A stretch of 64,000 nucleotides of DNA. It comes from Leptolyngbya ohadii IS1 (GTDB lineage Bacteria; Cyanobacteriota; Cyanobacteriia; Elainellales; Elainellaceae). The position numbers were made by a program, and so were the translations under genes. The stretch spans positions 3,129,080 through 3,193,079 of the forward strand of contig NZ_NKFP01000006.1 of NCBI RefSeq assembly GCF_002215035.1, written 5' to 3'. Below the pieces are notes generated by a model. It was not told where the DNA came from. It made no database searches and saw only the letters and a list, made by a program, of their open reading frames with translations. Positions 1 through 64,000 of the stretch are shown one piece after another. The stretch's first letter is position 1. Each line of letters begins with the position of its first letter.

Positions 1-917
1 ACCTCGACAACGGCAACTACTACAGCCTGAATGGAACGGCAACGTTTGCGGCAGCCAGTACGATTAAAGTCCCGCTCCTCATTGCTTTCTTCCAGGACGT
101 GGACGCAGGCAAGATCCGGCTGGACGAAACGATGATCATGCTGCAAAACGATGTTGCGGGCGGGTCAGGCGATATGCAGTTCATGGAGGTTGGCACGGAG
201 TTCTCGGCTCTGGAAGTTGCCACAAACATGATTGTGATTAGCGACAATACAGCCACCAATATGGTCATCCGGCGTTTGGGTGGCATCGAAGCTGTGAATC
301 AACGGTTCAAGGAATGGGGACTGGAGCAAACGATCGTTCGCAATCTTTTGCCGGATCTGGAGGGCACCAACACCACCTCTCCTAAGGAATTGGCTGCGGT
401 TATGTCTTTGCTCAGCCAGGGCGAACTTCTGTCTTTGAAATCCCGCGATCGCGCCATTGAGATTATGCAGGGGACGCTGACCGATACGCTGCTGCCCACT
501 TCCATTGGTCCCGGTGCCACGATCGCCCACAAGACCGGAGACATCGGCTCCCTGGTTGGGGATACCGGGCTGATCGATATGCCAAGCGGCAGACGCTATG
601 CAATTACAGCAATGGTGAAACGCCCCCACAATGACGATCGGGCACAGGAACTCATTCGCCAGATTGCTGCAACTGCCTACGACTATCTGAAGCAGCCCAA
701 TCCAGCCGCCAACCCAACTTTGTCTACCCCTGGCGCTTCTCCAACCACGGATTCGGCACCTGCGGATTCCCTTACCCCGAATTCTGCTCCAAACTCTGCC
801 CCAAACTCTCAGACGGGTGAACCCACTCCTGCCACGACTGGAACAGGAACTCCTGCACAAGACATTCCCGGAGTCAATGCATCGCCAGCGTTAAACCCCG
901 CCGAACAGCAGAACTGA
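1..917 (+). CDS. Class A beta-lactamase-like serine hydrolase (5' partial)
   Basis: The reading frame is open from position 3, so the true start lies upstream of the window. The visible protein carries the three active-site motifs of class A serine beta-lactamases and penicillin-recognising hydrolases: S-T-I-K (SxxK) near position 60, S-D-N in ISDNTATN, and K-T-G in HKTGDIG. Family members acylate beta-lactams on the SxxK serine. The omega-loop segment between SDN and KTG (around LPDLEGTNTTSP) is short and shows no clear E-x-x-L-N motif, so efficient deacylation, and hence real beta-lactamase activity, is uncertain. After the catalytic domain comes a tail of about 70 residues rich in Pro, Ser, Thr and Ala, including a PNSA repeat, resembling a wall- or periplasm-exposed linker. 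It converges on lexA with 77 bp between the stop codons. A D,D-peptidase-like role is the main alternative. Confidence 0.85.
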   Translation, partial: LDNGNYYSLNGTATFAAASTIKVPLLIAFFQDVDAGKIRLDETMIMLQNDVAGGSGDMQFMEVGTEFSALEVATNMIVISDNTATNMVIRRLGGIEAVNQRFKEWGLEQTIVRNLLPDLEGTNTTSPKELAAVMSLLSQGELLSLKSRDRAIEIMQGTLTDTLLPTSIGPGATIAHKTGDIGSLVGDTGLIDMPSGRRYAITAMVKRPHNDDRAQELIRQIAATAYDYLKQPNPAANPTLSTPGASPTTDSAPADSLTPNSAPNSAPNSQTGEPTPATTGTGTPAQDIPGVNASPALNPAEQQN

Positions 918-994
918 ACAGCAGGGCTATTGCGCCAACCTATGAAATACCCGTTCAGGGATTTGCGAGCTGCGTCAAAAGAAAATCCTGAATT

Positions 995-1606
995 TTAGGA
1001 AGCCAAATGACCGTAGCCCCGCCAGACGGCAACCAGCAATCCCTGAACTTCAACATCGGTTGCGGCTGCTTCGATGACGTTGTAGTTGGGGTTTGCAGGT
1101 TTGAGCGTGACCTGATTGCCCTTACGGTGGTAGTACTTGAGCGTTGTACCCTCACTGTTAACCCGTGCAGCGACGATCGCACCGTTCTTCAGCGTTTTGG
1201 GGTCTTGAACCGGCCGCATAATGACCACGTCGCCTTCGCCAATTAGTGCCCCAATCATACTGTCGCCTCGGACGCGCAGCGCATAATCCCCTGGCTTGAG
1301 CATAGAGCAGGAGAAATCGAGCTGTTCAACAGAGTCGGTGTAGGACTCAACCACGGAACCTGCGGCGATCGCACCGAGAATGGGCAGTCCTTGCGGTTTG
1401 AGAATGCGAATGGTTCTGGCTCTGCCCTCCGTCCAGTCGATGTATCCCTTCGCCCGTAAATGCTCTAAACGGCTCTGAATGGGAGCAGGAGATTTTAACC
1501 CCATTGCTCGCATCATCTGACGAATGGAGGGAGAATGCTGATTTTCTTTGATATAGTCCACAAGCCAGTCAAAAAGCTGCTGCTGGACTTCTGTTAGGGA
1601 TTCCAT
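995..1606 (-). CDS. lexA: LexA repressor (SOS response)
   Basis: Predicted protein of 203 aa with a winged-helix DNA-binding domain (about residues 1-70) followed by an S24 peptidase-like autocleavage domain. The Ala-Gly scissile bond is seen at residues 82-83 (AIAAGSV). The catalytic dyad is present as Ser116 in RGDSM and Lys157 in TTLKYY. Both are retained, which matters because some cyanobacterial LexA homologues have lost autocleavage residues. The ATG at 1606 is preferred over an upstream in-frame alternative start at 1663, because homology begins at MESLTEVQQ and because a LexA-box-like palindrome (1645-1658) would otherwise lie inside the coding region. In LexA, RecA-stimulated self-cleavage derepresses DNA-repair genes. 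That box suggests the gene is autoregulated. Confidence 0.93.
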   Translation of the reverse strand: MESLTEVQQQLFDWLVDYIKENQHSPSIRQMMRAMGLKSPAPIQSRLEHLRAKGYIDWTEGRARTIRILKPQGLPILGAIAAGSVVESYTDSVEQLDFSCSMLKPGDYALRVRGDSMIGALIGEGDVVIMRPVQDPKTLKNGAIVAARVNSEGTTLKYYHRKGNQVTLKPANPNYNVIEAAATDVEVQGLLVAVWRGYGHLAS

Positions 1607-1644
1607 AGTTGGTGGGCTAGATGTAGAACAAATAGATCGCTCCT

Positions 1645-1658
1645 GGAACAGATGTACC
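1645..1658. promoter_or_regulatory. Candidate LexA box upstream of lexA
   Basis: The sequence GGAACAGATGTACC matches the cyanobacterial SOS-box consensus RGTAC-N3-DGTWCB, as recalled from work in Anabaena, with one mismatch. It lies 38 bp upstream of the lexA ATG, where a repressor would block its promoter. Confidence 0.6.
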
Positions 1659-1914
1659 ACCAAATTGAGGTCTTTGTCCAGTCCTTTAGGAGATTTATTT
1701 CTAGAGATTTGTAACGTTCTGAGTTTTATGTCTCGGTTTGTTCCCAGCGATCGCAGACAGTTGGTTGAACTGTCCTCCTGGAGTGCCTGAAAACCCGCTT
1801 TTTCCCGACCTGAATGCCCCCATTAGACAACCAATTGCAAAACCTGACTCGCCCCCACAGCAGACCAATTCAATGTCCTGGCAGGATAAAACCAGGTTCA
1901 TTGAGATCCGTTAT

Positions 1915-1945
1915 GCCCCTTTGCTCTGGCAGGGGGCTTTTCTTT
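1915..1945 (+). terminator. Orphan rho-independent terminator-like hairpin
   Basis: A GCCCCT stem pairs with AGGGGGC across a 10-nt loop and is followed by TTTTCTTT. There is no plus-strand coding gene in the preceding kilobase apart from the beta-lactamase ending at 917. It may therefore end a small non-coding transcript beginning somewhere in 1680-1900. Confidence 0.5.
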
Positions 1946-2308
1946 ACGGATTACGATGCATTCTCCGCGAGAATATTTACCTTTGCTTGACTTCAAGCTG
2001 GTGACGTGGACTCTGAGATAGCTCCCCCGCAATTCTTCTTCCAGGTTTGAGAGGAGAACTTTGAGATACAGGAATTTATCGTTAAGGACTGAGCTGCGTC
2101 AGGACAGTTCACGAACCACCCCTGTCCTCCTGTTACACGCCTGGGAAAGCTGATGTATGCATTCTGTACCGCTGCTCTGGCTGTCTTGCTAAAAAAAGAA
2201 AAGACTAAAAGACCAGACCCATAAAAAATAAAGACGCTCAGCCCGCATTTCATAGCATTTAGCCAGAAATAAGCAGGTAGAACGTCTAAGAGGAGTGATT
2301 TAACCCAC

Positions 2309-2340
2309 AAACAGTCAGGAATTCAAACAGTCAGGAATTC
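2309..2340. repeat. 16-bp tandem duplication (x2)
   Basis: The unit AAACAGTCAGGAATTC is repeated twice, perfectly and head to tail, in intergenic DNA. It is one of many short tandem duplications in this window. Confidence 0.9.
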
Positions 2341-2380
2341 AAGAAATTCGATCGGAAATTGCCGCGATCGCCGCATCCCT

Positions 2381-2402
2381 ACTGAATAGTCACTGAATAG
2401 TC
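2381..2402. repeat. 11-bp tandem duplication spanning a stop codon
   Basis: ACTGAATAGTC occurs twice in tandem. The stop codon of the minus-strand anti-sigma gene (2390-2392) lies inside it. Confidence 0.85.
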
Positions 2403-2944
2403 TGGGGCTTCACCGTCGATTGGGGATTGGAGACGGCTGCCTTTGGAATTTCAATGACCGGACGATCGAGCGCAATCATCAAACCCTCGTTAGGAATCGC
2501 CTTCTCGGCGCTATGCGGTGCATTAGCCATTTGGGGTGTACCAAACTCGCGGGGCAGCGTGCCAATGACAGAGCCAACCACCAGGGCAGCAAACGCCAGC
2601 CCACCCCAGATCAGCCGCTTGGGACTGCGGTTTAGCCTTGCCGAGACCTGCTGGACAACCTGCTCTACGGGCTGTTCCGACTGCGGCACAGGCAATGTGC
2701 GTACACCCTGACGCAGCTTTAGCAGACGAGCGTATAGCTTCTGGGTTTGGGGATCTGTTTTCAGCCATGCTTCAACCTGACGACGTTCTGCGGCAGTCAC
2801 TTCTCCGTCGAGATAGGCGCTCAACAGCTCAAATCGATCGCGCTTCGTCAGGTTATCGGCTGCAACAAATGGCATTGGGTCAGGGGAATGTCCCTGTTTT
2901 GGATGGGATGAGGTTGGGCGATCGAATTCGTCAAAGTTAGACAT
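2390..2944 (-). CDS. Membrane-anchored anti-sigma factor (RseA-like)
   Basis: Predicted 184 aa. Residues about 35-65 (FELLSAYLDGEVTAAERRQVEAWL) form the helical anti-sigma N-terminal motif that binds ECF sigma factors. It lacks the His/Cys zinc ligands of ZAS proteins. One transmembrane helix follows at about residues 110-128 (LIWGGLAFAALVVGSVIGTL), with an outward C-terminal tail of about 55 residues. It lies 251 bp downstream of an ECF sigma gene on the same strand, so it is inferred to hold that sigma factor at the membrane until a signal releases it. In Synechocystis the SigG sigma factor is likewise followed by an anti-sigma gene (recalled). The signal is unknown. Confidence 0.75.
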   Translation of the reverse strand: MSNFDEFDRPTSSHPKQGHSPDPMPFVAADNLTKRDRFELLSAYLDGEVTAAERRQVEAWLKTDPQTQKLYARLLKLRQGVRTLPVPQSEQPVEQVVQQVSARLNRSPKRLIWGGLAFAALVVGSVIGTLPREFGTPQMANAPHSAEKAIPNEGLMIALDRPVIEIPKAAVSNPQSTVKPQTIQ

Positions 2945-3195
2945 TTTCAGCGTCTCAAGCAGTTAGTACGAGAACCGAGCCGTTCAGCAACCAAACATTA
3001 TGCAAACTCTGAGCATTCCTGGAAAACCCAACAATCGGGAAAACCAGGGCGCTGAACAGCATACCTCCATTTCATGCCAGCGATCGAGCGAGTGACAACC
3101 CTGATCAAACTGTACCGAAACAGAATGTCACAGGACGTAATGAGCATCACCGTTCCTTCACAGTTTTTTCAGTTTCAGACCGCTAGCTGAGGCAA

Positions 3196-4062
3196 CTAGT
3201 CCTCCAAATAGCCCTGAAGCTGAGACTGGAGGCGCTGCCTCGCTCTAGCAATGCGAGATTTGACCGTGCCCAGAGTCACGCCCGTAATTTCGGCGATTTC
3301 CTCGTAAGCCATGCCCTCAATCTCGCGCAGGACGATCGTAGTCCGAAAAACTTCCGGTAGGTCAGCAATTGCTGTCCGGAGCTGATCGTAGAATTCCTGC
3401 GTTGCTAGCTGCTCTGCCGGACCCGGATCGTCGGAGGCAATCTCCCAATCCATTTCGCCATCTTCTACGTTGAGCGGTGCATCCAGCGACAAAGGCGTGC
3501 TAATGCGCTTCCGCTTCCGCAGTTCGTCGTAAAACAGATTGGTGGCGATCCGGCTCAGCCAGCCCCGAAACTTTCCGGGTTCCTGAAGCCGTTTGATGTT
3601 CCGGTAGACCCGAATCCACACTTCCTGAGACAAATCTGCCCGATCAGTCCAGTCGGGGGCAAGGTGATATAGCACCTTTTCGACATGGGAGTGATAGCGG
3701 CGAATCAGTTCAGCAAACAAGGCTTTTCCAGGACGCAGACCCTCCTGGCACTGCAAGATCAGGTCGAAGTTAGACAGTTTTTCAACTGGCATAGCAGCCT
3801 GGGGGGCAATTGCCTCAACCGCTGACCAGGATACCGGGAGTGATTCGCTGCTCATGGACAGAACTTGACTCTGTGGGATTCCAGTAGGATGTGACGCTGT
3901 CATTTGTGAGATGTTCCCCAATGTGAGTGGAAGGTGAATAAGCGATGCGTTTGCTTTGGAGATAGGTTCATTCGGTTCTGATACGGGTTGAGCCTTGGCT
4001 GGCACAATTACTGAGATCCGCTTATTCTGAAGTTTCAGAAAACTTTGAACATCAAAGGTCAA
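3196..4062 (-). CDS. sigG: ECF-family RNA polymerase sigma factor, SigG-like
   Basis: The C-terminal about 200 residues contain sigma region 2 (DLSQEVWIRVYRNIKRL...FRGWLSRIATNLFYDELRKRKR) and region 4 (LPEVFRTTIVLREIEGMAYEEIAEITGVTLGTVKSRIARARQ), the extracytoplasmic-function arrangement. The downstream anti-sigma gene supports a SigG-type stress sigma. The start is doubtful: the longest frame gives 288 aa from 4062, but an ATG at 3903 (residue 54, MTASHPT) gives 235 aa, closer to what I expect for the family. Residues about 9-36 of the long form are encoded by an 83-bp segment repeated in inverted orientation at 4331-4413, so the extra N-terminus may be untranslated leader. I favour 3903. 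Confidence 0.85.
   Translation of the reverse strand: MTFDVQSFLKLQNKRISVIVPAKAQPVSEPNEPISKANASLIHLPLTLGNISQMTASHPTGIPQSQVLSMSSESLPVSWSAVEAIAPQAAMPVEKLSNFDLILQCQEGLRPGKALFAELIRRYHSHVEKVLYHLAPDWTDRADLSQEVWIRVYRNIKRLQEPGKFRGWLSRIATNLFYDELRKRKRISTPLSLDAPLNVEDGEMDWEIASDDPGPAEQLATQEFYDQLRTAIADLPEVFRTTIVLREIEGMAYEEIAEITGVTLGTVKSRIARARQRLQSQLQGYLED
3958..4040 (-). repeat. 83-bp inverted repeat, arm 1 (sigma-gene leader)
   Basis: The reverse complement of this segment is identical to 4331-4413. It covers the upstream part of the sigma-gene frame. Weaker similarity continues into the flank (GTTCAAAGTTTTCTGAAAC here, GTTCAGAAACTTCTGAAAC in the other copy). Confidence 0.95.
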
Positions 4063-4199
4063 CCATTTCTAAAGATTCAGAAAAGACTGAACCAAACAAT
4101 GAAAATGATTGAGTTTTCTGGTAGTACACTGCCCCTGAAAATCTTCCCAAGGTTCTAGCTGGAGCCCTGGCGTTACTGAATACTTCTGTCTAACCTTTT

Positions 4200-4343
4200 T
4201 GAAGTTTCAGAAGTTTCTGAACGTTCATTATATTCAAATCCCAGTTTGGGAACAAGGTCTCTCTGTAAAAATTTTTACAGAGAGACCTTGTTCCCAAACT
4301 GGGATTTGAATATAATGAACGTTCAGAAACTTCTGAAACTTCA
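4200..4343. repeat. 144-bp perfect palindrome without a loop
   Basis: The two 72-nt arms meet between 4271 and 4272 (...GTAAAAA/TTTTTAC...). Every base from 4200 to 4343 pairs with its partner, and symmetry breaks on the next base out. DNA could extrude a long cruciform, and RNA from either strand would form a 70-bp duplex. It sits between the divergent sigma gene and the small gene starting near 4400, and its right end overlaps the 83-bp inverted repeat. An assembly fold-back artefact is the main alternative. Confidence 0.95.
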
Positions 4344-4413
4344 GAATAAGCGGATCTCAGTAATTGTGCCAGCCAAGGCTCAACCCGTATCAGAACCGAA
4401 TGAACCTATCTCC
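4331..4413 (+). repeat. 83-bp inverted repeat, arm 2
   Basis: Identical to the reverse complement of 3958-4040. In one frame it encodes the same peptide (ISVIVPAKAQPVSEPNEPIS) as the extended sigma-gene N-terminus. The gene that follows uses a different frame, so this copy is not read as that peptide in a functional protein. Confidence 0.95.
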
Positions 4414-4699
4414 CAAGCCAACCCCAATCACCCATATCACCTTCCACTACCTCAACGGTCAGAGTGAAACCTTCAACCTGTATGAGCCGATCGAAGACAG
4501 CACAGCCCAGGGCTTACAGCTTGAGGTGCGTCATCTACTTCAGCGGGACTGGTGGATTTTGCACTTGCAAGAGCAAACGGTTATGGTCAATATTGCAAAT
4601 GTGACAAAAGTTGAAGTGAAGCCTAGCCTGACCCATCTTCAGGGCGAAGGGATTTTCTCTGATGTGGAACGGGTTACGGCTTTAAATCGATCGCACTAA
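4400..4699 (+). CDS. Conserved-looking small hypothetical protein
   Basis: Predicted 99 aa from the ATG at 4400; a TTG at 4364 would add 12 residues. No named domain is recognised. The body (THITFHYLNGQSETFNLYEP...LLQRDWWILHLQEQTVMVNIANVTKVEVKP) alternates hydrophobic and polar residues as in a small all-beta fold and is soluble, without a signal peptide. It is divergent from the sigma gene and 48 bp ahead of a DUF362 gene. Its first codons lie in the 83-bp inverted repeat, and no convincing Shine-Dalgarno sequence precedes either start, so the start is uncertain. Confidence 0.6.
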   Translation: MNLSPKPTPITHITFHYLNGQSETFNLYEPIEDSTAQGLQLEVRHLLQRDWWILHLQEQTVMVNIANVTKVEVKPSLTHLQGEGIFSDVERVTALNRSH

Positions 4700-4747
4700 A
4701 CTGCTTTTTCACAACGTCCTATCCAGTCCCCCTTCAGGAGCAGCACC

Positions 4748-5728
4748 GTGTCTCATCAGACCCCTAACCCGGCAACTGTTAGCTTGATTCGTGCAGAGTC
4801 CTACGAACGGTCGCAGCTAGAAGCGTCTCTGCGTACTCTGCTGGAGCCGTTGGGCGGCATAGGGGCGTTTGTGAAACCGGGCGATCGGGTTTTGCTGAAG
4901 CCGAATCTGTTGACTGGGGCGCGTCCAGGGAAGGAATGCACTACCCGCGCAGAGCTGGTCTACTGTGTAGCAAAGCTAGTGCAGGAAGCAGGCGGCAAGC
5001 CCTTCTTAGGGGACAGTCCTGCGTTTGGCAGTGCGAAGGGCGTGGCGTTAGCAAATGGCTATGCGCCGATTTTGGAGGATCTCAAGCTGCCGATTATCGA
5101 CTTTCAGGGCAAGCGTTACAAGACAGTGAGCGAGGAATTTAATCATCTGCTGCTGAGCAAAGAGGCGATCGAGGCGGATGTGGTGATTAACCTGCCCAAA
5201 ATTAAATCCCATGTGCAGCTTACCCTGACGATGGGCGTGAAGAATTTATTTGGCTGCGTTCCCGGCAAAATGAAAGCCTGGTGGCACATGGAAGCCGGAA
5301 AGGACGTGGTGCGGTTTGGCAATATGCTGGCGGAAACAGCAAGGGCAATTAACCCGGATCTGACGATTGTAGACGGCATTATCGGACACGAAGGCAATGG
5401 ACCGAGCGGTGGCGAGCCTCGATCGCTGGGAGTCTTGGCGGCATCCCCCAATGTATTTGCGGTCGATCGGGCGATCGTTGACGTGCTAAACGCTGATCCG
5501 GAAATGATCCCCACGGTGGCAGCATCGATGCGGCTGGGTTTCTGTCCTAAACTCCACGAAATTAATTTCCCGCTACTCACCCCGACCGAGCTGCGCGTCA
5601 CGGACTGGAAACTGCCCGAAAAACTGGTGCCGATCGACTTTGGGCTACCCCGCGTGATGAAGTCCACCTTCCGTCATTTCTATATCCGCTTCATCAAGGA
5701 GCCGATCGCTGCCTATAGCGGACGGTAA
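4748..5728 (+). CDS. DUF362 domain protein
   Basis: Predicted 326 aa, starting at GTG 4748 behind a good AGGAG at 4736-4740. It resembles the DUF362 family throughout: PGDRVLLKPNLL near the start, then GDSPAFGS, INLPKIKSH, MGVKNLFGCVPG and IVDGIIGHEGNGPSGG. In some bacteria this domain is joined to ferredoxin-type 4Fe-4S domains, but none is present here. The biochemical activity of the stand-alone family is not established as far as I know. It follows the small gene at 4400-4699 on the same strand and is probably cotranscribed with it; pgi converges from the other side. Confidence 0.85.
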   Translation: MSHQTPNPATVSLIRAESYERSQLEASLRTLLEPLGGIGAFVKPGDRVLLKPNLLTGARPGKECTTRAELVYCVAKLVQEAGGKPFLGDSPAFGSAKGVALANGYAPILEDLKLPIIDFQGKRYKTVSEEFNHLLLSKEAIEADVVINLPKIKSHVQLTLTMGVKNLFGCVPGKMKAWWHMEAGKDVVRFGNMLAETARAINPDLTIVDGIIGHEGNGPSGGEPRSLGVLAASPNVFAVDRAIVDVLNADPEMIPTVAASMRLGFCPKLHEINFPLLTPTELRVTDWKLPEKLVPIDFGLPRVMKSTFRHFYIRFIKEPIAAYSGR

Positions 5729-5826
5729 AAGCACAAACAAGAAAAAGGGGGATTCAAGGGCAACAAAATCTGCACCAGAAGTTTGAACTCAGACAGATTC
5801 GAGCGCCTCAGCACCCCCAGGCTGCG

Positions 5827-7428
5827 CTACTTGAGTCCGATCGTTAAGCGCTCCGGCTGAGCCAGATTGCCGCTCAGAATGACACCCCGACCGTTCATCG
5901 ACAAATGACGGACAATTTTGTAAACCGATTCGATGCGATCGGCAGCTCCGATTTTGTCTGCCAGGGTCGTGAGGGCGATCGGCTGTCCGGCTTCGTGCAG
6001 GGTTTGCATAATTTGACGCTGGAGATCGAGGATGGCAGCAGCGGCTTTCTTTCCGGCTTCTACGCCGGGCTGGTGGTAGGCGTTCACGTTCACCATCGAT
6101 CCATAAAGACTCACTGCCCGTTCATATAGAGCAATTAATGCACCCACCATACGGGGAGTCACCTCCGGAACGGTAATCGTGATCGAGTCGCGGTTGTTTT
6201 CGTAGAGTGCCTGTCTTGTTCCTTGCAGCAAGCCTGAGAGGAAATCGCCGGAAGTTACGCCCGGTTCCACTTCGATCGACGCACCTGAGCGATCGTGCAG
6301 CACTTCAATAAAGGTGACAAAGAAATTGTTCACCCCTTCGCGCAGCTGCTGGACGTAGGCGTGCTGGTCAGTTGACCCTTTGTTGCCGTACACCGCGATG
6401 CCCTGGTAGACCGTATTGCCGTCCAGATCTTTCTCCTTGCCCAGGGATTCCATCACCAGTTGCTGCAAATAGCGGGAGAAGAGAAGCAGGCTGTCTTTGT
6501 AGGGCAGGATCACCATATCCTTTTCGCCCTTGCCGTTGCCTTCCGCATACCAGGCAAACGCCAGCAGAGCCGAGGGATTCTTTCGCAGATCGGGGACGCG
6601 GGTTGCGGCATCCATTTCCTTTGCGCCTGCCAGCATCGCGTCGATATCAATGCCCTGAAGCGCCGCCGGAAGCAAACCCACAGCCGACATCTCCGAAGTG
6701 CGACCGCCCACCCAGTCGTGCATCGGGAAAATATCGAGCCAGCCTTCCGACTTTGCCAGCTTCTCAAAATTACTGCCAATTCCGGTGACGGCAACCGCGT
6801 GCTGAGCAAAATTCAAGCCCTGCTGCTCATAGAAATGCTTGACCTCCAGCATTCCGTTCCGCGTTTCGGGCGTGCCGCCAGATTTAGAAGTGGCAATCAC
6901 CAGCGTTGAGACAAGCCGATCCTTCAGCATTGCCATCACCCGATCGATTCCTGCCGGATCTGTGTTGTCGATAAAGTGAACCTGCATAGGCGGATTCACC
7001 GACCCCAGCGCCTCTGCCACAAACTGCGGACCCAGTGCTGATCCCCCAATGCCGATCGATAGCACATCGGTAAATTTTGCCGCATCGGTGGGTCGAATTT
7101 CCCCGGCATGGACGCGCTTGGCAAAGGTATGAATCTGCTGGAGGGTTCCGGTGATGTCCTGCTTCAGTTCTGGTGTAGGGGCAAGGTCGGGATCGCGCAG
7201 CCAGTAATGTCCCACCATGCGGTTTTCGTCTGGATTGGCGATCGCCCCACCTTCCAGGGCAGCCACATCGCGAAAGGCTTTCTCCAGTTTCGGCTGCATC
7301 ATGGACAGGAAGCGATCGTCAAACCGAATTCGGCTAATGTCCACGTACAGCCCCAGCCCTTCATGGAAGTAGAGCCAGTCCTGATAGCGTTGCCATAATT
7401 CTGCTGCATCCAGCTTTGCGGCATCCAT
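5827..7428 (-). CDS. pgi: Glucose-6-phosphate isomerase
   Basis: Predicted 533 aa, normal length for cyanobacterial Pgi. It interconverts glucose-6-phosphate and fructose-6-phosphate in glycolysis, gluconeogenesis and the oxidative pentose phosphate route, in the cytosol. Visible family features are the SIS sugar-phosphate-binding segments ([35 protein letters not shown]), the [14 protein letters not shown] motif and the [14 protein letters not shown] signature near the C-terminus. It reads convergently to the DUF362 gene and is probably monocistronic. Confidence 0.96.
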
Positions 7429-8066
7429 AAGTCTTCTGCTTGTAGGTCATTTAGTTCTCCCAATAGTTTACCGATCGCCTATGAAGAAAAAATCTGAATT
7501 TTGTGTGAGGTTGTGTTAGCCCAAACTGCCTGTTGGGAGATGAACGCACATTTTCTGAGAGAAATCAACATAACAAAATCCAGCTTCTCAAGACTTCTCC
7601 AGGGAGATTCAGCAAAGACTGGTGTGCCCCATCTGGAAGTAGCTAGAAATACAAATGACAGGGTTTGCGATCGAATTTATGTAAAAAGGTAGAGAAACAG
7701 TCTCGTGGATGAAATCGTAGGTCAGCAAAATCTAACAATCGGTCTTCCTGACAGCAATAGATTTCCCGTCCGAGGAGAGAGTCCGTTACGTTGCTCCTAT
7801 GACACTCTGAATATAAGGAAATCAAGCAGCAAGTCTAATTCAGTTTTGCCGAAACCGTTTTGTCTAAGAAGTAGTTGTCTAAGAAGTAGACCCGTTGATT
7901 AGATCAGAACCTTTACGAAAATCTTAGAAAGAAGTGCAACTTCTTAGAGAGAAGTTAGAGATTAGACAGACGTTAGAGAGAAGTGCAACTTCAATGTGAG
8001 AGCCTATTTCCGACGTCACTCAAAGTAAACATTTATACGCTCCTCGATCGCCCTTTCTACAAACCT
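7429..8066. other. 638-bp intergenic region with short repeats
   Basis: Lies between the divergent pgi and the membrane-protein gene at 8067. Short frames here (7501-7692, 7705-7902) look like chance. A perfect 14-of-15 tandem pair (TGTCTAAGAAGTAG plus one base) lies at 7861-7890, followed by two copies of a GAGAGAAGTGCAACTTC-like unit up to 7993. No RNA gene was recognised. Confidence 0.5.
7861..7890. repeat. 15-bp tandem duplication (x2)
   Basis: TGTCTAAGAAGTAGT is followed directly by TGTCTAAGAAGTAGA. A related AGAAGT-rich stretch continues downstream to about 7993. Confidence 0.85.
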
Positions 8067-8756
8067 ATGAGCAATCAAATTTCGCTGCAAGCAAACAAAC
8101 TTTGGGGACTCATTTCTGCCCCCACTACTGCTGTCATCTACAAGCAAGCCCTCTCTATCACCTGGACAATCTTAAAGGAAACTGGAAAGCTTCTGTGGCT
8201 GGTTTTCTGTGTGTTCCTGGTTGCCTTCGATTGGTTCTGGAACAATTCGATTCGCATGGGTCGTCAATCTCGTGCTTGGATGGATAAATTCGATCGCACC
8301 AACGACATGGCGAGTGAAGAAATGTGGGAAGACATCGTCTCTTCCACCCGCTCCAGCTTTAACTCCCTGGTGACAAAGGCAAGAAAACAGCTTGGACTTT
8401 ACGGTGAGCCTGACCTGAGTTCTGTAGGGAGTTCTACCAGTGGGGCGATCGTGCCTGCTACCAGTGCGGAGATTGCGCCAATCTCTACCGTTTCGCCGAT
8501 GAAGCGATATGAGGCTGCGGGCGAAGATGAGCCTGTTATATTGAGCGGTGGTTTTATGGCAAATTCTCAAAGCAGCTCCGCAGAGGAGTCTTCAATGAAC
8601 AGTGACGAAAATCCCAGTGGAACGATCGAAACCAATGCTGAGCCTGAGACGGTTTCTGTGAAGTCGGTTTCTCCTAAGCAAAAGGATAAGGTTGGCGAAG
8701 ACGAAGAAGTGGAACATTCGCCGCTGAAAGATGCGAACTCGCCTACCAACAGCTAG
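8067..8756 (+). CDS. Hypothetical single-pass membrane protein with acidic tail
   Basis: Predicted 229 aa from the ATG at 8067 (MSNQISLQANK); the frame is open further upstream to 7983, but that extension looks non-coding. One hydrophobic helix lies at about residues 41-64 (LLWLVFCVFLVAFDWFWNN). A basic, helical segment of about 60 residues follows, then a long tail rich in Ser, Glu, Thr and Pro that is probably disordered. No family is recognised. It is followed by a clear terminator at 8803-8832, so it is likely transcribed alone. Confidence 0.6.
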   Translation: MSNQISLQANKLWGLISAPTTAVIYKQALSITWTILKETGKLLWLVFCVFLVAFDWFWNNSIRMGRQSRAWMDKFDRTNDMASEEMWEDIVSSTRSSFNSLVTKARKQLGLYGEPDLSSVGSSTSGAIVPATSAEIAPISTVSPMKRYEAAGEDEPVILSGGFMANSQSSSAEESSMNSDENPSGTIETNAEPETVSVKSVSPKQKDKVGEDEEVEHSPLKDANSPTNS

Positions 8757-8802
8757 CAGAAACAGCTTCAGTCAAAGGACTGTAAGTGATGGATTCTCTG
8801 AA

Positions 8803-8832
8803 GGGGTGAGTTAAACTCGCCCTTTTTCTTTT
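8803..8832 (+). terminator. Rho-independent terminator
   Basis: GGGTGAGT pairs with ACTCGCCC (one G-T pair) around a TAA loop and is followed by TTTTTCTTTT. It is placed 47 bp after the stop codon of the membrane-protein gene. Confidence 0.8.
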
Positions 8833-8850
8833 GTTTCTGTTAGGTAAAGT

Positions 8851-8883
8851 ATCCCGTAGGGGCGATTCATGAACTGCCCTTAC
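8851..8883. repeat. Dispersed palindromic repeat, copy 1
   Basis: ATCCCGTAGGGGCGATTCAT and the following GAACTGCCCTTAC match the copy at 17741-17773 at all but about five of 33 positions, mostly compensating changes in the GGGCG...CGCCC stem. It is an intergenic hairpin repeat, probably multi-copy in the genome. Confidence 0.7.
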
Positions 8884-9177
8884 CGATATTCCTTCTGACC
8901 CGTTATCTATTTGTTGTTAATAGGTACACCACCCTTACCAATTGCCCCTCAAACAACAATCAATTTGTCACGGAACGTTCAAAAATTAGCCTAATCTTCT
9001 CCCTTTGATAGACCTAAGCCGATCGACTATTGCTCTCCTGGTAGATCAGCTTGTCTGCCCAAATTTTCTAAATTAGACAATATCTTTTCATGCTTATTCA
9101 AACGCTTTGTAGGGTGGCAATATCCACCAGAACATTCTTTTTATTGTCCTAATTTCATCAACTTCATGGAGTTCACT
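8884..9177. other. Intergenic region, nothing clear seen
   Basis: Upstream region of the small membrane-protein gene at 9178. It is AT-rich, with no open frame of note and no hairpin followed by a T-run. Confidence 0.4.
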
Positions 9178-9546
9178 ATGGCAGACCATCATTCAATTTC
9201 TTCGGACTCACAGCGCAATCATTTGGATGATCGAGCGGCGACTTTGCGATCGAATACTCCCATCTATCGAGCGATCGACAGCGGCATTACGACTCGACGC
9301 GCCACCGCAGATGAGATTGCTTTCCGGGATGGCTACGTCCAGGGACGCGAGCAGGAGCGACGCAGACAGGCACACGAACAGCGCCGGATGCAGGAGTTCT
9401 ACGCCCATCAGGGCATGGTTGGCGGTTTGCTCACCGGGATTCTGCTGACGCTCACCGTCGGGTTTATTACGACCCTGCTAGCGGTGAATGCGCCGCAATG
9501 GGAAACGGAACTGCCCCAGCCACAAACAAATCAGCCGCTTCGGTAA
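9178..9546 (+). CDS. Hypothetical small membrane protein
   Basis: Predicted 122 aa. The ATG at 9178 is chosen over the ATG at 9166 because a GGAG at 9168-9171 is spaced six bases from it. The N-terminal about 75 residues are polar and strongly charged (DGYVQGREQERRRQAHEQRRMQEF), probably helical. One transmembrane helix follows at about residues 79-103 (VGGLLTGILLTLTVGFITTLL), with a short Pro/Gln-rich end. No known family is recognised. It converges on metH with only 15 bp between the stops. Confidence 0.65.
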   Translation: MADHHSISSDSQRNHLDDRAATLRSNTPIYRAIDSGITTRRATADEIAFRDGYVQGREQERRRQAHEQRRMQEFYAHQGMVGGLLTGILLTLTVGFITTLLAVNAPQWETELPQPQTNQPLR

Positions 9547-9561
9547 ATTTATCTGCCAAGT

Positions 9562-12500
9562 CTACGCGCTAAAGTACTTCGCAGCCGGGTGGTAAGCCAC
9601 GATCGCCGTAGTGGACTGCTCCGGGTAGAGCTGCTCGCTCTCGTCCATGTGTAGCCCGATCCGCTCCGCGCCCAACAGATCAAGCTGGATGTACTGATCC
9701 TGGATGTTGGGACAAGCCGGATAGCCGAAGCTATAGCGGGAGCCACGATATCGCTGTGCCAGAATGTCCCGAATGCTGGTCGGTTCTTCTGAGGTAAAGC
9801 CGAGTTCGCGACGAATCCGGACGTGTGTCCATTCCGCCAGAGCCTCTGCAACCTGAACGGCGAGTCCGTGAAAGTAGAGGTAATCGGTGTATTGGTTTGC
9901 CTCGAATAGCTTTTTGGCAAATTCGGTTGCTACTTCGCCCACCGTAACTGCCTGCATGGGGAAGGCATCATAGCGGGTCGCACCTTCCTGGGGCTGGAAG
10001 AAGTCGGCAATGCAAAGCCGCCGCAGGGATTTCTGGCGCGGGAAAGTGAAGGTAGCAATGGGCTGCTCCTGTCCAGGAGTACGAGCGCCTACTGTCGGAT
10101 CAAAAATATTCAGCGAATTCCCTTCCGCAAGGCAGGGAAAATAGCCGTAGACCACCTGAGGCTGAAGCAATCTCTCCTCTTGGATGCGCTGCTTCCACTG
10201 TTCCAGAATCGGGTAGACCTTGGCGGCAAGGAAGGCATCGTACTCTTCGCGGGTCTGCTCCTTCGGCTTGCGGAACTGCCACTGTCCGGCGATGAGTGCC
10301 TGCAAGTCCAGATAGGCAAAGACTTCCTCAAAGGGCAGGTCTTCGGGGTTGAGAATCTGCGTTCCCCAGAAGGGCGGCGTGGGACGATCGATTTCAATTT
10401 CTACCGCATCCGATCGCCTTGTATCAATCACCTTCTCCTCAAAGGCAGGCGTTTCAGCAACTGCTTCCTCGATCGGCTGATGATCCTTAGTTTCGGGCAG
10501 GCTTTCCTCGTTCAGGAATCCCTTGAGGTCGTCCCATTCTCCTGCGGTTTTAGCAGGCATCAGCTTATCCATGAAGTGCAGGTCGGCAAAGGCATCTTTA
10601 CCGTAGACCACCCGACCGCGATAGGCGTTCTGGCAATCCTCGTAGACAAATTTGGGCGTGAGTGCCGCACCGCCGAGAATCACAGGAACCGTGATGCCCC
10701 GCTCGTTGAACACCTCCAGATTTTCCTTCATGAAGGCAGTCGATTTCACCAGCAGACCGCTCATGGCGATACAGTCCGCCCCATGCTGCTCATACGCCTC
10801 GATAATGTTGTCCACGGGCTGCTTGATGCCCAGGTTAATCACCTTGTAGCCGTTGTTGGTGAGGATGATGTCTACGAGGTTTTTGCCGATGTCATGTACG
10901 TCGCCCTTCACCGTGGCGATCAGGAAGACCCCCTTGTGGCTCTTGCCCGACTCCTGCTTTTCCATGTGCGGTTCCAGGAATGCCACCGCAGACTTCATCG
11001 TTTCCGCCGACTGGAGGACGAACGGCAACTGCATCTGACCCGACCCAAACAGATCGCCCACGACCTTCATGCCGTCCAGCAGGTAGGTGTTGATGATTTC
11101 CAGCGGCGCGTACTTTTTCATTGCTTCCGCCAGAGCATCCTCTAAGCCAATCCGCTCCCCGTCGATGATGTGCTGCTTCAGGCGTTCCTCGATCGGTAAG
11201 TTTGCTGTATCGCTTCTCGATCGCGTCTCCTTCGTGGAAACCCCTTCAAACAGGGTGGTCAATTCGGTCAGCGGATCGTAGACGCAAACATCCCCCTCAA
11301 AGCGGCGGCGATCGTAGATTAGATCCCGACAGACCTGTTGATACCGCTCATCAATCTTGGCGATCGGCAAAATTTTCGCGGCGCTGATAATCGCTCCATC
11401 CATCCCTGCCTCGACCGCTTCATGGAGGAACATGGAGTTCAGCACAATCCGCGCCGCCGGACTCAGACCGAAGGAAATATTCGAGACACCCAGGATAATA
11501 TGAACGCCCGGCAGGTTTTCCCGAATCATCCGAATGGATTCGATCGTCGCTCTGCCGTTTGCCCGGTCTTCCTCAATGCCTGTCGAGATGGGCAGCGCCA
11601 GCGGATCGTAGAAGATTTCGTGTGCCGGAATGCCGTATTCGAGTGCGTCCCGGTATGCTCTTTGAGCGATCGCAAATTTCTGCTCGGCGGTTCGCGCCAT
11701 GCCGTCTTCGTCGATCGTCCCTACGACCACACCTGCCCCGTATTCTTTGGCAAGCTCCAGGACTTTAAAGAATCGCTCGTCGCCGTCTTCATAGTTGGTG
11801 GAGTTGAGCAGACATTTGCCGCCCGCAACCTTCAGACCCGCCTCCATCTTCTGCCATTCGGTCGAGTCCAGCATCAGGGGCAGATTCACATTCGTCACCA
11901 GTCGGGAAACGACTTCGCGCATATCGCGCACCCCGTCCCGTCCCACGTAGTCTACGTTTACGTCCAGGACGTGCGCCCCCTCTTTCACCTGCGATCGTGC
12001 CAGGGACACCAGACCGTCCCAGTCCTCGGCATTCAGCAGATCCCGGCATTTCTTCGAGCCGCTAGCGTTGAGGCGTTCGCCAATAATCAGGAAGGAATTG
12101 TCCTGATCGTAGGGCTGGGTGGAATAGATAGAAGCCGCAGCCGGAACATAGTCCAGTGCTGGACGGGGATCATCCTCAGTATGGATCAGCCCACGCACCG
12201 ATCGCGACTTCGGTTGTAGAGTTGCCGAAATTTCCGCAAGCTGCTGGATATGTTCGGGTTTTGTGCCGCAGCAGCCGCCGATCACCTGAACGCCCAAATC
12301 CTCGACGAAGCGGGTCAGCGCCATCCGCAGTTCCATCGGAGTCAGCTTGTAGTGGGCGTGTCCGCCGACGTTTTCGGGAATGCCTGCGTTGGGAATACAG
12401 GACACTACAAAGGGCGAATGCTGCGACAGGTACTTAATATGCTCCGCCATTCGATCGGGTCCAGTGGCACAGTTCAGCCCCAGAACGTCGATCGGGTAGG

Positions 12501-13176
12501 GTTCCAGGATCGAGAGCATCGCCGCCACATCCGATCCCACCAGCATCGTGCCCGTGGTTTCCATCGTCACCGACACCATCAGCGGACGACGTTCCCCTTT
12601 CCTGGCAAAAATCTCCTCAATCCCATTCAGCGCCGCTTTGATTTGCAGGACATCCTGACAGGTCTCGACGATAAACAGATCCACGCCCCCGTCATACAGC
12701 CCCTCTGCCTGCTCTGCAAAGGAAGCTTTCATCGTGTCGTAGTCGATATGACCCAGGGTGGGCAGCTTCGTGGTGGGACCGATCGATCCGGCAACAAATC
12801 GCGGCTTTTCGGGCGTGGAAAACTCCGCCGTACACTGCTTGGCAAGCCGAGCCGCCTTTACGTTTAGCTCGTATGCCTTGTCTGCCAGATCGTACTCGGC
12901 TAGGACGATCGAGGTTGCGCCAAAGGTATCCGTCTCGATCACATCTGCCCCTGCCGCCAGAAAATCCCGATGGACTTTCGCCACCGCCTCCGGCTTGGTT
13001 TCAATCAGATACTCGTTGCATCCTTCGTATGCCGCACCGCCAAAATCCTCCGCCGTCAGGTTTTGTACCTGAAGGTTCGTTCCCATCGCACCATCGAACA
13101 CGAGGACCGGGCGCTCGGGGCTGTAAAGTCTTGCCAGAAAAGGATGAGTCGTCGATTGAGCAGTGATTGTGACCAT
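9562..13176 (-). CDS. metH: Cobalamin-dependent methionine synthase
   Basis: Predicted 1204 aa, full length for MetH; it transfers the methyl group of 5-methyltetrahydrofolate to homocysteine through methylcobalamin. Domains in order: homocysteine-binding barrel (about 10-330, with the zinc-binding [11 protein letters not shown]), pterin-binding barrel (about 355-620, [12 protein letters not shown] and [14 protein letters not shown]), cobalamin cap, B12 domain with the lower-ligand motif DVHDIGKN, and C-terminal AdoMet-activation domain ending in [14 protein letters not shown] 13176 (MVTITAQ) is preferred to 13185. No cobalamin riboswitch was recognised upstream. Large plus-strand frames inside this gene are shadows. 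Confidence 0.97.
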
Positions 13177-13187
13177 GTGGAGCAAAG

Positions 13188-13219
13188 ATTTCGACTATTA
13201 CTGATTTCGACTATTACTA
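13188..13219. repeat. 16-bp tandem duplication upstream of metH
   Basis: ATTTCGACTATTACTG is followed directly by ATTTCGACTATTACTA. It begins 12 bp upstream of the metH start and may alter the spacing of its leader. Confidence 0.85.
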
Positions 13220-13282
13220 GATTATCAATCTCTCCGAGTTCTGCAAATTTGACGGGTTTTGGAGATCCCCCTAGCCTACATG

Positions 13283-13320
13283 AAAAAGAGAGGACACCAG
13301 TATCAAAACCGGATATCCTC
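13283..13320 (-). terminator. Rho-independent terminator for the first peptidoglycan-binding gene
   Basis: On the minus strand a GAGGATATCCGG / CTGGTGTCCTC hairpin is followed by TCTTTTT. It lies about 50 bp past the stop of the gene at 13367-13618. Confidence 0.65.
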
Positions 13321-13366
13321 CCTACGAATTGGATATGAAACGAGCAATTAGGAAGCGAATTAGGGC

Positions 13367-13618
13367 TTAAGGACGGGTCGTGCCTGCGGGGTAGGTCAGT
13401 TTATCCCAGGTGGCAGGTCCAACAATTCCGTCTTTGTTTGCCACGTTTTGCTTGCGTTGGAAGTCGAGCACAGCTTCCTTCGTCTTAGTCGCAAACTGCC
13501 CATCCACTGCACCGGGAGTATGTCCGTATAGCACCAGAAGACGCTGAAGCAGGGCTACGGCGGGACCACGAGAGCCACTTTGCAGGGTGGGAAGTTGAGC
13601 GGTAGTGCCTTGAACCAT
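13367..13618 (-). CDS. Peptidoglycan-binding mini-protein (PG_binding_1), copy 1
   Basis: Predicted 83 aa consisting almost only of one PG_binding_1 domain (SRGPAVALLQRLLVLYGH...DGQFATKTKEAVLDFQRKQNV...DGIVGPATWDKL). The ATG at 13618 is supported by AAGGA eight to ten bases upstream. There is no signal peptide, hydrolase domain or transmembrane segment, so its site of action is unclear. The domain usually targets enzymes to the cell wall. It is about 75% identical to the neighbour at 13957-14214, indicating tandem duplication. Each copy has its own terminator. Confidence 0.85.
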   Translation of the reverse strand: MVQGTTAQLPTLQSGSRGPAVALLQRLLVLYGHTPGAVDGQFATKTKEAVLDFQRKQNVANKDGIVGPATWDKLTYPAGTTRP

Positions 13619-13956
13619 GATATTTTTCCTTTTTGAATTGAGAGTTACTGAATTGATTCGATTTTGTAATGTCGAACGTATCAATCTAACAAGGGATACA
13701 GATGCGAATCTATCCTTTCCTGAACTCTACCAATTTGTTTTTTAATTTAATCTTTTGCTTCTCGCCGGTATTTATACCTTTTGTGAAGAATTTTGTTGTT
13801 ATTTTGCATTAAATATAGAACAGTAAAAATGATCCGATCGCTTTAAGTATTTTTTGGTTTTATCGCATTAAAAAAAGAGGATGCTGATCTTAAAATCAAC
13901 GATCCTCCTATAGTGATGTGGTATGAAGTGAGTAATTCAAGAAGCGAACTAAAAGC
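13619..13956. other. Spacer between duplicated genes
   Basis: An AT-rich 338 bp that holds the terminator of the upstream paralogue (13870-13907) and presumably the promoter of the downstream one. No other gene is visible. Confidence 0.5.
13870..13907 (-). terminator. Rho-independent terminator for the second peptidoglycan-binding gene
   Basis: On the minus strand GAGGATCGTTGATTTT pairs imperfectly with AAGATCAGCATCCTC and is followed by seven T residues. It resembles the terminator at 13283-13320, so the duplication probably included it. Confidence 0.75.
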
Positions 13957-14214
13957 CTACGGGCGGCTTGTTCCTGCGGGATAGGTCAGCTTATCCCAGG
14001 TTGCAGATCCAACGGTTCCGTCTTTGATAGCCACGTTTTGATCGCGCTGGAATTGCAGAACAGCTGCTTGAGTTTTAGTTCCAAATTGTCCATCAACCGC
14101 ACCTACGATCGAAGGATATCCGTACAGAACCAGAAGACGCTGAAGCAGGGCAACTGCGGGACCGCGAGAACCGATTTTCAGAGCGGGAAGTTGAGCGATA
14201 GCACTTTGAACCAT
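13957..14214 (-). CDS. Peptidoglycan-binding mini-protein (PG_binding_1), copy 2
   Basis: Predicted 85 aa, a paralogue of the protein at 13367-13618. Both begin MVQ, share SRGPAVALLQRLLVLYG and end WDKLTYPAGT-RP. It is a single PG_binding_1 domain with nothing else attached and no export signal. Divergence is concentrated in the loop before GAVDGQFG, where this copy has extra residues (YPSIV). A third relative with two such domains lies at 19841-20311. Function unknown: perhaps a wall-associated or phage-type accessory factor. Confidence 0.85.
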   Translation of the reverse strand: MVQSAIAQLPALKIGSRGPAVALLQRLLVLYGYPSIVGAVDGQFGTKTQAAVLQFQRDQNVAIKDGTVGSATWDKLTYPAGTSRP

Positions 14215-14430
14215 GAGGATTCTCCTAATTAGAATCGAGGTGAATTATTGACTGAATGAGTTTGTTTTGTAGCGGTTTGATGCATCCAACCAGAAGAGGG
14301 ATACCCACTCAAATTCATCCATTCCGGAATCCTACGGATCTAATTTTTGGATCAATTGCTCAATTTTCCGTTTTTCTGCCCTTGACATTTGAGCTTGACA
14401 TTTCAATTTGAAATTCGCAAATTCCATTCA

Positions 14431-15213
14431 TCAAGCATTGCGATGCTGTATCCAGCGAACTCCCATCAGCACCAGCAGCCCGATCGCCAGGACAATTGCC
14501 GTAATCGCCACTGAAGCAAATGCCGCCTGCCGCACTGCGATCGCCACAAGCGCCCAGACAATCACGCCCGGAAACGAGTAATCCTGCCGCGTCAAAAAGA
14601 TCCAGCCTGCCAGCCCTGCCGCAACGATCGCTAAAACGATCGCCCAAATTTCAGGGGAAATGCCGCCTCCTGTCCAGGCTGAAGCATCCAGCGCCGAAGC
14701 AACATTGACGATCGTGGCAACGCTAATCCAGCCCAGGTAAATTCCAAACGGCAAATGTGCCGACCATTTCTCCCGCCGCGAAACCGGATGCAGCCCCACC
14801 CCTAGCCAGACGTAGGAGGCAATCAGCGCCAGCAAAATCACCAGCATTGCCACCGTCGAAAGCCAGAACTGCCCCACCAGAAACAAATAGACCCAGATCG
14901 CCTGCGCTACACAAGCCGTAATCAAGGCATAGTCCACCCGCCGAAAAATCGGATTCTCTCGCTGATCCGCGCGCAACTGGTAAAACCCAAAGGCAATCAG
15001 CCCGATATAGATCAGCCCCCAGATTGCAAAAGCATAGTTTGCAGGCAGAACTCGCAGATCGGCAAACTGGGTATTCGCCACCTCCCCGATCGTTTGTCCG
15101 GCAGGCGGAATGATATTAGAGAGGGCATTCACCCCGATCGAGCCAAAGATCGCGACCAGGGTGAGGATCTGTCGCAGGCGGTCGGACGACGAAGGAGAGG
15201 CAGAGGAACGCAT
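14431..15213 (-). CDS. TspO/MBR-like tryptophan-rich membrane protein
   Basis: Predicted 260 aa from ATG 15213; a longer 270-aa form from 15243 is possible. It has about seven hydrophobic helices. NIIPPAGQTIGEVAN and the ANYAFAIWGLIYIGLIAFG segment resemble proteins annotated as tryptophan-rich sensory proteins, distant relatives of TspO. Classical TspO binds porphyrins and is about 160 aa with five helices, so this longer form may do something different. It stands alone between the peptidoglycan-binding genes and the HHL1-like gene. Transport or sensing of a hydrophobic ligand is only an inference. Confidence 0.65.
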   Translation of the reverse strand: MRSSASPSSSDRLRQILTLVAIFGSIGVNALSNIIPPAGQTIGEVANTQFADLRVLPANYAFAIWGLIYIGLIAFGFYQLRADQRENPIFRRVDYALITACVAQAIWVYLFLVGQFWLSTVAMLVILLALIASYVWLGVGLHPVSRREKWSAHLPFGIYLGWISVATIVNVASALDASAWTGGGISPEIWAIVLAIVAAGLAGWIFLTRQDYSFPGVIVWALVAIAVRQAAFASVAITAIVLAIGLLVLMGVRWIQHRNA

Positions 15214-15376
15214 AAAACGGCAACCCTTCAGATGAGAATTCATTTCCCTCTCATCGTAGAAGCGATCGCCGTTTAGCAGGCTCTATCAGCCCTCAGAAAT
15301 GCCCTGAACCGACGGTATTTCCCAAAGCGGATCTGGGTCGAACAAAGATAAAACAAAGGTCGGATGTCTACTCGCC

Positions 15377-15802
15377 TTACCGCTTAAACAAACCCGTAAT
15401 CCGATCGCTGACTTGCGCGATCGCGGATTGGAGTCCGCCAGAGACAAGCGATTTTGGCTCTTCAGCAAGCTGGATTGGCTCATCCTTAAATTCCTTCAGC
15501 CGATAGCCGTACTCTAGCTGATCCCGATTTTTCTTCAGGACGGGATAGATCCGGAATGCGCCCTGCACCAGTTCCTCGCGATTGGCAAACACTGCCTGAT
15601 TGATCTGGCTGGAACGCTTCACCGAAATGACGCCGACCGGATACCACTGCTTTTTGCCCTGAATCCGAATGTAGATCTCGTACTCCGGCAGACCGTCTGC
15701 CTTCATCTTGTCGTATTGCTGGGAAGCCGCCGCACGTTGGGTCGATCGCTTCGAGGGCTTGGGTTGAGGCTTGGGTGCGCCAAATCCGAGATTGCTAGAC
15801 AT
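15377..15802 (-). CDS. HHL1-like photoprotection protein (DUF6523)
   Basis: Predicted 141 aa. After a basic, Pro-rich N-terminus comes the conserved core YDKMKADGLPEYEIYIRIQG followed by KKQWYPVGVISVKRSS and EELVQGAFRIYPVLKKNRDQLEYGYRLKEF. This matches the cyanobacterial and plastid HHL1 family (HYPERSENSITIVE TO HIGH LIGHT 1), which in plants assists photosystem II repair. Unlike plant HHL1, there is no clear transmembrane helix here. The assignment is from recalled family features, not a search. Confidence 0.7.
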   Translation of the reverse strand: MSSNLGFGAPKPQPKPSKRSTQRAAASQQYDKMKADGLPEYEIYIRIQGKKQWYPVGVISVKRSSQINQAVFANREELVQGAFRIYPVLKKNRDQLEYGYRLKEFKDEPIQLAEEPKSLVSGGLQSAIAQVSDRITGLFKR

Positions 15803-16049
15803 AGAGGTTTCGAGGAAAGTTTCGGTTGTGATGCGGTGAAAGACAAATCAGATCGAGGGAAAAGTCGATCGTATTAAAATCGCATTAATAAAAGTTTACA
15901 GCTTCTCTCAGGATTTTCGTGCGGCTTATACAAACCTGATTTCATCCCGCCCCTAATACCATTTCAAAAAATTTAGATGGAATCGGATTGCGATCGCGTT
16001 CGTTTTGCCATAGGATAGAAATTGTATGACTTATAAAGTCGTATGATTA

Positions 16050-16124
<75 letters not shown>

Positions 16125-16172
16125 CTTTATAGATCGGCTTACGGATTAAACATTGGGGCTTAGAGGTTTTAT

Positions 16173-16637
16173 CTAAGACTCGATCGCGATTTGCTGAATC
16201 GATGCTACAGGCAGCAAAAAGTTTTCCGTGTCCAGGTTAAAGCAGAGGCTCGAAACCTCATCCGCTTCAGCTAATCCACCATTCTGAATCCACAGGACGC
16301 ACTGCGCCACCGGAACCACCATTACCGGACTTTTCGCGTTTGAGGCATAGAAACCGCTTTGTTCCGCCCATCGCTCTGCCCGATCGCCATCAGTAAAAGC
16401 AGGCAGCACACTCTGACTATCCTCCAGTTCCAGAATGAGGGGCTGCTGTACGGCATCGGGGTCATGCAGCAGATACCAACTCTCCAGCGAGAAGAGTTCT
16501 TCGTAGAGTCGGCTAATTTCGGGTGCGGCTTGGGTGGCTTGCGCCTGACGCGCCAGAGTATCAAAGTCTGCGATTTGATCTGACAAGAGAGCTGCCTCCT
16601 GTATTGCAATGCTTTTCTTATAGCCTATCGTCCCCAT
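16173..16637 (-). CDS. Hypothetical protein, weakly SseB-like
   Basis: Predicted 154 aa, acidic and soluble. The N-terminal about 50 residues look helical. The middle segment (PLILELEDSQSVLPAFTDGDRAERWAEQ...) faintly recalls the SseB N-terminal domain, with its pattern of strand, LPaFTd and helix. No catalytic motif is seen. It lies directly after tRNA-Pro in opposite orientation and divergent from ycf3. The family assignment is tentative. Confidence 0.55.
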   Translation of the reverse strand: MGTIGYKKSIAIQEAALLSDQIADFDTLARQAQATQAAPEISRLYEELFSLESWYLLHDPDAVQQPLILELEDSQSVLPAFTDGDRAERWAEQSGFYASNAKSPVMVVPVAQCVLWIQNGGLAEADEVSSLCFNLDTENFLLPVASIQQIAIES

Positions 16638-16835
16638 TGCCTCTCGACGAATCGGTAAAAATTCCTCACCTGCAAATCCCGTTTAATCGATCGACGGGCT
16701 ATTCTAAGGAAGGAGTTTGCTTGATTTTTGCAATTCCCGATCGAGCTAGCGGCTCTTTAATTGCTGATTAATTAAAGCCTATGGCTCTTCGACTTGCCCT
16801 ATCTCTGCCCTGTCTTTAATTAACGCTCTACAGCC

Positions 16836-17357
16836 ATGCCCAGATCCCAACGCAACGATAATTTTATTGATAAAACTTTTACCGTCATGGCAGACATGAT
16901 CCTCAAGATGCTGCCTGCTAACCAGAAAGCAAAAGAAGCTTTTGTTTACTATCGGGATGGAATGTCTGCTCAGGCAGAAGGCGAGTACGCCGAAGCGTTA
17001 TCCAACTACGAGGAAGCCCTCAGGCTAGAGGAAGACCCCTACGATCGCAGCTTTATCCTCTACAACATGGGCTTGATCTACGCCAGCAACGGCGACCACA
17101 ACCGCGCACTGGAACTCTACGAGGAAGCACTCGAACTCAGCCCCAAAATGCCCCAGGCGTTGAATAACGTTGCCGTGATTTATCACTATCTGGGTGAACA
17201 GGCACAGGAAGCCGGAAACGCTGACGAAGCGGATAAATACTTCGACCATGCAGCGGAATTTTGGCAGCGGGCAATCCGGGTTGCGCCGAACAACTACATC
17301 GAAGCGCAAAACTGGCTGAAGACCACCGGACGTTCCAAGATCGATGTATTCTTTTAG
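16836..17357 (+). CDS. ycf3: Photosystem I assembly protein Ycf3
   Basis: Predicted 173 aa, the usual length. Three TPR units are visible ([21 protein letters not shown]..., [20 protein letters not shown]..., [13 protein letters not shown]...), after the conserved start [20 protein letters not shown]. Ycf3 is a thylakoid-associated chaperone that assembles PsaA/PsaB in photosystem I. gatC follows 47 bp downstream on the same strand, so the two may be cotranscribed. Confidence 0.96.
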
Positions 17358-17404
17358 GGTTTGATTTTGCTGATCTGCTTGTTGAAGTACGTTTAGAGTG
17401 ACCT

Positions 17405-17713
17405 ATGCTGATCGATCGCGACCAAGTTCGTAAAGTTGCCCATCTTGCCCGTCTTGATCTGACGGAAACCGAGGAGGAGCAGTTCACCACGCAGCTCAGC
17501 AGCATCCTGGAGTATTTCCAGCAGTTGAGCGAACTGGATACCGAAAACGTTGAACCCACCGCACGGGCGATCGATGTGAGTAACGTCACACGGGTCGATC
17601 AGCTTCAGCCTTATCCCGATCGCGAGTTAATCCTGGAAAACGCTCCGGAACGGGAGGACTCGATGCAGGGAGAATTTTTCAAAGTGCCGCAGATCATGGG
17701 CGGCGGCGAGTAG
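17405..17713 (+). CDS. gatC: Asp/Glu-tRNA amidotransferase subunit C
   Basis: Predicted 102 aa, normal for GatC. The conserved pattern [45 protein letters not shown] is followed by R-x-D and a C-terminal FKVPQIM. GatC stabilises the GatCAB complex that converts Glu-tRNA(Gln) to Gln-tRNA(Gln), and Asp-tRNA(Asn) where needed. It is read from the ycf3 side; gatA and gatB are not in the window. Confidence 0.95.
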
Positions 17714-17740
17714 TTTTTATTGCCTGAAGTTAAGTTAGAC

Positions 17741-17773
17741 ATCCCGAAGGGGCGGTTCACGAGCCGCCCTTAC
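17741..17773. repeat. Dispersed palindromic repeat, copy 2
   Basis: ATCCCGAAGGGGCGGTTCAC and then GAGCCGCCCTTAC. The GGGCGG/CCGCCC stem makes a strong hairpin just after gatC. See copy 1 at 8851-8883. Confidence 0.7.
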
Positions 17774-17830
17774 TCATAAGCCTCCTGCCAAAATATTTGT
17801 TTGCGGCTCAAAATTTAGACGCTGATTCTA

Positions 17831-18468
17831 GGGCGTGTCATCAATTAAGCCAGATGACGGAAGCCGCCATGTAGATGGCACTGAGAAACGTTTCAGCCAA
17901 CTTGTCGTAGCGCGTTGCAATCGCTCAATCCCCCGTTGGTCGGCATCATACCCCTTATCGGCAAGCACGGTATCAGCAGCAATCTCTTCGAGCAGCCCAT
18001 CCGCTCCGTCTAAATCACACGCTTGTCCTCCAGTAAGGTGAAAGCCCATCGGATTGCCCAGTGCATCGACCATCGCGTGAATCTTGGTACTCAGTCCCCC
18101 TTTGCTGCGTCCAATTGCTTGGGCATTGGCATCCCCCCCTTTGCCCCGGCACAGTGCTGATGGGCGTTCACAGTAGTCAAGTCAATCATGGCATATTCGT
18201 GATCGGCATCCTCGGCTAGGGCTGTCAACACCCGCTCCCACACCCCCGTTTTTGCCCAGCGTCGAAAGCGCGTATGGACTTTGCGATAATTGCCGAATCG
18301 TTCGGGTAAGTCGCGCCAGGGAATGCCTGCTCGATACCGATACAGCACTGCTTCGACAAACAACCGATTGTTCCTTGCCGCCACCCCCACATGTCCTTGG
18401 CGTCCGGGTAGCAGGTCGTGGATGCGTTCCCATTGGGCATCGCGTAGACCATCGCGTCGTGTCGTCAT
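17831..18468 (-). pseudogene. IS5-type transposase, frameshifted and internally deleted
   Basis: Upstream frame 18091-18468 (125 aa) encodes the DUF4096-like N-terminus (LRDAQWERIHDLLPG...YRYRAGIPWRDLPERFG, then AMIDLTTVNAHQH with the first catalytic Asp). The second half is in another frame (17828-18073, VDALGNPMGFHLTGGQ...LADKGYDADQR). The switch near an AAAGGGGGG run is normal for this group and may be programmed. After GYDADQR the reading is broken: the expected C-terminal end, RYDKLAETFLSAIYMAASV..., is present in a third frame directly behind it, so about 150 bp containing the catalytic Glu region are gone. The element cannot move by itself. Confidence 0.85.
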
Positions 18469-18526
18469 TGTTCTGGAGTCTGATGAGATTGTCCCTACCC
18501 CAGCCTACCTAATTGATGACACGCTC
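17831..18526 (-). mobile_element. IS5-family (IS427-like) element, internally deleted
   Basis: It is bounded by 17-bp terminal inverted repeats with one mismatch (GGGCGTGTCATCAATTA at the left, GAGCGTGTCATCAATTA inverted at 18510-18526). At 696 bp it is about 150 bp shorter than typical relatives. No target duplication is visible at the ends. The inner sequence is a two-frame DDE transposase with part of the catalytic domain missing. Confidence 0.85.
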
Positions 18527-18544
18527 AAGATCAATCCATTCGCG

Positions 18545-18553
18545 ATCAGGATG
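18545..18553. repeat. 9-bp target site duplication, left copy
   Basis: ATCAGGATG directly precedes the left end of the ISKra4-type element and is repeated at 19714-19722 directly after its right end. Confidence 0.9.
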
Positions 18554-19713
18554 GGGAGCATCCCACTTATGCAGAAATATCAACTAGCAAGCAGCCCATT
18601 GAGGTAAGCACAGCGTAGGTTCAACATCGGATTGACCGACACCCTGTTCCAATGCGCCCCCGATATTTGTAAACGTCGCCCAATCTGTTTGACCGCCGAT
18701 TCCACTGCCCCTGAACCAATCGAGCAGAGTTGTTGGGTCTGGGTGTCGGCATAATGGACAATCCGGGAACGATGTTTGTCTAGATAGGCTTCAAAATTGC
18801 GCGCCTGTTTCCTTTGACAATCGGCAAACAGTGCCTTCGCCTGTTCCACCTGCCCCTGCCACAGCAAGGACTCAGCTTTTTTCAGGCGTTTGAGCGACCC
18901 GCCCACTTTGTAGAGATTCTCTTTGAGGTGATACCAGTCGAGAATCTCTCGCCGCTCATCGGCAGAGGCGATTTGACCAAACAGATTCCACACCCCCTCA
19001 TGCCCATCGCCTAAACACACTACAGGCTTAAGCAACCGTTGAGCATTGAGGTAATCGACCAAGCTCTCATTGTCCTGATAAAAGGCAGCATAGTATGTTC
19101 CCTGCAACCGCACTGCTTTATAGTCCCGCCATCGGCTGTCGCTGTCTTGGAGGTCACGCAAGCGCACTTTCCCGCCGTCAATGCTGATCTCACTGACGCC
19201 TTGTTTCGCCTCCGGCAACTCCCATGCCTGCCGTCCTACCAAGCGTTGTTGGGTCGAGTGCCCCACCGCTATCCCCGTCAATGCAGCAATGTCTGCTTCC
19301 GCATTCTGAAATGACTCATTCGCACTCAGCCGTAAGCAAGCCTTCTCTAAGCCTCCACTTATCCGACTCCGGGGCTTGACTCCCAACCGTTCGGCTTGAT
19401 GCTTTTGCAAGCACAACTTACCCACCAGACTCTTTAGCGGTCGGCTTCGTCCTTTGCCGGGTCGGACTGCACCGTTGACAAAAAAAGGGCAACTTCCGGA
19501 CTAACGTGTTCGAGCATCTGTTGGCGAACCGTTTGCTCAATCCCCTCTAGCGTCTTCAGGCTCGCTTTGTCGCTATTGCGATACAGAATTTCTGCGATCT
19601 CTTGACTGCAAGCTCTGATCCGTTCCTGCTCTTCTGGAGTCATCAACCTTACCTCTTGCCCAACCCCTCTATTGTCGCTCCCTTCTCTGTTTTTGCATAA
19701 GTGGGATGCTCCC
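18554..19713 (-). mobile_element. ISKra4-family insertion sequence, apparently complete
   Basis: A 1160-bp element with terminal inverted repeats (GGGAGCATCCCACTTATGCA at the left and its complement at the right end) and a perfect 9-bp target duplication. The intact ends and duplication indicate a recent insertion. It sits 27 bp from the IS5-type relic, making this a small insertion hotspot between gatC and the third peptidoglycan-binding gene. Confidence 0.92.
18580..19643 (-). CDS. ISKra4-family transposase, two frames joined at a T7 run
   Basis: ORF A (19434-19643, MTPEEQERIRACSQEIAEILYRN...) and ORF B (18580-19425 and open upstream) together match the single transposase of this family. 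ORF B carries GVKPRSRISGG, NAEADIAALTGIAVGHSTQQRL, SIDGGKVRLRD, CLGDGHEGVWN, WYHLKENLYKVGG and GSGAVESAVKQIGRR. A -1 shift on the seven T residues at 19480-19486 (minus strand CCC TTTTTTT G) yields a continuous protein through VALFFVNGAVRPGKG. This may be programmed frameshifting or a one-base loss; the rest is undamaged. Confidence 0.85.
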
Positions 19714-19722
19714 ATCAGGATG
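19714..19722. repeat. 9-bp target site duplication, right copy
   Basis: ATCAGGATG, identical to 18545-18553. Confidence 0.9.
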
Positions 19723-19840
19723 TTGGGTTAGCCCGTTGAAACCTATCCCTCGAATACTAGACCTTGATGACAGGAGAACGGGGAGAAAACGGGAGGCATC
19801 AAGGGAAATTGGGTGAGCCAAATCCCTGACTTGCGTGAAT

Positions 19841-20311
19841 TTAGTCGAAGGCAAGGTAGGTAGCAAGATTACTCAGGGCAAGCCAGGTTTGATTGCCGAC
19901 AATGCCATCTGCTACCAGGTTTTGATGGGCTTGAAACGATCGCACAACCATTTCGGTCTGGGTGCCAAAATTCCCATCGGCGCAGCCTAGATACAGTCCG
20001 CCTTCCTTGAGAATTGCTTGGGCGATCGAAACTGCCTCACCCTTGCTACCCCGACGAATAAGGGGCATTGCAGCAGGCATATTGGTTTCCAGGGCAAGCC
20101 AGGTCTTTGCGCTGACAATTCCATCCCGACGCAGTAGCTTACTGTACTGAAACACTGCAACAGCTTGTTTGGTTTTCGCGCTAAAGATACCGTCTACTGC
20201 AACGATATAGTCGCGGCTCACACGCTGATTGAGGAGGTGCTGAAGGGTTCTGACGGCTGCACCCTGGGAGCCGAGTTGCAGTGTGGGCAGTTGGGTTGAA
20301 GTCGGGTTCAT
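19841..20311 (-). CDS. Two-domain peptidoglycan-binding protein
   Basis: Predicted 156 aa from ATG 20311 (MNPTSTQLPTLQLGSQG); an alternative start at 20350 is less likely. It has two PG_binding_1 domains in tandem: GSQGAAVRTLQHLLNQR...DGIFSAKTKQAVAVFQ...DGIVSAKTWLAL and RGSKGEAVSIAQAIL...DGNFGTQTEMVVRSFQ...DGIVGNQTWLAL. As in the mini-proteins at 13.4-14.2 kb there is no catalytic domain or signal peptide, and the start resembles theirs (QLPTLQLGS), so the three probably share an ancestor. The insertion sequences lie just downstream. Confidence 0.85.
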   Translation of the reverse strand: MNPTSTQLPTLQLGSQGAAVRTLQHLLNQRVSRDYIVAVDGIFSAKTKQAVAVFQYSKLLRRDGIVSAKTWLALETNMPAAMPLIRRGSKGEAVSIAQAILKEGGLYLGCADGNFGTQTEMVVRSFQAHQNLVADGIVGNQTWLALSNLATYLAFD

Positions 20312-20596
20312 GTTGAGTATCCTCTGGAGTTGGGGGTTACGTTGGAACATCTGCCGATCGAAGCGGTTGTTCTATAGCAGTGCAACAAAGCAGAGGAATT
20401 CCATTCCAGAGGCGGCATCTCCCCTTTACGGGTACTTTTTGTCAAATGAGCAATGGCAGGCTGAGGAGCGATCGCGGCAGCTCCTGATCTGCAACGGTTT
20501 ATCTATTTATTCGATTAGGCACAACTATCAGTTGCCGAAACCGCTTGATATACACTAAACATAGACCGCAAATCAGAATCTATAGCGAGTTTAGCG

Positions 20597-21058
20597 ATGG
20601 CAGACGAAACAACTCCCCAGGCTCCTGATACTCAGGCTGGCGCAGCCGAGGCAAAGCCCGCAAAGGCGAAGAAAGAAAAGCCCCCCGCCGTAGAGGACAA
20701 ACCGTTCCCGGAACTGATTCAGCAGCATTTCATACCGGGTTTGCAGCAGGCACTCGGTAAGATTGGTATTCAGGATGTGGATCTGAAATTTGAGCAGCGT
20801 CAACTGCCGATCGCAGGCTTGGGCAATACTCCCCTGTGGCAGGTGATTGGACAATGGCAGGGCGATCGTCGTCAGTTCTTCTTTATCTTCTCTCAGGAAG
20901 ATATTCAGGCTCCCAAGTATTTCTGCTGCTCCGATAGCGGCGCACCGCCCAGCACGCTCGAATCCTGGATGATCGACGAACGCAAAGTCACGCTCGATCT
21001 GATGCTGCTGTATGCGATTCAGCGATTGAACGGGCAGAAGTGGCTGGTGCGAAACTAA
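20597..21058 (+). CDS. DUF2996 family protein
   Basis: Predicted 153 aa. The N-terminal about 35 residues are a low-complexity Ala/Lys/Pro/Glu linker, followed by the conserved DUF2996 core (FPELIQQHFIPGLQQAL...WQVIGQWQGDRRQFFFIFSQEDI...KYFCCSDSGAPPSTLESWMIDERKVTLDLMLLYAIQRLNGQKWL). This family is confined to cyanobacteria and plastid-bearing eukaryotes as far as I know, and its function is unclear (a thylakoid role is suspected). A terminator follows at 21092-21112. Confidence 0.85.
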   Translation: MADETTPQAPDTQAGAAEAKPAKAKKEKPPAVEDKPFPELIQQHFIPGLQQALGKIGIQDVDLKFEQRQLPIAGLGNTPLWQVIGQWQGDRRQFFFIFSQEDIQAPKYFCCSDSGAPPSTLESWMIDERKVTLDLMLLYAIQRLNGQKWLVRN

Positions 21059-21091
21059 GCCATAGCCTTGAGAGAAGTCTAGGTAAGCAAC

Positions 21092-21112
21092 GGGGGCGAA
21101 AGCCCCTTTTTT
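21092..21112 (+). terminator. Rho-independent terminator
   Basis: GGGGC-GAAA-GCCCC followed by six T residues, 33 bp after the DUF2996 stop codon. Confidence 0.9.
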
Positions 21113-21194
21113 ATTGGATCTTCTACTGGCGCAGATGTGCCTTTGACCTGGATGTGTCAATTCGTCATCTGAAATTCACACCGTCATAACAGAG

Positions 21195-21222
21195 CTGACA
21201 AATCGGGCTGATACTTTATAAA
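21195..21222 (+). promoter_or_regulatory. Sigma-70-type promoter for a candidate small RNA
   Basis: CTGACA at 21195-21200 and TATAAA at 21217-21222 are separated by 16 bp, pointing at a transcript start near 21230. Confidence 0.5.
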
Positions 21223-21229
21223 TCACAGG

Positions 21230-21324
21230 TGAATGAATGCTGCGGAGGGGTAGTGAGCTGCAATCTCTGAGAAGCCCAAAGGACGAAATCCAAATGGGAT
21301 CTCACAGCGGCTACTCCTCTTTTT
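21230..21324 (+). ncRNA. Candidate structured small RNA with its own terminator
   Basis: Nested pairings can be traced by hand: GAGGGGTAG (21245-21253) with CTACTCCTC (21311-21319), GCTG with CAGC, TGAGA (21268-21272) with TCTCA, CCCA with TGGG, and GGA with TCC around a CGAAA loop. The outer stem is followed directly by TTTTT, and a promoter-like pair of boxes lies just upstream. No open frame fits. It reads toward the convergent ZIP gene, so it could act on that mRNA or in trans. I do not recognise it as a known cyanobacterial RNA. Confidence 0.6.
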
Positions 21325-21330
21325 CCGTTT

Positions 21331-21358
21331 ATTGGGCAGTCAATATTGGGCAGTCAAC
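21331..21358. repeat. 14-bp tandem duplication (x2)
   Basis: ATTGGGCAGTCAAT followed by ATTGGGCAGTCAAC, just after the candidate RNA's T-run. Confidence 0.85.
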
Positions 21359-21463
21359 AAGGGAAGGCTTCGACTCCAGCCATTCAGGATACCTTAAGGA
21401 ATTTTAATGACGGGAATCTATCGACCTATCGATCGCTGCTGGTTTATATGGATCAGGGATGCG

Positions 21464-22246
21464 TCATCCCAGCGTCACGTCCAGAAACAGCATCAGCACA
21501 AAGCCAATCATCACGCCTGTTGTGCCAGCTCGTTCGTAGCCCAGGCGATTTGACTCTGGAATAATTTCGTCGCTGATTACAAACAGCATGGCTCCGGCGG
21601 CAAATCCCATCGCGATCGGCAAAACGTACTGCGAAACTGAAACCGTCGCTGCCCCAATCAGACCGCCCACTGGCTCAATCAGTCCCGTTACCAGGCTGAC
21701 CAGGAAGGCTTCGCGGCGCGTGTATCGTTCGCTGATCAGGGAAATTGCTGCGACCAGTCCTTCTGGAATATTTTGCAAACCGATTCCAACCGTCAGGGCA
21801 ATCCCGTTTGCCAGATTATCGCCCCCAAAGCCCACGCCAACCGCCAGACCCTCCGGGAAGTTGTGAATCGCGATCGCAATTACAAACAGCCAGACCCGCT
21901 TCAGATTCGCCAGATCTGCCCCTTCCCGCCCCTTAAAAAAATGCTCGTGCGGGAAATATTGATGGCTGAACCAGAGGAACAAACCACCCAGGAGAATACC
22001 ACCAATTACGATTAGGGCGGCGGAAAAGGGACGCTCTTCCACGGAGGCAGCTTCTAGTCCAGGTAGAATCAGCGAGAAAGCCGTCGCCGCCAGCATCACC
22101 CCTGCCCCAAAGCCCAGCAGAATGCCCTGCATATTCTGGGTAATTCGTTTGACAAATAGAATCGGGACTGCGCCTAATCCAGTTCCCAGTCCGGCGATCG
22201 CGCTTCCAATCAGTCCCAGATATAGGGTGGGCAAAGGTTCAGCCAT
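21464..22246 (-). CDS. ZIP-family divalent metal transporter
   Basis: Predicted 260 aa with about eight transmembrane helices. The metal-binding signatures of ZIP proteins are present in the fourth and fifth helices: HNFPEG (AIHNFPEGLAVGVGFGGDN) and QNIPEG (GLQNIPEGLVAA). A His-containing variable loop (HQYFPHEHFFKGREG) precedes them. ZIP proteins import Zn, Fe or Mn across the plasma membrane; ZupT/GufA-like members are closest in length. The substrate cannot be told from the sequence. cruG follows only 5 bp upstream in the same orientation. Confidence 0.88.
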   Translation of the reverse strand: MAEPLPTLYLGLIGSAIAGLGTGLGAVPILFVKRITQNMQGILLGFGAGVMLAATAFSLILPGLEAASVEERPFSAALIVIGGILLGGLFLWFSHQYFPHEHFFKGREGADLANLKRVWLFVIAIAIHNFPEGLAVGVGFGGDNLANGIALTVGIGLQNIPEGLVAAISLISERYTRREAFLVSLVTGLIEPVGGLIGAATVSVSQYVLPIAMGFAAGAMLFVISDEIIPESNRLGYERAGTTGVMIGFVLMLFLDVTLG

Positions 22247-22251
22247 CGTTT

Positions 22252-23520
22252 TTATCCCTGACTATCAAAACCCTGACTATCAAAACTGGCGTAGCTTCTG
22301 CCGCGCCATTGAGTAGGGGTACGGGTCGAAGAAATCCAGATTCGCAGGACTGCCAGCGGGTCGGCGAGGGGAGACAGCCAGAAACTCCAGCTTGCATTTG
22401 CCTGGGAGAAGTCATAGGAAGCCGCAATACCCAGCAGCAGGGCAAACCGGATGGCAACGAGGCTTGCATTCAACCCGAAGGCAATCCAGACTGGAAGCGA
22501 TGTGAAGCCCGAAGCGATCGCTAACCCAAACCCGATCGTCGCAAGCAGTGGAATTCCCTGAACCGCAATTAGAAACGCCAAATCGCCCCACTTTTGAGCC
22601 GGAGTACAGGCATCCTTGAGGTCGAGCGATCGCCCCCATTCGCGCCAGGTTTCGACTAAGCCTTCGTACATTCGCACCTTCAAAACTCTGGAACCGTCCA
22701 GGAAGCCGACCTTTGCGCCCAGTCTTGCTGCATTGCGTGCCAGGGTTACATCGTCACAAAAAGAATTCCTTGCACTGGAATAACCGCCTAATTCAGCAAG
22801 GAGCGATCGACGGCAGAGAAAACACTGTCCATTTGCCATCACGCGATCGGCTTCCCCCGACCGTTCTCCCGCTGCCCCAAACCGATACACCAGGGTAATC
22901 AGCAGCGCAGGCTGAAGCCACCATTCGCCCAAATCCTTAAGAATAAAGCGAGGCGCAAGCGAAATCAGGTCATACCCCTCTTTTTCTGCCGTTTTCACCA
23001 CGCTGGCAATCAATCCCGGCTGGGGCTGGGTATCCGCATCCACGCCCAAAATCCACTCGCTGTCCTCGGAGCTATACAGGAAACCGCTGTGCAGTGCCCA
23101 GGGACGACCCACCCATCCCGGCGGCAGGGGATCATCCGTCAGCAGCCGAAATCTCGGATCGTCTACCTGAGCCGCTTTCACTAAGTCGGGTGTGCCGTCC
23201 TGCGATCGACTATCCACCACAATCGTTTCCCGCACTTCGTAGCTCTGGCGTGTCAACCCTTCTAAACAGGCTCCAATCCGGTGTGCCTCATTCAGCGTTG
23301 GAACCACCACACTCACTTTGCCAAACAGATCGGGGGTAGCAGCCTGCGGTTTCAGGGGGGGATGTCGGCGCGGCGCTTGCAGCAGGCGAGACAAGAGAAT
23401 TGCCACTGCCGGGATCTGAAGGGCAAGCAGCAGCAGGGCAAATCCGGCGATCGAGTTGGGGGACATCAGGGGATCGGGGGAAAGATTGAGCAGTAGAGCT
23501 TGGGTGAGGGAAATTTGCAC
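22252..23520 (-). CDS. cruG: CruG, carotenoid 2'-O-glycosyltransferase
   Basis: Predicted 422 aa (GTG start at 23520; ATG 23466 would give 404). A family 2 glycosyltransferase domain (VSVVVPTLNEAHRIGACLEGL, VDSRSQDGT, GVDADTQPQPG, the RSLDLKDACTPAQKW region) is flanked by an N-terminal membrane helix and two or three C-terminal helices. Placement next to cruF identifies it as the enzyme that adds the sugar to the 2'-hydroxyl in myxoxanthophyll synthesis. The C-terminus ends in a duplicated FDSQG caused by a 15-bp tandem repeat reaching the stop codon. Confidence 0.85.
   Translation of the reverse strand: MQISLTQALLLNLSPDPLMSPNSIAGFALLLLALQIPAVAILLSRLLQAPRRHPPLKPQAATPDLFGKVSVVVPTLNEAHRIGACLEGLTRQSYEVRETIVVDSRSQDGTPDLVKAAQVDDPRFRLLTDDPLPPGWVGRPWALHSGFLYSSEDSEWILGVDADTQPQPGLIASVVKTAEKEGYDLISLAPRFILKDLGEWWLQPALLITLVYRFGAAGERSGEADRVMANGQCFLCRRSLLAELGGYSSARNSFCDDVTLARNAARLGAKVGFLDGSRVLKVRMYEGLVETWREWGRSLDLKDACTPAQKWGDLAFLIAVQGIPLLATIGFGLAIASGFTSLPVWIAFGLNASLVAIRFALLLGIAASYDFSQANASWSFWLSPLADPLAVLRIWISSTRTPTQWRGRSYASFDSQGFDSQG
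22255..22284. repeat. 15-bp tandem duplication at the 3' end of cruG
   Basis: TCCCTGACTATCAAA is followed by ACCCTGACTATCAAA immediately ahead (minus strand) of the stop codon at 22252-22254, duplicating FDSQG in the protein. Confidence 0.85.
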
Positions 23521-23676
23521 GGTCTTTAGAAAATGGGTAGGAGATGCGATCCGCCTAAGGCGGTTGCGCGAAGCGGTCGAGTGGAGTCAAAGCCAATAAA
23601 AAAGCAATGAGGAAGCCTCCCCACTGCCGATCGTCCCATCTAAGGGGAAATCTGAAGACTGTACCTACTGATGGAT

Positions 23677-24594
23677 TTACTTCGAGGTCACTGCAACCGG
23701 AGTCGCATTGCCTACACTTTCAGCCAGAGACAGAGACGTAAGCGCCCGATCGCTTCCTCGTACCGCCGATCGCCAGCAAATCACCGCCGGAGCTAGACCC
23801 GTGATCAGTCCCAGACCCACGGGAATCCAGAAGCCCGATCCAATGCTCAGCACGGCTGCGAAGACAAAGTTTGCGACGTACACCGCGAAGGGCAGGCGAA
23901 ATTCCTGGCGATCGATCGCGATCGTTTGATTGCGCCAGAGGAAAGCCGCAACGCTCATGTAAACTACACCCGTTCCAAACCAGCCAGCAAAGTTTTGATA
24001 GGGCATCCCGAAGAATGCGCCGGGGGTGTGCCAGTACCAGAAGGGGAGAGCGGTTTGGCTCATTGCAGGGTCTAGCACGAAGTCCCAGGAGGTTAGCATC
24101 AGGGAACCCAGCACCACCGCACCGATTTGCCGCAGCCAGCCGTATTCCGTTGATTTGCCGACGCCCAGCGCCGCCCTTGCCAGCACATAGGCGGAGAAGC
24201 CCAGGTAGAACCAGGAGAGCGGAATTGTGAACGGCACAAGTCCGGCAATCTTGTAGCCCAGACCGCTGAGATAGCTGTAGTGCCCGAAGGGAAAACCCGT
24301 GCTGGTTCCCAGCAATTCGCTGGTCAGGGAGATCCCTACTGCCGGAAGCATAAAGGTCAGCAGGTTTCGCAGATTTAGTGTGCGATAGGCGAAAACCGCA
24401 ACGGCGATCGTTGCCAGCAGCATATAAGCAACACCGCCTCCTGCCAGACTCCAGGCGTACATTTTTTGTCCTGCGGGCAGATATTCTAAAAATTCCGGGT
24501 GGGGCATGACGAGCAGAATGCCTGCCAGTCCAAACGCCAGTGCCACCAAATGTCCAATCAAGCTATACCGCTCGACCCTCACCAATACACTCAT
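23677..24594 (-). CDS. cruF: CruF, gamma-carotene 1'-hydroxylase
   Basis: Predicted 305 aa from ATG 24594, behind a GGGGAG ribosome binding site; a GTG at 24618 is the alternative. It is a polytopic membrane protein with about seven helices. Conserved family segments are seen: SLTSELLGTSTGFPFGHYSY, TIPLSWFYLGFSAYVLARA, LTSWDFVLDPAMSQ and FFGMPYQNFAGWF. CruF adds water across the 1',2' double bond of the psi end in the myxoxanthophyll pathway; CruG downstream then glycosylates. The 156-bp gap to cruG is modest, so they are probably one transcript. Confidence 0.9.
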   Translation of the reverse strand: MSVLVRVERYSLIGHLVALAFGLAGILLVMPHPEFLEYLPAGQKMYAWSLAGGGVAYMLLATIAVAVFAYRTLNLRNLLTFMLPAVGISLTSELLGTSTGFPFGHYSYLSGLGYKIAGLVPFTIPLSWFYLGFSAYVLARAALGVGKSTEYGWLRQIGAVVLGSLMLTSWDFVLDPAMSQTALPFWYWHTPGAFFGMPYQNFAGWFGTGVVYMSVAAFLWRNQTIAIDRQEFRLPFAVYVANFVFAAVLSIGSGFWIPVGLGLITGLAPAVICWRSAVRGSDRALTSLSLAESVGNATPVAVTSK

Positions 24595-24847
24595 CTCAGG
24601 CTCCCCGTGCGTAGACACTCACAAGTCCAGACTCAAGTTCAGACTAGTGCTGAAATTTAACAAAATTTAATCTGCCTCAAGATACTACTGCAAAAGGCAT
24701 CAGGCTGTAAATTGTCCCAGGAAATTGACCGGGGACTGTCAGGAACTGTCTAGAGATTGCCCAAAGATGACCCAAAGTTAGAAATTGCCCAAAGTCGATT
24801 AGACTGCTTAATGAACATTTTTAGGAAAACAAGCGGGATCAAATACT

Positions 24848-26023
24848 GTGGCGATCGCAGGAATCATTGGGGTTGGTCTTGCCATTCTCGTCGGCTTGGT
24901 GCTGCTGGGGCTGCTTGCCTTTGAGATTAAGTATCGGCAGCGTCCGGGCAACCGTCTGGAAGTGACTGCCGGATCGTGGAATCTGCCCGTCTATGAATCA
25001 GATCATTATCTGCTGATGGGCGAGATTGACATCATCAACCAGACCAAAACGCTGGAGATTTTTGTTCCGGAACTCTGGGCAGAAGTAACGCTGCTCTCGA
25101 AGGGAAGCCTGGACGGAATAACGAAGGATGTGCGGGTTACGCCTCGCCACCCCGATGCCCCTGCCCGTCCCGACGGCTACTGGTTTGGCTACATTGTGAA
25201 GCGTAAGCCGACCAAAGCCGAAATTGCGATCGATCTGCGGGGCAAGGATCTCACCGACCTGCAATCTGCCTGGGTGCGCGTCCACTACATCACCTACGGA
25301 CCTCAGGGACGCATCCCAAAGGTGAAACATATTATTGTGCCCCTCAGTTTTCCCTCGGCAGATGCCCCAATTCGCTGGCGACCGACCAATCGCGCCGATG
25401 TCCTGCCCGTCCGCACCCACCTGCTGACCCATTTAGACGATCCGGTGGAAATCGTAAAGCGGTACGTCATGCCCCACGCAAAGGACGGTGACGTAGTGAC
25501 GATCGGCGAAACCCCCGTTGCCCTGATGCAGGGTCGATTCCGCCATCCCACTGAAATTAAACCGGGCTGGGTCGCCCGACGCATTTGCTACTTCTTCATG
25601 CCTACCTCCAGTTTGGCAACCGCGTGCGGAATGCAATCCCTTGTAGATGTTGTGGGACCGTGGCGTGTCCTGTTTGCCTTTATCGGCGGCTCGATCGCCA
25701 AAGCTGTTTTCAAGAAGCCTGGAATGTTCTATCAGTGGGCAGGGGAGCAAGCCCGTCTGATTGATGATGTTACCGGGACGCTGCCCCCATACGATCAGTT
25801 TATTGTGTTAGGACCCGATCAGCCGCAGCAGGTGGTTGACCGAATTTATCAAGAAACTGGTCTTCAGGCGGCGATCGTAGACGTGAACGACTTGAAAGCA
25901 GTTAAGATATTGGCAATGACTGCTGGATTGTCAAGCGATCTGCTCAATCAGGCATTACTCCACAACCCAGCCGGAAATGCTGACGAACAAACGCCGATCG
26001 TGCTAATCCGTCCGACTGGCTGA
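24848..26023 (+). CDS. CofE-like F420-0:gamma-glutamyl ligase homologue
   Basis: Predicted 391 aa, GTG start. An N-terminal transmembrane helix (residues 3-25) is followed by an unassigned beta-rich region (about 30-185) and then a domain resembling cyanobacterial proteins annotated as F420-0:gamma-glutamyl ligase (VKRYVMPHAKDGDVVTIGETPVALMQGRF, RPTNRADVLPVRTHLL). Cyanobacteria are not generally known to make the full F420 poly-glutamate tail by a standard Cof pathway, and no cofC, cofD or cofH lies nearby, so the real substrate is unclear. It heads a co-oriented gene run through GNAT and ruvX. Confidence 0.65.
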   Translation: MAIAGIIGVGLAILVGLVLLGLLAFEIKYRQRPGNRLEVTAGSWNLPVYESDHYLLMGEIDIINQTKTLEIFVPELWAEVTLLSKGSLDGITKDVRVTPRHPDAPARPDGYWFGYIVKRKPTKAEIAIDLRGKDLTDLQSAWVRVHYITYGPQGRIPKVKHIIVPLSFPSADAPIRWRPTNRADVLPVRTHLLTHLDDPVEIVKRYVMPHAKDGDVVTIGETPVALMQGRFRHPTEIKPGWVARRICYFFMPTSSLATACGMQSLVDVVGPWRVLFAFIGGSIAKAVFKKPGMFYQWAGEQARLIDDVTGTLPPYDQFIVLGPDQPQQVVDRIYQETGLQAAIVDVNDLKAVKILAMTAGLSSDLLNQALLHNPAGNADEQTPIVLIRPTG

Positions 26024-26054
26024 TTCTTCCAAGCGAAATGCTTCCCTGTGCCCT

Positions 26055-27260
26055 ATGAATTCTGCACCTCCCCAGACGACTTCTACCGTCACCATCCGCC
26101 CCTTCCAGTATCGAGATCTGGAAGCCGTGACCCGGATTATGGACACTTCGGAAACGGGTACGGCAAATTCGATCGAGGCAACGCAGCGGCTCCAGCAGCT
26201 TCGGCGGTGGTACGGGCTGATTAAATGCCTCAGTCTGTTTCCCAACCCCTTCCAGCATTCCCTCTCGGCATACGTGGCGGAGCAGGAGGGTCAGGTTTGC
26301 GGCATGGTTCAGGTTTCGCCGTTTAACCGGACTCGAAGCACCTGGAAAGTCGATCAGGTTTGGGTGGATCGGTCGGCGATCGGCGGACAAACCCTGGCAA
26401 TGGATGTGGGTTCGCAGCTTTTGCGCCACTGTTTCCAGACGATCTGGGAAGCGCGGACTTGGATTATTGAGGTCAACGTCAACGACAGCGAAACCCTGGC
26501 ACTCTATCGGCAGAACGGTTTCCAAACGCTGGCACACCTGACCTACTGGGAGCTTTCCCCGGAACTGTTGCAGGAACTCGCTGAACGCGAACCCGATTTG
26601 CCAAATCTCTTACCTGTCAGCAACGCAGACGCGACGCTATTGCATCAGCTCGATACGGTATCCATGCCGCCCCTTATACGTCAGGTGTTCGATCGCCACG
26701 TCACGGATTTTAAGAGTGGAATCATGGGATCGGTGATGCGCCAAATGCGCCACTGGATGAACCAGTCGGAACAGGTGCGGGGCTATGTGTTTGAGTCTCA
26801 GCGGAAGGCGGCGATCGGCTACTACGAGCTTCAGCTTTGCCGCCACGGTCAGCGCCCCCACAATGCCGATATCACGGTTCATCCGGCTTATACCTGGCTC
26901 TACCCGGAACTGTTTACCCAGATGGCAAAGGTGGTGCGCGATTTCCCCACTCAGCCCATGCGGGTGGCTTCCACGGACTACCAGCCAGAACGGGAGGCAT
27001 TCCTGGAGCGAATTGGCGCAACCCGGATGGAGCATACCCTGATGATGTCGCGATCGGTCTGGCATAAGCTGCGCGAATCCCGTTTCTCCCTGGATGCCCG
27101 TCAGCTATCTGAAGTACTACAAGGCTTCCAGCCTGCCAGACAGCCGATCCCCGGTCGCTTCTCTCTGCTGGAGTCCATCCGTCCCCAGGCTGCGGAAAAA
27201 ACCGAGGCACAGCCGATCGATCCCAACTCCAACGGGGCAACGCCGCCCGAAAATTCCTGA
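26055..27260 (+). CDS. GNAT-family N-acetyltransferase
   Basis: Predicted 401 aa, long for GNAT. The N-terminal about 180 residues form a recognisable acetyltransferase domain (VTIRPFQYRDLEAVTRIM, VDQVWVDRSAIGGQTLAMDVGSQLL with an acetyl-CoA-loop-like stretch, then IIEVNVNDSETLALYRQNGFQ). The C-terminal half may be a degenerate second GNAT domain (IGYYELQL...ADITVHPAYTWLYPELFTQM...EREAFLERIGATRMEHTLMM). Substrate unknown. It starts 31 bp after the CofE-like gene and lies 51 bp before ruvX. Confidence 0.8.
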   Translation: MNSAPPQTTSTVTIRPFQYRDLEAVTRIMDTSETGTANSIEATQRLQQLRRWYGLIKCLSLFPNPFQHSLSAYVAEQEGQVCGMVQVSPFNRTRSTWKVDQVWVDRSAIGGQTLAMDVGSQLLRHCFQTIWEARTWIIEVNVNDSETLALYRQNGFQTLAHLTYWELSPELLQELAEREPDLPNLLPVSNADATLLHQLDTVSMPPLIRQVFDRHVTDFKSGIMGSVMRQMRHWMNQSEQVRGYVFESQRKAAIGYYELQLCRHGQRPHNADITVHPAYTWLYPELFTQMAKVVRDFPTQPMRVASTDYQPEREAFLERIGATRMEHTLMMSRSVWHKLRESRFSLDARQLSEVLQGFQPARQPIPGRFSLLESIRPQAAEKTEAQPIDPNSNGATPPENS

Positions 27261-27311
27261 GTCGCTTCCTAAATTCCCAATGAATCCTCCCTCTCTCCTC
27301 GAGCGCCTCCC

Positions 27312-27749
27312 ATGCCAAGAATTTCTGCATTAGGGCTGGATGTGGGCCGAAAGCGAATTGGGGTGGCAGGCTGCGATGGTACAGGACTGATCGCTACTGG
27401 GTTAGAGACGATCGATCGCCGTTCCTTTGCTGAGGATGTGGAGCGACTGAGAAAACTGGCAGTAGACCGCGAGGCACAGCTTTTGGTGATTGGCTTGCCC
27501 TACAACATGGACGGCAGCCTGGGCTTTCAGGCAAAACAGGTGCAGAAATTCGCCGATCGCCTCTCAAAAGCACTCGATTTACCCGTGGAATTTGTCGATG
27601 AACGGCTGACCTCCGTACAGGCGGAAGAACTTTTGCGCGCGGAGCGACAGGACTTTTCTAGAAATAAAGGGTTGATCGATCGGAGAGCAGCCGCTATTAT
27701 CCTGCAACAGTGGCTTGATGTCCGTCGCAATCAGAGAAGGGATCTGTAA
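27312..27749 (+). CDS. ruvX: Putative pre-16S rRNA nuclease / Holliday junction resolvase YqgF
   Basis: Predicted 145 aa, normal length. RNase H-like fold residues are present: LGLDVGRKRIGVA with the first catalytic Asp, VIGLPYNMDGSLGFQA, and FVDERLTSVQAEELL with Asp/Glu. The family matures the 16S rRNA 5' end and has been called an anti-recombination resolvase (RuvX/YqgF). DUF3727 and mltG follow on the same strand, an order I recall from other cyanobacteria. Confidence 0.93.
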   Translation: MPRISALGLDVGRKRIGVAGCDGTGLIATGLETIDRRSFAEDVERLRKLAVDREAQLLVIGLPYNMDGSLGFQAKQVQKFADRLSKALDLPVEFVDERLTSVQAEELLRAERQDFSRNKGLIDRRAAAIILQQWLDVRRNQRRDL

Positions 27750-27903
27750 CTCGATCGCCCCAGCAAAGCTAAAAAATTTGAATAGAGTAGCCCCTTTTTT
27801 CGCTAGTTCAGGCACAATTCGACGCAAGACCTTACCTCAGAAAGGTATAAGAGGAAAGGATAAAGAGTAGAAGATAAGCAAACGCGCGTGTGTGGTTATT
27901 GAA

Positions 27904-28485
27904 ATGGACGAAGTACCTACGATTAATTTGCTGGATGAAGATGGACAGTCAATTCCTTGCTTTGTGGAGCGATCGCTGAGTGCGAAGGGCAAGGAGTACG
28001 TGCTGCTGCGTCCAGTGGATGCCCCCGTGGAAATTTTTGCCTGGGTGGGGGATGAGGACGAAGAGGATGAAATGCTGCTGGATGTGGATGATGCCGAGCT
28101 GGATGAAATTATGCCGACCGCAAAGGCAGTTCTGGCGGAGCAGGATTTAACGCTGCACCGGACGGCGCTGGCGCTGATTGCGACGGGTGAGCTGCCGGAG
28201 TTCACCGAAGAGGATGTGATTACGCTGGATCTTGAAGGGGATGAGGGTCAGGTGAATCTGGAGCAGTTCCAGCAGCTTGCCTCTTTCTTCCACGAGGAGC
28301 AGGAATACGTGGTTTGTACACCGCTCGATCCGTTCCTGTTTATCGCTCGCCTCAATTCTGCCGGACAGCCCGAACTGCTGACCCCGGATGAACTGAACAC
28401 GCTCCAGCAGCTTGACGAGTTCAAGGAGTTGCAGCTTGAGCTAGAGCAGCTCGCCGATGAATTTGACGATGAGGAGCTAAATTAA
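27904..28485 (+). CDS. DUF3727 (and DUF1292-like) protein
   Basis: Predicted 193 aa from ATG 27904; a GTG at 27892 is also possible. The protein is very acidic. The N-terminal half (INLLDEDGQSIPCFVERSLSAKGKEYVLLRPVDAPVEIFAW) resembles DUF1292-type small beta domains, and the C-terminal half (VNLEQFQQLASFFHEEQEYVVCTPLDPFLFIARL) matches DUF3727. No enzymatic motif is visible. mltG starts 3 bp after its stop, so translation is probably coupled. Confidence 0.85.
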   Translation: MDEVPTINLLDEDGQSIPCFVERSLSAKGKEYVLLRPVDAPVEIFAWVGDEDEEDEMLLDVDDAELDEIMPTAKAVLAEQDLTLHRTALALIATGELPEFTEEDVITLDLEGDEGQVNLEQFQQLASFFHEEQEYVVCTPLDPFLFIARLNSAGQPELLTPDELNTLQQLDEFKELQLELEQLADEFDDEELN

Positions 28486-28488
28486 GGC

Positions 28489-29679
28489 ATGTTCAAGGCT
28501 TCCCGCATTCAGAAGGGTTTGTTCTATCTGCTGCTATTGCCGATCGTCCTGGGAATTGGTGCGTGGCAGGGATGGTCTTGGTGGAGCTGGGCAAGTGCGC
28601 CGCCCACTGGAAACTCGTCTGGATCTGCGGCGGAGCCTGATGCCGCTAAACCTCAGACCGTTCAGATTCAAATTCCTGAAGGCAGTACGGCACAGCAGAT
28701 TGGCGAAGACCTCCATGCCGCCGGATTAATTCGATCGCTCACTGCCTGGAACATCTGGTCGCGCTGGCTGAGTCAGCAGGATAGGACGGGTGGATTTCAG
28801 GCAGGAACATACGAGCTTTCAAGTGATCAGTCCATGACGGCGATCGCGGATCAGCTATGGCGGGGCGATGTGGTGCAGAGCAGCTACACGATTCCCGAAG
28901 GCTGGTCGATGCAGCAGATGGCGAAATACTTTGAGGAGCAGGGCTATTTCTCTGCCCAGGCTTTCCTCGACGCCACAAAGCAAATTCCCCGCGATCGCTA
29001 CCCCTGGTTGCCGGAAAATTTGCCTCATTTGGAGGGATTCCTGTATCCCGATACCTACCAGTTTGGCGGGGAACTGACTCCGCAATTGGTGGTCGATCAG
29101 ATGCTCGATCGCTTTCAGCAGGTGGCACTGCCGCTCTATGAGAAGGCTCAGGGCACGACTAAGTACAGTCTGCTGGAATGGGTGACGCTTGCCAGCATTG
29201 TTGAAAAAGAAGCCGTCATTGGCGAGGAACGTCCAACGATCGCCGGAGTGTTTGCCCGAAGACTGCGGGAAGGCATCACGCTCGGAGCCGACCCCACCGT
29301 GGAATATGGGCTGGGAATTCGCCAAACCGTTGACCAACCGCTGACCTTCGAGCAGGTTCGCACCCCGTCGCCCTACAACACTTACATCAATCCGGGTTTG
29401 CCGCCTACGCCGATCGCCAGTCCGGGCGTTGCCAGCCTGGAGGTTTCCCTAAATCCGCCGGATACAGAATATCTCTACTTTGTGGCTCGCTATGACGGGA
29501 CGCACGTTTTTAGCCGCACGTTAGCAGAGCATGAGGCGGCACAGGCAGCAATTCATGACGGACGGGAAGTAAATCAACAGCCAGCAGGACAGCCAGCAGC
29601 AGGACAGCCAGAATCTTCGCCTGCGGCATCCCCTTCGCCCACAGCCTCACCGACTAACTCGCCTGCAACAAGTCCCTAG
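28489..29679 (+). CDS. mltG: Endolytic murein transglycosylase MltG
   Basis: Predicted 396 aa. One N-terminal transmembrane helix (about residues 11-30) is followed by a LysM-like segment (VQIQIPEGSTAQQIGEDLHAAGLI) and the YceG catalytic domain, with the catalytic Glu in LASIVEKEA, then ADPTVEYGLG and SPYNTYINPGLPPTPIASPG. MltG cleaves nascent peptidoglycan strands at the inner membrane and sets glycan length. The C-terminal about 35 residues are a Pro/Ala/Ser/Thr tail with a GQPA repeat. Confidence 0.93.
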   Translation: MFKASRIQKGLFYLLLLPIVLGIGAWQGWSWWSWASAPPTGNSSGSAAEPDAAKPQTVQIQIPEGSTAQQIGEDLHAAGLIRSLTAWNIWSRWLSQQDRTGGFQAGTYELSSDQSMTAIADQLWRGDVVQSSYTIPEGWSMQQMAKYFEEQGYFSAQAFLDATKQIPRDRYPWLPENLPHLEGFLYPDTYQFGGELTPQLVVDQMLDRFQQVALPLYEKAQGTTKYSLLEWVTLASIVEKEAVIGEERPTIAGVFARRLREGITLGADPTVEYGLGIRQTVDQPLTFEQVRTPSPYNTYINPGLPPTPIASPGVASLEVSLNPPDTEYLYFVARYDGTHVFSRTLAEHEAAQAAIHDGREVNQQPAGQPAAGQPESSPAASPSPTASPTNSPATSP

Positions 29680-29842
29680 TTCAACTCGATCCCTGTGCGC
29701 GTTAGATTAGTAGAGGGAAGTATAAGGGATATTCTCGGTTTGTTTTTTCTCATGATCTAATCAGGCGTGCGCTGCATTGGTTGAGATGCCGCTCAGTTTT
29801 TTCTTTTGACACTCACTATTTCTTCTTTCTGGAACCCGCTTT

Positions 29843-30391
29843 ATGTCTTGGGGTAAATTATTGCAGCCCGATTTGATTCTGGGCGATTCGATCCTGTCGC
29901 TTACGCCGGAATTGCTTCAGCAGCATCAGCTTCAGGGCTTGGTGCTGGACGTTGACGAGACGCTGGTGCCGATGAGCATGGCGGAAGCCTCCGAGGAATT
30001 GCAGCAGTGGATCAACGATGTGCGATCGATCGCGTCCCTCTGGCTAGTCAGCAATAACATCAGCGAGAATCGGATTCGCCGGATTGGAGAGTCGCTGAGT
30101 ATTCCCTACATTCTGGGGGCAAAAAAGCCTTCTCGTCGCAAATTGCGCCAGGCAGTCGAAGCAATGAATCTCCCCACAGAACGGGTAGCAATGGTGGGCG
30201 ATCGTCTGTTTACGGATGTGCTGGCGGGTAATCGGCTGGGGATGTTTACGATTCTGGTGGAGCCGATGGTGAATCCCTTAAAGGCAGGACAGCGGTATCT
30301 GGTGCGCGATGTAGAGGTCTGGTTTTCCCAGTTGCTAGGCGCATCCATCCACGATCTGCAACAAACTGTGTCCCATTCGGACAACTCTTAA
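29843..30391 (+). CDS. yqeG: YqeG-family HAD IIIA phosphatase
   Basis: Predicted 182 aa. HAD motif I is LDVDETLVPM (nucleophile and acid Asp), motif II the SNN in WLVSNNISE, the Lys in GAKKPSRR, and motif IV GDRLFTDVLAGNRLGM. The PGP/YqeG group includes the mitochondrial phosphatidylglycerophosphatase Gep4, so a role in phosphatidylglycerol synthesis is possible; this lipid is essential for cyanobacterial photosystems. The 163-bp gap to mltG suggests a separate promoter. Confidence 0.85.
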   Translation: MSWGKLLQPDLILGDSILSLTPELLQQHQLQGLVLDVDETLVPMSMAEASEELQQWINDVRSIASLWLVSNNISENRIRRIGESLSIPYILGAKKPSRRKLRQAVEAMNLPTERVAMVGDRLFTDVLAGNRLGMFTILVEPMVNPLKAGQRYLVRDVEVWFSQLLGASIHDLQQTVSHSDNS

Positions 30392-30530
30392 TATTCCTTC
30401 GTCAATACTAAAGAAAAGGTTAACTCTCTTATTGATTTCTCTGATCCCTGGTAGTCTACATAAAGATCAAATGGGGTCAGCCCATATAAAGACCCTAAGC
30501 CATAAATCCCTTTGCATACTTTAGGAGAGT

Positions 30531-30566
30531 CACCAGTCTTCGCTTATAGAGGGCTGGTGTTCTTCT
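30531..30566 (+). terminator. Terminator-like hairpin between yqeG and the U32 gene
   Basis: CACCAG (30531-30536) pairs with CTGGTG (30554-30559), followed by TTCTTCT. The loop is long and the T-run interrupted, so it is moderate evidence. Confidence 0.45.
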
Positions 30567-30580
30567 ATTGCGGGGTTTAT

Positions 30581-33163
30581 TTACTCGAAGGGTCCGCGAG
30601 TCACGCCGAGGCGATTTTGCAGTTTCAAGGTTCTCCAGAGCTGTGCCCCGGTCATTTTGCCCTCAAGCAACTGCTGGTAGCAGCCGATCGTCTGGCTGAC
30701 CTGTTCTGGGGTTTCGTTGACAAATTCCAGGCGGAACGATCGCACACCAAACCCCATTAATCGCTGCACGTATTCTGCCCCGGTCTGTGCGGTGCCGTTA
30801 AACACCGTATTGCGACAGCCTGCGTCGGCTTGCAGGAGGTGTTCCGTCCCGACGCGATCGCGCAGCTTCACTTCCGATTGTTCGCAGGGACGACCGCAGT
30901 TGGTGTAGTCCGTACCCTCAGACAGGAAGGCGCAGAAGACACAGTGTTCCATGTGGAACATCGGCATGTGCTGATGAATTGTCACTTCTAGCCAGTCCGA
31001 CGGACAGCTTTTAATCAGGTCTTCAAGCTGGGTGATATTTAAATCGTAGGAGGCAGTCAGCCGCTCCAATCCCGATCGCATGAAGTGATCCGCCGTGAGC
31101 GCATTCGCTACGTTGAGCGAGAAATCGCCAACTCGCCGCTGGTCGGCAAAATACTTCAGGTGGTCGTAGTTTCGCACCAGGTAGCCGTCTGCCTCGGACG
31201 ATCGCACCTGCTGAAGAATCCAGTTTTCCCCCACTTTGGTGATGCGGGGCGGGGCGACGAAGATTTGCGGGGGGAGATTTTCGGAGGGGGCAAAGTCTCG
31301 AACCTGCTGGACTGCCTGACGATAGGCGCGAGGGTCTTCCAGTTCGCAGTAGATGATTTTGCTGCCGGATTGGAGGACGGCTTCGAGTTGGTTGAGGCGA
31401 CGGACGAGGGGGATGAGGGTGGGGAGTTGAAGCGATCGATCATTTCCTAAATCTCCGCTTGTCCTTTCCGCGTTTGAAGCGCGAGGTAGGGAATTTTGCG
31501 TTTTAGGCAGTAGGTCTTTTAGTTTGTTTTGGGGCGTTAATTGCCAGCGTCGAGGTTGGCTGCGCTGCTGTTCGAGTTGGCTGACAATTTCGCGCCGGAG
31601 TCGGTTGAGTTCGCTCATGGGCAGCATCAGATCGCCTTTGAGGTGGCTGGCGAGTCCTCCCAGGCAAAAGGGCGTGTTGCCTAAGCGTCCGAGCTGTTCG
31701 CGCAGCCGATCGATCGTTAGAGGCTGTTTTTCCGCCGTTACAAGCGGCATAGCGGATTCAATCTGGACGATGTCACCCTGCTCATCACGGGCAATCACGG
31801 TGAGCGATCGACCTAATTCTCCGTGAACTTCAAAGTTGATCGGTCTTTGGAACCGGGGATTGTCCCCAGCATAGGTTTGTCTGATTTGACGATCGAGTTC
31901 CGGGTCGCTGGTTTTCCAGAGGCGATCGCCGGGATGGATGCGCCGCCAGTTGAGGTCGTTTCGTCCAAAGGTAAGGATGGCTTCCTGTCCCCGCTGCTCG
32001 ACGGCATAGATGCGTCCACCTTCTTCTTTCTGTTCTGGATGTCCGCTGTCGAACACGACCCCATCACCGGGCTTTGCGGGGGCTTCCAGGGTCAGTAAAA
32101 CTTGCTCTGGGCGCACTTTCTTGACCTGCCCCAAATACACGCCGCGCTTCTTGCCAAACCGGGCATGGACAAGTTCCTGGTTGTTGATGCCGTTGAGCCA
32201 TCCGGTGGAGAGTCCGCGAGAAAAGGACATTTCCAGGTTATAGCGATCGGCTTCTGCGTAAAATTCCGGTTCTGTTTCGGTCAGGGATGCCATGACGCGA
32301 TCGAGTGCTTGCCGATAGGTGCGGGTGACATTGGCGACGTATTCGGGGGCTTTCAGTCGTCCTTCGATTTTGAGGCTGCTGATGCCTGCCTTCACCAGAT
32401 CGGGCAAAACTTCCAGACCGGAGAGATCCTGGGGACTGAGCAGATATTTGCGATCGCCCAGATTCACCTGTTCTCCGTCTGCAATGAGATCGTAGGGCAT
32501 CCGGCAGGCTTGAGCGCATTCACCCCGATTTGCCGATCGTCCGCCTAAGGCTTCGCTGGTGAGGCATTGCCCGGAGTAGGCAACACAAAGCGCCCCATGT
32601 ACGAATACTTCTAGCGGCAGGGAAATCTGGCGATCGCTCAACTGCTGCTGAATCTTGCGAATCTCTTTTAGCGAACATTCCCGCGCCAGCACGACCAGTT
32701 CGCAGCCTAGATCCTTAGCAAACTCTACGCCGATCGCCGTCGTCACCGTCATCTGGGTCGAAGCGTGAATCGGGAAGTCTGGCGACAGATGGCGAATCAG
32801 CCGACAAATGGCCACATCCTGAACGATCGCGGCATCCACTCCGGCGGCAATAATGCTGCGAAGATACTGCTCTGCCTCGCGTAGCTCCTGCGGAAACACC
32901 AGCGTATTCACCGTGACGTAGCCCTTGACGCCGCGCCGATGCAAAAACGCCATCAGTTCCGGCAGATCTGCCTCAGTGAAGTTCTCTGCCCGCATTCGTG
33001 CATTGAAGCGATCGAGTCCAAAGTAAATGGCATCTGCGCCATTCTCCACCGCTGCTTTGGCACATTCCCAGTTGCCCGCCGGAGCCAAAATTTCCGGTCG
33101 CTTGAAAGGGACAGGCAGGGAGGGAGTCAGGGATTGCAGGTCAGCCGTTAAATCAGCCGTCAT
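30581..33163 (-). CDS. U32 family peptidase with DUF3656 domain
   Basis: Predicted 860 aa. The N-terminal about 300 residues are a U32 domain (EILAPAGNWECAKAAVENGADAIYFGL, the VHGALCVAYSGQCLTS and NRGECAQACRMPY cysteine cluster, SLKIEGRLKAPEYV). The middle is DUF3656/collagenase-like (NFEVHGELGRSLTV), and near the C-terminus a second cysteine group appears (HMEHCVFCAFLSEG...CGRPCEQ). U32 relatives such as TrhP and UbiU bind an Fe-S cluster and take part in tRNA or quinone hydroxylation rather than proteolysis, so the peptidase name is historical. A tRNA-hydroxylation role (TrhP/YrrN-like) is plausible. Confidence 0.88.
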   Translation of the reverse strand: MTADLTADLQSLTPSLPVPFKRPEILAPAGNWECAKAAVENGADAIYFGLDRFNARMRAENFTEADLPELMAFLHRRGVKGYVTVNTLVFPQELREAEQYLRSIIAAGVDAAIVQDVAICRLIRHLSPDFPIHASTQMTVTTAIGVEFAKDLGCELVVLARECSLKEIRKIQQQLSDRQISLPLEVFVHGALCVAYSGQCLTSEALGGRSANRGECAQACRMPYDLIADGEQVNLGDRKYLLSPQDLSGLEVLPDLVKAGISSLKIEGRLKAPEYVANVTRTYRQALDRVMASLTETEPEFYAEADRYNLEMSFSRGLSTGWLNGINNQELVHARFGKKRGVYLGQVKKVRPEQVLLTLEAPAKPGDGVVFDSGHPEQKEEGGRIYAVEQRGQEAILTFGRNDLNWRRIHPGDRLWKTSDPELDRQIRQTYAGDNPRFQRPINFEVHGELGRSLTVIARDEQGDIVQIESAMPLVTAEKQPLTIDRLREQLGRLGNTPFCLGGLASHLKGDLMLPMSELNRLRREIVSQLEQQRSQPRRWQLTPQNKLKDLLPKTQNSLPRASNAERTSGDLGNDRSLQLPTLIPLVRRLNQLEAVLQSGSKIIYCELEDPRAYRQAVQQVRDFAPSENLPPQIFVAPPRITKVGENWILQQVRSSEADGYLVRNYDHLKYFADQRRVGDFSLNVANALTADHFMRSGLERLTASYDLNITQLEDLIKSCPSDWLEVTIHQHMPMFHMEHCVFCAFLSEGTDYTNCGRPCEQSEVKLRDRVGTEHLLQADAGCRNTVFNGTAQTGAEYVQRLMGFGVRSFRLEFVNETPEQVSQTIGCYQQLLEGKMTGAQLWRTLKLQNRLGVTRGPFE

Positions 33164-33236
33164 AGTCAGTCGATCGCGCAGAAGTCGCGGAAGTGAAACA
33201 GGTCTTCTGCCATGATATCGAGTCCGATCGCTCTAT

Positions 33237-33303
33237 GGGATTTGAACGATCGGATTTGAACGATGGGACTTGAACAATGGGACTTGAACGATGGGACTTA
33301 AAC
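33237..33303. repeat. 14-bp minisatellite, about 4-5 units
   Basis: A GGACTTGAACGATG-type unit is repeated head to tail (GGATTTGAACGATC, GGATTTGAACGATG, GGACTTGAACAATG, GGACTTGAACGATG, partial GGACTTAAACC). It lies 74 bp upstream of the U32 start. Confidence 0.85.
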
Positions 33304-33387
33304 CATGCGGCAGGCATTCCGAATCGATGGGATTGAGCGCCTCCAGACTGCCTTGCCACCAATCCTAAAAAAAGTTTGAAAGAGGGC

Positions 33388-33417
33388 TTGCCAAATTCGG
33401 GAAGCCACCGCTATAGT
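33388..33417 (+). promoter_or_regulatory. Promoter of the tRNA-Ile/tRNA-Ala pair
   Basis: TTGCCA at 33388-33393 and TATAGT at 33412-33417, separated by 18 bp, about 24 bp upstream of tRNA-Ile. Confidence 0.6.
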
Positions 33418-33440
33418 TATAAAGGTGCTGAGCCGAACGC

Positions 33441-33514
<74 letters not shown>

Positions 33515-33559
33515 TGCGGCAAGGCACTGCTTAAGCTTACAAGCTTAGGTCAACAACAC

Positions 33560-33632
33560 GGGGGTTTAGCTCAGTTGGTAGAGCGCCTGCTTTGCAAGCA
33601 GGATGTCAGCGGTTCGAGTCCGCTAACCTCCA
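33560..33632 (+). tRNA. trnA-UGC: tRNA-Ala (anticodon TGC)
   Basis: A 73-nt cloverleaf: acceptor GGGGGTT with AACCTCC gives the G3-U70 wobble that identifies tRNA-Ala. Anticodon loop TTTGCAA (TGC), T-arm GCGG-TTCGAGT-CCGC. It is separated from tRNA-Ile by 45 bp and probably shares its promoter. Confidence 0.96.
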
Positions 33633-33729
33633 TAAGTGAAATGAGCTTCATAGATAAAACGCGTCGCGATGTTTCTCCTTAGATGAGATAGTCACGACGC
33701 AAAATTTTTGTTAATGCTGTGGTTAATAT

Positions 33730-34044
33730 TTACAGCCTGAAAAGGCTATAACCCAAAGCAAGCAGACCAACCAAGCTCACCAAACCCAGCCCTTTGCGGA
33801 AATAGTTAACGCCCGAAAACAGTTCTAGCCATGCCCAGGTGTAGAGCGTCCCAAAGCCGACCAAGCCCGACAGGATGCCGATCGCCCCATTAGGAGCTAC
33901 AAAATGAAGCAGTGTTGCCGCTGTACCAATTGTGGCAGGTAAATTCGGCAGTTGAGCAATTACAATATTGCCTTCGCTATCGCGAAAAATGCGATTGAAC
34001 AGGGAATCTCTTTTATCTAAGTTTGTGTTGATTTGCGATGACAT
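33730..34044 (-). CDS. Hypothetical small membrane protein
   Basis: Predicted 104 aa. A polar N-terminus (SSQINTNLDKRDSLFNRIFRDSEGNIVIAQLPNLP) is followed by two or three hydrophobic segments (ATIGTAATLLHFVAPNG, IGILSGLVGFGTLYTWAWLELF, GLGLVSLVGLLALGYSLF). It looks like a conserved cyanobacterial protein, but I cannot name its family. It reads toward the tRNA pair from the opposite direction. Confidence 0.65.
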   Translation of the reverse strand: MSSQINTNLDKRDSLFNRIFRDSEGNIVIAQLPNLPATIGTAATLLHFVAPNGAIGILSGLVGFGTLYTWAWLELFSGVNYFRKGLGLVSLVGLLALGYSLFRL

Positions 34045-34306
34045 TCGGTTCGTTTGGGAACAACTACATGATTATGCTAGTGTGGTTTTCCCAATCAGTA
34101 CCTATGTCGATCGTTAGATTAGATAGTGATAACTTGCATCAACTTTAATTCTGGCAGACGAAAGAATTTCATAGAAGGAACTCAGGAAGGGAATACTGAT
34201 GCAACGCTAAGGTTCATCAATCCTTTAGCTAGAGTTCATCTCCTGTTTGCCTTTTTACGCTTTGGGGAATACTACGATCGTGATCAGGTAAAGCGAGAGC
34301 GCAACC

Positions 34307-34933
34307 ATGCCTAAAACTGCTGCTAAAACTAAGTCAGCTAAGCCTGCAACTACAAAATCAGTCAAATCAGAAAACTCTGCTCCACTCAACTCACTGTTAC
34401 AGAATGAAATTGCTCGGCTTTCAGAACTACATGGAGTCAATACCTCTGTTTTTGAGGAATTTGCTCAATTTGTGATCACTAATCACAAGAAGAAAGACCA
34501 AGCAGTTAAACCAGTAAAAGTTAAACCACTCACGCTATCGCAGCTTAAGACCGCTATCTATCAACATTTTTCAGTTAAAAATACAACTGAACTCAAGAAG
34601 TCCGGTGCGTTTAAGATGGCAACTGATGGCATGGACGCACTTGATTTAGGTGTTAAAGAAGGTTGGAAAAAGCTCTATCGCAAGTTCGTTGGCATTCTCC
34701 CTGGAGAGGAGGATCAAAAAGGCTATGGCTGCATTAATGGAATTAACGTTTTTCAATACTTTAAGCCCTGGCAGGTCTTTGAACTTAACCCGCAAACTGC
34801 AACCCAGCAGGATATTAAGAATGCCTACCATCGCTTAAGCAAAATCTACCATCCTGATGTTGCTGGAACAGGTGATGCCGCAATGTTTGACTGTTTGACC
34901 GTGATGTATAAGAGTATTAGCGCAGAGGCGTGA
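34307..34933 (+). CDS. J-domain (DnaJ-like) protein, C-terminal J domain
   Basis: Predicted 208 aa. Residues 1-25 are a Lys/Ala/Thr-rich disordered tail. Residues about 30-150 are a helical region of no recognised family. Residues about 154-205 form a J domain (WQVFELNPQTATQQDIKNAYHRLSKIYHPDV), with the Hsp70-stimulating HPD at 182-184 intact. J domains are usually N-terminal, so this order is unusual. The gene is 3 bp upstream of the HNH nuclease-like gene, so the two are almost certainly one operon. Base composition is more AT-rich than in neighbouring genes. Inferred role: recruiting DnaK to its partner or to a target. Confidence 0.75.
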   Translation: MPKTAAKTKSAKPATTKSVKSENSAPLNSLLQNEIARLSELHGVNTSVFEEFAQFVITNHKKKDQAVKPVKVKPLTLSQLKTAIYQHFSVKNTTELKKSGAFKMATDGMDALDLGVKEGWKKLYRKFVGILPGEEDQKGYGCINGINVFQYFKPWQVFELNPQTATQQDIKNAYHRLSKIYHPDVAGTGDAAMFDCLTVMYKSISAEA

Positions 34934-34936
34934 GTC

Positions 34937-35923
34937 ATGGCTAAACAGAAAACGGGCTTCACAATTCGTGAGGCTGAACTTGCTGCGGCTTTAGAAATTA
35001 CGCACGAAAGATTAGACGAAATTATTATATTTTTTGATGCCGACCCAAGCGATCAGTGGGAACTCCGTGAGAACGATCATTTTATTTTCCTCAATAAGAA
35101 CTTAGGGGAAAGGCTGTTCTCCGAGCAGGGAGCCTATGCGATCGCAAAATACCTCGACGAGAAGGCAGCTAAAAGCATTTGGCAACTTATCACAGAGTTT
35201 ATTACCCGACATAAGGAAAAGATTCGCAACGCCTTTATCAGTCGAAAGATTCAGGAAAACTGTAGTTCACTTACTGTTAGAAATAACCGTCACTTTCTTT
35301 CAAAGAAGGATGTAGTGAGCATTCTTTGTACTAGTCCAGCGCGGTTGAACAAGGCGTTTGAGGAAATTCAGAAGTCGTATGATCCCATGAAGATCTACGA
35401 GGACTTCGATGATATTGATGGCGTTCGATATTATTCACTTTCGGGCTTCTACAAGCTCTCGCAGCATCTCGCTCAGAAATTAACAGTCAAAGATCGACGG
35501 GGTTGGTGTGAGGCGATCGAGGTTGTTGGAAAGAAAACCTTTAAGTTAATAATCGATGAGCAGACTGCCAGGCAGAAGAAAATTGAAGCTGCAATGAGAG
35601 GAGCTAAGAAGCGAGATAAAAGTCAGTGTCAAATCACAGGCAAGTCTCACGGGAAACATAGCAAAGCGATTAATGTCACTGTACATCACATCTATTCCAA
35701 GCAGCACTATCCTCATCTTGCAGCTTGTGTAGATAACCTCATTACTCTCACACAGGAAGTTCATCAGGACTTTCACACCTGGAACGGCGGTTCTCAAAAG
35801 CCTTGCACTGCCGATCACTTGATTCAATTTGTTACCGAACTTTATCCCGACAACTACGAGGTCATTCTCAAACTCAATCAGGTCAAACAAATACTAGATT
35901 CACAGTCTAGTAAGGCAGCATAA
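34937..35923 (+). CDS. HNH-type endonuclease-like protein with duplicated N-terminal domains
   Basis: Predicted 328 aa. The C-terminal region has an HNH-like ββα signature: Cys231 in SQCQITG, His250-His251-Ile in VTVHHIYSKQHYPH, Asn267 in DNLITL and His276/His280 in EVHQDFHTW. This resembles nicking or phage-type HNH nucleases, though only part of the usual zinc cysteines is present. The N-terminal half seems to contain two copies of a roughly 65-residue module (REAELAAALEITHERLDEII...SEQGAYAIAKYL at about 10-75; KKDVVSILCTSPARLNKAF...SLSGFYKLSQHL at about 122-181), perhaps helix-turn-helix DNA binding. Its partner J-domain gene is directly upstream. Confidence 0.7.
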   Translation: MAKQKTGFTIREAELAAALEITHERLDEIIIFFDADPSDQWELRENDHFIFLNKNLGERLFSEQGAYAIAKYLDEKAAKSIWQLITEFITRHKEKIRNAFISRKIQENCSSLTVRNNRHFLSKKDVVSILCTSPARLNKAFEEIQKSYDPMKIYEDFDDIDGVRYYSLSGFYKLSQHLAQKLTVKDRRGWCEAIEVVGKKTFKLIIDEQTARQKKIEAAMRGAKKRDKSQCQITGKSHGKHSKAINVTVHHIYSKQHYPHLAACVDNLITLTQEVHQDFHTWNGGSQKPCTADHLIQFVTELYPDNYEVILKLNQVKQILDSQSSKAA

Positions 35924-36096
35924 TTTAAGAAATTTGAGGAGTGCTGATAACTCTTTGCTTTCATTCCATTAAGCAGTCAGGCGAAATTTATAACCGGACG
36001 GACATAGTTAAAGGCGACTGCCGTTAGATCTCAATCTTGTCAAGACAAACAGCCGCCGCCAAAAACACTATTCAGTTAAGCATCAGTTATGGCTCA

Positions 36097-36876
36097 TTAA
36101 GCAGGAACCAGGGCAGGGGGGAGGGTGAGGATGTCTACCCCTTCTTCGGTAACGGCGATCGTGTGTTCAAACTGGGCGGAGAGTTTGCGATCGATCGTCA
36201 CAGCCGTCCATTTGTCTGCCAGGATTTCGACTTCCCAGGTGCCCTCGTTGATCATGGGTTCGATCGTGAAGACCATGCCGGGGCGCAGCTTTTTGCCCTT
36301 GCCGCGTGTGCCGTAGTGGGGAATTTGGGGAGCGGTGTGAAAGGTGCGTCCAACCCCGTGACCGACGAAATCGCGGACAACTGAAAAACCCTGTGCCTCT
36401 GCGTATTCCTGGATCGCTGCGCCGATATCGCCAATCTTTGCGCCCGGTTTCACTTCGCGGATACCGCGCCACAGGCATTCTTCGGTGACTTCGACGAGTT
36501 TACGGGCGATCGGGGAAGGCTCACCGACGAAGTAGGTTTTGGAGGTGTCGCCGTGATAGCCGTCTACCAGGGGCGTTACGTCGATATTAATAATGTCCCC
36601 GTCGCGGAGAACCTGCTTGGCGTTGGGGATGCCGTGACAGACCACCTCATTAACGCTGGTACAGATGGATTTTGGAAAGCCATGATAGCCCAGCGGCGCA
36701 CTCTTTGCCCCTCGCTTCTGCGTCCATTCCTCGGCAGCGTCGTTCAGTTCCAGGGTGGTTACGCCCGGTTTAACCATTGGCTCCAGGTATGCCAGCAGCT
36801 CTGCCGCCATTTGCCCCGCCTGCCGCATCTTTTCGATCTCCCGACTGGACATAAGGATGATCGGTTCGTTGTCCAT
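36097..36876 (-). CDS. map: Methionine aminopeptidase, type I
   Basis: Predicted 259 aa. All five metal ligands are visible: two Asp in INIDVTPLVDGYHGDTSK, His in FVGHGVGRTFH, Glu in FTIEPMIN and Glu in AQFEHTIAVTEEG. Removes the initiator Met from nascent proteins. A start at 36852 (MSSREIEKMR) is also possible. It reads toward the J-domain/HNH operon, with 173 bp between the stops. Confidence 0.96.
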   Translation of the reverse strand: MDNEPIILMSSREIEKMRQAGQMAAELLAYLEPMVKPGVTTLELNDAAEEWTQKRGAKSAPLGYHGFPKSICTSVNEVVCHGIPNAKQVLRDGDIINIDVTPLVDGYHGDTSKTYFVGEPSPIARKLVEVTEECLWRGIREVKPGAKIGDIGAAIQEYAEAQGFSVVRDFVGHGVGRTFHTAPQIPHYGTRGKGKKLRPGMVFTIEPMINEGTWEVEILADKWTAVTIDRKLSAQFEHTIAVTEEGVDILTLPPALVPA

Positions 36877-37298
36877 GAATTAAATCCCTGTCTGTGCTGT
36901 TGAGGTGTCCTTTCTCTACTCTAGCGGTTTAAGAAATTAGACACAATGCTAAGAAAGTTAGCTGGGATGAGAGGCAGGCATGGGAGTGAGATGCTGATTC
37001 TCCCTCTGTTTGCTGTTTGCTGGGCTGAAGGGGATCAGACCTAATTTTTCAATAGCTCCCTTTCCCTATAGAGATAGCCGAACCGGAACGCGGGTCGGTC
37101 GCGAAGCTTCAGTGAGGACGATCACTCTCTCCTAAATATTCTCCCCATGTACAAACAAAATTGCTGAAACGTAAACTCCTGTGAAGAACTGACACGATCT
37201 GTAAAACGAACAATCAACTCAAAGAAATTCTGGCGATCATAAACAAAAGAAAGCCATAGCGATCGCTTCGGCTAAGGCTGATACAAAGGAAGGAAACC
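36877..37298. other. 422-bp intergenic region, nothing clear seen
   Basis: Divergent promoter region of map and the small gene at 37299. No hairpin with a T-run and no repeat longer than chance was found. Confidence 0.4.
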
Positions 37299-37508
37299 AT
37301 GCAGATTTCGCCTCAAACTGCCTACGAAAATCTCAAAATGCTGGATCAGGTTGACGTGGTAACAAGCGCCTCCTATCGAGAACTGGCTCAGGAAATTCTG
37401 GCTGATCCATCAATTAGTCTGAACTGGAGGCAGGCAATTAGCGATCGATTGAATCAGGCAAATTATTTTTTGACGCTCAAAACGGTTGGACGAGACGATA
37501 GCTATTAA
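37299..37508 (+). CDS. Small hypothetical protein
   Basis: Predicted 69 aa. A strong GGAAGGA lies five bases before the ATG, which supports translation. The sequence (MQISPQTAYENLKMLDQVDVV...LAQEILADPSISLNWRQAISDRLNQANYFL) is predicted to be mostly helical and soluble. No family is recognised. It stands alone in a gene-poor stretch. Confidence 0.5.
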   Translation: MQISPQTAYENLKMLDQVDVVTSASYRELAQEILADPSISLNWRQAISDRLNQANYFLTLKTVGRDDSY

Positions 37509-38341
37509 GCAAATCAATTTAGAAAGATCAAGATAGCAGATTAGGCTGTGAGGAGAATAGTTCTTGCAGCCTATTTTTTTGAGGAAGATTATGTCTTTGG
37601 ACGAAGAACAGAGTGTGGGTGTTTTAGATCCTGCATGATCCCCCTTAGCTCCTTGAAGAGGGGGAACTGAGCCGATGGAATCAAATTGTCGGCAAATGGA
37701 AGGCTGTACAACTCAAAGTCCCCCTTTTCCTCAGGAGCGGCAAATCATAAAAGGGGAATTTAGAGGGATCTCATGCTGCTTAAAATCCTCTAGATTGTCA
37801 GATGTTAAATCAAGCTAAAAAAGATGCTTGTGATACCAAACAATCAGAAGCATAGTGTTAGAGCTTCATGCTGAATAAAATTCTAAAGTTAAAAAATAAT
37901 TGTGTTAGAAGAAAGTTTTCTTTGCTCGATCGCAGTTTGTAGCACTGCATAAAATACAGAGTTTTGTTTATGCTTCGGTTTATGTTTCAGTAGATAAAAT
38001 ACGACGGACGATATTGGGTAGGAATGCTATGCTTTAGAGTGCTTTGGTGCAAAACTGCTTGATTAAAACATTCATTTTATTTCTTGACCGTGCCTTATTA
38101 TCTGCAAGTCATTGAATCATTAAAATTTCTCGAATTGTTACAAAAGCCGATAGAGAACCCACAGCGAAGAATACAGATCTGACAATTTCCTTAAGACCTC
38201 GATGTATTCCGATCGGCTGATCCATCATTTCCAATAGCCGTTCACAGCAAAAACGCTTAACGGACTTGAAGAACACCGTTTCTGCCCCTTTATTTGCCTT
38301 GCCTTGCCTTGCCATTCCTTTGCCATTTAGGGCATTCATCA
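37509..38341. other. 833-bp leader and intergenic region before gltB
   Basis: No credible gene. Two intergenic hairpins are seen: CCCCCTT...AAGAGGGGG at 37640-37664 and CCCCTTTT...AAAAGGGG at 37721-37756, a type of repeat common between cyanobacterial genes. A pentanucleotide tract (TTGCC repeated four times, 38294-38313) lies just ahead of the gltB start. I looked for an NtcA site (GTA-N8-TAC) and found none convincing. Confidence 0.45.
38294..38313. repeat. Pentanucleotide repeat in the gltB leader
   Basis: TTGCC is repeated four times in tandem, ending 28 bp before the chosen gltB ATG. A length change here would alter the leader, and in the upstream-extended frame would shift translation. 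Confidence 0.75.
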
Positions 38342-41300
38342 ATGAACAGCAATCAGAACATTAATCAATTGCCACCAAGAATTCCAGCCAAACAAGGACT
38401 CTACGACCCACAGTTTGAACACGATGCCTGCGGTGTTGGCTTCATCGTTCACATGAAGGGGCAGTCCTCTCACGAGATTGTCGAGCAAGCACTCACCATT
38501 CTGCTGAACCTTGACCACCGGGGAGCCTGTGGCGCTGAAACGAATACGGGAGATGGAGCCGGAATTCTGATTCAGGTTCCGCACAAGTTTCTCCAGAAGG
38601 TTGCTGCGGCGGAGGGGATCACGCTTCCGGATGCCAGACAATATGGCGTGGGTGTCGTCTATAGTTCTCCCGATCCCGTGCGGCGGGAGCAAAGCCGTCG
38701 TGTGTTTGAACAGCTTGTGGCAGAGGAAGGGCAAAGGGTTCTGGGCTGGCGCATTGTGCCGACAGATAATTCCTCATTGGGCGAGACGGCAAAGGCAAGT
38801 GAACCCGTGGTTCAGCAGGTGTTTATCGGGCGAAATCCTGACCTGAAGGACGATCTGGCGTTTGAGCGCAAACTCTATGTGATCCGGAAGCGATCGCACA
38901 GTGCCATTCGAGCGTCTGGAATCGATCCCGCCTGGTATCCGTCGAGTTTGTCCTGTCGGACGATGGTGTACAAGGGAATGCTGATGCCCGTGCAGGTGGG
39001 TCAGTACTATCCCGAACTGCATGATCCCGACCTGGAAAGTGCGCTGGCGCTGGTTCACTCGCGCTTCAGTACGAATACGTTTCCAAGCTGGGAACGATCG
39101 CACCCCTACCGCTACATTGCCCACAACGGGGAGATCAATACCCTGCGCGGCAATATTAACTGGATGCACGCGAGACAGTCGCTATTTGAATCAGAGGCAT
39201 TTGGCGAGGATATTCAGAAAATTCGTCCGGTGATTAACATCGACGGCAGTGATTCGCTGATTTTTGATAATGCGCTGGAGTTGCTGGTGCTGGCAGGACG
39301 ATCGCTGCCCCACGCGATGATGATGATGATCCCGGAACCCTGGACGGCGCATGAGTCGATGAGCGACGAGAAGAAAGCCTTCTACGAATATCACTCCTGC
39401 CTGATGGAGCCGTGGGATGGTCCTGCGTCGATCGCCTTTACGGACGGGACGATGATGGGGGCGGTTCTCGATCGCAACGGTCTGCGTCCTTCTCGCTATT
39501 ACGTCACCCATGATGATCTGGTGATCATGGCATCGGAAGCGGGAGTTTTGCCGATCGCCCCAGAGCGGGTGAAGCAGAAAGGCAGATTGCAGCCCGGACG
39601 GATGTTCCTGGTGAATATGGAGGAAGGACGGATCGTTGCCGATGAGGAAATCAAACAACAGATCGCAACAGAGCATCCTTATCGAGAATGGCTGAATCAA
39701 TATTTGACCGATCTGGAGAAACTGCCGGGAGTTTCGCCTGCTGATCCCGTACTGGAAACGAATCCTAACCTGACGACTGTAACGCAGCGGCAAATTGCCT
39801 TTGGCTATAGCTTTGAAGAAGTGCGGCTGCTGCTGACTCCGATGGCGCGGGACGGGGTGGAAGCCGTGGGATCGATGGGATCAGACACTCCGCTAGCTGT
39901 GCTGTCCGATCGCCCGAAACTGCTCTACGACTATTTCCAGCAGCTTTTTGCGCAGGTGACAAACCCGCCGATCGACTCGATTCGAGAAGAAATTATTACC
40001 TCTGCGGATACGACGATCGGAGCGGAGCGCAATTTGCTGGAGCCTCTGCCGGAAAGCTGTCATTTAATCAAACTGAAAACGCCGATTCTCAGCAACGAGG
40101 AAATGGCAAAACTGAAAGGTCTGAATGCAGACGGCTTTAAGTCGATTACGCTTCCATCACTGTTTGATCCAAAGCTGGGTGTACAGGGATTGGAACAGGC
40201 GATCGAATCCATCTGTGAACAGGCAGATCAGGCGATCGAGAACGGCGTGAATATTCTGATCTTGAGCGATCGGGAGATTAGCGCGAAACAGGCTCCGATT
40301 CCGGCTTTATTGGCGGTTGCGGGACTGCATCACCATTTGATTCGCAAGGGATCGCGGACGCGAGTGGGGATCGTGCTTGAATCGGGTGAACCGCGCGAAG
40401 TCCACCATTACGCCACACTGATCGGCTATGGCTGCGGCGGGATTAATCCCTATCTGGCATTTGAGACGATCGATGACATGATTCAGCAGGGCTTGCTGGT
40501 CGGTGTGGATTACAAAACCGCCTGCAAGAACTACACGAAAGCCGCAACGAAAGGTGTCGTCAAAGTGGCTTCTAAGATTGGCATCTCGACGCTGCAAAGC
40601 TACCGGGGTGCACAAATCTTTGAGGCGATCGGCTTAAATCAAACCGTGATCGATCGCTATTTCACCTGGACAGCATCGCGGATTGAGGGTGCGGATCTGG
40701 AAGTCATTGCAAAAGAGGCAGTGGCGCGGCACAGTCACGCATTCCCCGATCGGGAAGTCAACGGTCACACTTTGGATGTGGGCGGCGAGTATCAGTGGCG
40801 GAAAGAGGGTGAAGCGCATTTGTTCAGCCCGGAAACCATCCACGCTCTGCAAAAGTCCGTTCGTACCGCAAACTATGACCAGTACAAAACCTATGCCCGC
40901 TTAGTGAACGAGCAAAACCAGAAGCATTTTACCCTGCGCGGACTGCTCGACTTTAAGCCCAGACAGCCGATCCCGATCGAAGAAGTCGAACCGATCGGAT
41001 CGATTATGGCTCGCTTTAAGACGGGGGCAATGAGCTACGGATCGATCTCTAAAGAGGCACACGAAGCACTGGCGATCGCCATGAACCGGATTGGCGGAAA
41101 ATCCAACACCGGGGAAGGCGGCGAAGATCCCGAAAGATATACCTGGACGAACGATCGCGGAGATTCCAAAAATAGCGCGATCAAACAGGTAGCATCGGGT
41201 CGGTTTGGCGTAACGAGTCTTTATTTGTCGCAGGCAAAAGAGATTCAAATCAAAATGGCGCAGGGGGCGAAACCCGGCGAGGGTGGACAGTTGCCCGGAC

Positions 41301-42970
41301 GCAAAGTGTATCCCTGGATTGCCAAAGTACGTCACTCGACTCCCGGTGTAGGTCTGATTTCGCCGCCACCGCACCACGACATTTACTCGATCGAAGATCT
41401 GGCAGAACTGATTCACGATCTGAAGAATGCTAACCGGAATGCGCGGATTAGCGTCAAACTGGTTTCCGAAGTAGGCGTTGGGACGATTGCTGCTGGTGTA
41501 TCTAAAGCTCACGCTGATGTCGTTCTGATCTCTGGATTCGATGGCGGTACAGGCGCATCGCCGCAAACTTCGATCAAACACGCCGGGCTGCCGTGGGAAT
41601 TGGGACTCGCCGAGACTCACCAAACGCTGGTGCTGAATAATCTGCGATCGCGTATCGTCGTGGAAACCGACGGACAAATGAAGACCGGACGCGATGTAGT
41701 GATTGCGGCATTGCTGGGCGCGGAGGAGTTTGGTTTTGCGACGGCTCCCCTGGTGACGCTGGGCTGTATCATGATGCGGGTTTGTCATCTGAATACCTGT
41801 CCGGCAGGCGTGGCAACGCAAGATCCACAGCTTCGGAAAAACTTTGTGGGTGATCCGGAACATACGGTGAACTTCATGAAGTTTATTGCCCAGGAAACGC
41901 GAGAACTGATGGCAGAACTCGGCTTCCGAACGCTCAACGAGATGGTCGGCAGAACGGATGTGCTGGAGGCTAAACAGGCGATCGACCACTGGAAGGCGAA
42001 AGGTCTGGATATTTCTAAGATTCTCTATCAGCCAGAAGTGGATGAAACGATCGGGAAATACTGCCAGATCCCCCAGGATCATGGTCTGGATAAATCTCTG
42101 GATATGACGGTGTTACTGGATCTATGTAAAGGGGCGATCGAAAACGGTGAATCCGTAAAAGCCACTTTGCCCATCAGGAATATTAACCGTGCGGTTGGCA
42201 CAATTCTTGGCAATGAGATCACCAAACGCCACTGGCAGGGATTGCCCGAAAATACGGTTCATCTGAATTTCCAGGGCAGTGCTGGACAAAGCTTTGGGGC
42301 ATTTGTGCCGAAGGGTGTGACGCTGGAACTAGAAGGCGATGCCAATGACTACTTTGGCAAAGGTTTAAGCGGTGGCAAGATCATCCTCTATCCGCCCAAG
42401 AACTCGACCTTTGTGGCAGAGGAAAACATCATCATCGGTAACGTTGCCCTCTATGGCGCGACCTCTGGCGAAGTGTACATTCGCGGCATTGCCGGAGAAA
42501 GATTCGGCGTTCGTAACTCTGGTGTCACTGCCGTCGTAGAAGCGGTGGGCGATCACGGCTGCGAATACATGACGGGCGGTAAGGTCGTTGTTCTGGGAAC
42601 CACCGGACGCAACTTTGCAGCAGGCATGAGCGGCGGCGTCGCTTACATTCTGGACGAAGCAGGTGATTTTGCGGTGCGCTGCAACAAGCAGATGGTCGAT
42701 CTGGAAACCCTGGACGATCCGGAAGAACTTGCCGAACTGCATCAAATTATCGAAAACCACGCTAATTACACCGGAAGCCAGAAAGCGATCGCCGTCCTGG
42801 AAAATTGGGAAGCGATGACCCCGAAATTTGTCAAAGTTATGCCCAGAGACTATAAGCGGGTCTTGCAAGCAATCAAGAATGCGATCGATGCCGGACTCAG
42901 TGGCGACGAAGCCCTGACCGCTGCCTTTGAAGAAAATGCCCGTGATGTTGCCCGAATTGGAGGAAGTTGA
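38342..42970 (+). CDS. gltB: Glutamate synthase large subunit
   Basis: Predicted 1542 aa from ATG 38342. The open frame continues to 38294, but this start leaves a normal short propeptide: cleavage before Cys30 ([10 protein letters not shown]) exposes the glutaminase nucleophile. Domains in order: class II glutamine amidotransferase (about 30-430), central domain, FMN-binding synthase domain with the 3Fe-4S cysteines ([17 protein letters not shown]), and C-terminal GXGXG domain. It makes two glutamates from glutamine and 2-oxoglutarate. gltD starts 3 bp after its stop, marking this as the NAD(P)H-type GltBD enzyme rather than stand-alone ferredoxin GlsF, although the two large subunits are similar. 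Confidence 0.95.
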
Positions 42971-42973
42971 GAC

Positions 42974-44458
42974 ATGGGAAAACCGACTGGCTTTATTGAA
43001 TTTCTGCGCGAACTGCCGACCGAACTGGCACCCCTCGATCGGATTCGCAACTGGGATGAATTCCACCTGCCCATGCCGGACGATCGCCTCCGCACCCAGG
43101 GGGCACGCTGTATGGACTGCGGCACGCCCTTCTGCCACACGGGAACGCTGATTAGCGGCATGGCAAGCGGTTGCCCGATCAACAACCTGATCCCCGAATG
43201 GAATGATCTGGTGTATCGCGGCTTGTGGCAGGAAGCACTCGATCGCCTCCACAAAACCAACAACTTCCCCGAATTTACCGGACGGGTATGCCCTGCGCCC
43301 TGCGAAGGTTCCTGCGTTCTGGGCATCCATAACCCCCCAGTGACGATCAAGAATATCGAATATTCGATCGTTGAAAAAGGTTGGGAGAATGGCTGGATTA
43401 ACGCCGATCCGCCTGCCAAACGAACGGGCAAGAAAGTGGCGATTATCGGTTCCGGTCCCGCTGGACTGGCTGCGGCAGCACAACTGAATCGGGCGGGTCA
43501 CTGGGTTACGGTGTACGAAAGAGCCGATCGCCCTGGTGGATTGCTGATGTATGGCATTCCGAATATGAAGCTGGACAAGGAACAGGTTGTTCTTCGTCGT
43601 TTAGAAATCCTGGAGAAGGAAGGCGTACAGTTCATCTGCAATACGGAAGTGGGCAAAGACTTACCTGCTGAAACATTGCTGAACGAATACGACGCTGTCG
43701 TTCTCTGCACAGGCGCAACCAAACCGCGTGATTTACCGATCGAAGGTCGTCCGCTCAAGGGAATCTACTTCGCAATGGAATTCCTGACGGGCAATACCAA
43801 AGCCGTTCTCGATGGACAGCCCGGAGAATCCTTTATCTCAGCGGCAGGAAAGGACGTGGTGATTATCGGCGGCGGCGACACGGGAACCGACTGCGTGGGA
43901 ACCTCCATTCGTCACGGCTGCAACAGCGTCAACCAGCTTGAAATCATGCCCAAACCGCCTTCGGAACGGGCAGCAGACAACCCCTGGCCCGAGTGGCCCA
44001 AAGTCTACAAAATGGACTACGGGCAGGAAGAAGCGGCTGCCAAGTACGGCGGAGATCCGCGCCTCTATCTGCGAACTGCCACTCATTTTGAAGGCGATGA
44101 AAATGGCAACGTCAAAGCTGTTCACACCGTCGAAGTGCAGTGGGAGCGCAACGAAAAGGGACAGTTTATTCCCAAACAAATCCCTGGTACAGAGCAGGTA
44201 ATTCCCGCCCAGCTTGTTCTCCTGGCAATGGGCTTCCTGGGTCCAGAACAACCGTTGCTGGATGCCCTCAAACTCGATCGCGATTCGCGCAGCAACGTCA
44301 AGGCAGACTACGGCTCCTACAACACCAGCATTCCGGGCGTATTTGCCGCAGGCGACTGTCGCAGAGGTCAAAGTCTCGTCGTTTGGGCAATCAACGAAGG
44401 ACGGGGCGTGGCGCGGGAGTGCGATCGTTTCCTGATGGGCGTTACCGATCTGCCCTAA
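42974..44458 (+). CDS. gltD: Glutamate synthase small subunit
   Basis: Predicted 494 aa. N-terminal cysteine groups for 4Fe-4S clusters ([12 protein letters not shown]...[33 protein letters not shown]) are followed by FAD-binding ([19 protein letters not shown]) and NAD(P)H-binding ([22 protein letters not shown]) Rossmann motifs, and the C-terminal [19 protein letters not shown]. It feeds electrons from NAD(P)H to GltB. Translationally linked to gltB. Confidence 0.96.
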
Positions 44459-44480
44459 AACCCATCTCATGACTTCTCTT

Positions 44481-44504
44481 GTGGGGTGGGCATCTTGCCT
44501 GCCC
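44481..44504. repeat. Dispersed 24-bp repeat, copy 1
   Basis: GTGGGGTGGGCATCTTGCCT followed by GCCC. It matches the reverse complement of 59569-59592 at 22 of 24 positions. An intergenic repeat of this type is common in cyanobacterial genomes. Confidence 0.6.
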
Positions 44505-44634
44505 TCCGAGATTGATCTATTCCAACGGGTGATTCATTCCCCAATTCTGACAACATCCCCGATCGATTAGGATAAGGTGCAGGAGTTTGATCCTTGCGCC
44601 TTTTTAATATTTCTAATAAAGCGATTGCCTGAAT

Positions 44635-46023
44635 ATGTCTTCTCTAACAATTCCAACCGCAACTTTGCCTTCCAATCAGTCTTACTCCAGCCATGCTCAG
44701 GCGCTGCGAAATGATCTGATTTCCTATGTGGAAGGTCTGGCGCAGCAAGGGGACTATCTGAAAATTCCGCTCGGCTTCGGATTGAAGGCTTACTTTGTTA
44801 ACGATGCCGAAGCAGTACAGGAAATTCTGCTGAAGCAGGCAAAGAAGGTTGAAAAGCCTGGAAACGTCAAGCGAGTCGCAAAGGGTGTCTTTGGCGAAAA
44901 CCTGTTTACGAGCGACGGAGAACTGTGGCAGCAGCTTCGATCGACCTTACAGCCAGCATTTCAGGCAAAGCGACTTAACGCCCAGGTCGAGATGATGGTA
45001 GATACAACGGAATCTGCGATCGCATCCTGGAAGATCGGACAGGTGGTAGATCTTTCCGCTGCCATGATGGATTTGACATTAGGCATCACGACTCAGGCTT
45101 TATTCGGGCAGGATTTACGCCATACGCCTGCTGCCGATTCCCTGCTGAGCTTCCTGGATTTATTTTCTGAACTGATTAGCAGCTTCCCGATTCCGCTCTG
45201 GATACCTACGCCCAAACATCTTGCGATCAAACACCACTTCCGCGTCATGAACAGCTATTTCCGAACGTGGGTGGCGGAACGAAAGCGATCGAGTCAGGAT
45301 GGCGACGATGTGCTGTCCATGCTAGTTCAGGCACAGCAGGCAGATGCTTCCGGTCGTTTGAGCGATCAGCAGATCTGCAATGAGGTATCGAATTTGTTTG
45401 CCGCAGGTTATGAGGTCGTTGCCCATACGTTAGCCTTTAGCTGCTATCTGCTGACTCAATATCCAGATGTTGAAGCGCGACTGCGGGAAGAACTCGATCG
45501 GGTGTTGGGCGATCCGTCAAAGACGGCTGCGCGGAGCGGTCGCCCTATTACAGCAGCAGATTTGCCCCAACTTTCATACCTGGAACGGGTGATCAAGGAA
45601 TCGATGCGTCTGTTGCCTGTTACCACCGTATTGAGTCGGCAAGTGATCGAGGAGATTCAGCTTCCTGGAGGTTATACCTTGCCCAAAGGCAGTCTGGTAT
45701 TAATTTCTCCCTGGACATTGCAGCGACGATCGGATTACTTTCCTGACCCCCTGCAATTCAACCCCGACCGCTTTCAAAACCCGGACAACATTCCAAAATT
45801 CGCCTATTTGCCCTTTTCCGCAGGTCCGCGAGTCTGTATTGGCAATCTGCTGGCAATGATGCAGATGAAGGTCAATCTGGCGATTTTATTGCAGCAGTAT
45901 CGCTTTTCGATCGCCCCCAATTACCAGTTCAAACCCATTTACCGCTTTAATACTCGCCCCCAGGGAGGCTTACCTGTCGTCATCGAGGAGCGATCGCGGC
46001 AAGGCGCAACGACAATCAATTAG
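44635..46023 (+). CDS. Cytochrome P450
   Basis: Predicted 462 aa. Heme-binding loop FSAGPRVCIGN with axial Cys401, K-helix ExxR in KESMRLLP, and the PERF-like DRFQNP. The I-helix oxygen-activation motif is unusual: AAGYEVVAHTLAF instead of A/G-G-x-E/D-T-T, with no Thr in the usual place. That is seen in some P450s that do not carry out standard mono-oxygenation. The substrate is unknown. It is probably monocistronic and starts 176 bp after gltD. Confidence 0.92.
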   Translation: MSSLTIPTATLPSNQSYSSHAQALRNDLISYVEGLAQQGDYLKIPLGFGLKAYFVNDAEAVQEILLKQAKKVEKPGNVKRVAKGVFGENLFTSDGELWQQLRSTLQPAFQAKRLNAQVEMMVDTTESAIASWKIGQVVDLSAAMMDLTLGITTQALFGQDLRHTPAADSLLSFLDLFSELISSFPIPLWIPTPKHLAIKHHFRVMNSYFRTWVAERKRSSQDGDDVLSMLVQAQQADASGRLSDQQICNEVSNLFAAGYEVVAHTLAFSCYLLTQYPDVEARLREELDRVLGDPSKTAARSGRPITAADLPQLSYLERVIKESMRLLPVTTVLSRQVIEEIQLPGGYTLPKGSLVLISPWTLQRRSDYFPDPLQFNPDRFQNPDNIPKFAYLPFSAGPRVCIGNLLAMMQMKVNLAILLQQYRFSIAPNYQFKPIYRFNTRPQGGLPVVIEERSRQGATTIN

Positions 46024-46457
46024 AACAACAAATGAGAACGGCGGTACAGAAGCCTTCAAGCCTCGACGGGATAGCATGGCTGATCCTCTAAGCGATCGGA
46101 CATGAAAGACTCGATCATTCTCGTTGCTTTGGGTTAATCGATCGCTTAAAAGTTATATGACGGTTGTGACGGTGCTTCTGTGAATCTTTCCAAACTACAG
46201 TAAACCGTATTCATAAAATTCATTACTAACCTTTACAGTTTCAGGTCTAAAAATTGTAGCGAGGAATGCAGTTTTAGCCAGATTGAATGACCTATGTTCA
46301 TGTACACCGTGTGCTGAAATTTCTCTAAATCTCATCGTCGTTTGTTTTAACGACTATCTATTGTTCTGTGATTTAACGTTTTCTAAATCATTCTACGCCT
46401 CACTTAGTTTCTGTTCGCAGTTTTGTTGTTTGTACGCTATTTGGATCGGATGGGGCT
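46024..46457. other. 434-bp intergenic region upstream of fmdA
   Basis: AT-rich. The frame at 46283-46477 is judged to be chance. No terminator or recognisable operator was identified. Confidence 0.4.
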
Positions 46458-47663
46458 ATGCCAAAAACATTGTTTAAAGTTGACCTGACGAAGCCGATGG
46501 ATCAGCAGGAATTGCCCGGTCATAACCGTTGGCATCCTGATATTCCCGCCGTGGTGTCTGTCAATCCTGGCGATGTGTTTCGGATTGAATGTAAGGACTG
46601 GACGGATGGGCAAATCAAAAACGATGATAGTTCAGACGATATTCGCGATGTGGATCTGACCGTCGTTCACGTTCTGAGCGGTCCCATTTGGGTAAACGGA
46701 GCGGAGCCAGGGGATATTCTCGTCGTAGACCTGCTCGATATTGGCGCACTCCAGGGCGATGAATGGGGCTTCACTGGAATTTTTGACCAGAAAAATGGCG
46801 GCGGCTTTCTCACGGATCATTTCCCCAATCCGGCGAAGGCAATCTGGGATTTCCAGGGAATCTACACCTCCTCGCGCCACATTCCAGGTGTCCGTTTCGC
46901 AGGCATTACCCACCCCGGTTTAATTGGCTGCGCCCCCTCCCACGAACTCCTGGCAACGTGGAATCAGCGGGAAGCAGAACTGGTGAGAACCGCACCCGAT
47001 CGCCGTACCTATGGGGCTGGATTATCGGGAGATCAGCCCGTCCTTGCCGCCCTGCCCAACCCCCAAAACGCGATTCTGGGAACGCTGCCAAAGTCAGAAT
47101 ATGAGCGAGTCGCGGCTGAGGCTGCCCGCACGGTTCCGCCCCGTGAGCATGGTGGCAACTGCGATATTAAAAACCTGTCGCGCGGCACGCGGATTTACTT
47201 CCCGGTCTACGTGGAAGGTGCAAAACTCTCGATGGGCGATATTCACTTCTCCCAGGGAGACGGCGAAATCTCCTTCTGTGGGGCGATCGAGATGTCCGGC
47301 TATATCGATCTGCATGTGGACATTATCAAGGGTGGTGTCGAGAAATACGGCATGACGAATCCGATCTTTAAGCCGGGTCCCGTTGAACCTCGCTACTCTG
47401 AGTATCTGGTGTTTGAGGGCATTTCGGTAGATGAATTTACGGGCAAGCAGTACTACATGGATGTGCATATTGCCTATCGGCGGGCTTGTCTGAATGCGAT
47501 CGAATATCTCAAGAAGTTTGGCTACACCGGAGAGCAGGCTTACCTGCTGTTGAGCTGTGCCCCGGTAGAAGGTCGGATCAGCGGGATTGTGGATATTCCG
47601 AACGCCTGTGCAACCCTGGCGATTCCCACCGAGATTTTCGACAAAAACATTCTGCCCGTTTAA
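46458..47663 (+). CDS. fmdA: Formamidase / acetamidase
   Basis: Predicted 401 aa, full length for the FmdA_AmdA family. Visible motifs: NRWHPDIPAVVSVNPGDVFRIECKDWTDGQI near the start, GPIWVNGAEPGDILVVDLLDI, HPGLIGCAPSH, PREHGGNCDIKNL and VYVEGAKLSMGDIHFSQGDGE. It hydrolyses formamide (or short amides) to ammonium and the acid, in the cytosol. The fmdB zinc-ribbon gene follows 21 bp downstream. The ammonium could feed GltBD, encoded 2 kb away. Confidence 0.94.
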   Translation: MPKTLFKVDLTKPMDQQELPGHNRWHPDIPAVVSVNPGDVFRIECKDWTDGQIKNDDSSDDIRDVDLTVVHVLSGPIWVNGAEPGDILVVDLLDIGALQGDEWGFTGIFDQKNGGGFLTDHFPNPAKAIWDFQGIYTSSRHIPGVRFAGITHPGLIGCAPSHELLATWNQREAELVRTAPDRRTYGAGLSGDQPVLAALPNPQNAILGTLPKSEYERVAAEAARTVPPREHGGNCDIKNLSRGTRIYFPVYVEGAKLSMGDIHFSQGDGEISFCGAIEMSGYIDLHVDIIKGGVEKYGMTNPIFKPGPVEPRYSEYLVFEGISVDEFTGKQYYMDVHIAYRRACLNAIEYLKKFGYTGEQAYLLLSCAPVEGRISGIVDIPNACATLAIPTEIFDKNILPV

Positions 47664-47684
47664 TTGCCTATTGGAGAACACAAA

Positions 47685-47945
47685 ATGCCCCTCTACGAGT
47701 TTCGCTGTGACGAATGCGGCATCTTCGACGAATGGCGTGCGATGGCAGAGTGTAATGCTCCCGCCCAGTGCCCAGAATGCCAGCAGCCCGCAAAACGACT
47801 CTTCTCTGCACCTGCCCTTCTTTCCGGTTCGCTGCGGCTAAAGCGAGAAAACCGAGACCCCCAGCTTGTGAAGCGCGAGCAAGCCCCCGAACCCCCAAGA
47901 GCAAAAAGCCATGTGGGTGGGCGACCCTGGATGATCAGCCACTAA
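47685..47945 (+). CDS. fmdB: FmdB-family zinc ribbon protein
   Basis: Predicted 86 aa. The N-terminal FmdB zinc ribbon is clear: YEFRCDECGIFDEW with Cys8/Cys11, then CPECQQPAKRLFSAPAL. A basic, Pro-rich tail follows. FmdB was named as a putative regulator next to formamidase in Methylophilus; its action is not well defined. Its pairing with fmdA here supports the same functional link. Confidence 0.88.
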   Translation: MPLYEFRCDECGIFDEWRAMAECNAPAQCPECQQPAKRLFSAPALLSGSLRLKRENRDPQLVKREQAPEPPRAKSHVGGRPWMISH

Positions 47946-48301
47946 AACTCCAGTAAAAAAGAGCAGTCAGACCTCCGATCAAACTACATTGACCGGGGGT
48001 TTATTTCAGTTTCAACTTCTCGACTTCAAAGGATTGACTTTAACCCGTGCCGATCGCCATTTGAGAGTAGGGAGTGCGGACTAGGGAGGAATAGGATCGA
48101 TCGTAGCATCACCTGATACCAAAAAAGTTGGTATTGATTGGTATAGTATTTTCAGGGGATAGCTGTAGCCATAGCTGTGTACGTTTCCTTTGCTTTGGGT
48201 CGATCGGGGGTCTATTGCGCTCAGCTTTTGCAGTCGGTAATCTAGCCGATCGTCTAAACTTACCAGTTCGCAACATCCTTTCTGGCCTTCAGGACAACGT
48301 T
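47946..48301. other. 356-bp region between fmdB and modA
   Basis: Holds the fmdAB terminator (47972-48006) and the modA promoter region. A short palindrome, ATACCAA...TTGGTAT (around 48117-48135), followed by TTGGTATAGT, could be an operator or part of a promoter. The frame is open upstream of modA to 48128, but this part is not considered coding. Confidence 0.45.
47972..48006 (+). terminator. Rho-independent terminator of fmdAB
   Basis: CCTCCGATCAA pairs with TTGACCGGGGG (one mismatch, one G-T) around ACTACA, followed by TTTATTT. It lies 26 bp after the fmdB stop codon. Confidence 0.75.
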
Positions 48302-49099
48302 ATGAGACGAAGACAAATTCTTGGATTTTTCGGCGGATTACTGGCAGCGCTCATGTTAGCGATCGGTATCAGAGCCATTCTGCCTGCACCAACCCAAGCC
48401 CAATCCGCAACGCTCTTAATTGCTGCCGCCGCGAGTTTACAGGATGTTCTCGAAGAACTTGATCCCCTTTTTGAGCGATCGAATTCGGGGATTACCGTCA
48501 ACTATAACTTTGCTGCGTCTGGACCCCTTCAGCAGCAGATCGAACAGGGCGCACCCGTTGATGTCTTTATCTCTGCCGCCAGCCGTCAGATGGATGCTTT
48601 GCAGCAGAAAAATTTGATTGTCGCCAATACTCGCCGCAACCTCCTGACCAACGATCTCGTGCTGGTGGTGCCGAGCAATTCCACCCTGGGGCTAACAAGC
48701 TTCCGTCAACTCACCAATGCCAGCGTCCGCAGAGTTTCTGTAGGAGAGCCGCGCAGCGTCCCCGTTGGCACCTATGCCGAAGAATTGTTCAGGAATCTGG
48801 GCATCCTGGAGCAGCTTCGTCCCAAATTGGTCTATGGCAACTCCGTTCGCAACGTATTAGGAACCGTGGAAAGCGGCAACGCAGACGCCGGGATAGTCTA
48901 CAAAACCGACGCCAGAATCACAAATCGAGTCAGGCAGGTCGCAACCGCCCCCAGCAATCTCCATTCCCCGATCGTCTACCCGATCGCCGTCATTTCATCC
49001 AGTCGCAATCAGCAAGCCGCCCGAACCTATGCCCAATTTCTGAGCAGCAGTCAGGCGCAGGCAGTGTTTAGGCGCTATGGCTTTGGGATTGCCGGGTAG
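48302..49099 (+). CDS. modA: Molybdate-binding protein ModA
   Basis: Predicted 265 aa from ATG 48302. The N-terminal RRRQ and hydrophobic stretch (ILGFFGGLLAALMLAIGI), ending in TQAQS, form a signal peptide or lipid-less export signal. The mature part is a typical ModA: LLIAAAASLQDVLEELDPLFE, FAASGPLQQQIEQGAPVDVFISA, and YAEELFRNLG. It captures molybdate in the periplasm for ModB/ModC. Its last 106 codons (from about 48783) are duplicated in inverted orientation at 49342-49658. Confidence 0.93.
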   Translation: MRRRQILGFFGGLLAALMLAIGIRAILPAPTQAQSATLLIAAAASLQDVLEELDPLFERSNSGITVNYNFAASGPLQQQIEQGAPVDVFISAASRQMDALQQKNLIVANTRRNLLTNDLVLVVPSNSTLGLTSFRQLTNASVRRVSVGEPRSVPVGTYAEELFRNLGILEQLRPKLVYGNSVRNVLGTVESGNADAGIVYKTDARITNRVRQVATAPSNLHSPIVYPIAVISSSRNQQAARTYAQFLSSSQAQAVFRRYGFGIAG

Positions 49100-49134
49100 A
49101 AGGTAGATGGATAAGTGGATGAGTGGATGGGTGG
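48783..49134 (+). repeat. 352-bp inverted repeat, arm 1 (modA 3' end)
   Basis: Complementary to 49307-49658 over its full length, spanning the last 106 codons of modA and 35 bp after its stop. The pairing axis is constant (position sum 98441). Less exact homology extends outward to 48754. Confidence 0.95.
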
Positions 49135-49271
49135 GTGAGGGAGCAGGGGAGTGGGAGAGTAGGGGAGTAGCTGGTAGAGGGGCTTGATGGCTGGGCTGAA
49201 TTGCGAGAGAAGGGAAAGGGCGATCGAGCGGGAGACAAAAGATGAATCACTTAAAAATCCTGTTTACCTGC

Positions 49272-49335
49272 CATCCACCCATCTACTCATCCACCCATCT
49301 ACTCATCCACCCATCCACTCATCCACTTATCCATC
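49272..49335. repeat. 16-bp minisatellite inside the inverted-repeat spacer
   Basis: CATCCACCCATCTACT occurs twice in succession, then CATCCACCCATCCACT and a diverged fourth unit. It spans the inner end of arm 2. Confidence 0.85.
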
Positions 49336-49658
49336 TACCTTCTACCCGGCAATCCCAAAGCCATAGCGCCTAAACACTGCCTGCGCCTGACTGCTGCTCA
49401 GAAATTGGGCATAGGTTCGGGCGGCTTGCTGATTGCGACTGGATGAAATGACGGCGATCGGGTAGACGATCGGGGAATGGAGATTGCTGGGGGCGGTTGC
49501 GACCTGCCTGACTCGATTTGTGATTCTGGCGTCGGTTTTGTAGACTATCCCGGCGTCTGCGTTGCCGCTTTCCACGGTTCCTAATACGTTGCGAACGGAG
49601 TTGCCATAGACCAATTTGGGACGAAGCTGCTCCAGGATGCCCAGATTCCTGAACAATT
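49307..49658 (-). repeat. 352-bp inverted repeat, arm 2
   Basis: Exact inverted copy of 48783-49134. Outward, homology to modA continues with small changes (a 6-nt and a 1-nt insertion) to 49694, where the modB sequence begins. Confidence 0.95.
49342..49658 (-). pseudogene. Inverted duplicate of the modA C-terminus
   Basis: Encodes the same C-terminal 106 residues as ModA (from LFRNLGILEQLRPKLVYG to RRYGFGIAG). It lacks the start, signal peptide and N-terminal lobe, so it cannot give a functional protein. Identity to modA suggests a recent event. Confidence 0.93.
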
Positions 49659-51453
49659 GGCTGCCTTCGGCATAGTGTGCCAACGGGGACGCTGGAAGTC
49701 GGTGATTGAGGGAATTTTTGTGGCACCGTTGATTCTGCCGCCTACGGTGGTTGGCTTTTTGCTGCTGCTGCTGTTTGGGCGGAATGGTCCGTTGGGGCAA
49801 CTCCTGGGAGGGTTCGATTTTTCGATCGTCTTTACCTGGTACGCTGCGGTGATCACGGCGACTGTGGTGGCATTCCCGCTGATGTACAAGACGGCATTAG
49901 GGGCATTTGAGCAGGTGGATAGTAGTTTGCTGCATGTGGCTCAGACGCTAGGAGCATCAAGGGCACGTATCTTTTGGCGAATTCTGCTGCCGCTATCGGT
50001 TCCGGGGATTCTGGCGGGAACAACGCTGGCATTTGCACGTGCCCTGGGGGAATTTGGTGCAACGCTAATGCTGGCAGGCAACATTCCCGGTCAAACGCAA
50101 ACCATCCCAATGGCAATTTACTTTGCGGTGGAAGCGGGCGCAATGGAGGAAGCGTGGCTGTGGGTGATTGTGATTATGACAATTTCCCTATCGGGTATCA
50201 TTGCGGTGAATTTATGGCAGAAGCAATACGAGCGTAGAATTCAGGGGAATACTTTTGGAGTCGTGGAAGCCAACGAACCCGTGAACGGCAGGAACTATAG
50301 CATTGAGGATACTTTTGCGGTGTCGCTGGTGCATTCGCCGCTGCTCGGTTCAGGGGAGGGCTTGCAGGTTGATATTCAAAAACAGCTGCCAAACTTTACC
50401 TTAAATACGGCATTTGCTGCGAAGGAAGAAACCCTGGGTCTGCTGGGCGGCTCTGGTTCAGGCAAGAGCATGACGCTCCGCTGTATTGCGGGGGTGGAAA
50501 CGCCAACCGAGGGACGAATTGTTTTGAATGATCAAACTCTGTTTGATTCAGATCAGCGGATCAATCTGCCTCCCCATCGACGCAAGGTAAGCCTGGTGTT
50601 TCAAAACTATGCCCTGTTCCCCCACATGACCGTCGCCCAAAATATTGCCTTTGGGTTGCAGCACTTACCGAAAGCCATTCGATCGCAGCGAGTCAAACAG
50701 CAGCTTGCCCTGGTACAGCTTCAGGAATTGGGCGCTCCCGAAGGAACTAGCTTTGCTGTACGATATCCCCATCAGCTATCGGGGGGACAACAGCAGCGGG
50801 TGGCACTGGCGCGGGCACTGGCAACGGAACCGGAGGCGCTATTGCTGGACGAGCCGTTTTCTGCTCTGGATACCTATCTGCGAAGCCAGCTTGAGCGGCA
50901 GCTCGTTGAAACCCTATCGACCTATTCCGGCGTGACGCTGTTTGTTACGCATAACTTGGAGGAAGCCTATCGGGTCTGTGAAAAGCTGATGGTGATGTCG
51001 GGGGGAAAGGTGATTGCCTATGATTCAAAGCACCGGATTTTTGAGCATCCCGGAACGGTACGGGTGGCACAGCTCACCGGATGCAAAAATTTCTCCCGTG
51101 CCGCTGTAAAGGGTTCGGATTCTATTGAGGCGATCGACTGGGGCGTAACGCTGCAAACGGTGGAAGCCATTCCTGACGCTCTTTCGGATGTTGGCATTCG
51201 TGCCCATCAAATCCGCCTCGCGCCAAATCTCAATCCGGGCAAAACAAATACGTTTCCCTGCTGGCTCACCTCGACAAGCGAAACTCCCCACCGGATGACG
51301 CTTTTCCTGAAGCTGAATGCCGCACCCCATGACTTGCAGGACTACCATGTGCAAGCGGAAGTTTTCAAGGAAGCGTGGGAGGCAATCAAGGATTACCCCT
51401 TTCCCTGGTACGTCCAGCTTGATCCGCTGCGCCTGATTTTGATGGTGAATTAA
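49657..51453 (+). CDS. ModB-ModC fusion (molybdate permease/ATPase), 5'-truncated
   Basis: Frame of 598 aa. From about residue 12 it is a ModB permease (RWKSVIEGIFVAPLILPPTVVGFLLLLLFGRNGPLG, EAA loop with LGASRARIFWRILLPLSVPGILAG) to about 190, then a ModC ATPase (Walker A GGSGSGKS, signature LSGGQQQRVALARAL, Walker B ALLLDEPF) and a C-terminal MOP/TOBE-like region. Fused ModBC is known in cyanobacteria. The normal first about 35 residues with the first transmembrane helix are missing: upstream of RGRWKS the sequence is an inverted copy of modA. The only start codons are weak (TTG 49657 or GTG 49675). It may be non-functional, or the junction may be a misassembly. Confidence 0.85.
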   Translation: MAAFGIVCQRGRWKSVIEGIFVAPLILPPTVVGFLLLLLFGRNGPLGQLLGGFDFSIVFTWYAAVITATVVAFPLMYKTALGAFEQVDSSLLHVAQTLGASRARIFWRILLPLSVPGILAGTTLAFARALGEFGATLMLAGNIPGQTQTIPMAIYFAVEAGAMEEAWLWVIVIMTISLSGIIAVNLWQKQYERRIQGNTFGVVEANEPVNGRNYSIEDTFAVSLVHSPLLGSGEGLQVDIQKQLPNFTLNTAFAAKEETLGLLGGSGSGKSMTLRCIAGVETPTEGRIVLNDQTLFDSDQRINLPPHRRKVSLVFQNYALFPHMTVAQNIAFGLQHLPKAIRSQRVKQQLALVQLQELGAPEGTSFAVRYPHQLSGGQQQRVALARALATEPEALLLDEPFSALDTYLRSQLERQLVETLSTYSGVTLFVTHNLEEAYRVCEKLMVMSGGKVIAYDSKHRIFEHPGTVRVAQLTGCKNFSRAAVKGSDSIEAIDWGVTLQTVEAIPDALSDVGIRAHQIRLAPNLNPGKTNTFPCWLTSTSETPHRMTLFLKLNAAPHDLQDYHVQAEVFKEAWEAIKDYPFPWYVQLDPLRLILMVN

Positions 51454-51502
51454 TCAAAAATCTTTCGGTAGGTATTGCTGCCGCTGTGGTTTGAAATTCT
51501 GA

Positions 51503-51541
51503 TATGTCTATCATCTATGTCCATCATTTATGTCTATCATC
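51503..51541. repeat. 13-bp tandem triplication
   Basis: TATGTCTATCATC, TATGTCCATCATT, TATGTCTATCATC, in the gap between modBC and the permease operon. Confidence 0.85.
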
Positions 51542-51711
51542 CGGGTCGATCGGCATTCGGCTCAGGATTCCCCGTGCGATCGCCAGAGAGAGGCTCAGAT
51601 TTCCCAATGCCAACGAAGATTCTTAAGCGATCGTCCTGACATGGCAGGCAGGCTAGGATGGAGAATATCTTTATTCAATCCGTTCTGCTAACCTTTCTTG
51701 CGTGATCTGCT

Positions 51712-52596
51712 GTGACCGCCATCTCCTCCGATCGATCGCCTCGCCCGCTCCAATCCGCTCCTGCAAGGCAAACCGGACTTTATGCCACCCTGCTGCCGCC
51801 GCTGCTGTGGATGTCGCTGCTGTACTTTATTCCGCTGGTGCTGCTGCTGATCTATAGCGTCTGGAAGCTGGAATCGTTTGAGATCGTCAAGACTCTGAGC
51901 CTCAAGAATTTTCAGACGATCGCTTCTAATGCTGCCTACCGCACGGTGATTCTGCGAACGGTCTTCACGGCTCTGGGTGTGACACTGGTTGATGCGATCG
52001 TGGCGCTGCCGATGGGTTACTTTATCGCGAAGCATGGGGGACGCTACCGGGGACTGCTGACCATGCTGGTGATTTTACCGCTGTGGTCGAGCTATCTGGT
52101 GCGGGTATTCGCCTGGAAGATCATCCTGGGCTACAACGGCATTCTGAATACGGCTTTGCTGTCGTTGGGCATTCTGCGGGAGCCGAGTTCGCTGTTTCTC
52201 TACAACCAGTTTTCCACAGTGCTGACCTTTTCCCAGGTGTGGCTGCCGTTTATGATTCTGCCTGTAATTACTGCCTTTGAGCGACTGCCGGACTCGCTGC
52301 TGGAAGCCTCCGCGGATTTGAATGCGCCGCCCTGGACGACTTTTCGACGAGTCATTTTGCCGCTGGTGACGCCCGGAATTCTTGCCGGATCAATCAATGT
52401 GTTTTCGCTGACGATGGGCGATTTTATTACGCCGAGTCTGGTGGGCAGTCCGAACGGGATTATGCTGGGCAACATTATTGCCTCTCAGTTTGGTGTGGCG
52501 TATAACTGGCCCCTTGGCGCGGCATTTGCCCTGGTGGTGATGGTGATTGTGTTTAGTGGATTGACGATCGCCCTCCGCAAAGGAGCAACGCTATGA
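51712..52596 (+). CDS. potB: PotB-like ABC transporter permease
   Basis: Predicted 294 aa, GTG start. Six transmembrane helices and the EAA-type loop (EASADLNAPPWTTFRRVILPLVTPGILAG). It matches PotB/PotH-type permeases for spermidine or putrescine. Its stop overlaps the start of the next permease gene by 4 bp (ATGA). No substrate-binding protein (PotD) is encoded in this operon, so the binding component must be elsewhere. Confidence 0.88.
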   Translation: MTAISSDRSPRPLQSAPARQTGLYATLLPPLLWMSLLYFIPLVLLLIYSVWKLESFEIVKTLSLKNFQTIASNAAYRTVILRTVFTALGVTLVDAIVALPMGYFIAKHGGRYRGLLTMLVILPLWSSYLVRVFAWKIILGYNGILNTALLSLGILREPSSLFLYNQFSTVLTFSQVWLPFMILPVITAFERLPDSLLEASADLNAPPWTTFRRVILPLVTPGILAGSINVFSLTMGDFITPSLVGSPNGIMLGNIIASQFGVAYNWPLGAAFALVVMVIVFSGLTIALRKGATL

Positions 52597-53402
52597 ATGG
52601 AAAAATTGTGCAGGGTACGACAACCCCTCGAACTCAGCCCAAACCCTGGCTTCTGGGCATCTGGACGACGCTGGTGTTTGCTTTCTTGTATCTGCCGATC
52701 GCCGTTCTGGTGCTGATGAGCTTTAACCGATCGCGCATTCTGTCCCTGCCGTTCAAGGGCTTTACGCTGAACTGGTATCAGATGGCACTGAAGGATATGG
52801 CGCTGCAAGTTGCGCTAGTTAATTCGCTGAAGGTGGCGGCGGTTGCGACAATTTTGGCAACGGGGCTGGGACTGCTGGCAGCGTTTGCGGTGTATCGCTA
52901 TCAGTTCTTTGGCAAGAATGCTTTTCGGATTGCGCTCAATTTGCCCATTTTGCTGCCCGGAATTGTGACAGGCGTGGCGATGCTGGCGTATCTGTCTGAC
53001 CTGGGCTTTGAACTATCTCTAATTACGGTGATTTTGGGTCACGCCGTCTTTGGGCTACCTGTCGCCTTTGGTCCGATCGTCACCCGATTGGGTCAGTTTC
53101 CGCGCAGCCTGGAGGAAGCCGCCTACGACCTGGGAGCCTTGCCGGGGCGCGTGTTTCGCGACATCCTGTTTCCCTATATCCGCAGTGCGGTCGTCGCGGG
53201 GGCATTGCTGGCGTTTACGCTGTCCTTCGATGAGGTAATCGTCACCATCTTTTTGACGGGGCGGGACAATACGCTGCCAATGGAAATCTGGGGCAGACTG
53301 CGAACCGACATTACGCCCGAAATTGCCGCGATCGCCACGCTGATTTTGCTGGGGAGCGGAGTATTAGTCCTACTGAGTCAAAGAGTCGCTCCGGCAGACT
53401 GA
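52593..53402 (+). CDS. potC: PotC-like ABC transporter permease
   Basis: Predicted 269 aa with six transmembrane helices and the EAA loop (EEAAYDLGALPGRVFRDILFPYIRSAVVAGALLAFTLSFDEVIVTIFL). The FDEV motif is common in PotC/PotI. Translation is coupled to potB by the ATGA overlap. It forms the membrane channel together with PotB. Confidence 0.88.
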   Translation: MNGKIVQGTTTPRTQPKPWLLGIWTTLVFAFLYLPIAVLVLMSFNRSRILSLPFKGFTLNWYQMALKDMALQVALVNSLKVAAVATILATGLGLLAAFAVYRYQFFGKNAFRIALNLPILLPGIVTGVAMLAYLSDLGFELSLITVILGHAVFGLPVAFGPIVTRLGQFPRSLEEAAYDLGALPGRVFRDILFPYIRSAVVAGALLAFTLSFDEVIVTIFLTGRDNTLPMEIWGRLRTDITPEIAAIATLILLGSGVLVLLSQRVAPAD

Positions 53403-53442
53403 ATTTGAGAGATTTAAGATAGGGAGGAATCAGGAGAAAACT

Positions 53443-54531
53443 ATGCAGTCGCAAAGCGTTGTTTATCTGGAGTCGGTCAGCAAGATCTATCCCTCTGCCA
53501 AAGGCGAAGTCTATGCCGTGCGCGATGTGACGATCGACGTTCAGCCGGGGGAATTCTATTCGCTTCTGGGATCGAGCGGTTCCGGGAAAACGACGACGCT
53601 GCGGATGATTGGAGGCTTTGAGATCCCCGAATACGGGCAGGTCTACATTGGCGGCGAAGCGGTAACGACCCTGCCTCCTTATCGGCGGAATGTGCATACG
53701 GTATTCCAGAACTACGCCCTATTTCCCCACATGACGGTTGCAGAAAATATCGCCTATCCGCTGACGATCGCAAAAGTACCCCGATCGGAGATCGAACCCC
53801 AGGTGAAGGAATCTCTGCGAATGTTCCAGATTCAGGACTTTGGCGATCGCAAACCGTCTCAGCTTTCGGGGGGGCAGCAGCAGCGGGTAGCACTGGCGCG
53901 GGCACTTATCAGTCGTCCCAAAGTGCTGTTACTGGATGAGCCGTTGTCTGCCCTGGATGCCAAAATTCGCGAGGAGGTACGGCAGGAATTGCGCGAACTT
54001 CAGCGGCAGCTCAACCTCACCTTTATCTACGTCACCCACGATCAGGAAGAGGCTCTGGCACTGTCCGATCGCATTGCGGTGATGCATAAGGGCAAAGTCG
54101 AGCAGATTGGCACACCGAAGGAAATCTATAACCGTCCGGCTTCCCTGTTTGTATCACAGTTTATTGGCAAGGCGAATTTCCTCACGGGTACCGTCCAGCA
54201 GGTGATAGACGGCAGGGCGATCGTTTCAGTAAACAACCAGCCCATCAAAGCCGTTCTATCCGATCGCATCCCCATTCAGCCCAACCAAACAGTAACATTG
54301 ATGATTCGTCCAGAGCGTATCCGGTTGAATCAGAACACGATCGCGGACAATCAGGTAAAAGGAACGATTGAATCTATTACATATATCGGTCAATCTTTGC
54401 AGATACACGCGAAGACTGACTTAGGAATGCTAGTGGTGACAGAACTGTACGACGGAGGCGATCGATCGGATCAGAATTTGACACTTTTCTGGAATGCGGA
54501 GGATTGTATTGTGATTGAAACTAAGGAATGA
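53443..54531 (+). CDS. potA: PotA-like ABC transporter ATPase
   Basis: Predicted 362 aa. Walker A GSSGSGKTT, Q-loop VFQNYALFPHMTVAENI, signature LSGGQQQRVALARAL, Walker B VLLLDEPLSALDA, switch His in VTHDQEEALALSDRI, and a C-terminal TOBE domain (MIRPERIRLNQ...GTIESITYIGQSLQIHA). A strong AGGAG precedes the ATG. The set PotA-PotB-PotC suggests import of polyamines or a similar cation. Confidence 0.9.
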   Translation: MQSQSVVYLESVSKIYPSAKGEVYAVRDVTIDVQPGEFYSLLGSSGSGKTTTLRMIGGFEIPEYGQVYIGGEAVTTLPPYRRNVHTVFQNYALFPHMTVAENIAYPLTIAKVPRSEIEPQVKESLRMFQIQDFGDRKPSQLSGGQQQRVALARALISRPKVLLLDEPLSALDAKIREEVRQELRELQRQLNLTFIYVTHDQEEALALSDRIAVMHKGKVEQIGTPKEIYNRPASLFVSQFIGKANFLTGTVQQVIDGRAIVSVNNQPIKAVLSDRIPIQPNQTVTLMIRPERIRLNQNTIADNQVKGTIESITYIGQSLQIHAKTDLGMLVVTELYDGGDRSDQNLTLFWNAEDCIVIETKE

Positions 54532-54574
54532 TTGAAGCCAATAAATCGCAGCAACTCATAAATCCTAGTCACCA

Positions 54575-54982
54575 ATGAATGATAACGAGAATCGATCGCC
54601 TATGAGCCGTCAGTTAATCTCTTCCGGATCGTCCTTTGAACGGGAAGTGGGCTACTCTAGAGCCGTTGTGGATGGCGACTGGGTATTTGTCTCCGGTACG
54701 ACAGGATTTAACTATCAGACCATGACCATCTCAGAGGATGTCGTTGAGCAGGCAGAGCAGTGTTTTCAAAACATTATTGCCGCCCTGAGCGAGGCGGGAT
54801 GTACGCTCAGAGATGTCGTGCGGGTGCGGTACATTTTGCCCGATCGTAATGACTTTCAGCCCTGTTGGGGTGTCTTTCGGCACTACTTTGAGGATGTCCG
54901 TCCGGCTTCTACCATGTTTGTCGCAGGACTGGCTGATCCACGAATGAAGATCGAGATTGAAGTCACCGCCCGCAAATCCTGA
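54575..54982 (+). CDS. RidA-family protein lacking the usual catalytic Arg
   Basis: Predicted 135 aa; a second start at 54602 (MSRQLISSG) gives 126 aa. Clear RidA/YjgF/UK114 fold: VVDGDWVFVSGTTGF, CFQNIIAALSEAGCTLRDVVRVRYIL, and KIEIEVTA. In imine-deaminating RidA an Arg follows P-A in the PAR-S/T-x-V motif; here the motif reads RPASTMFVAGL, so that Arg is missing. It is probably a different Rid subfamily without 2-aminoacrylate deaminase activity. It lies 43 bp after potA, so a link to the transported compound is plausible. Confidence 0.85.
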   Translation: MNDNENRSPMSRQLISSGSSFEREVGYSRAVVDGDWVFVSGTTGFNYQTMTISEDVVEQAEQCFQNIIAALSEAGCTLRDVVRVRYILPDRNDFQPCWGVFRHYFEDVRPASTMFVAGLADPRMKIEIEVTARKS

Positions 54983-54987
54983 GAAAC

Positions 54988-55719
54988 CTATCGAACCATC
55001 TCCGCTGTCATCGCCCGATCGGGCGCAAGCTGAAGCAACTCCGAGACTGTCTTAAAAGTGTATCCCTGCGCGTGGAGCGCCTGAATCAGCTTCTCTGTAG
55101 CGGCGATCGTCGGTGAACATTCCCTGCCGCCATCGTGCAGCAAAATAATCGATCCGGGTTTGACGTTGGCAAGAACGTGATCCACGATCGGCTGTGCATC
55201 CGTTGCCTCGAAGTCTCGCGGATCGACATTCCAGAGAATATTGGTTTTGCCCAGTTTGGACAACAGATAGGGCAGCACAAATAGCTTGAAGCCAAAGGGC
55301 GATCGAAACTGAATTGGCTGGGTGACGCCGAGATTTCGCAATAGCCGATCCGTTTTTTGAATTTCTGACCAGACAAATTTAGGACGTTTCCAAATCAGAG
55401 CAGCGTGGGAATAGGAATGGTTGCCCAACTCGTGTCCCTGAGCAATCATCGCTTTGATGGTGTTGGGATACTGTTCGGCTTCCTTGCCCACAACAAAAAA
55501 AGTGGCTTTCACCTGATGCCGATCGAAAACCTCTAGCAATTTTTCTGTGTAGGGTGGATTGGGACCATCATCATAGGTTAGGGCAACGACTTTCTCCTGG
55601 GTAGGAACGTGGGTTGCAAAGTCTCCAATAAGCTGAAACTTCGACGTTTTTGCCAGCTTGTTGAGTCCGAACGTGGTGAGACCCAAACTTATTACTGTGA
55701 TGGCGATCGCTTCGATCAT
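54988..55719 (-). CDS. Polysaccharide deacetylase (NodB-like, CE4)
   Basis: Predicted 243 aa. An N-terminal hydrophobic helix anchors the protein or exports it. NodB motifs are in order: motif 1 TYDDGP with the catalytic Asp pair, motif 2 HSYSH zinc ligands, motif 3 RSPFG, motif 4 WNVDPRD and motif 5 ILLHDGG. It removes acetyl groups from peptidoglycan, chitin-like or other extracellular glycans. It converges on the RidA-family gene with 5 bp between stops. Confidence 0.93.
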   Translation of the reverse strand: MIEAIAITVISLGLTTFGLNKLAKTSKFQLIGDFATHVPTQEKVVALTYDDGPNPPYTEKLLEVFDRHQVKATFFVVGKEAEQYPNTIKAMIAQGHELGNHSYSHAALIWKRPKFVWSEIQKTDRLLRNLGVTQPIQFRSPFGFKLFVLPYLLSKLGKTNILWNVDPRDFEATDAQPIVDHVLANVKPGSIILLHDGGRECSPTIAATEKLIQALHAQGYTFKTVSELLQLAPDRAMTAEMVR

Positions 55720-55720
55720 A

Positions 55721-55748
55721 TCTGCCTGATTGCCTCTGCCTGATTGCC
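55721..55748. repeat. 14-bp tandem duplication (x2)
   Basis: TCTGCCTGATTGCC occurs twice, perfectly, starting 2 bp upstream of the deacetylase start codon. Confidence 0.9.
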
Positions 55749-55908
55749 GTTAGATTTGCGCGTGTCTGAAACAGATTTTAAGCAGGGGAAAGGCATAAAC
55801 CCTCTATTTCCCCCTGCTTTATCAAAGATTGATAGGAACTTGAAAAATTGGTGACGACTTCAGGAGATTCCAGGGGATGCTCTGGGGAAGACTCGGTTCT
55901 GGTCAAAC

Positions 55909-55963
55909 TTTAGTTGAATCTTAGTTGAACCTTAGTTGAACCTTAGTTGAACCTTAGTTGAAC
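55909..55963. repeat. 11-bp minisatellite (5 units) crossing a stop codon
   Basis: TTTAGTTGAAT followed by four perfect copies of CTTAGTTGAAC. The last unit contains the stop codon (55954-55956) of the minus-strand glycosyltransferase gene; every further unit begins with another TTAG, i.e. stop codons in the same strand. Confidence 0.92.
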
Positions 55964-57159
55964 GTTGCCGTTTCGCCTTCACCGGATTCACGCATGGTCC
56001 GAATCCATTCTTTTTGTGGGCGGACGAGAAACGCAAAGTACACCGGAATCTTCCACAGCACGTAGAAGGGAATCGTGAGCAGAACCTTGAGCGGCACCAG
56101 CGACCGCGCAAATTTCGCCCAAGCCAGCAGGATCGAACCCAGCAGCAGCACACCCGCGATCCCATTAATCAGGGGCAGCGTCAGACTTCCAGTGAGCATT
56201 CCGCCAATTAGCGCTAGGGCAAACGTCCCAGCCCAGAGCAACACCAGAAGCGAGAGAGGAGGAATCGAGAGATCCAGCGCGATCGACAGTAAATCCCATC
56301 GTCGCTGCTGCACTGCTGCCTTCAGTAGACGAGGCACCTGCGTTAACAGGGTTTGAATGTGTCCATGCTCCCAGCGAGTGCGCTGCGTTTTTGCGGCTCC
56401 CTTATGTTTAGGCAGCATTCCGGTCATTTTGGCGCTACCGCAGAATAGGGCAGGATGACCTGCGATCGCTAAATCAACTGCCATCTGCATATCCTCTGCA
56501 ATGTTGCCGCTTGCCAGAGGCGCATGGCGCAGAACCCACCAGGGAAACGCAACTCCCGTACTCAGCAGGCAGGGCAGCCCAAGCTGGGATAATCCTTGAG
56601 GACGAACCAGATTCTTCACCGTGAACGCAAATGCCGAAATCCGATCCTTGGCGCTGGGCTTAGGCGGCGCATACAGCAGATTGGCACATTGAACGGGTCG
56701 ATCGCTCTGATAGGAAAGGCGAGCAATGCTGTCAATCATTCCGGGATGCACATTGCAATCCGCATCGAGCAGCACGACCGTTTCTGGTGGATCAGCTTCT
56801 AAAAACTTGACGCCATACGCCAGGGCATATCCTTTGCCACGCTGCTCTAAATTGTGACGTTCGATCACCGTTGCGCCCTGTGAACGACAGATTGCTGCCG
56901 TGTCGTCCGTGCAATTATCCGCAATCACGATCAGACGATCGCGGGGGGTGAGCTGGGGTTGGATGGTGTCGATCGTTGCCTTAATTCCAGATGCTTCGTT
57001 GTGAGCAGGCAGCAAAACTGCGATCGTCGGTCGAGGAGACTGATCGAGCGGCATGGTTTTTGGAGAAAACACAGCAGCGCTACACTCGACGAAAAGCATC
57101 ACGATCGGGATGAGGACGGCGGCGGACAATAGCCCCAGAAGAATTTCGAGCAAGTTCAT
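55954..57159 (-). CDS. Family 2 glycosyltransferase, membrane-bound
   Basis: Predicted 401 aa. An N-terminal helix (ILLGLLSAAVLIPIVMLFVE) is followed by a GT-A domain (AVLLPAHNEASGIKATIDTI, ADNCTDDTAAI, VVLLDADCNVHPG with the DxD-like DAD, GNIAEDMQMAVDL and the QRTRWEHGH motif of processive-type synthases), then three C-terminal helices. QRxRW suggests polymer synthesis as in cellulose or hyaluronan synthase relatives. It lies near a polysaccharide deacetylase on the same strand, suggesting an exopolysaccharide function. Its 3' end merges with an 11-bp tandem repeat. Confidence 0.88.
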   Translation of the reverse strand: MNLLEILLGLLSAAVLIPIVMLFVECSAAVFSPKTMPLDQSPRPTIAVLLPAHNEASGIKATIDTIQPQLTPRDRLIVIADNCTDDTAAICRSQGATVIERHNLEQRGKGYALAYGVKFLEADPPETVVLLDADCNVHPGMIDSIARLSYQSDRPVQCANLLYAPPKPSAKDRISAFAFTVKNLVRPQGLSQLGLPCLLSTGVAFPWWVLRHAPLASGNIAEDMQMAVDLAIAGHPALFCGSAKMTGMLPKHKGAAKTQRTRWEHGHIQTLLTQVPRLLKAAVQQRRWDLLSIALDLSIPPLSLLVLLWAGTFALALIGGMLTGSLTLPLINGIAGVLLLGSILLAWAKFARSLVPLKVLLTIPFYVLWKIPVYFAFLVRPQKEWIRTMRESGEGETATFN

Positions 57160-57446
57160 AGTTCTTACGATCGCAGGTGAATATATCGGGGTGCCTGTAG
57201 AACCCTCGTTTGATTCTGATCAAGAATTTGCTGTAGAAAGTCCGAAGCTATGCTCCTAATCTCTGGATACGTAGCTCGGCTTTAGCTACTTCAAGCTGTA
57301 TTAAAGAGGCTGAGAAAAAGACAGGGTGGGGGCTTTTGTGTTTCTGCTGTAGCGATCGCCGTTGCGGAAAATCGAGCTGTTCGAGGTTCCACCACTGCTA
57401 ATTTACAGATAGAAAAACACTTGAGAGAACATTAGGCAAATCATTA

Positions 57447-57548
57447 ATGGACGATAGAAATGACTTGCTGGATCAGGTTGATGAAGATACCATGAAAGCA
57501 GATTTAATTTTGAAATTAGCAAATTTGCAAGAGATGGATCGGCAATGA
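57447..57548 (+). CDS. Possible very small protein (33 aa)
   Basis: Frame starting MDDRNDLLDQVDEDTMKADL and ending QEMDRQ. Composition is protein-like, with acidic residues and regular hydrophobics suggesting one amphipathic helix. There is no clear ribosome binding site and no recognised family. It could be the degraded N-terminus of a larger gene. Confidence 0.2.
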   Translation: MDDRNDLLDQVDEDTMKADLILKLANLQEMDRQ

Positions 57549-57835
57549 TCTAGAACATGATCGCTGAAGTAATCCATTGATGCAAAGCTATTGAACTGCG
57601 TGAATAGTACCCGATAGAGTAGATGATGCGGCGAGATGGGTCAGAACTGTCTGGAATACTAGCCCAGCACGGCTTCAACAATGGAAGCAACAGATGCCTG
57701 AACGCTAGATACAATACCGCACGAATGCCAGGTATAAACGCTAGACATAGACGGCACACTCTAACTCCACACCCGCTTTGAATACACCCATGATTATCAT
57801 TGACGTAACCGTAAACAACAGTTTTCCTAAAGTGA

Positions 57836-57925
57836 TTTCCCTGGAATAAGTTCTCCCAGAATAAATTCTCCTGGAATAGATTCTCCCGGAGTAAGTTGTT
57901 CTGGAGCAGATTTTCCTGGAGGAGG
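57836..57925. repeat. 15-bp minisatellite, six units
   Basis: Units TTTCCCTGGAATAAG, TTCTCCCAGAATAAA, TTCTCCTGGAATAGA, TTCTCCCGGAGTAAG, TTGTTCTGGAGCAGA and TTTTCCTGGAGGAGG are contiguous, 15 bp each, with no spacers, so it is not a CRISPR. Confidence 0.9.
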
Positions 57926-58275
57926 TGAGATGCACATTGGGGTTATCTGTTCATCGGAAATCACCCTGATTTCCTTTTCTCTCAAAACCAATATATCGTC
58001 TATTTTGTGTTCATCGTAACCGCTTTATGACAAGTTTACGAACCATAGACGGATTTATGAATTTCTAAAATAGCTTCAGAAATATAAATTTTTCTGGGAT
58101 TTTGCCCCTCTATATAGGTTTGAATCCTGGGTACCTGACAGGGTCCTGAATCATCAAGAGCGAGACGGGCTGATTAACCCTGATCAGCCGAGGTTTATGA
58201 GTAATGTTGGCTGCGATAGAAGTTTCAAAAACGACAGTCTCGCTGCTGTTCTGCGTGGATACACTTAGAAACTAG

Positions 58276-59487
58276 CTACCTAGGGGAATCGGACTCATCG
58301 CCAATGACCGTCAATTTAATAGGCTGAGCAAATTGCCGCAGTGCGACCAGGCTTGCCGCCCAACCCACCCCGCCCAGTCCTAAAAACAGGTGATTCAGGG
58401 GGAAAACTGAGACGATCGGCTGAATTCCTGCACCACCCAGCGTCATCCCCCCATCAAACCCTGCTAAAAAGACGCTATAGACCCGCCCCCGTACCTCTGC
58501 TGGAGCCGAGAGGGAGACGATTGCCGAAAGCACAGGAAACAGCGAACCAAAGCCCAGACCATAAATGATCGACCACAGCACAATCCACTGAGGCACAAAG
58601 GATAGACCGACCAGTGCCGTCCCCGAACACAGAATTCCCAGACTGACCAGCCACCGTCGGGAAAGCTGAGTTCCCCACCGTCCCAATCCGAATCGCACCA
58701 GCACTGCGACCAGAGCATTCAGGCTATAAAACAGAGCTGCATTCGGCACAAACAGCGGCAGAAAGGTAACGACTGCGCCATGCAGAAAGGAATTGGTGAG
58801 AAACAGCAGGGTGGCATCGCGGATTGGAAACCGCAGAATGACATCCCAGGGAAAGCCCGGTGGGGTTTGAGGATTTGGAGATTCGGAGCGTAAGGACTTC
58901 TGGGTGAATAGCCAGGGCAGGGGCAGACTGAGCAGAATTCCGATCGCCGACAGGATTGCCATCAGCAGCACCGTTTCTGGAAAGCCTCCCTGCCGAAAGA
59001 CCAGTGACCCAAACAGCGGTCCCAGCGAGAAGCCGATCGTATTACTCATTGCCAGATAGCCCAGCAGCGCAGTTCGACGCTCCACCGGAACCAGATCCAC
59101 CAGCATGGTTTGCGATGCCGTAGCGAATGCCGCCTGACTGATCCCGTGCAGTACCCGAACTCCCATGAGCCACAGCGGAGTGGGCGACCAGATGTAGAGC
59201 GGCAACACTGCTAGCATGATGCCTAAACCTAAACACAGGACAGGCTTGCGTCCCCACCGATCGATCAGCCAGCCAATCGGCGGACGAAAACAGAGCAGCC
59301 CGATCGCCATTGCGCCCACTACAAATCCAATTGGCGCATCCTGCCAGCGTTGCTGCACATAGAGCGGTAGAACCGGAAACAGGACAGTCACCTGGGTAAA
59401 GAACACCAGCATTCCGGCACAGATGCAAAAGAGCCACAGCCGATGAGTGGTTTGGGAAACGTTAAGCGAGACGGGCGAAGAGGACAT
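58276..59487 (-). CDS. MFS transporter, sugar/drug efflux type
   Basis: Predicted 403 aa from ATG 59487 (MSSSPVSLNVSQ); the frame runs to 59535. Twelve hydrophobic helices. The MFS loop 2-3 motif is GWLIDRWGRKPVL, and LGYLAMSNTIGFSLGPLFGSLVF in helix 5 matches the antiporter motif C style (GxxxGPxxG). Export of a small molecule is the likely job; the substrate is not evident. It is separated from neighbours and probably a single-gene transcript. Confidence 0.85.
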   Translation of the reverse strand: MSSSPVSLNVSQTTHRLWLFCICAGMLVFFTQVTVLFPVLPLYVQQRWQDAPIGFVVGAMAIGLLCFRPPIGWLIDRWGRKPVLCLGLGIMLAVLPLYIWSPTPLWLMGVRVLHGISQAAFATASQTMLVDLVPVERRTALLGYLAMSNTIGFSLGPLFGSLVFRQGGFPETVLLMAILSAIGILLSLPLPWLFTQKSLRSESPNPQTPPGFPWDVILRFPIRDATLLFLTNSFLHGAVVTFLPLFVPNAALFYSLNALVAVLVRFGLGRWGTQLSRRWLVSLGILCSGTALVGLSFVPQWIVLWSIIYGLGFGSLFPVLSAIVSLSAPAEVRGRVYSVFLAGFDGGMTLGGAGIQPIVSVFPLNHLFLGLGGVGWAASLVALRQFAQPIKLTVIGDESDSPR

Positions 59488-59568
59488 GAAAGAAAAGGCG
59501 ATCGCAGCAGAATTGCTATGGTATCGCAGTTGCAATGAATAGTGTGGGCAAGCGGGATGGAACCTGAT

Positions 59569-59592
59569 GGGCAGGCAAGATGCCTACCGCAC
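59569..59592. repeat. Dispersed 24-bp repeat, copy 2
   Basis: Reverse complement GTGCGGTAGGCATCTTGCCT plus GCCC; 22 of 24 positions match 44481-44504. Confidence 0.6.
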
Positions 59593-59602
59593 AAGAGGTT
59601 TT

Positions 59603-59917
59603 TTAAGTCGATCGCCCTGTGCTGCGCCAGTTAAGGCTATTTTGATTGAGCTGTTCCAGATAGGAAGTAGGGTGAGTGAGAATGGCTTCGGCGAGGGCGA
59701 TCGCTTCTTGCAGTTGGGCTGCGGTGAGCTGCTTGTAGGCGGGAGTTTTACCGCGATCGAGGACGTCGTACCAACACTGACCCAGGAGATTATCGAGGAT
59801 GATGCGCTGAAAGCAGTGGTTATCGCGGACGGGAAAGCCTCTCTGTTTGGCAAGCTGGGGCGGAGTTTGATTGGTGAGTTCAAGGTAGCGGCTGCGAAGC
59901 TGGGGCAGATCGGTCAT
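59603..59917 (-). CDS. Small conserved hypothetical protein
   Basis: Predicted 104 aa from ATG 59917 (MTDLPQLRSRYLELTNQTPPQLAKQRGF). The core FPVRDNHCFQRIILDNLLGQCWYDVL...PAYKQLTAAQLQEAIALAEAIL looks well conserved; I recall similar small proteins in other cyanobacteria, without known function. It overlaps the 3' end of the photolyase gene by 38 bp in another frame, indicating an operon. Confidence 0.75.
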   Translation of the reverse strand: MTDLPQLRSRYLELTNQTPPQLAKQRGFPVRDNHCFQRIILDNLLGQCWYDVLDRGKTPAYKQLTAAQLQEAIALAEAILTHPTSYLEQLNQNSLNWRSTGRST

Positions 59918-61499
59918 GCTTGCGGATGGCGGAATGAGGCGTACAGGGCAGGGGGTATTCGGTGTGCTGATGGTCGATGCGCCAATCGGCGGCTTGCTGC
60001 TGAATCTGGGTGAGTTCTTCATCAGAGAGTCGATGCAGGTTCAGCAGAATTTGCTTCATGCGATCGTTGTTCTTGAGTTTGTCATAATGCCGCGCTAAGA
60101 AATCCCAGTAGAAGAAGTTAAACGGGCAGGCATCAGTTCCGGTGCGCTGTTTGGGGTTATAGATGCAGCCTTTACAGTAGTCGCTCATGGTATTAACGTA
60201 GTTGGCGGAGGCGGCGTAGGGCTTAGATGCCATTAGTCCTCCATCGGCGTACTGTCCCATGCCGATCACGTTTGCCTGCATCACCCAGTCGTAGCCGTCG
60301 ATAAAGGCGGTGTGGAACCAGTCCTGCAATTCCTGGGGGGAGACTCCGGCAATCAGCGCGAAGTTATTTAGCACCATGAGTCGCTGAATGTGGTGGGCGT
60401 ATCCGATTTCTTTGACCTGATTTACGACCTGATGAATGCAGTTCATCGAGGTTTCGCCCGTCCAGTAGAAGGCAGGTAGGGGTTGCTGGTGATCAAAGAA
60501 ATTGCGATCGGTATAGTCTTCCCCCATGTAGTGATAGATGCCGTGCATGTATTCCCGCCAGCCGAGAATCTGCCGCACAAAGCCCTCGATGCTGCTGAGC
60601 TGCCATTCTCCTTCCGGGCTGTGGCGACTTGCGTAATAGCCCTGCTCCGCTGCCCGGATCACCTCCATCGGATGCAGCAGTCCCAGGTTCAGATAGGGGG
60701 ATAGCATTGCGTGCCAGAGGGTTTGCTCCCCGGTAATCATGGCATCCTGGTAAGGACCAAAATTTGAGAGGCGCGTCTGGATAAAAAAGTCGAGCACCTG
60801 TTTTGCCTGCGATCGCGTCACGCCCCAGCGAAAGGGTTCAATTTGCCAGTAAGCCTGACTGTCTTTGAAGGCGGGAGAATGTTTGAGCCAGTCAATTACC
60901 TCCTGCGTGATCTCATCCGGTTCAAACCATAGAGCCTCTGGCAGAGTGAGTTTACCTTTGGGAGGCTTGCGGTTTTCGCGATCGAAATTCCAGCGTCCGC
61001 CGATTGGCTTTTTCCCATCCATCAAAATATTGAACCGCTGCCGTCCTTCCCGATAAAAGTCCTCCATAATCAGCCGCTTGCGGGAATCTGCCCACTGCCG
61101 AAAGGCTTCCCCTGACCAGATAAAGCGATTGTTGGGCGTAAAGGTGACGGTGCAGGGTAGATCGAGTTTTTGGATCAGCAAATGGAAGGGGCGGTCGGTG
61201 GGGGTCATCACCCGCAGTTCCGTAATGCCGTATTCCGCAATCCATTCCTTCAGCGGCGCTTCAAAGTCCTCCTCAATTCGATAGGTGACTTGCCATCCGG
61301 CTTCCCGAAGTTCCTGGGCAAAGTGCCGCATTGCCGACCAGACCAGCACCAGCTTTTGCAGATGGTAGGGCAGCTTTTGGGCATGGCGCACAGACTCGAT
61401 GAAGATCACCGGAGTTTCCTGCGCGTGGAGCCAGCGGCTTTGGAGGGCGGATTGTTCTGGGTAGAGCTGATCGCCAAGGAGCCAGATGCCGATTGTCAT
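59880..61499 (-). CDS. FeS-containing photolyase (FeS-BCP / PhrB type)
   Basis: Predicted 539 aa. The N-terminal half is a Rossmann-like antenna domain (IWLLGDQLYPEQSALQ); the C-terminal half is the FAD-binding photolyase domain. Four cysteines, Cys354, Cys442, Cys445 and Cys458, have exactly the 88/3/13 spacing I recall for the 4Fe-4S ligands of Agrobacterium PhrB, a prokaryotic (6-4) photolyase. It therefore probably repairs UV (6-4) photoproducts with light. The topoisomerase IB gene lies 16 bp upstream and a small gene overlaps its end, so the three are one operon. Confidence 0.93.
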   Translation of the reverse strand: MTIGIWLLGDQLYPEQSALQSRWLHAQETPVIFIESVRHAQKLPYHLQKLVLVWSAMRHFAQELREAGWQVTYRIEEDFEAPLKEWIAEYGITELRVMTPTDRPFHLLIQKLDLPCTVTFTPNNRFIWSGEAFRQWADSRKRLIMEDFYREGRQRFNILMDGKKPIGGRWNFDRENRKPPKGKLTLPEALWFEPDEITQEVIDWLKHSPAFKDSQAYWQIEPFRWGVTRSQAKQVLDFFIQTRLSNFGPYQDAMITGEQTLWHAMLSPYLNLGLLHPMEVIRAAEQGYYASRHSPEGEWQLSSIEGFVRQILGWREYMHGIYHYMGEDYTDRNFFDHQQPLPAFYWTGETSMNCIHQVVNQVKEIGYAHHIQRLMVLNNFALIAGVSPQELQDWFHTAFIDGYDWVMQANVIGMGQYADGGLMASKPYAASANYVNTMSDYCKGCIYNPKQRTGTDACPFNFFYWDFLARHYDKLKNNDRMKQILLNLHRLSDEELTQIQQQAADWRIDHQHTEYPLPCTPHSAIRKHDRSAPASQPLP

Positions 61500-61515
61500 T
61501 TTATTTCACCCTCCA

Positions 61516-62664
61516 TTACGCAGCGATCGCTTTCTGCTTCTTTCGACCCTTTGATTTCTTGGTTTGAATGGCTTCCTCAATGGCTGCGGTATATGCTTCC
61601 AGGACGGCGAGAACGGCACGTTCTTCTTTGCGGAGCTGGTATTTGGCGGCTTCTACGGCTTCGATTGCTTCCTCAAGTTCGATCAGGGCTTGGGTGAGGT
61701 CGAAGAGTTTCTCCTCCAGGTAGGCATCCAGGATATTGGGATGAATGTAGTATTTGCGGCAGGTGGCGGGACGGTTGCCCAAACGCTTTGCGGTGTTTTT
61801 GATGGCTTCGGTGACGTTCTTCTTTGCCTGGGTTTGGGAAGTGAACAGTCCGATCGCGTGGAGTTCTTGCAGAGCGTGAACCGTTCCCATCCAGGTGCGA
61901 AAATCCTTCGCCGTAAAATTCTCCTGGGTGATTTCGTGAATGTAGTCGTTGACATCCTTTGAGTCGATCGTCTGACGTTCCCCGTTTTCGTCAATGTATT
62001 GGAAGAGTTCCTGTCCCGGTACGTCACGGCAGGATTTTACGACACGGGCTAAACGACGATCGCCTAATTCAATCTCATGTTCTACGCCGCTCTTGCCGCG
62101 AAAGTGAAACACGATTTTGGTGCTGGTGACTTCGATATGATCGTCGCGCAGGGTTGTCAGTCCAAAAGATTCATTAGTTTGGGCGTATTCTTCGTTGCCC
62201 ACGCGAATCAGGGTTTTCTCTAGAAGCTGTACCACCGTTGCCAGCACTTTTTCTCTGGCTAGACCAGGCATCCGCAAATGGCGATCGGTTTGCTCGCGAA
62301 TAATAGGGAGTGCCTGGGCAAAGCGCACCATCCGATCAAATTTGTTTTGGCTACGAATTTTGCGCCAGTCAGCATGATAGCGATACTGCTTCCGTCCTTT
62401 GGCATCCCGTCCAGTTGCCTGCAAATGTCCGTCTGGCAGGGGACAAATCCAAACGTCTGTCCAGGCGGGGGGAATAATCAGTGCCTTGAAGCGTTCTAAT
62501 TCTTCCGGGTCGCGAATTGGCTTGCCGTCCGTGCCCACATAAACGAAGTCATCTCCCGACTTATGGCGACGGATGCCGGGAATCGTGTCGTTCACGTAGC
62601 GTAGACCAACGGCTTTGGCAGATTCGATCGGATTGGCAATGGAAGGAGCTTCTGCGCTTAGCAT
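61516..62664 (-). CDS. DNA topoisomerase IB (poxvirus/eukaryote type)
   Basis: Predicted 382 aa. N-terminal domain (GLRYVNDTIPGIRRHKSGDDFVYVG...FKALIIPPAWTDVWICP) and catalytic domain with the pentad elements (RVGNEEYAQTNESFGLTTL, KSGVEHEIELGDRRLARVV, DFRTWMGTVHAL) and the nucleophile in CRKYYIHPN (Tyr305/306). A basic Lys-rich coiled tail follows. It relaxes supercoils of either sign by single-strand nicking without ATP. It is scattered in bacteria; here it leads a repair-type operon with the photolyase. Confidence 0.93.
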   Translation of the reverse strand: MLSAEAPSIANPIESAKAVGLRYVNDTIPGIRRHKSGDDFVYVGTDGKPIRDPEELERFKALIIPPAWTDVWICPLPDGHLQATGRDAKGRKQYRYHADWRKIRSQNKFDRMVRFAQALPIIREQTDRHLRMPGLAREKVLATVVQLLEKTLIRVGNEEYAQTNESFGLTTLRDDHIEVTSTKIVFHFRGKSGVEHEIELGDRRLARVVKSCRDVPGQELFQYIDENGERQTIDSKDVNDYIHEITQENFTAKDFRTWMGTVHALQELHAIGLFTSQTQAKKNVTEAIKNTAKRLGNRPATCRKYYIHPNILDAYLEEKLFDLTQALIELEEAIEAVEAAKYQLRKEERAVLAVLEAYTAAIEEAIQTKKSKGRKKQKAIAA

Positions 62665-62846
62665 AGGTTAAATTTGAGGGTTGTAATGAACTCAGGAGAG
62701 AATGACGGTTTAGGCTAGGAATTAAATCTTTAATGCTAAAAATAAAACAGGGCTAAACGCAAAATGCAGTCAGCCCCTTGATTATTTTTTGAAAAACGAG
62801 TTGAGACGATCGATAATATCGCGATGAATGATCTGAAGAATGAAAC

Positions 62847-63200
62847 TTAGCCGATCGTCACCTGGCTAGTATCCACCGCAGTCGCACCGTTCACACCTCG
62901 CGCAACGGACACCATTCTTTGTACAATTTCTTGATTTGGGGCTTTTCCTTTCAGGACAACCGTACCGCCCGTCTGAGCCACATAAACGGTGTCAATATCA
63001 TCAATATTGGGGTCTTGGTCGAATGCCAGTGCCACCCGCTTTGCCAAACCGCTCTGGTCATATTCACCGTTCAAGCCGACTCGCTCTGGCGGAATGGATT
63101 CCTGACCCCCTGTAGGGGCTGAAGTTGCCACATTCCCCTGGGACTGGGGCTGATTTTGTTGAGGTTGCTTTACGCCAAATAGTCTTTGTAGCCAACCCAT
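62847..63200 (-). CDS. BON-domain protein
   Basis: Predicted 117 aa from ATG 63200, behind AAGGAG; the frame extends to 63341 but that part is not needed. A Gln/Pro-rich linker (residues about 12-40) is followed by one BON domain (LAKRVALAFDQDPNIDDIDTVYVAQTGGTVVLKGKAPNQEIVQRMVSVARGVNGATAVDTSQVTI). BON domains bind phospholipids or solutes and occur in stress proteins such as OsmY. No signal peptide is seen, so the protein is probably cytosolic or peripherally membrane-bound. Confidence 0.88.
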   Translation of the reverse strand: MGWLQRLFGVKQPQQNQPQSQGNVATSAPTGGQESIPPERVGLNGEYDQSGLAKRVALAFDQDPNIDDIDTVYVAQTGGTVVLKGKAPNQEIVQRMVSVARGVNGATAVDTSQVTIG

Positions 63201-63393
63201 GCGCGTTTTCTCCTTAAACTCACTTTTGCTGTCTCCCGCGCGTTTCAATAGCAGGTCTGACAGCATCTCTAAAACAGCATTTCTATTAGAAACAATTGAC
63301 CGTAATCCGTAATCAACCTCTCGACGGAGGCTAGCGCTCAATTATTTCAGCTCAATTATTTCATTAGAGCTACTTCATGCAAGCAAGCGGCAA

Positions 63394-63603
63394 TTAAGCC
63401 GATCGATAATCTGCGTCACGCCAGCAGCGGGGCAACTCTTCGCCAGAAGGAAAAATCAGCGTATCTTTGCCAATCTCTTCGGGGAGCTGTTCTTCCTGTC
63501 CTTCCTGAACTCTACCCTTGATCTTGTCACGCATCGGATTGATTAGTTCTTCCGTATCCATGACTTCGACTAATACGCCCGTTTGTTTATCCTGTAGGAG
63601 CAT
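63394..63603 (-). CDS. Small conserved hypothetical protein
   Basis: Predicted 69 aa (MLLQDKQTGVLVEVMDTEEL...GRVQEGQEEQLPEEIGKDTLIFPSGEELPRCWRDADYR). Acidic, soluble, mixed alpha/beta. I recall similar short proteins ending in FPSGE-LPRCW in cyanobacteria, but no function. No partner is obvious; the BON gene lies 193 bp downstream on the same strand. Confidence 0.65.
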   Translation of the reverse strand: MLLQDKQTGVLVEVMDTEELINPMRDKIKGRVQEGQEEQLPEEIGKDTLIFPSGEELPRCWRDADYRSA

Positions 63604-63923
63604 TGCTTTACACTAAAACTCTTTATTTTTAAATTAGCGATCGTCGGCAGAGTTTATCCTCTATCGGGAGGGGCAGTTTTATCAGGGAAACCGGATGAAC
63701 TATAGCAGAGTTCGATCGTTCTTCGGGTGGATATACGCCCGGTCGCGACTCAACTTCCTTCGCAGGAAGGACGGGGGAAAGAAATAGAATCGGTACTGTG
63801 ATGATGTACATTGCCTCAATGCATTGCCTAAACAATTATCAATTCACCATTAACGGTTGATTAGTTGGAATAGGTTGGTACAAAGGCTAAGTTGTGTGTT
63901 CTTGATGAGTTTGGCAAGCCGAC
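63604..63923. other. 320-bp intergenic region, nothing clear seen
   Basis: Divergent promoter region between the small gene at 63394-63603 and the gene entering at 63924. The minus-strand frame 63629-63835 appears non-coding. Confidence 0.4.
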
Positions 63924-64000
63924 ATGAGTAAGCAGGTTATCAGTCAACGACGCGAAGCGGTAATCAATCCTCACCCTGATCCGATTACGGGAGAAACGGG
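63924..64000 (+). CDS. Hypothetical protein, 3' partial
   Basis: The first 25 codons are visible (MSKQVISQRREAVINPHPDP, then ITGETG); the rest is beyond the window. N-P-x-P-D-P-I-T-G-E recalls small cyanobacterial stress-type proteins that continue into a glycine-rich segment, but this cannot be tested here. Near the start only a weak GGCAAG precedes the ATG. Confidence 0.45.
   Translation, partial: MSKQVISQRREAVINPHPDPITGET

Follow-up and report, generated by a model that had tools for sequence, protein, structure and literature searches.

In the genome of Leptolyngbya ohadii IS1, a gene coding for a J-domain protein lies directly upstream of one coding for an HNH-like protein and downstream of two tRNA genes, which raises the questions of whether the two genes form a unit, whether that unit moves, and what it does for itself or for its host. 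We examined these questions from a stretch of 64,000 nucleotides (contig NZ_NKFP01000006.1, positions 3,129,080 to 3,193,079), referred to here as the window, for which a preliminary description had proposed a mobile or defence module. The relevant features, in window coordinates, are as follows.

33441..33632, + strand: tRNA-Ile(gat) and tRNA-Ala(tgc), likely an insertion landmark rather than part of the module
34307..34933, + strand: J gene, first of the pair, coding for a 208-aa J-domain protein (ORF; 29 aligned relatives; directly upstream of the HNH gene in 75/76)
34391..34486, + strand: N-terminal helical hairpin of the J protein, residues 29-60 (AlphaFold2 model, mean pLDDT 84; barely tested in fold comparisons)
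34535..34690, + strand: middle helical domain of the J protein, residues 77-128 (AlphaFold2 model; motif conserved in J-family alignment A2; duplicated in relative L070)
34754..34930, + strand: J domain, residues 150-208, with HPD at 182-184 (Pfam DnaJ; HPD invariance; 5nro superposition)
34937..35923, + strand: HNH gene, second of the pair, coding for a 328-aa winged-helix/winged-helix/HNH protein (ORF; 27 aligned relatives; single copy in the genome)
34955..35173, + strand: winged-helix module 1, MerR type, residues 7-79 (superposition on RacA 5i44 and HiNmlR 5d90)
35282..35488, + strand: winged-helix module 2, Par/MerR type, residues 116-184 (superposition on ParA2 7npd and pSK1 Par 8csh)
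35567..35896, + strand: HNH nuclease domain, residues 211-320 (invariant residues; PHROG HNH; EcoKMcrA superposition)

The local setting is as the preliminary description had it. The ORF list places the two genes on the same strand with 3 bp between them (34307-34933 and 34937-35923), and GC content is 40-44% in 500-bp windows across 34.0-36.0 kb, compared with about 50-60% over most of 26-44 kb; a second AT-rich stretch, at 37.0-38.5 kb, lies outside the pair. The tRNA-Ile (33441-33514) and tRNA-Ala (33560-33632) genes stop 793 and 675 bp short of the J gene, respectively, within the 1 kb originally noted.

Linkage, distribution and domain composition

The HNH family was found in 29 of the 146 relatives examined first. 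Among 388 genomes drawn across the cyanobacterial class, 80 (about a fifth) have an HNH-family match (E<=1e-6) and 75 a J-family match (E<=1e-20), and the distribution of the pair among them is patchy. For 75 of the 76 near-full-length HNH matches in these genomes (at least 240 of 330 model positions), a J gene lies less than 1 kb upstream on the same strand, with 2-240 bp between the aligned ends of the linked genes; the 76th starts 70 bp from a contig end. Four of 82 J matches have no HNH match, and one of these four is 125 bp from a contig end. When GTDB genomes were scanned independently, using only the J family, 92 relatives were returned, of which 80 were kept; their titles are cyanobacterial save for one MAG labelled Bifidobacterium breve, and 75 of the 80 have an HNH-profile match downstream, two of these being remnants only. 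By these counts the linkage is far beyond chance. The J tree is mirrored by the HNH tree (r 0.85 over 69 pairs, where 999 permutations reach at most 0.10), and a reading of the two as unrelated neighbours was rejected on the linkage and the mirror trees together. Between the window pair and that of a sister genome (G001), dN/dS is 0.080 for J and 0.058 for HNH; 31 of 34 comparisons yield a defined ratio, between 0.045 and 0.55. Judged by these ratios, both genes are under purifying selection. Homologues of the two proteins thus co-occur, and on this comparative evidence the linked module proposed earlier is a conserved two-gene module of Cyanobacteria, obligately linked and co-evolving. Tightly linked, co-directional genes that are not found apart (75/76) are also a mark of type II toxin-antitoxin systems.

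The preliminary description knew of no named system with this composition, and we found no name either in Pfam, NCBIfam, PADLOC or the open-licence literature: no Pfam or NCBIfam family spans either protein over its whole length, none of the PADLOC models represents the pair, and the open-licence literature that we searched yielded no description of it. No third gene recurs with the pair, in that no ORF cluster besides J and HNH is near-universal and the next largest is present at 16 of 111 loci in scattered positions and orientations. One candidate, the membrane protein gene P0003 (33730-34044), was rejected as a third component: it adjoins the pair in the window genome (G000) and G001, lies on a different contig from the pair in three genomes that carry both (G002, G006 and G018), and is also present in genomes that have no pair.

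The C-terminal J domain with an intact HPD motif, claimed from the sequence at the outset, is well supported. The protein matches Pfam DnaJ (E 2.5e-7; 31.1 bits, above the cut-off of 27.8), H182, P183 and D184 are invariant in all 29 aligned relatives, and residues 150-208 of the model superpose on J domains such as the DnaK-bound 5nro (Z 7.3, rmsd 1.9 over 57 residues); by its J domain with the HPD motif, it belongs with the DnaJ/Hsp40 proteins. The start of the protein is a lysine-rich tail, with a pLDDT below 50 for residues 3-23 of the AlphaFold2 model. Residues 29-128 gave no fold match, and since this region was barely tested in the comparisons, the missing match is no evidence of a new fold. 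The middle domain, of which a relative (L070) has an inserted second copy, is in our model a possible binding module for the HNH partner. NCBIfam returned no model near its cut-off for the J protein, and the PADLOC match to it is to pAgo (E 0.0077), outside the J domain.

The HNH protein is a predicted DNA-cutting nuclease, an assignment that draws on PHROG profiles, invariant residues and VIA-align superpositions with Z 6-7. PHROG HNH families match it with a best E of 3e-7, and C231, H250, H251, N267, H276, H280 and C290 are invariant in all 27 aligned relatives. Residues 211-320 superpose on HNH enzymes, including EcoKMcrA 6ghc (Z 6.8, rmsd 4.6 over 89) and VcaM4I 6yex (Z 6.2, rmsd 3.3 over 93), values that are middling in being below Z 8. 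The conserved His/Asn/His set of an HNH fold is therefore present, although Pfam HNH_2 scores below cut-off for the window member (E 0.11; it matches 12 of 27 relatives at E<=0.1) and Foldseek alone gave nothing significant with this protein (best E 0.35). A PDB sequence search with the HNH family gave nothing below E 0.06, NCBIfam returned no model, and the PADLOC match is a weak one to REase_II (1.9e-5) on residues 239-279. The HNH-like fold of the preliminary description is in this way supported, though not by Foldseek alone, and its duplicated DNA-binding modules correspond to two MerR/Par-type winged helices: module 1 superposes on RacA 5i44 (Z 6.2, rmsd 2.0 over 59) and HiNmlR 5d90 (Z 6.2, rmsd 2.6 over 60), and module 2 on ParA2 7npd (Z 6.2, rmsd 2.2 over 59) and pSK1 Par 8csh (Z 6.1, rmsd 1.5 over 53).

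Spread and insertion at gene and tRNA ends

In the HNH tree, the window protein clusters with proteins from Nostoc, Calothrix and a further Nostocales genome; other copies from this order (Nostoc sp. CHAB 5844 and Sphaerospermopsis) fall elsewhere, and by this measure the pair spreads horizontally between genomes. In Microcystis, similar pairs are present at several different places, which is not what strict site-specific homing would give; they share about 140 bp before the J gene, beyond which the flanks differ, with the exception of L109 and L111, which have 3 kb downstream in common. The HNH protein has no match in phages or plasmids, the J protein has none in plasmids, and its phage matches are to the J domain only, in Rhodococcus phage E3 records; of 84 relatives in viral contigs, the 80 loci kept match mainly J domains, and no HNH match was found among them. 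A phage or plasmid origin was set aside, there being no full-length relative in any of these searches.

Tight direct repeats, with the upstream copy no more than 800 bp before the J gene and the downstream copy no more than 200 bp past the HNH stop, bracket the pair at 13 of 81 loci, but at none of 258 random and one of 259 gene-bounded control loci (Fisher p 3e-11). The bracketed loci represent about ten separate sites, and the excess persists if only ten are counted (p 9e-9). Wide direct repeats are present at 17 of 81 pair loci compared with 9/258 and 12/259 of the controls. Repeat length is 23-179 bp in the tight windows and, in the wider comparison, reaches 503 bp at L093. At five loci (L118, L122, L093, L131 and L156) the copies enclose a unit of 1754-1959 bp, scarcely longer than the two genes together, and at L118, L122 and L123 the repeats are found at the 3′ end of the ORF before the pair. 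Tight inverted repeats were found at none of the 81 loci, and a classical transposon with inverted repeats was rejected on this count. We recognised no recombinase by eye among the ORFs between the repeats in the short units or at L169, and the pair has no general co-orientation with its upstream gene (50 same, 37 opposite).

The closeness of the tRNA genes in the window is also meaningful: 6 of 98 pair loci have a tRNA gene on the same strand less than 1 kb before them, compared with 1 of 571 other genes (p 5e-5), and 5 of 97 do if the window locus is left out (p 3e-4). At L169, from Prochlorococcus, the J gene begins 71 bp past a tRNA-Pro gene whose 3′ end recurs, as an identical copy of 53 bp, 1660 bp beyond the HNH gene; the unit is about 3.4 kb long. 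Among the tRNA loci checked, only L169 has the tRNA end duplicated at both borders; no tRNA-end match follows the pair at L061, L082, L146 or L162, and a single 9-bp match does so at L132. The window locus itself has no tRNA-end repeat or tight direct repeat, but in the sister genome G001 about 4.6 kb of other DNA separate the tRNA-Ala gene from a 54-bp duplicate of its 3′ end, behind which lies a block of P0003, J and HNH. A search for empty sites in the thermophilic Synechococcus genus met rearranged flanks, and a comparison of the G023 flank within its own genus added nothing. With direct repeats at 13/81 loci versus 1/517 controls and upstream tRNA genes at 6/98 versus 1/571, the mobility suggested in the preliminary description has gained ground: the pair looks mobile, apparently moving as a small unit that inserts beside gene and tRNA ends.

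The end-directed pattern is clearest at one chromosomal slot, downstream of gltD in a set of 26 Nodosilinea genomes, a genus identified from the loci L099, L100 and L102. The pair there belongs to either of two subfamilies, A and B, whose HNH proteins are only 28-31% identical. Subfamily A lies directly after gltD in G170 and G158, and behind a BrnTA-like pair in G245; subfamily B lies directly after gltD in G223 and G302, and behind other small genes in G273; the remaining genomes have no pair after gltD. Six genomes have both flanks, gltD and rnc, in common, and four of these carry J-HNH, whereas the other two (G358 and G194) have BrnT, HicA, HicB-like or DUF2283 genes instead, although the BrnA and HicB assignments are below the Pfam cut-off. 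The slot is thus shared with toxin-antitoxin genes, and in G358 it also holds another HNH protein.

A second, decayed gltD 3′ end follows the HNH gene at five of six pair loci, and is seen, weakly, at only one of 19 loci lacking the pair (p 0.0006; G388, with no sequence beyond the gene, is not counted). Without the five loci with tails shorter than 2.4 kb (G361, G269, G379, G307 and G340), the comparison is 5/6 versus 1/14 (p 0.002). The terminator-like sequence AAACCGGGTTTC lies at one fixed distance past the gltD stop in 8 of the 19 pair-less loci (one mismatch allowed), and at the pair loci it follows the second gltD copy in four of the five having one, and never the first copy; AAACCGGGTTTC is missing behind the second copy in G302, and G273 lacks a second copy altogether. 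On the simplest interpretation, the unit arrived with a gltD end of its own and displaced the native one downstream. Because AAACCGGGTTTC is short and occurs 17 times in 245 kb, we take the gltD-end evidence as support and not as proof. Insertion at a gene end together with duplication of that end, a mark of homing or mORF-type mobile endonucleases, is thus seen at the gltD slot and at L118, L122 and L123; 68 of the 81 loci, the window's included, have no tight repeat.

Loss of the HNH gene, and the probable function of the pair

Decay of the pair is one-sided. Both genes are intact at 85 non-redundant loci, an intact J gene is accompanied by a broken or missing HNH gene at six, and both are broken at five (69 duplicate and eight contig-edge loci were left out); among the non-redundant loci, none has an intact HNH gene without the J protein. 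Three loci were scored by coverage as having a broken J and an intact HNH, but L070 carries the inserted second middle domain, and the matches at L129 and L139 cover query residues 75-208 and 64-205, hence the middle part and the J domain; these are not counted as J losses. In L091 and L148, traces of the start of HNH can still be read behind J. Of the six J-only loci, two (L171 and L371) depend on a frameshift that is possibly a sequencing error. If J merely helped the enzyme, loss of J first would be harmless, and the order seen suggests instead that the HNH protein without J is harmful, with the qualification that numbers are small and two of the six depend on frameshifts. Survival of the putative antitoxin alone, but not of the putative toxin (6 versus 0, small numbers), is a second mark of type II toxin-antitoxin systems.

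With a probability of about one-half, we interpret the pair as a mobile unit in which a dedicated DnaK co-chaperone gates an HNH nuclease; the unit would be selfish or addictive and perhaps protective. The HNH protein would bind DNA through its two winged-helix modules and cut it, and the J protein would bind the nuclease and hand it to the host DnaK, which would hold it inactive, or remodel or release it. A nuclease gated in this way could retain the module by punishing chromosomes that lack it or having them repaired away, in a toxin-antitoxin-like or homing-like manner, and protection against incoming DNA may come along. We infer DNA cleavage, J-HNH binding and DnaK gating, as well as the mode of retention, whether addiction, homing or defence. 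A bolder version, which we hold to be less likely than not, is that the pair is a new kind of mobile element: a homing unit of about 2 kb and two genes, with an HNH enzyme under the control of an Hsp70 co-chaperone encoded beside it. Such a unit would insert at the 3′ ends of genes and tRNAs, supply a replacement end, and displace the native end downstream.

There are partial parallels for several of these steps. Endonuclease ORFs (mORFs) of Glomus mitochondria lie at the 3′ ends of atp6, atp9, cox2 and nad3 with a duplicated end beyond and the upstream gene complete (PMC3630166), as with the J-HNH pair, but as described there they are LAGLIDADG or GIY-YIG enzymes with no partner, whereas the pair has a bacterial HNH enzyme with an obligate J protein and is also found beside tRNA genes. 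The TAC systems (PMC5105189, PMC6377645) and CmdTAC, a chaperone-linked toxin-antitoxin phage defence (PMC11618068), likewise encode a chaperone with a toxic enzyme that it controls (putatively so in the pair); these modules use a SecB-like chaperone and a separate antitoxin, unlike the two-gene arrangement of J-domain co-chaperone and HNH effector. Iteron-plasmid initiators and RctB are winged-helix proteins with two such domains that are remodelled for DNA binding by DnaJ/DnaK (PMC5395669), but they are described as replication initiators that have no nuclease and use the host DnaJ. If our interpretation is correct, the Hsp70 system would directly control a mobile or defensive nuclease through a co-encoded co-chaperone, tying protein-folding stress to DNA cutting; cyanobacterial genetics would gain a new mobile unit, and the gene-end-replacing endonuclease ORFs of fungal mitochondria a bacterial counterpart.

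A dedicated anti-phage system, in which J senses phage proteins or chaperone load and releases HNH to destroy phage or host DNA by abortive infection, is a somewhat unlikely alternative. It would account for a patchy, horizontally spread nuclease module under purifying selection and for two diverged subfamilies exchanging in one slot at Nodosilinea gltD, and there are precedents for a chaperone passing on a phage signal (PMC12169576, PMC11618068). The closest is bNACHT25, a DNA-degrading defence protein whose activation by phage proteins requires DnaJ, the chaperone transmitting the signal; there the DnaJ is the host's own (PMC12169576), whereas the pair encodes a dedicated J protein beside the nuclease. 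The neighbourhood argues against a defence role. Using proteins of 110-900 aa (138 of 167 near and 139 of 145 far proteins, some long proteins being left out, as well as L079 and L080 as same-site loci), we found no excess of PADLOC defence families near the pair, with 19 families matched by the 138 near proteins and 64 by the 139 far proteins, and a defence-island setting was rejected on this count. The pair usually stands alone, and no PADLOC model covers either protein beyond the weak REase_II match on the HNH part. The recurrent company is rather of toxin-antitoxin genes: in random samples of small ORFs (148 of 235 near, 148 of 268 far), up to 9 of 148 near and 2 of 148 far ORFs match such families (p 0.06; 25 of 34 families listed), an excess that is only suggestive; some near matches may stem from the Nodosilinea slot, since L102 ORFs are in the sample. 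The defence role proposed in the preliminary description is thus not supported so far.

An unlikely explanation is that the pair is passive cargo of integrative elements such as tycheposon-like islands, with recombinases supplied in trans and a host role in, for example, DNA quality control or gene regulation. The duplicated tRNA 3′ ends at L169 and beside the pair in G001 fit with this, as do the absence of a recognised recombinase from the short units and the occurrence of Phage_integrase in 2 of the 138 near proteins. Prochlorococcus tycheposons also lie at tRNA genes, as does L169, but they are described as 4-200 kb long and as carrying a tyrosine recombinase (PMC10872708), whereas the L169 unit is about 3.4 kb and has none that we recognised by eye. 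Units of only 1.75-1.96 kb at L118, L122, L093, L131 and L156, and the lack of a third recurrent gene, speak against cargo.

It is very unlikely that the HNH protein is a modification-dependent (type IV-like) restriction enzyme, with winged helices that read modified DNA and a J protein that aids its folding. The modification-dependent enzymes EcoKMcrA and VcaM4I are the best structural matches of the HNH part, and they similarly combine a DNA-reading N-terminal part with a C-terminal HNH domain. The likeness is of fold only, and their N-terminal domains are different and they have no J partner; the superpositions (Z 6-7, rmsd 3.3-4.6) are middling and tied with Cas9 and other HNH domains, the N-terminal parts of the HNH protein resemble MerR/Par winged helices, and a role in folding leaves the persistence of J after the loss of HNH unexplained. 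The reading of J as a housekeeping co-chaperone that lies beside HNH by accident would be consistent with an ordinary J domain and with intact J genes persisting at a few loci with a broken HNH gene, but it has almost no probability left and is already strongly disfavoured by the 75/76 linkage, the mirror trees and the patchy presence of the pair (75/388 genomes).

The tRNA-Ile/tRNA-Ala site and a tRNA-bordered element

Many cyanobacteria carry a tRNA-Ile/tRNA-Ala pair within the rRNA spacer. The two tRNA genes of the window have a U32 peptidase gene as their neighbour, and no rRNA was found within the 64 kb; among the matches listed for its own genome, this is the sole place where tRNA-Ile(gat) and tRNA-Ala(tgc) occur together.

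Window, 33441-33632: the tRNA-Ile(gat)/tRNA-Ala(tgc) pair

In the sister genome G001 (contig C30; locus L062 reversed, 3764-8430), ~4.6 kb of extra DNA separates tRNA-Ala from a 54-bp copy of the tRNA-Ala 3′ end. This DNA contains a 726-aa ORF and small ORFs, among which no integrase was recognised by eye.

A Prochlorococcus locus, L169, has the J-HNH pair itself inside a 3.4-kb element bordered by tRNA-Pro and a copy of the tRNA-Pro 3′ end, together with two more ORFs, of 153 and 187 aa.

L169, 5731-9201: Prochlorococcus element

Repeats and conserved sequence around the pair

At locus L134 the pair is flanked on both sides by copies of a 1.1-kb direct repeat that are 96% identical. Among the small ORFs sampled near pair loci, one matches a C-5 cytosine methylase, which may be the gene duplicated here.

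L134, 4715-5802: 1.1-kb direct repeat, first copy
L134, 9300-10388: 1.1-kb direct repeat, second copy

In five Microcystis loci (L105, L107, L109, L111, and L115), ~140 bp upstream of the J gene are conserved and the flanks beyond differ. This stretch, which in some copies includes a CCACTT-GACA-AAGTGG hairpin, is a possible promoter or operator. Separately, at locus L080 (10400-10480) the pair is preceded by a sequence of 73-80 bp that is found elsewhere as well within the thermophilic Synechococcus genus.

An exchange slot in Nodosilinea and a probably mislabelled bin

The gltD-rnc interval of Nodosilinea (L373 and L412-L416) is an exchange slot whose contents vary between genomes, the occupants being J-HNH, BrnTA-like, HicAB-like, DUF2283, or another HNH gene. 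One pair, on a MAG contig labelled Bifidobacterium breve (L160), nests among Synechococcus-like pairs, and the label probably reflects a mislabelled bin.

Partial and unpaired relatives

Two loci hold partial or unpaired relatives. At L368 a partial J-family sequence is immediately followed by a dnaK-like and a dnaJ-like gene (names assigned by eye); at L370 an HNH protein has no adjoining J gene, its neighbour being a 156-aa protein.

L368 (G368, contig C24), 1693-5389: region with the N-terminal and middle part of the J family, lacking the J domain, and the genes that follow it
L370 (G212, contig C1), 4119-4778: HNH protein of 219 aa, related to family residues 158-296

L370 possibly represents an ancestor type.
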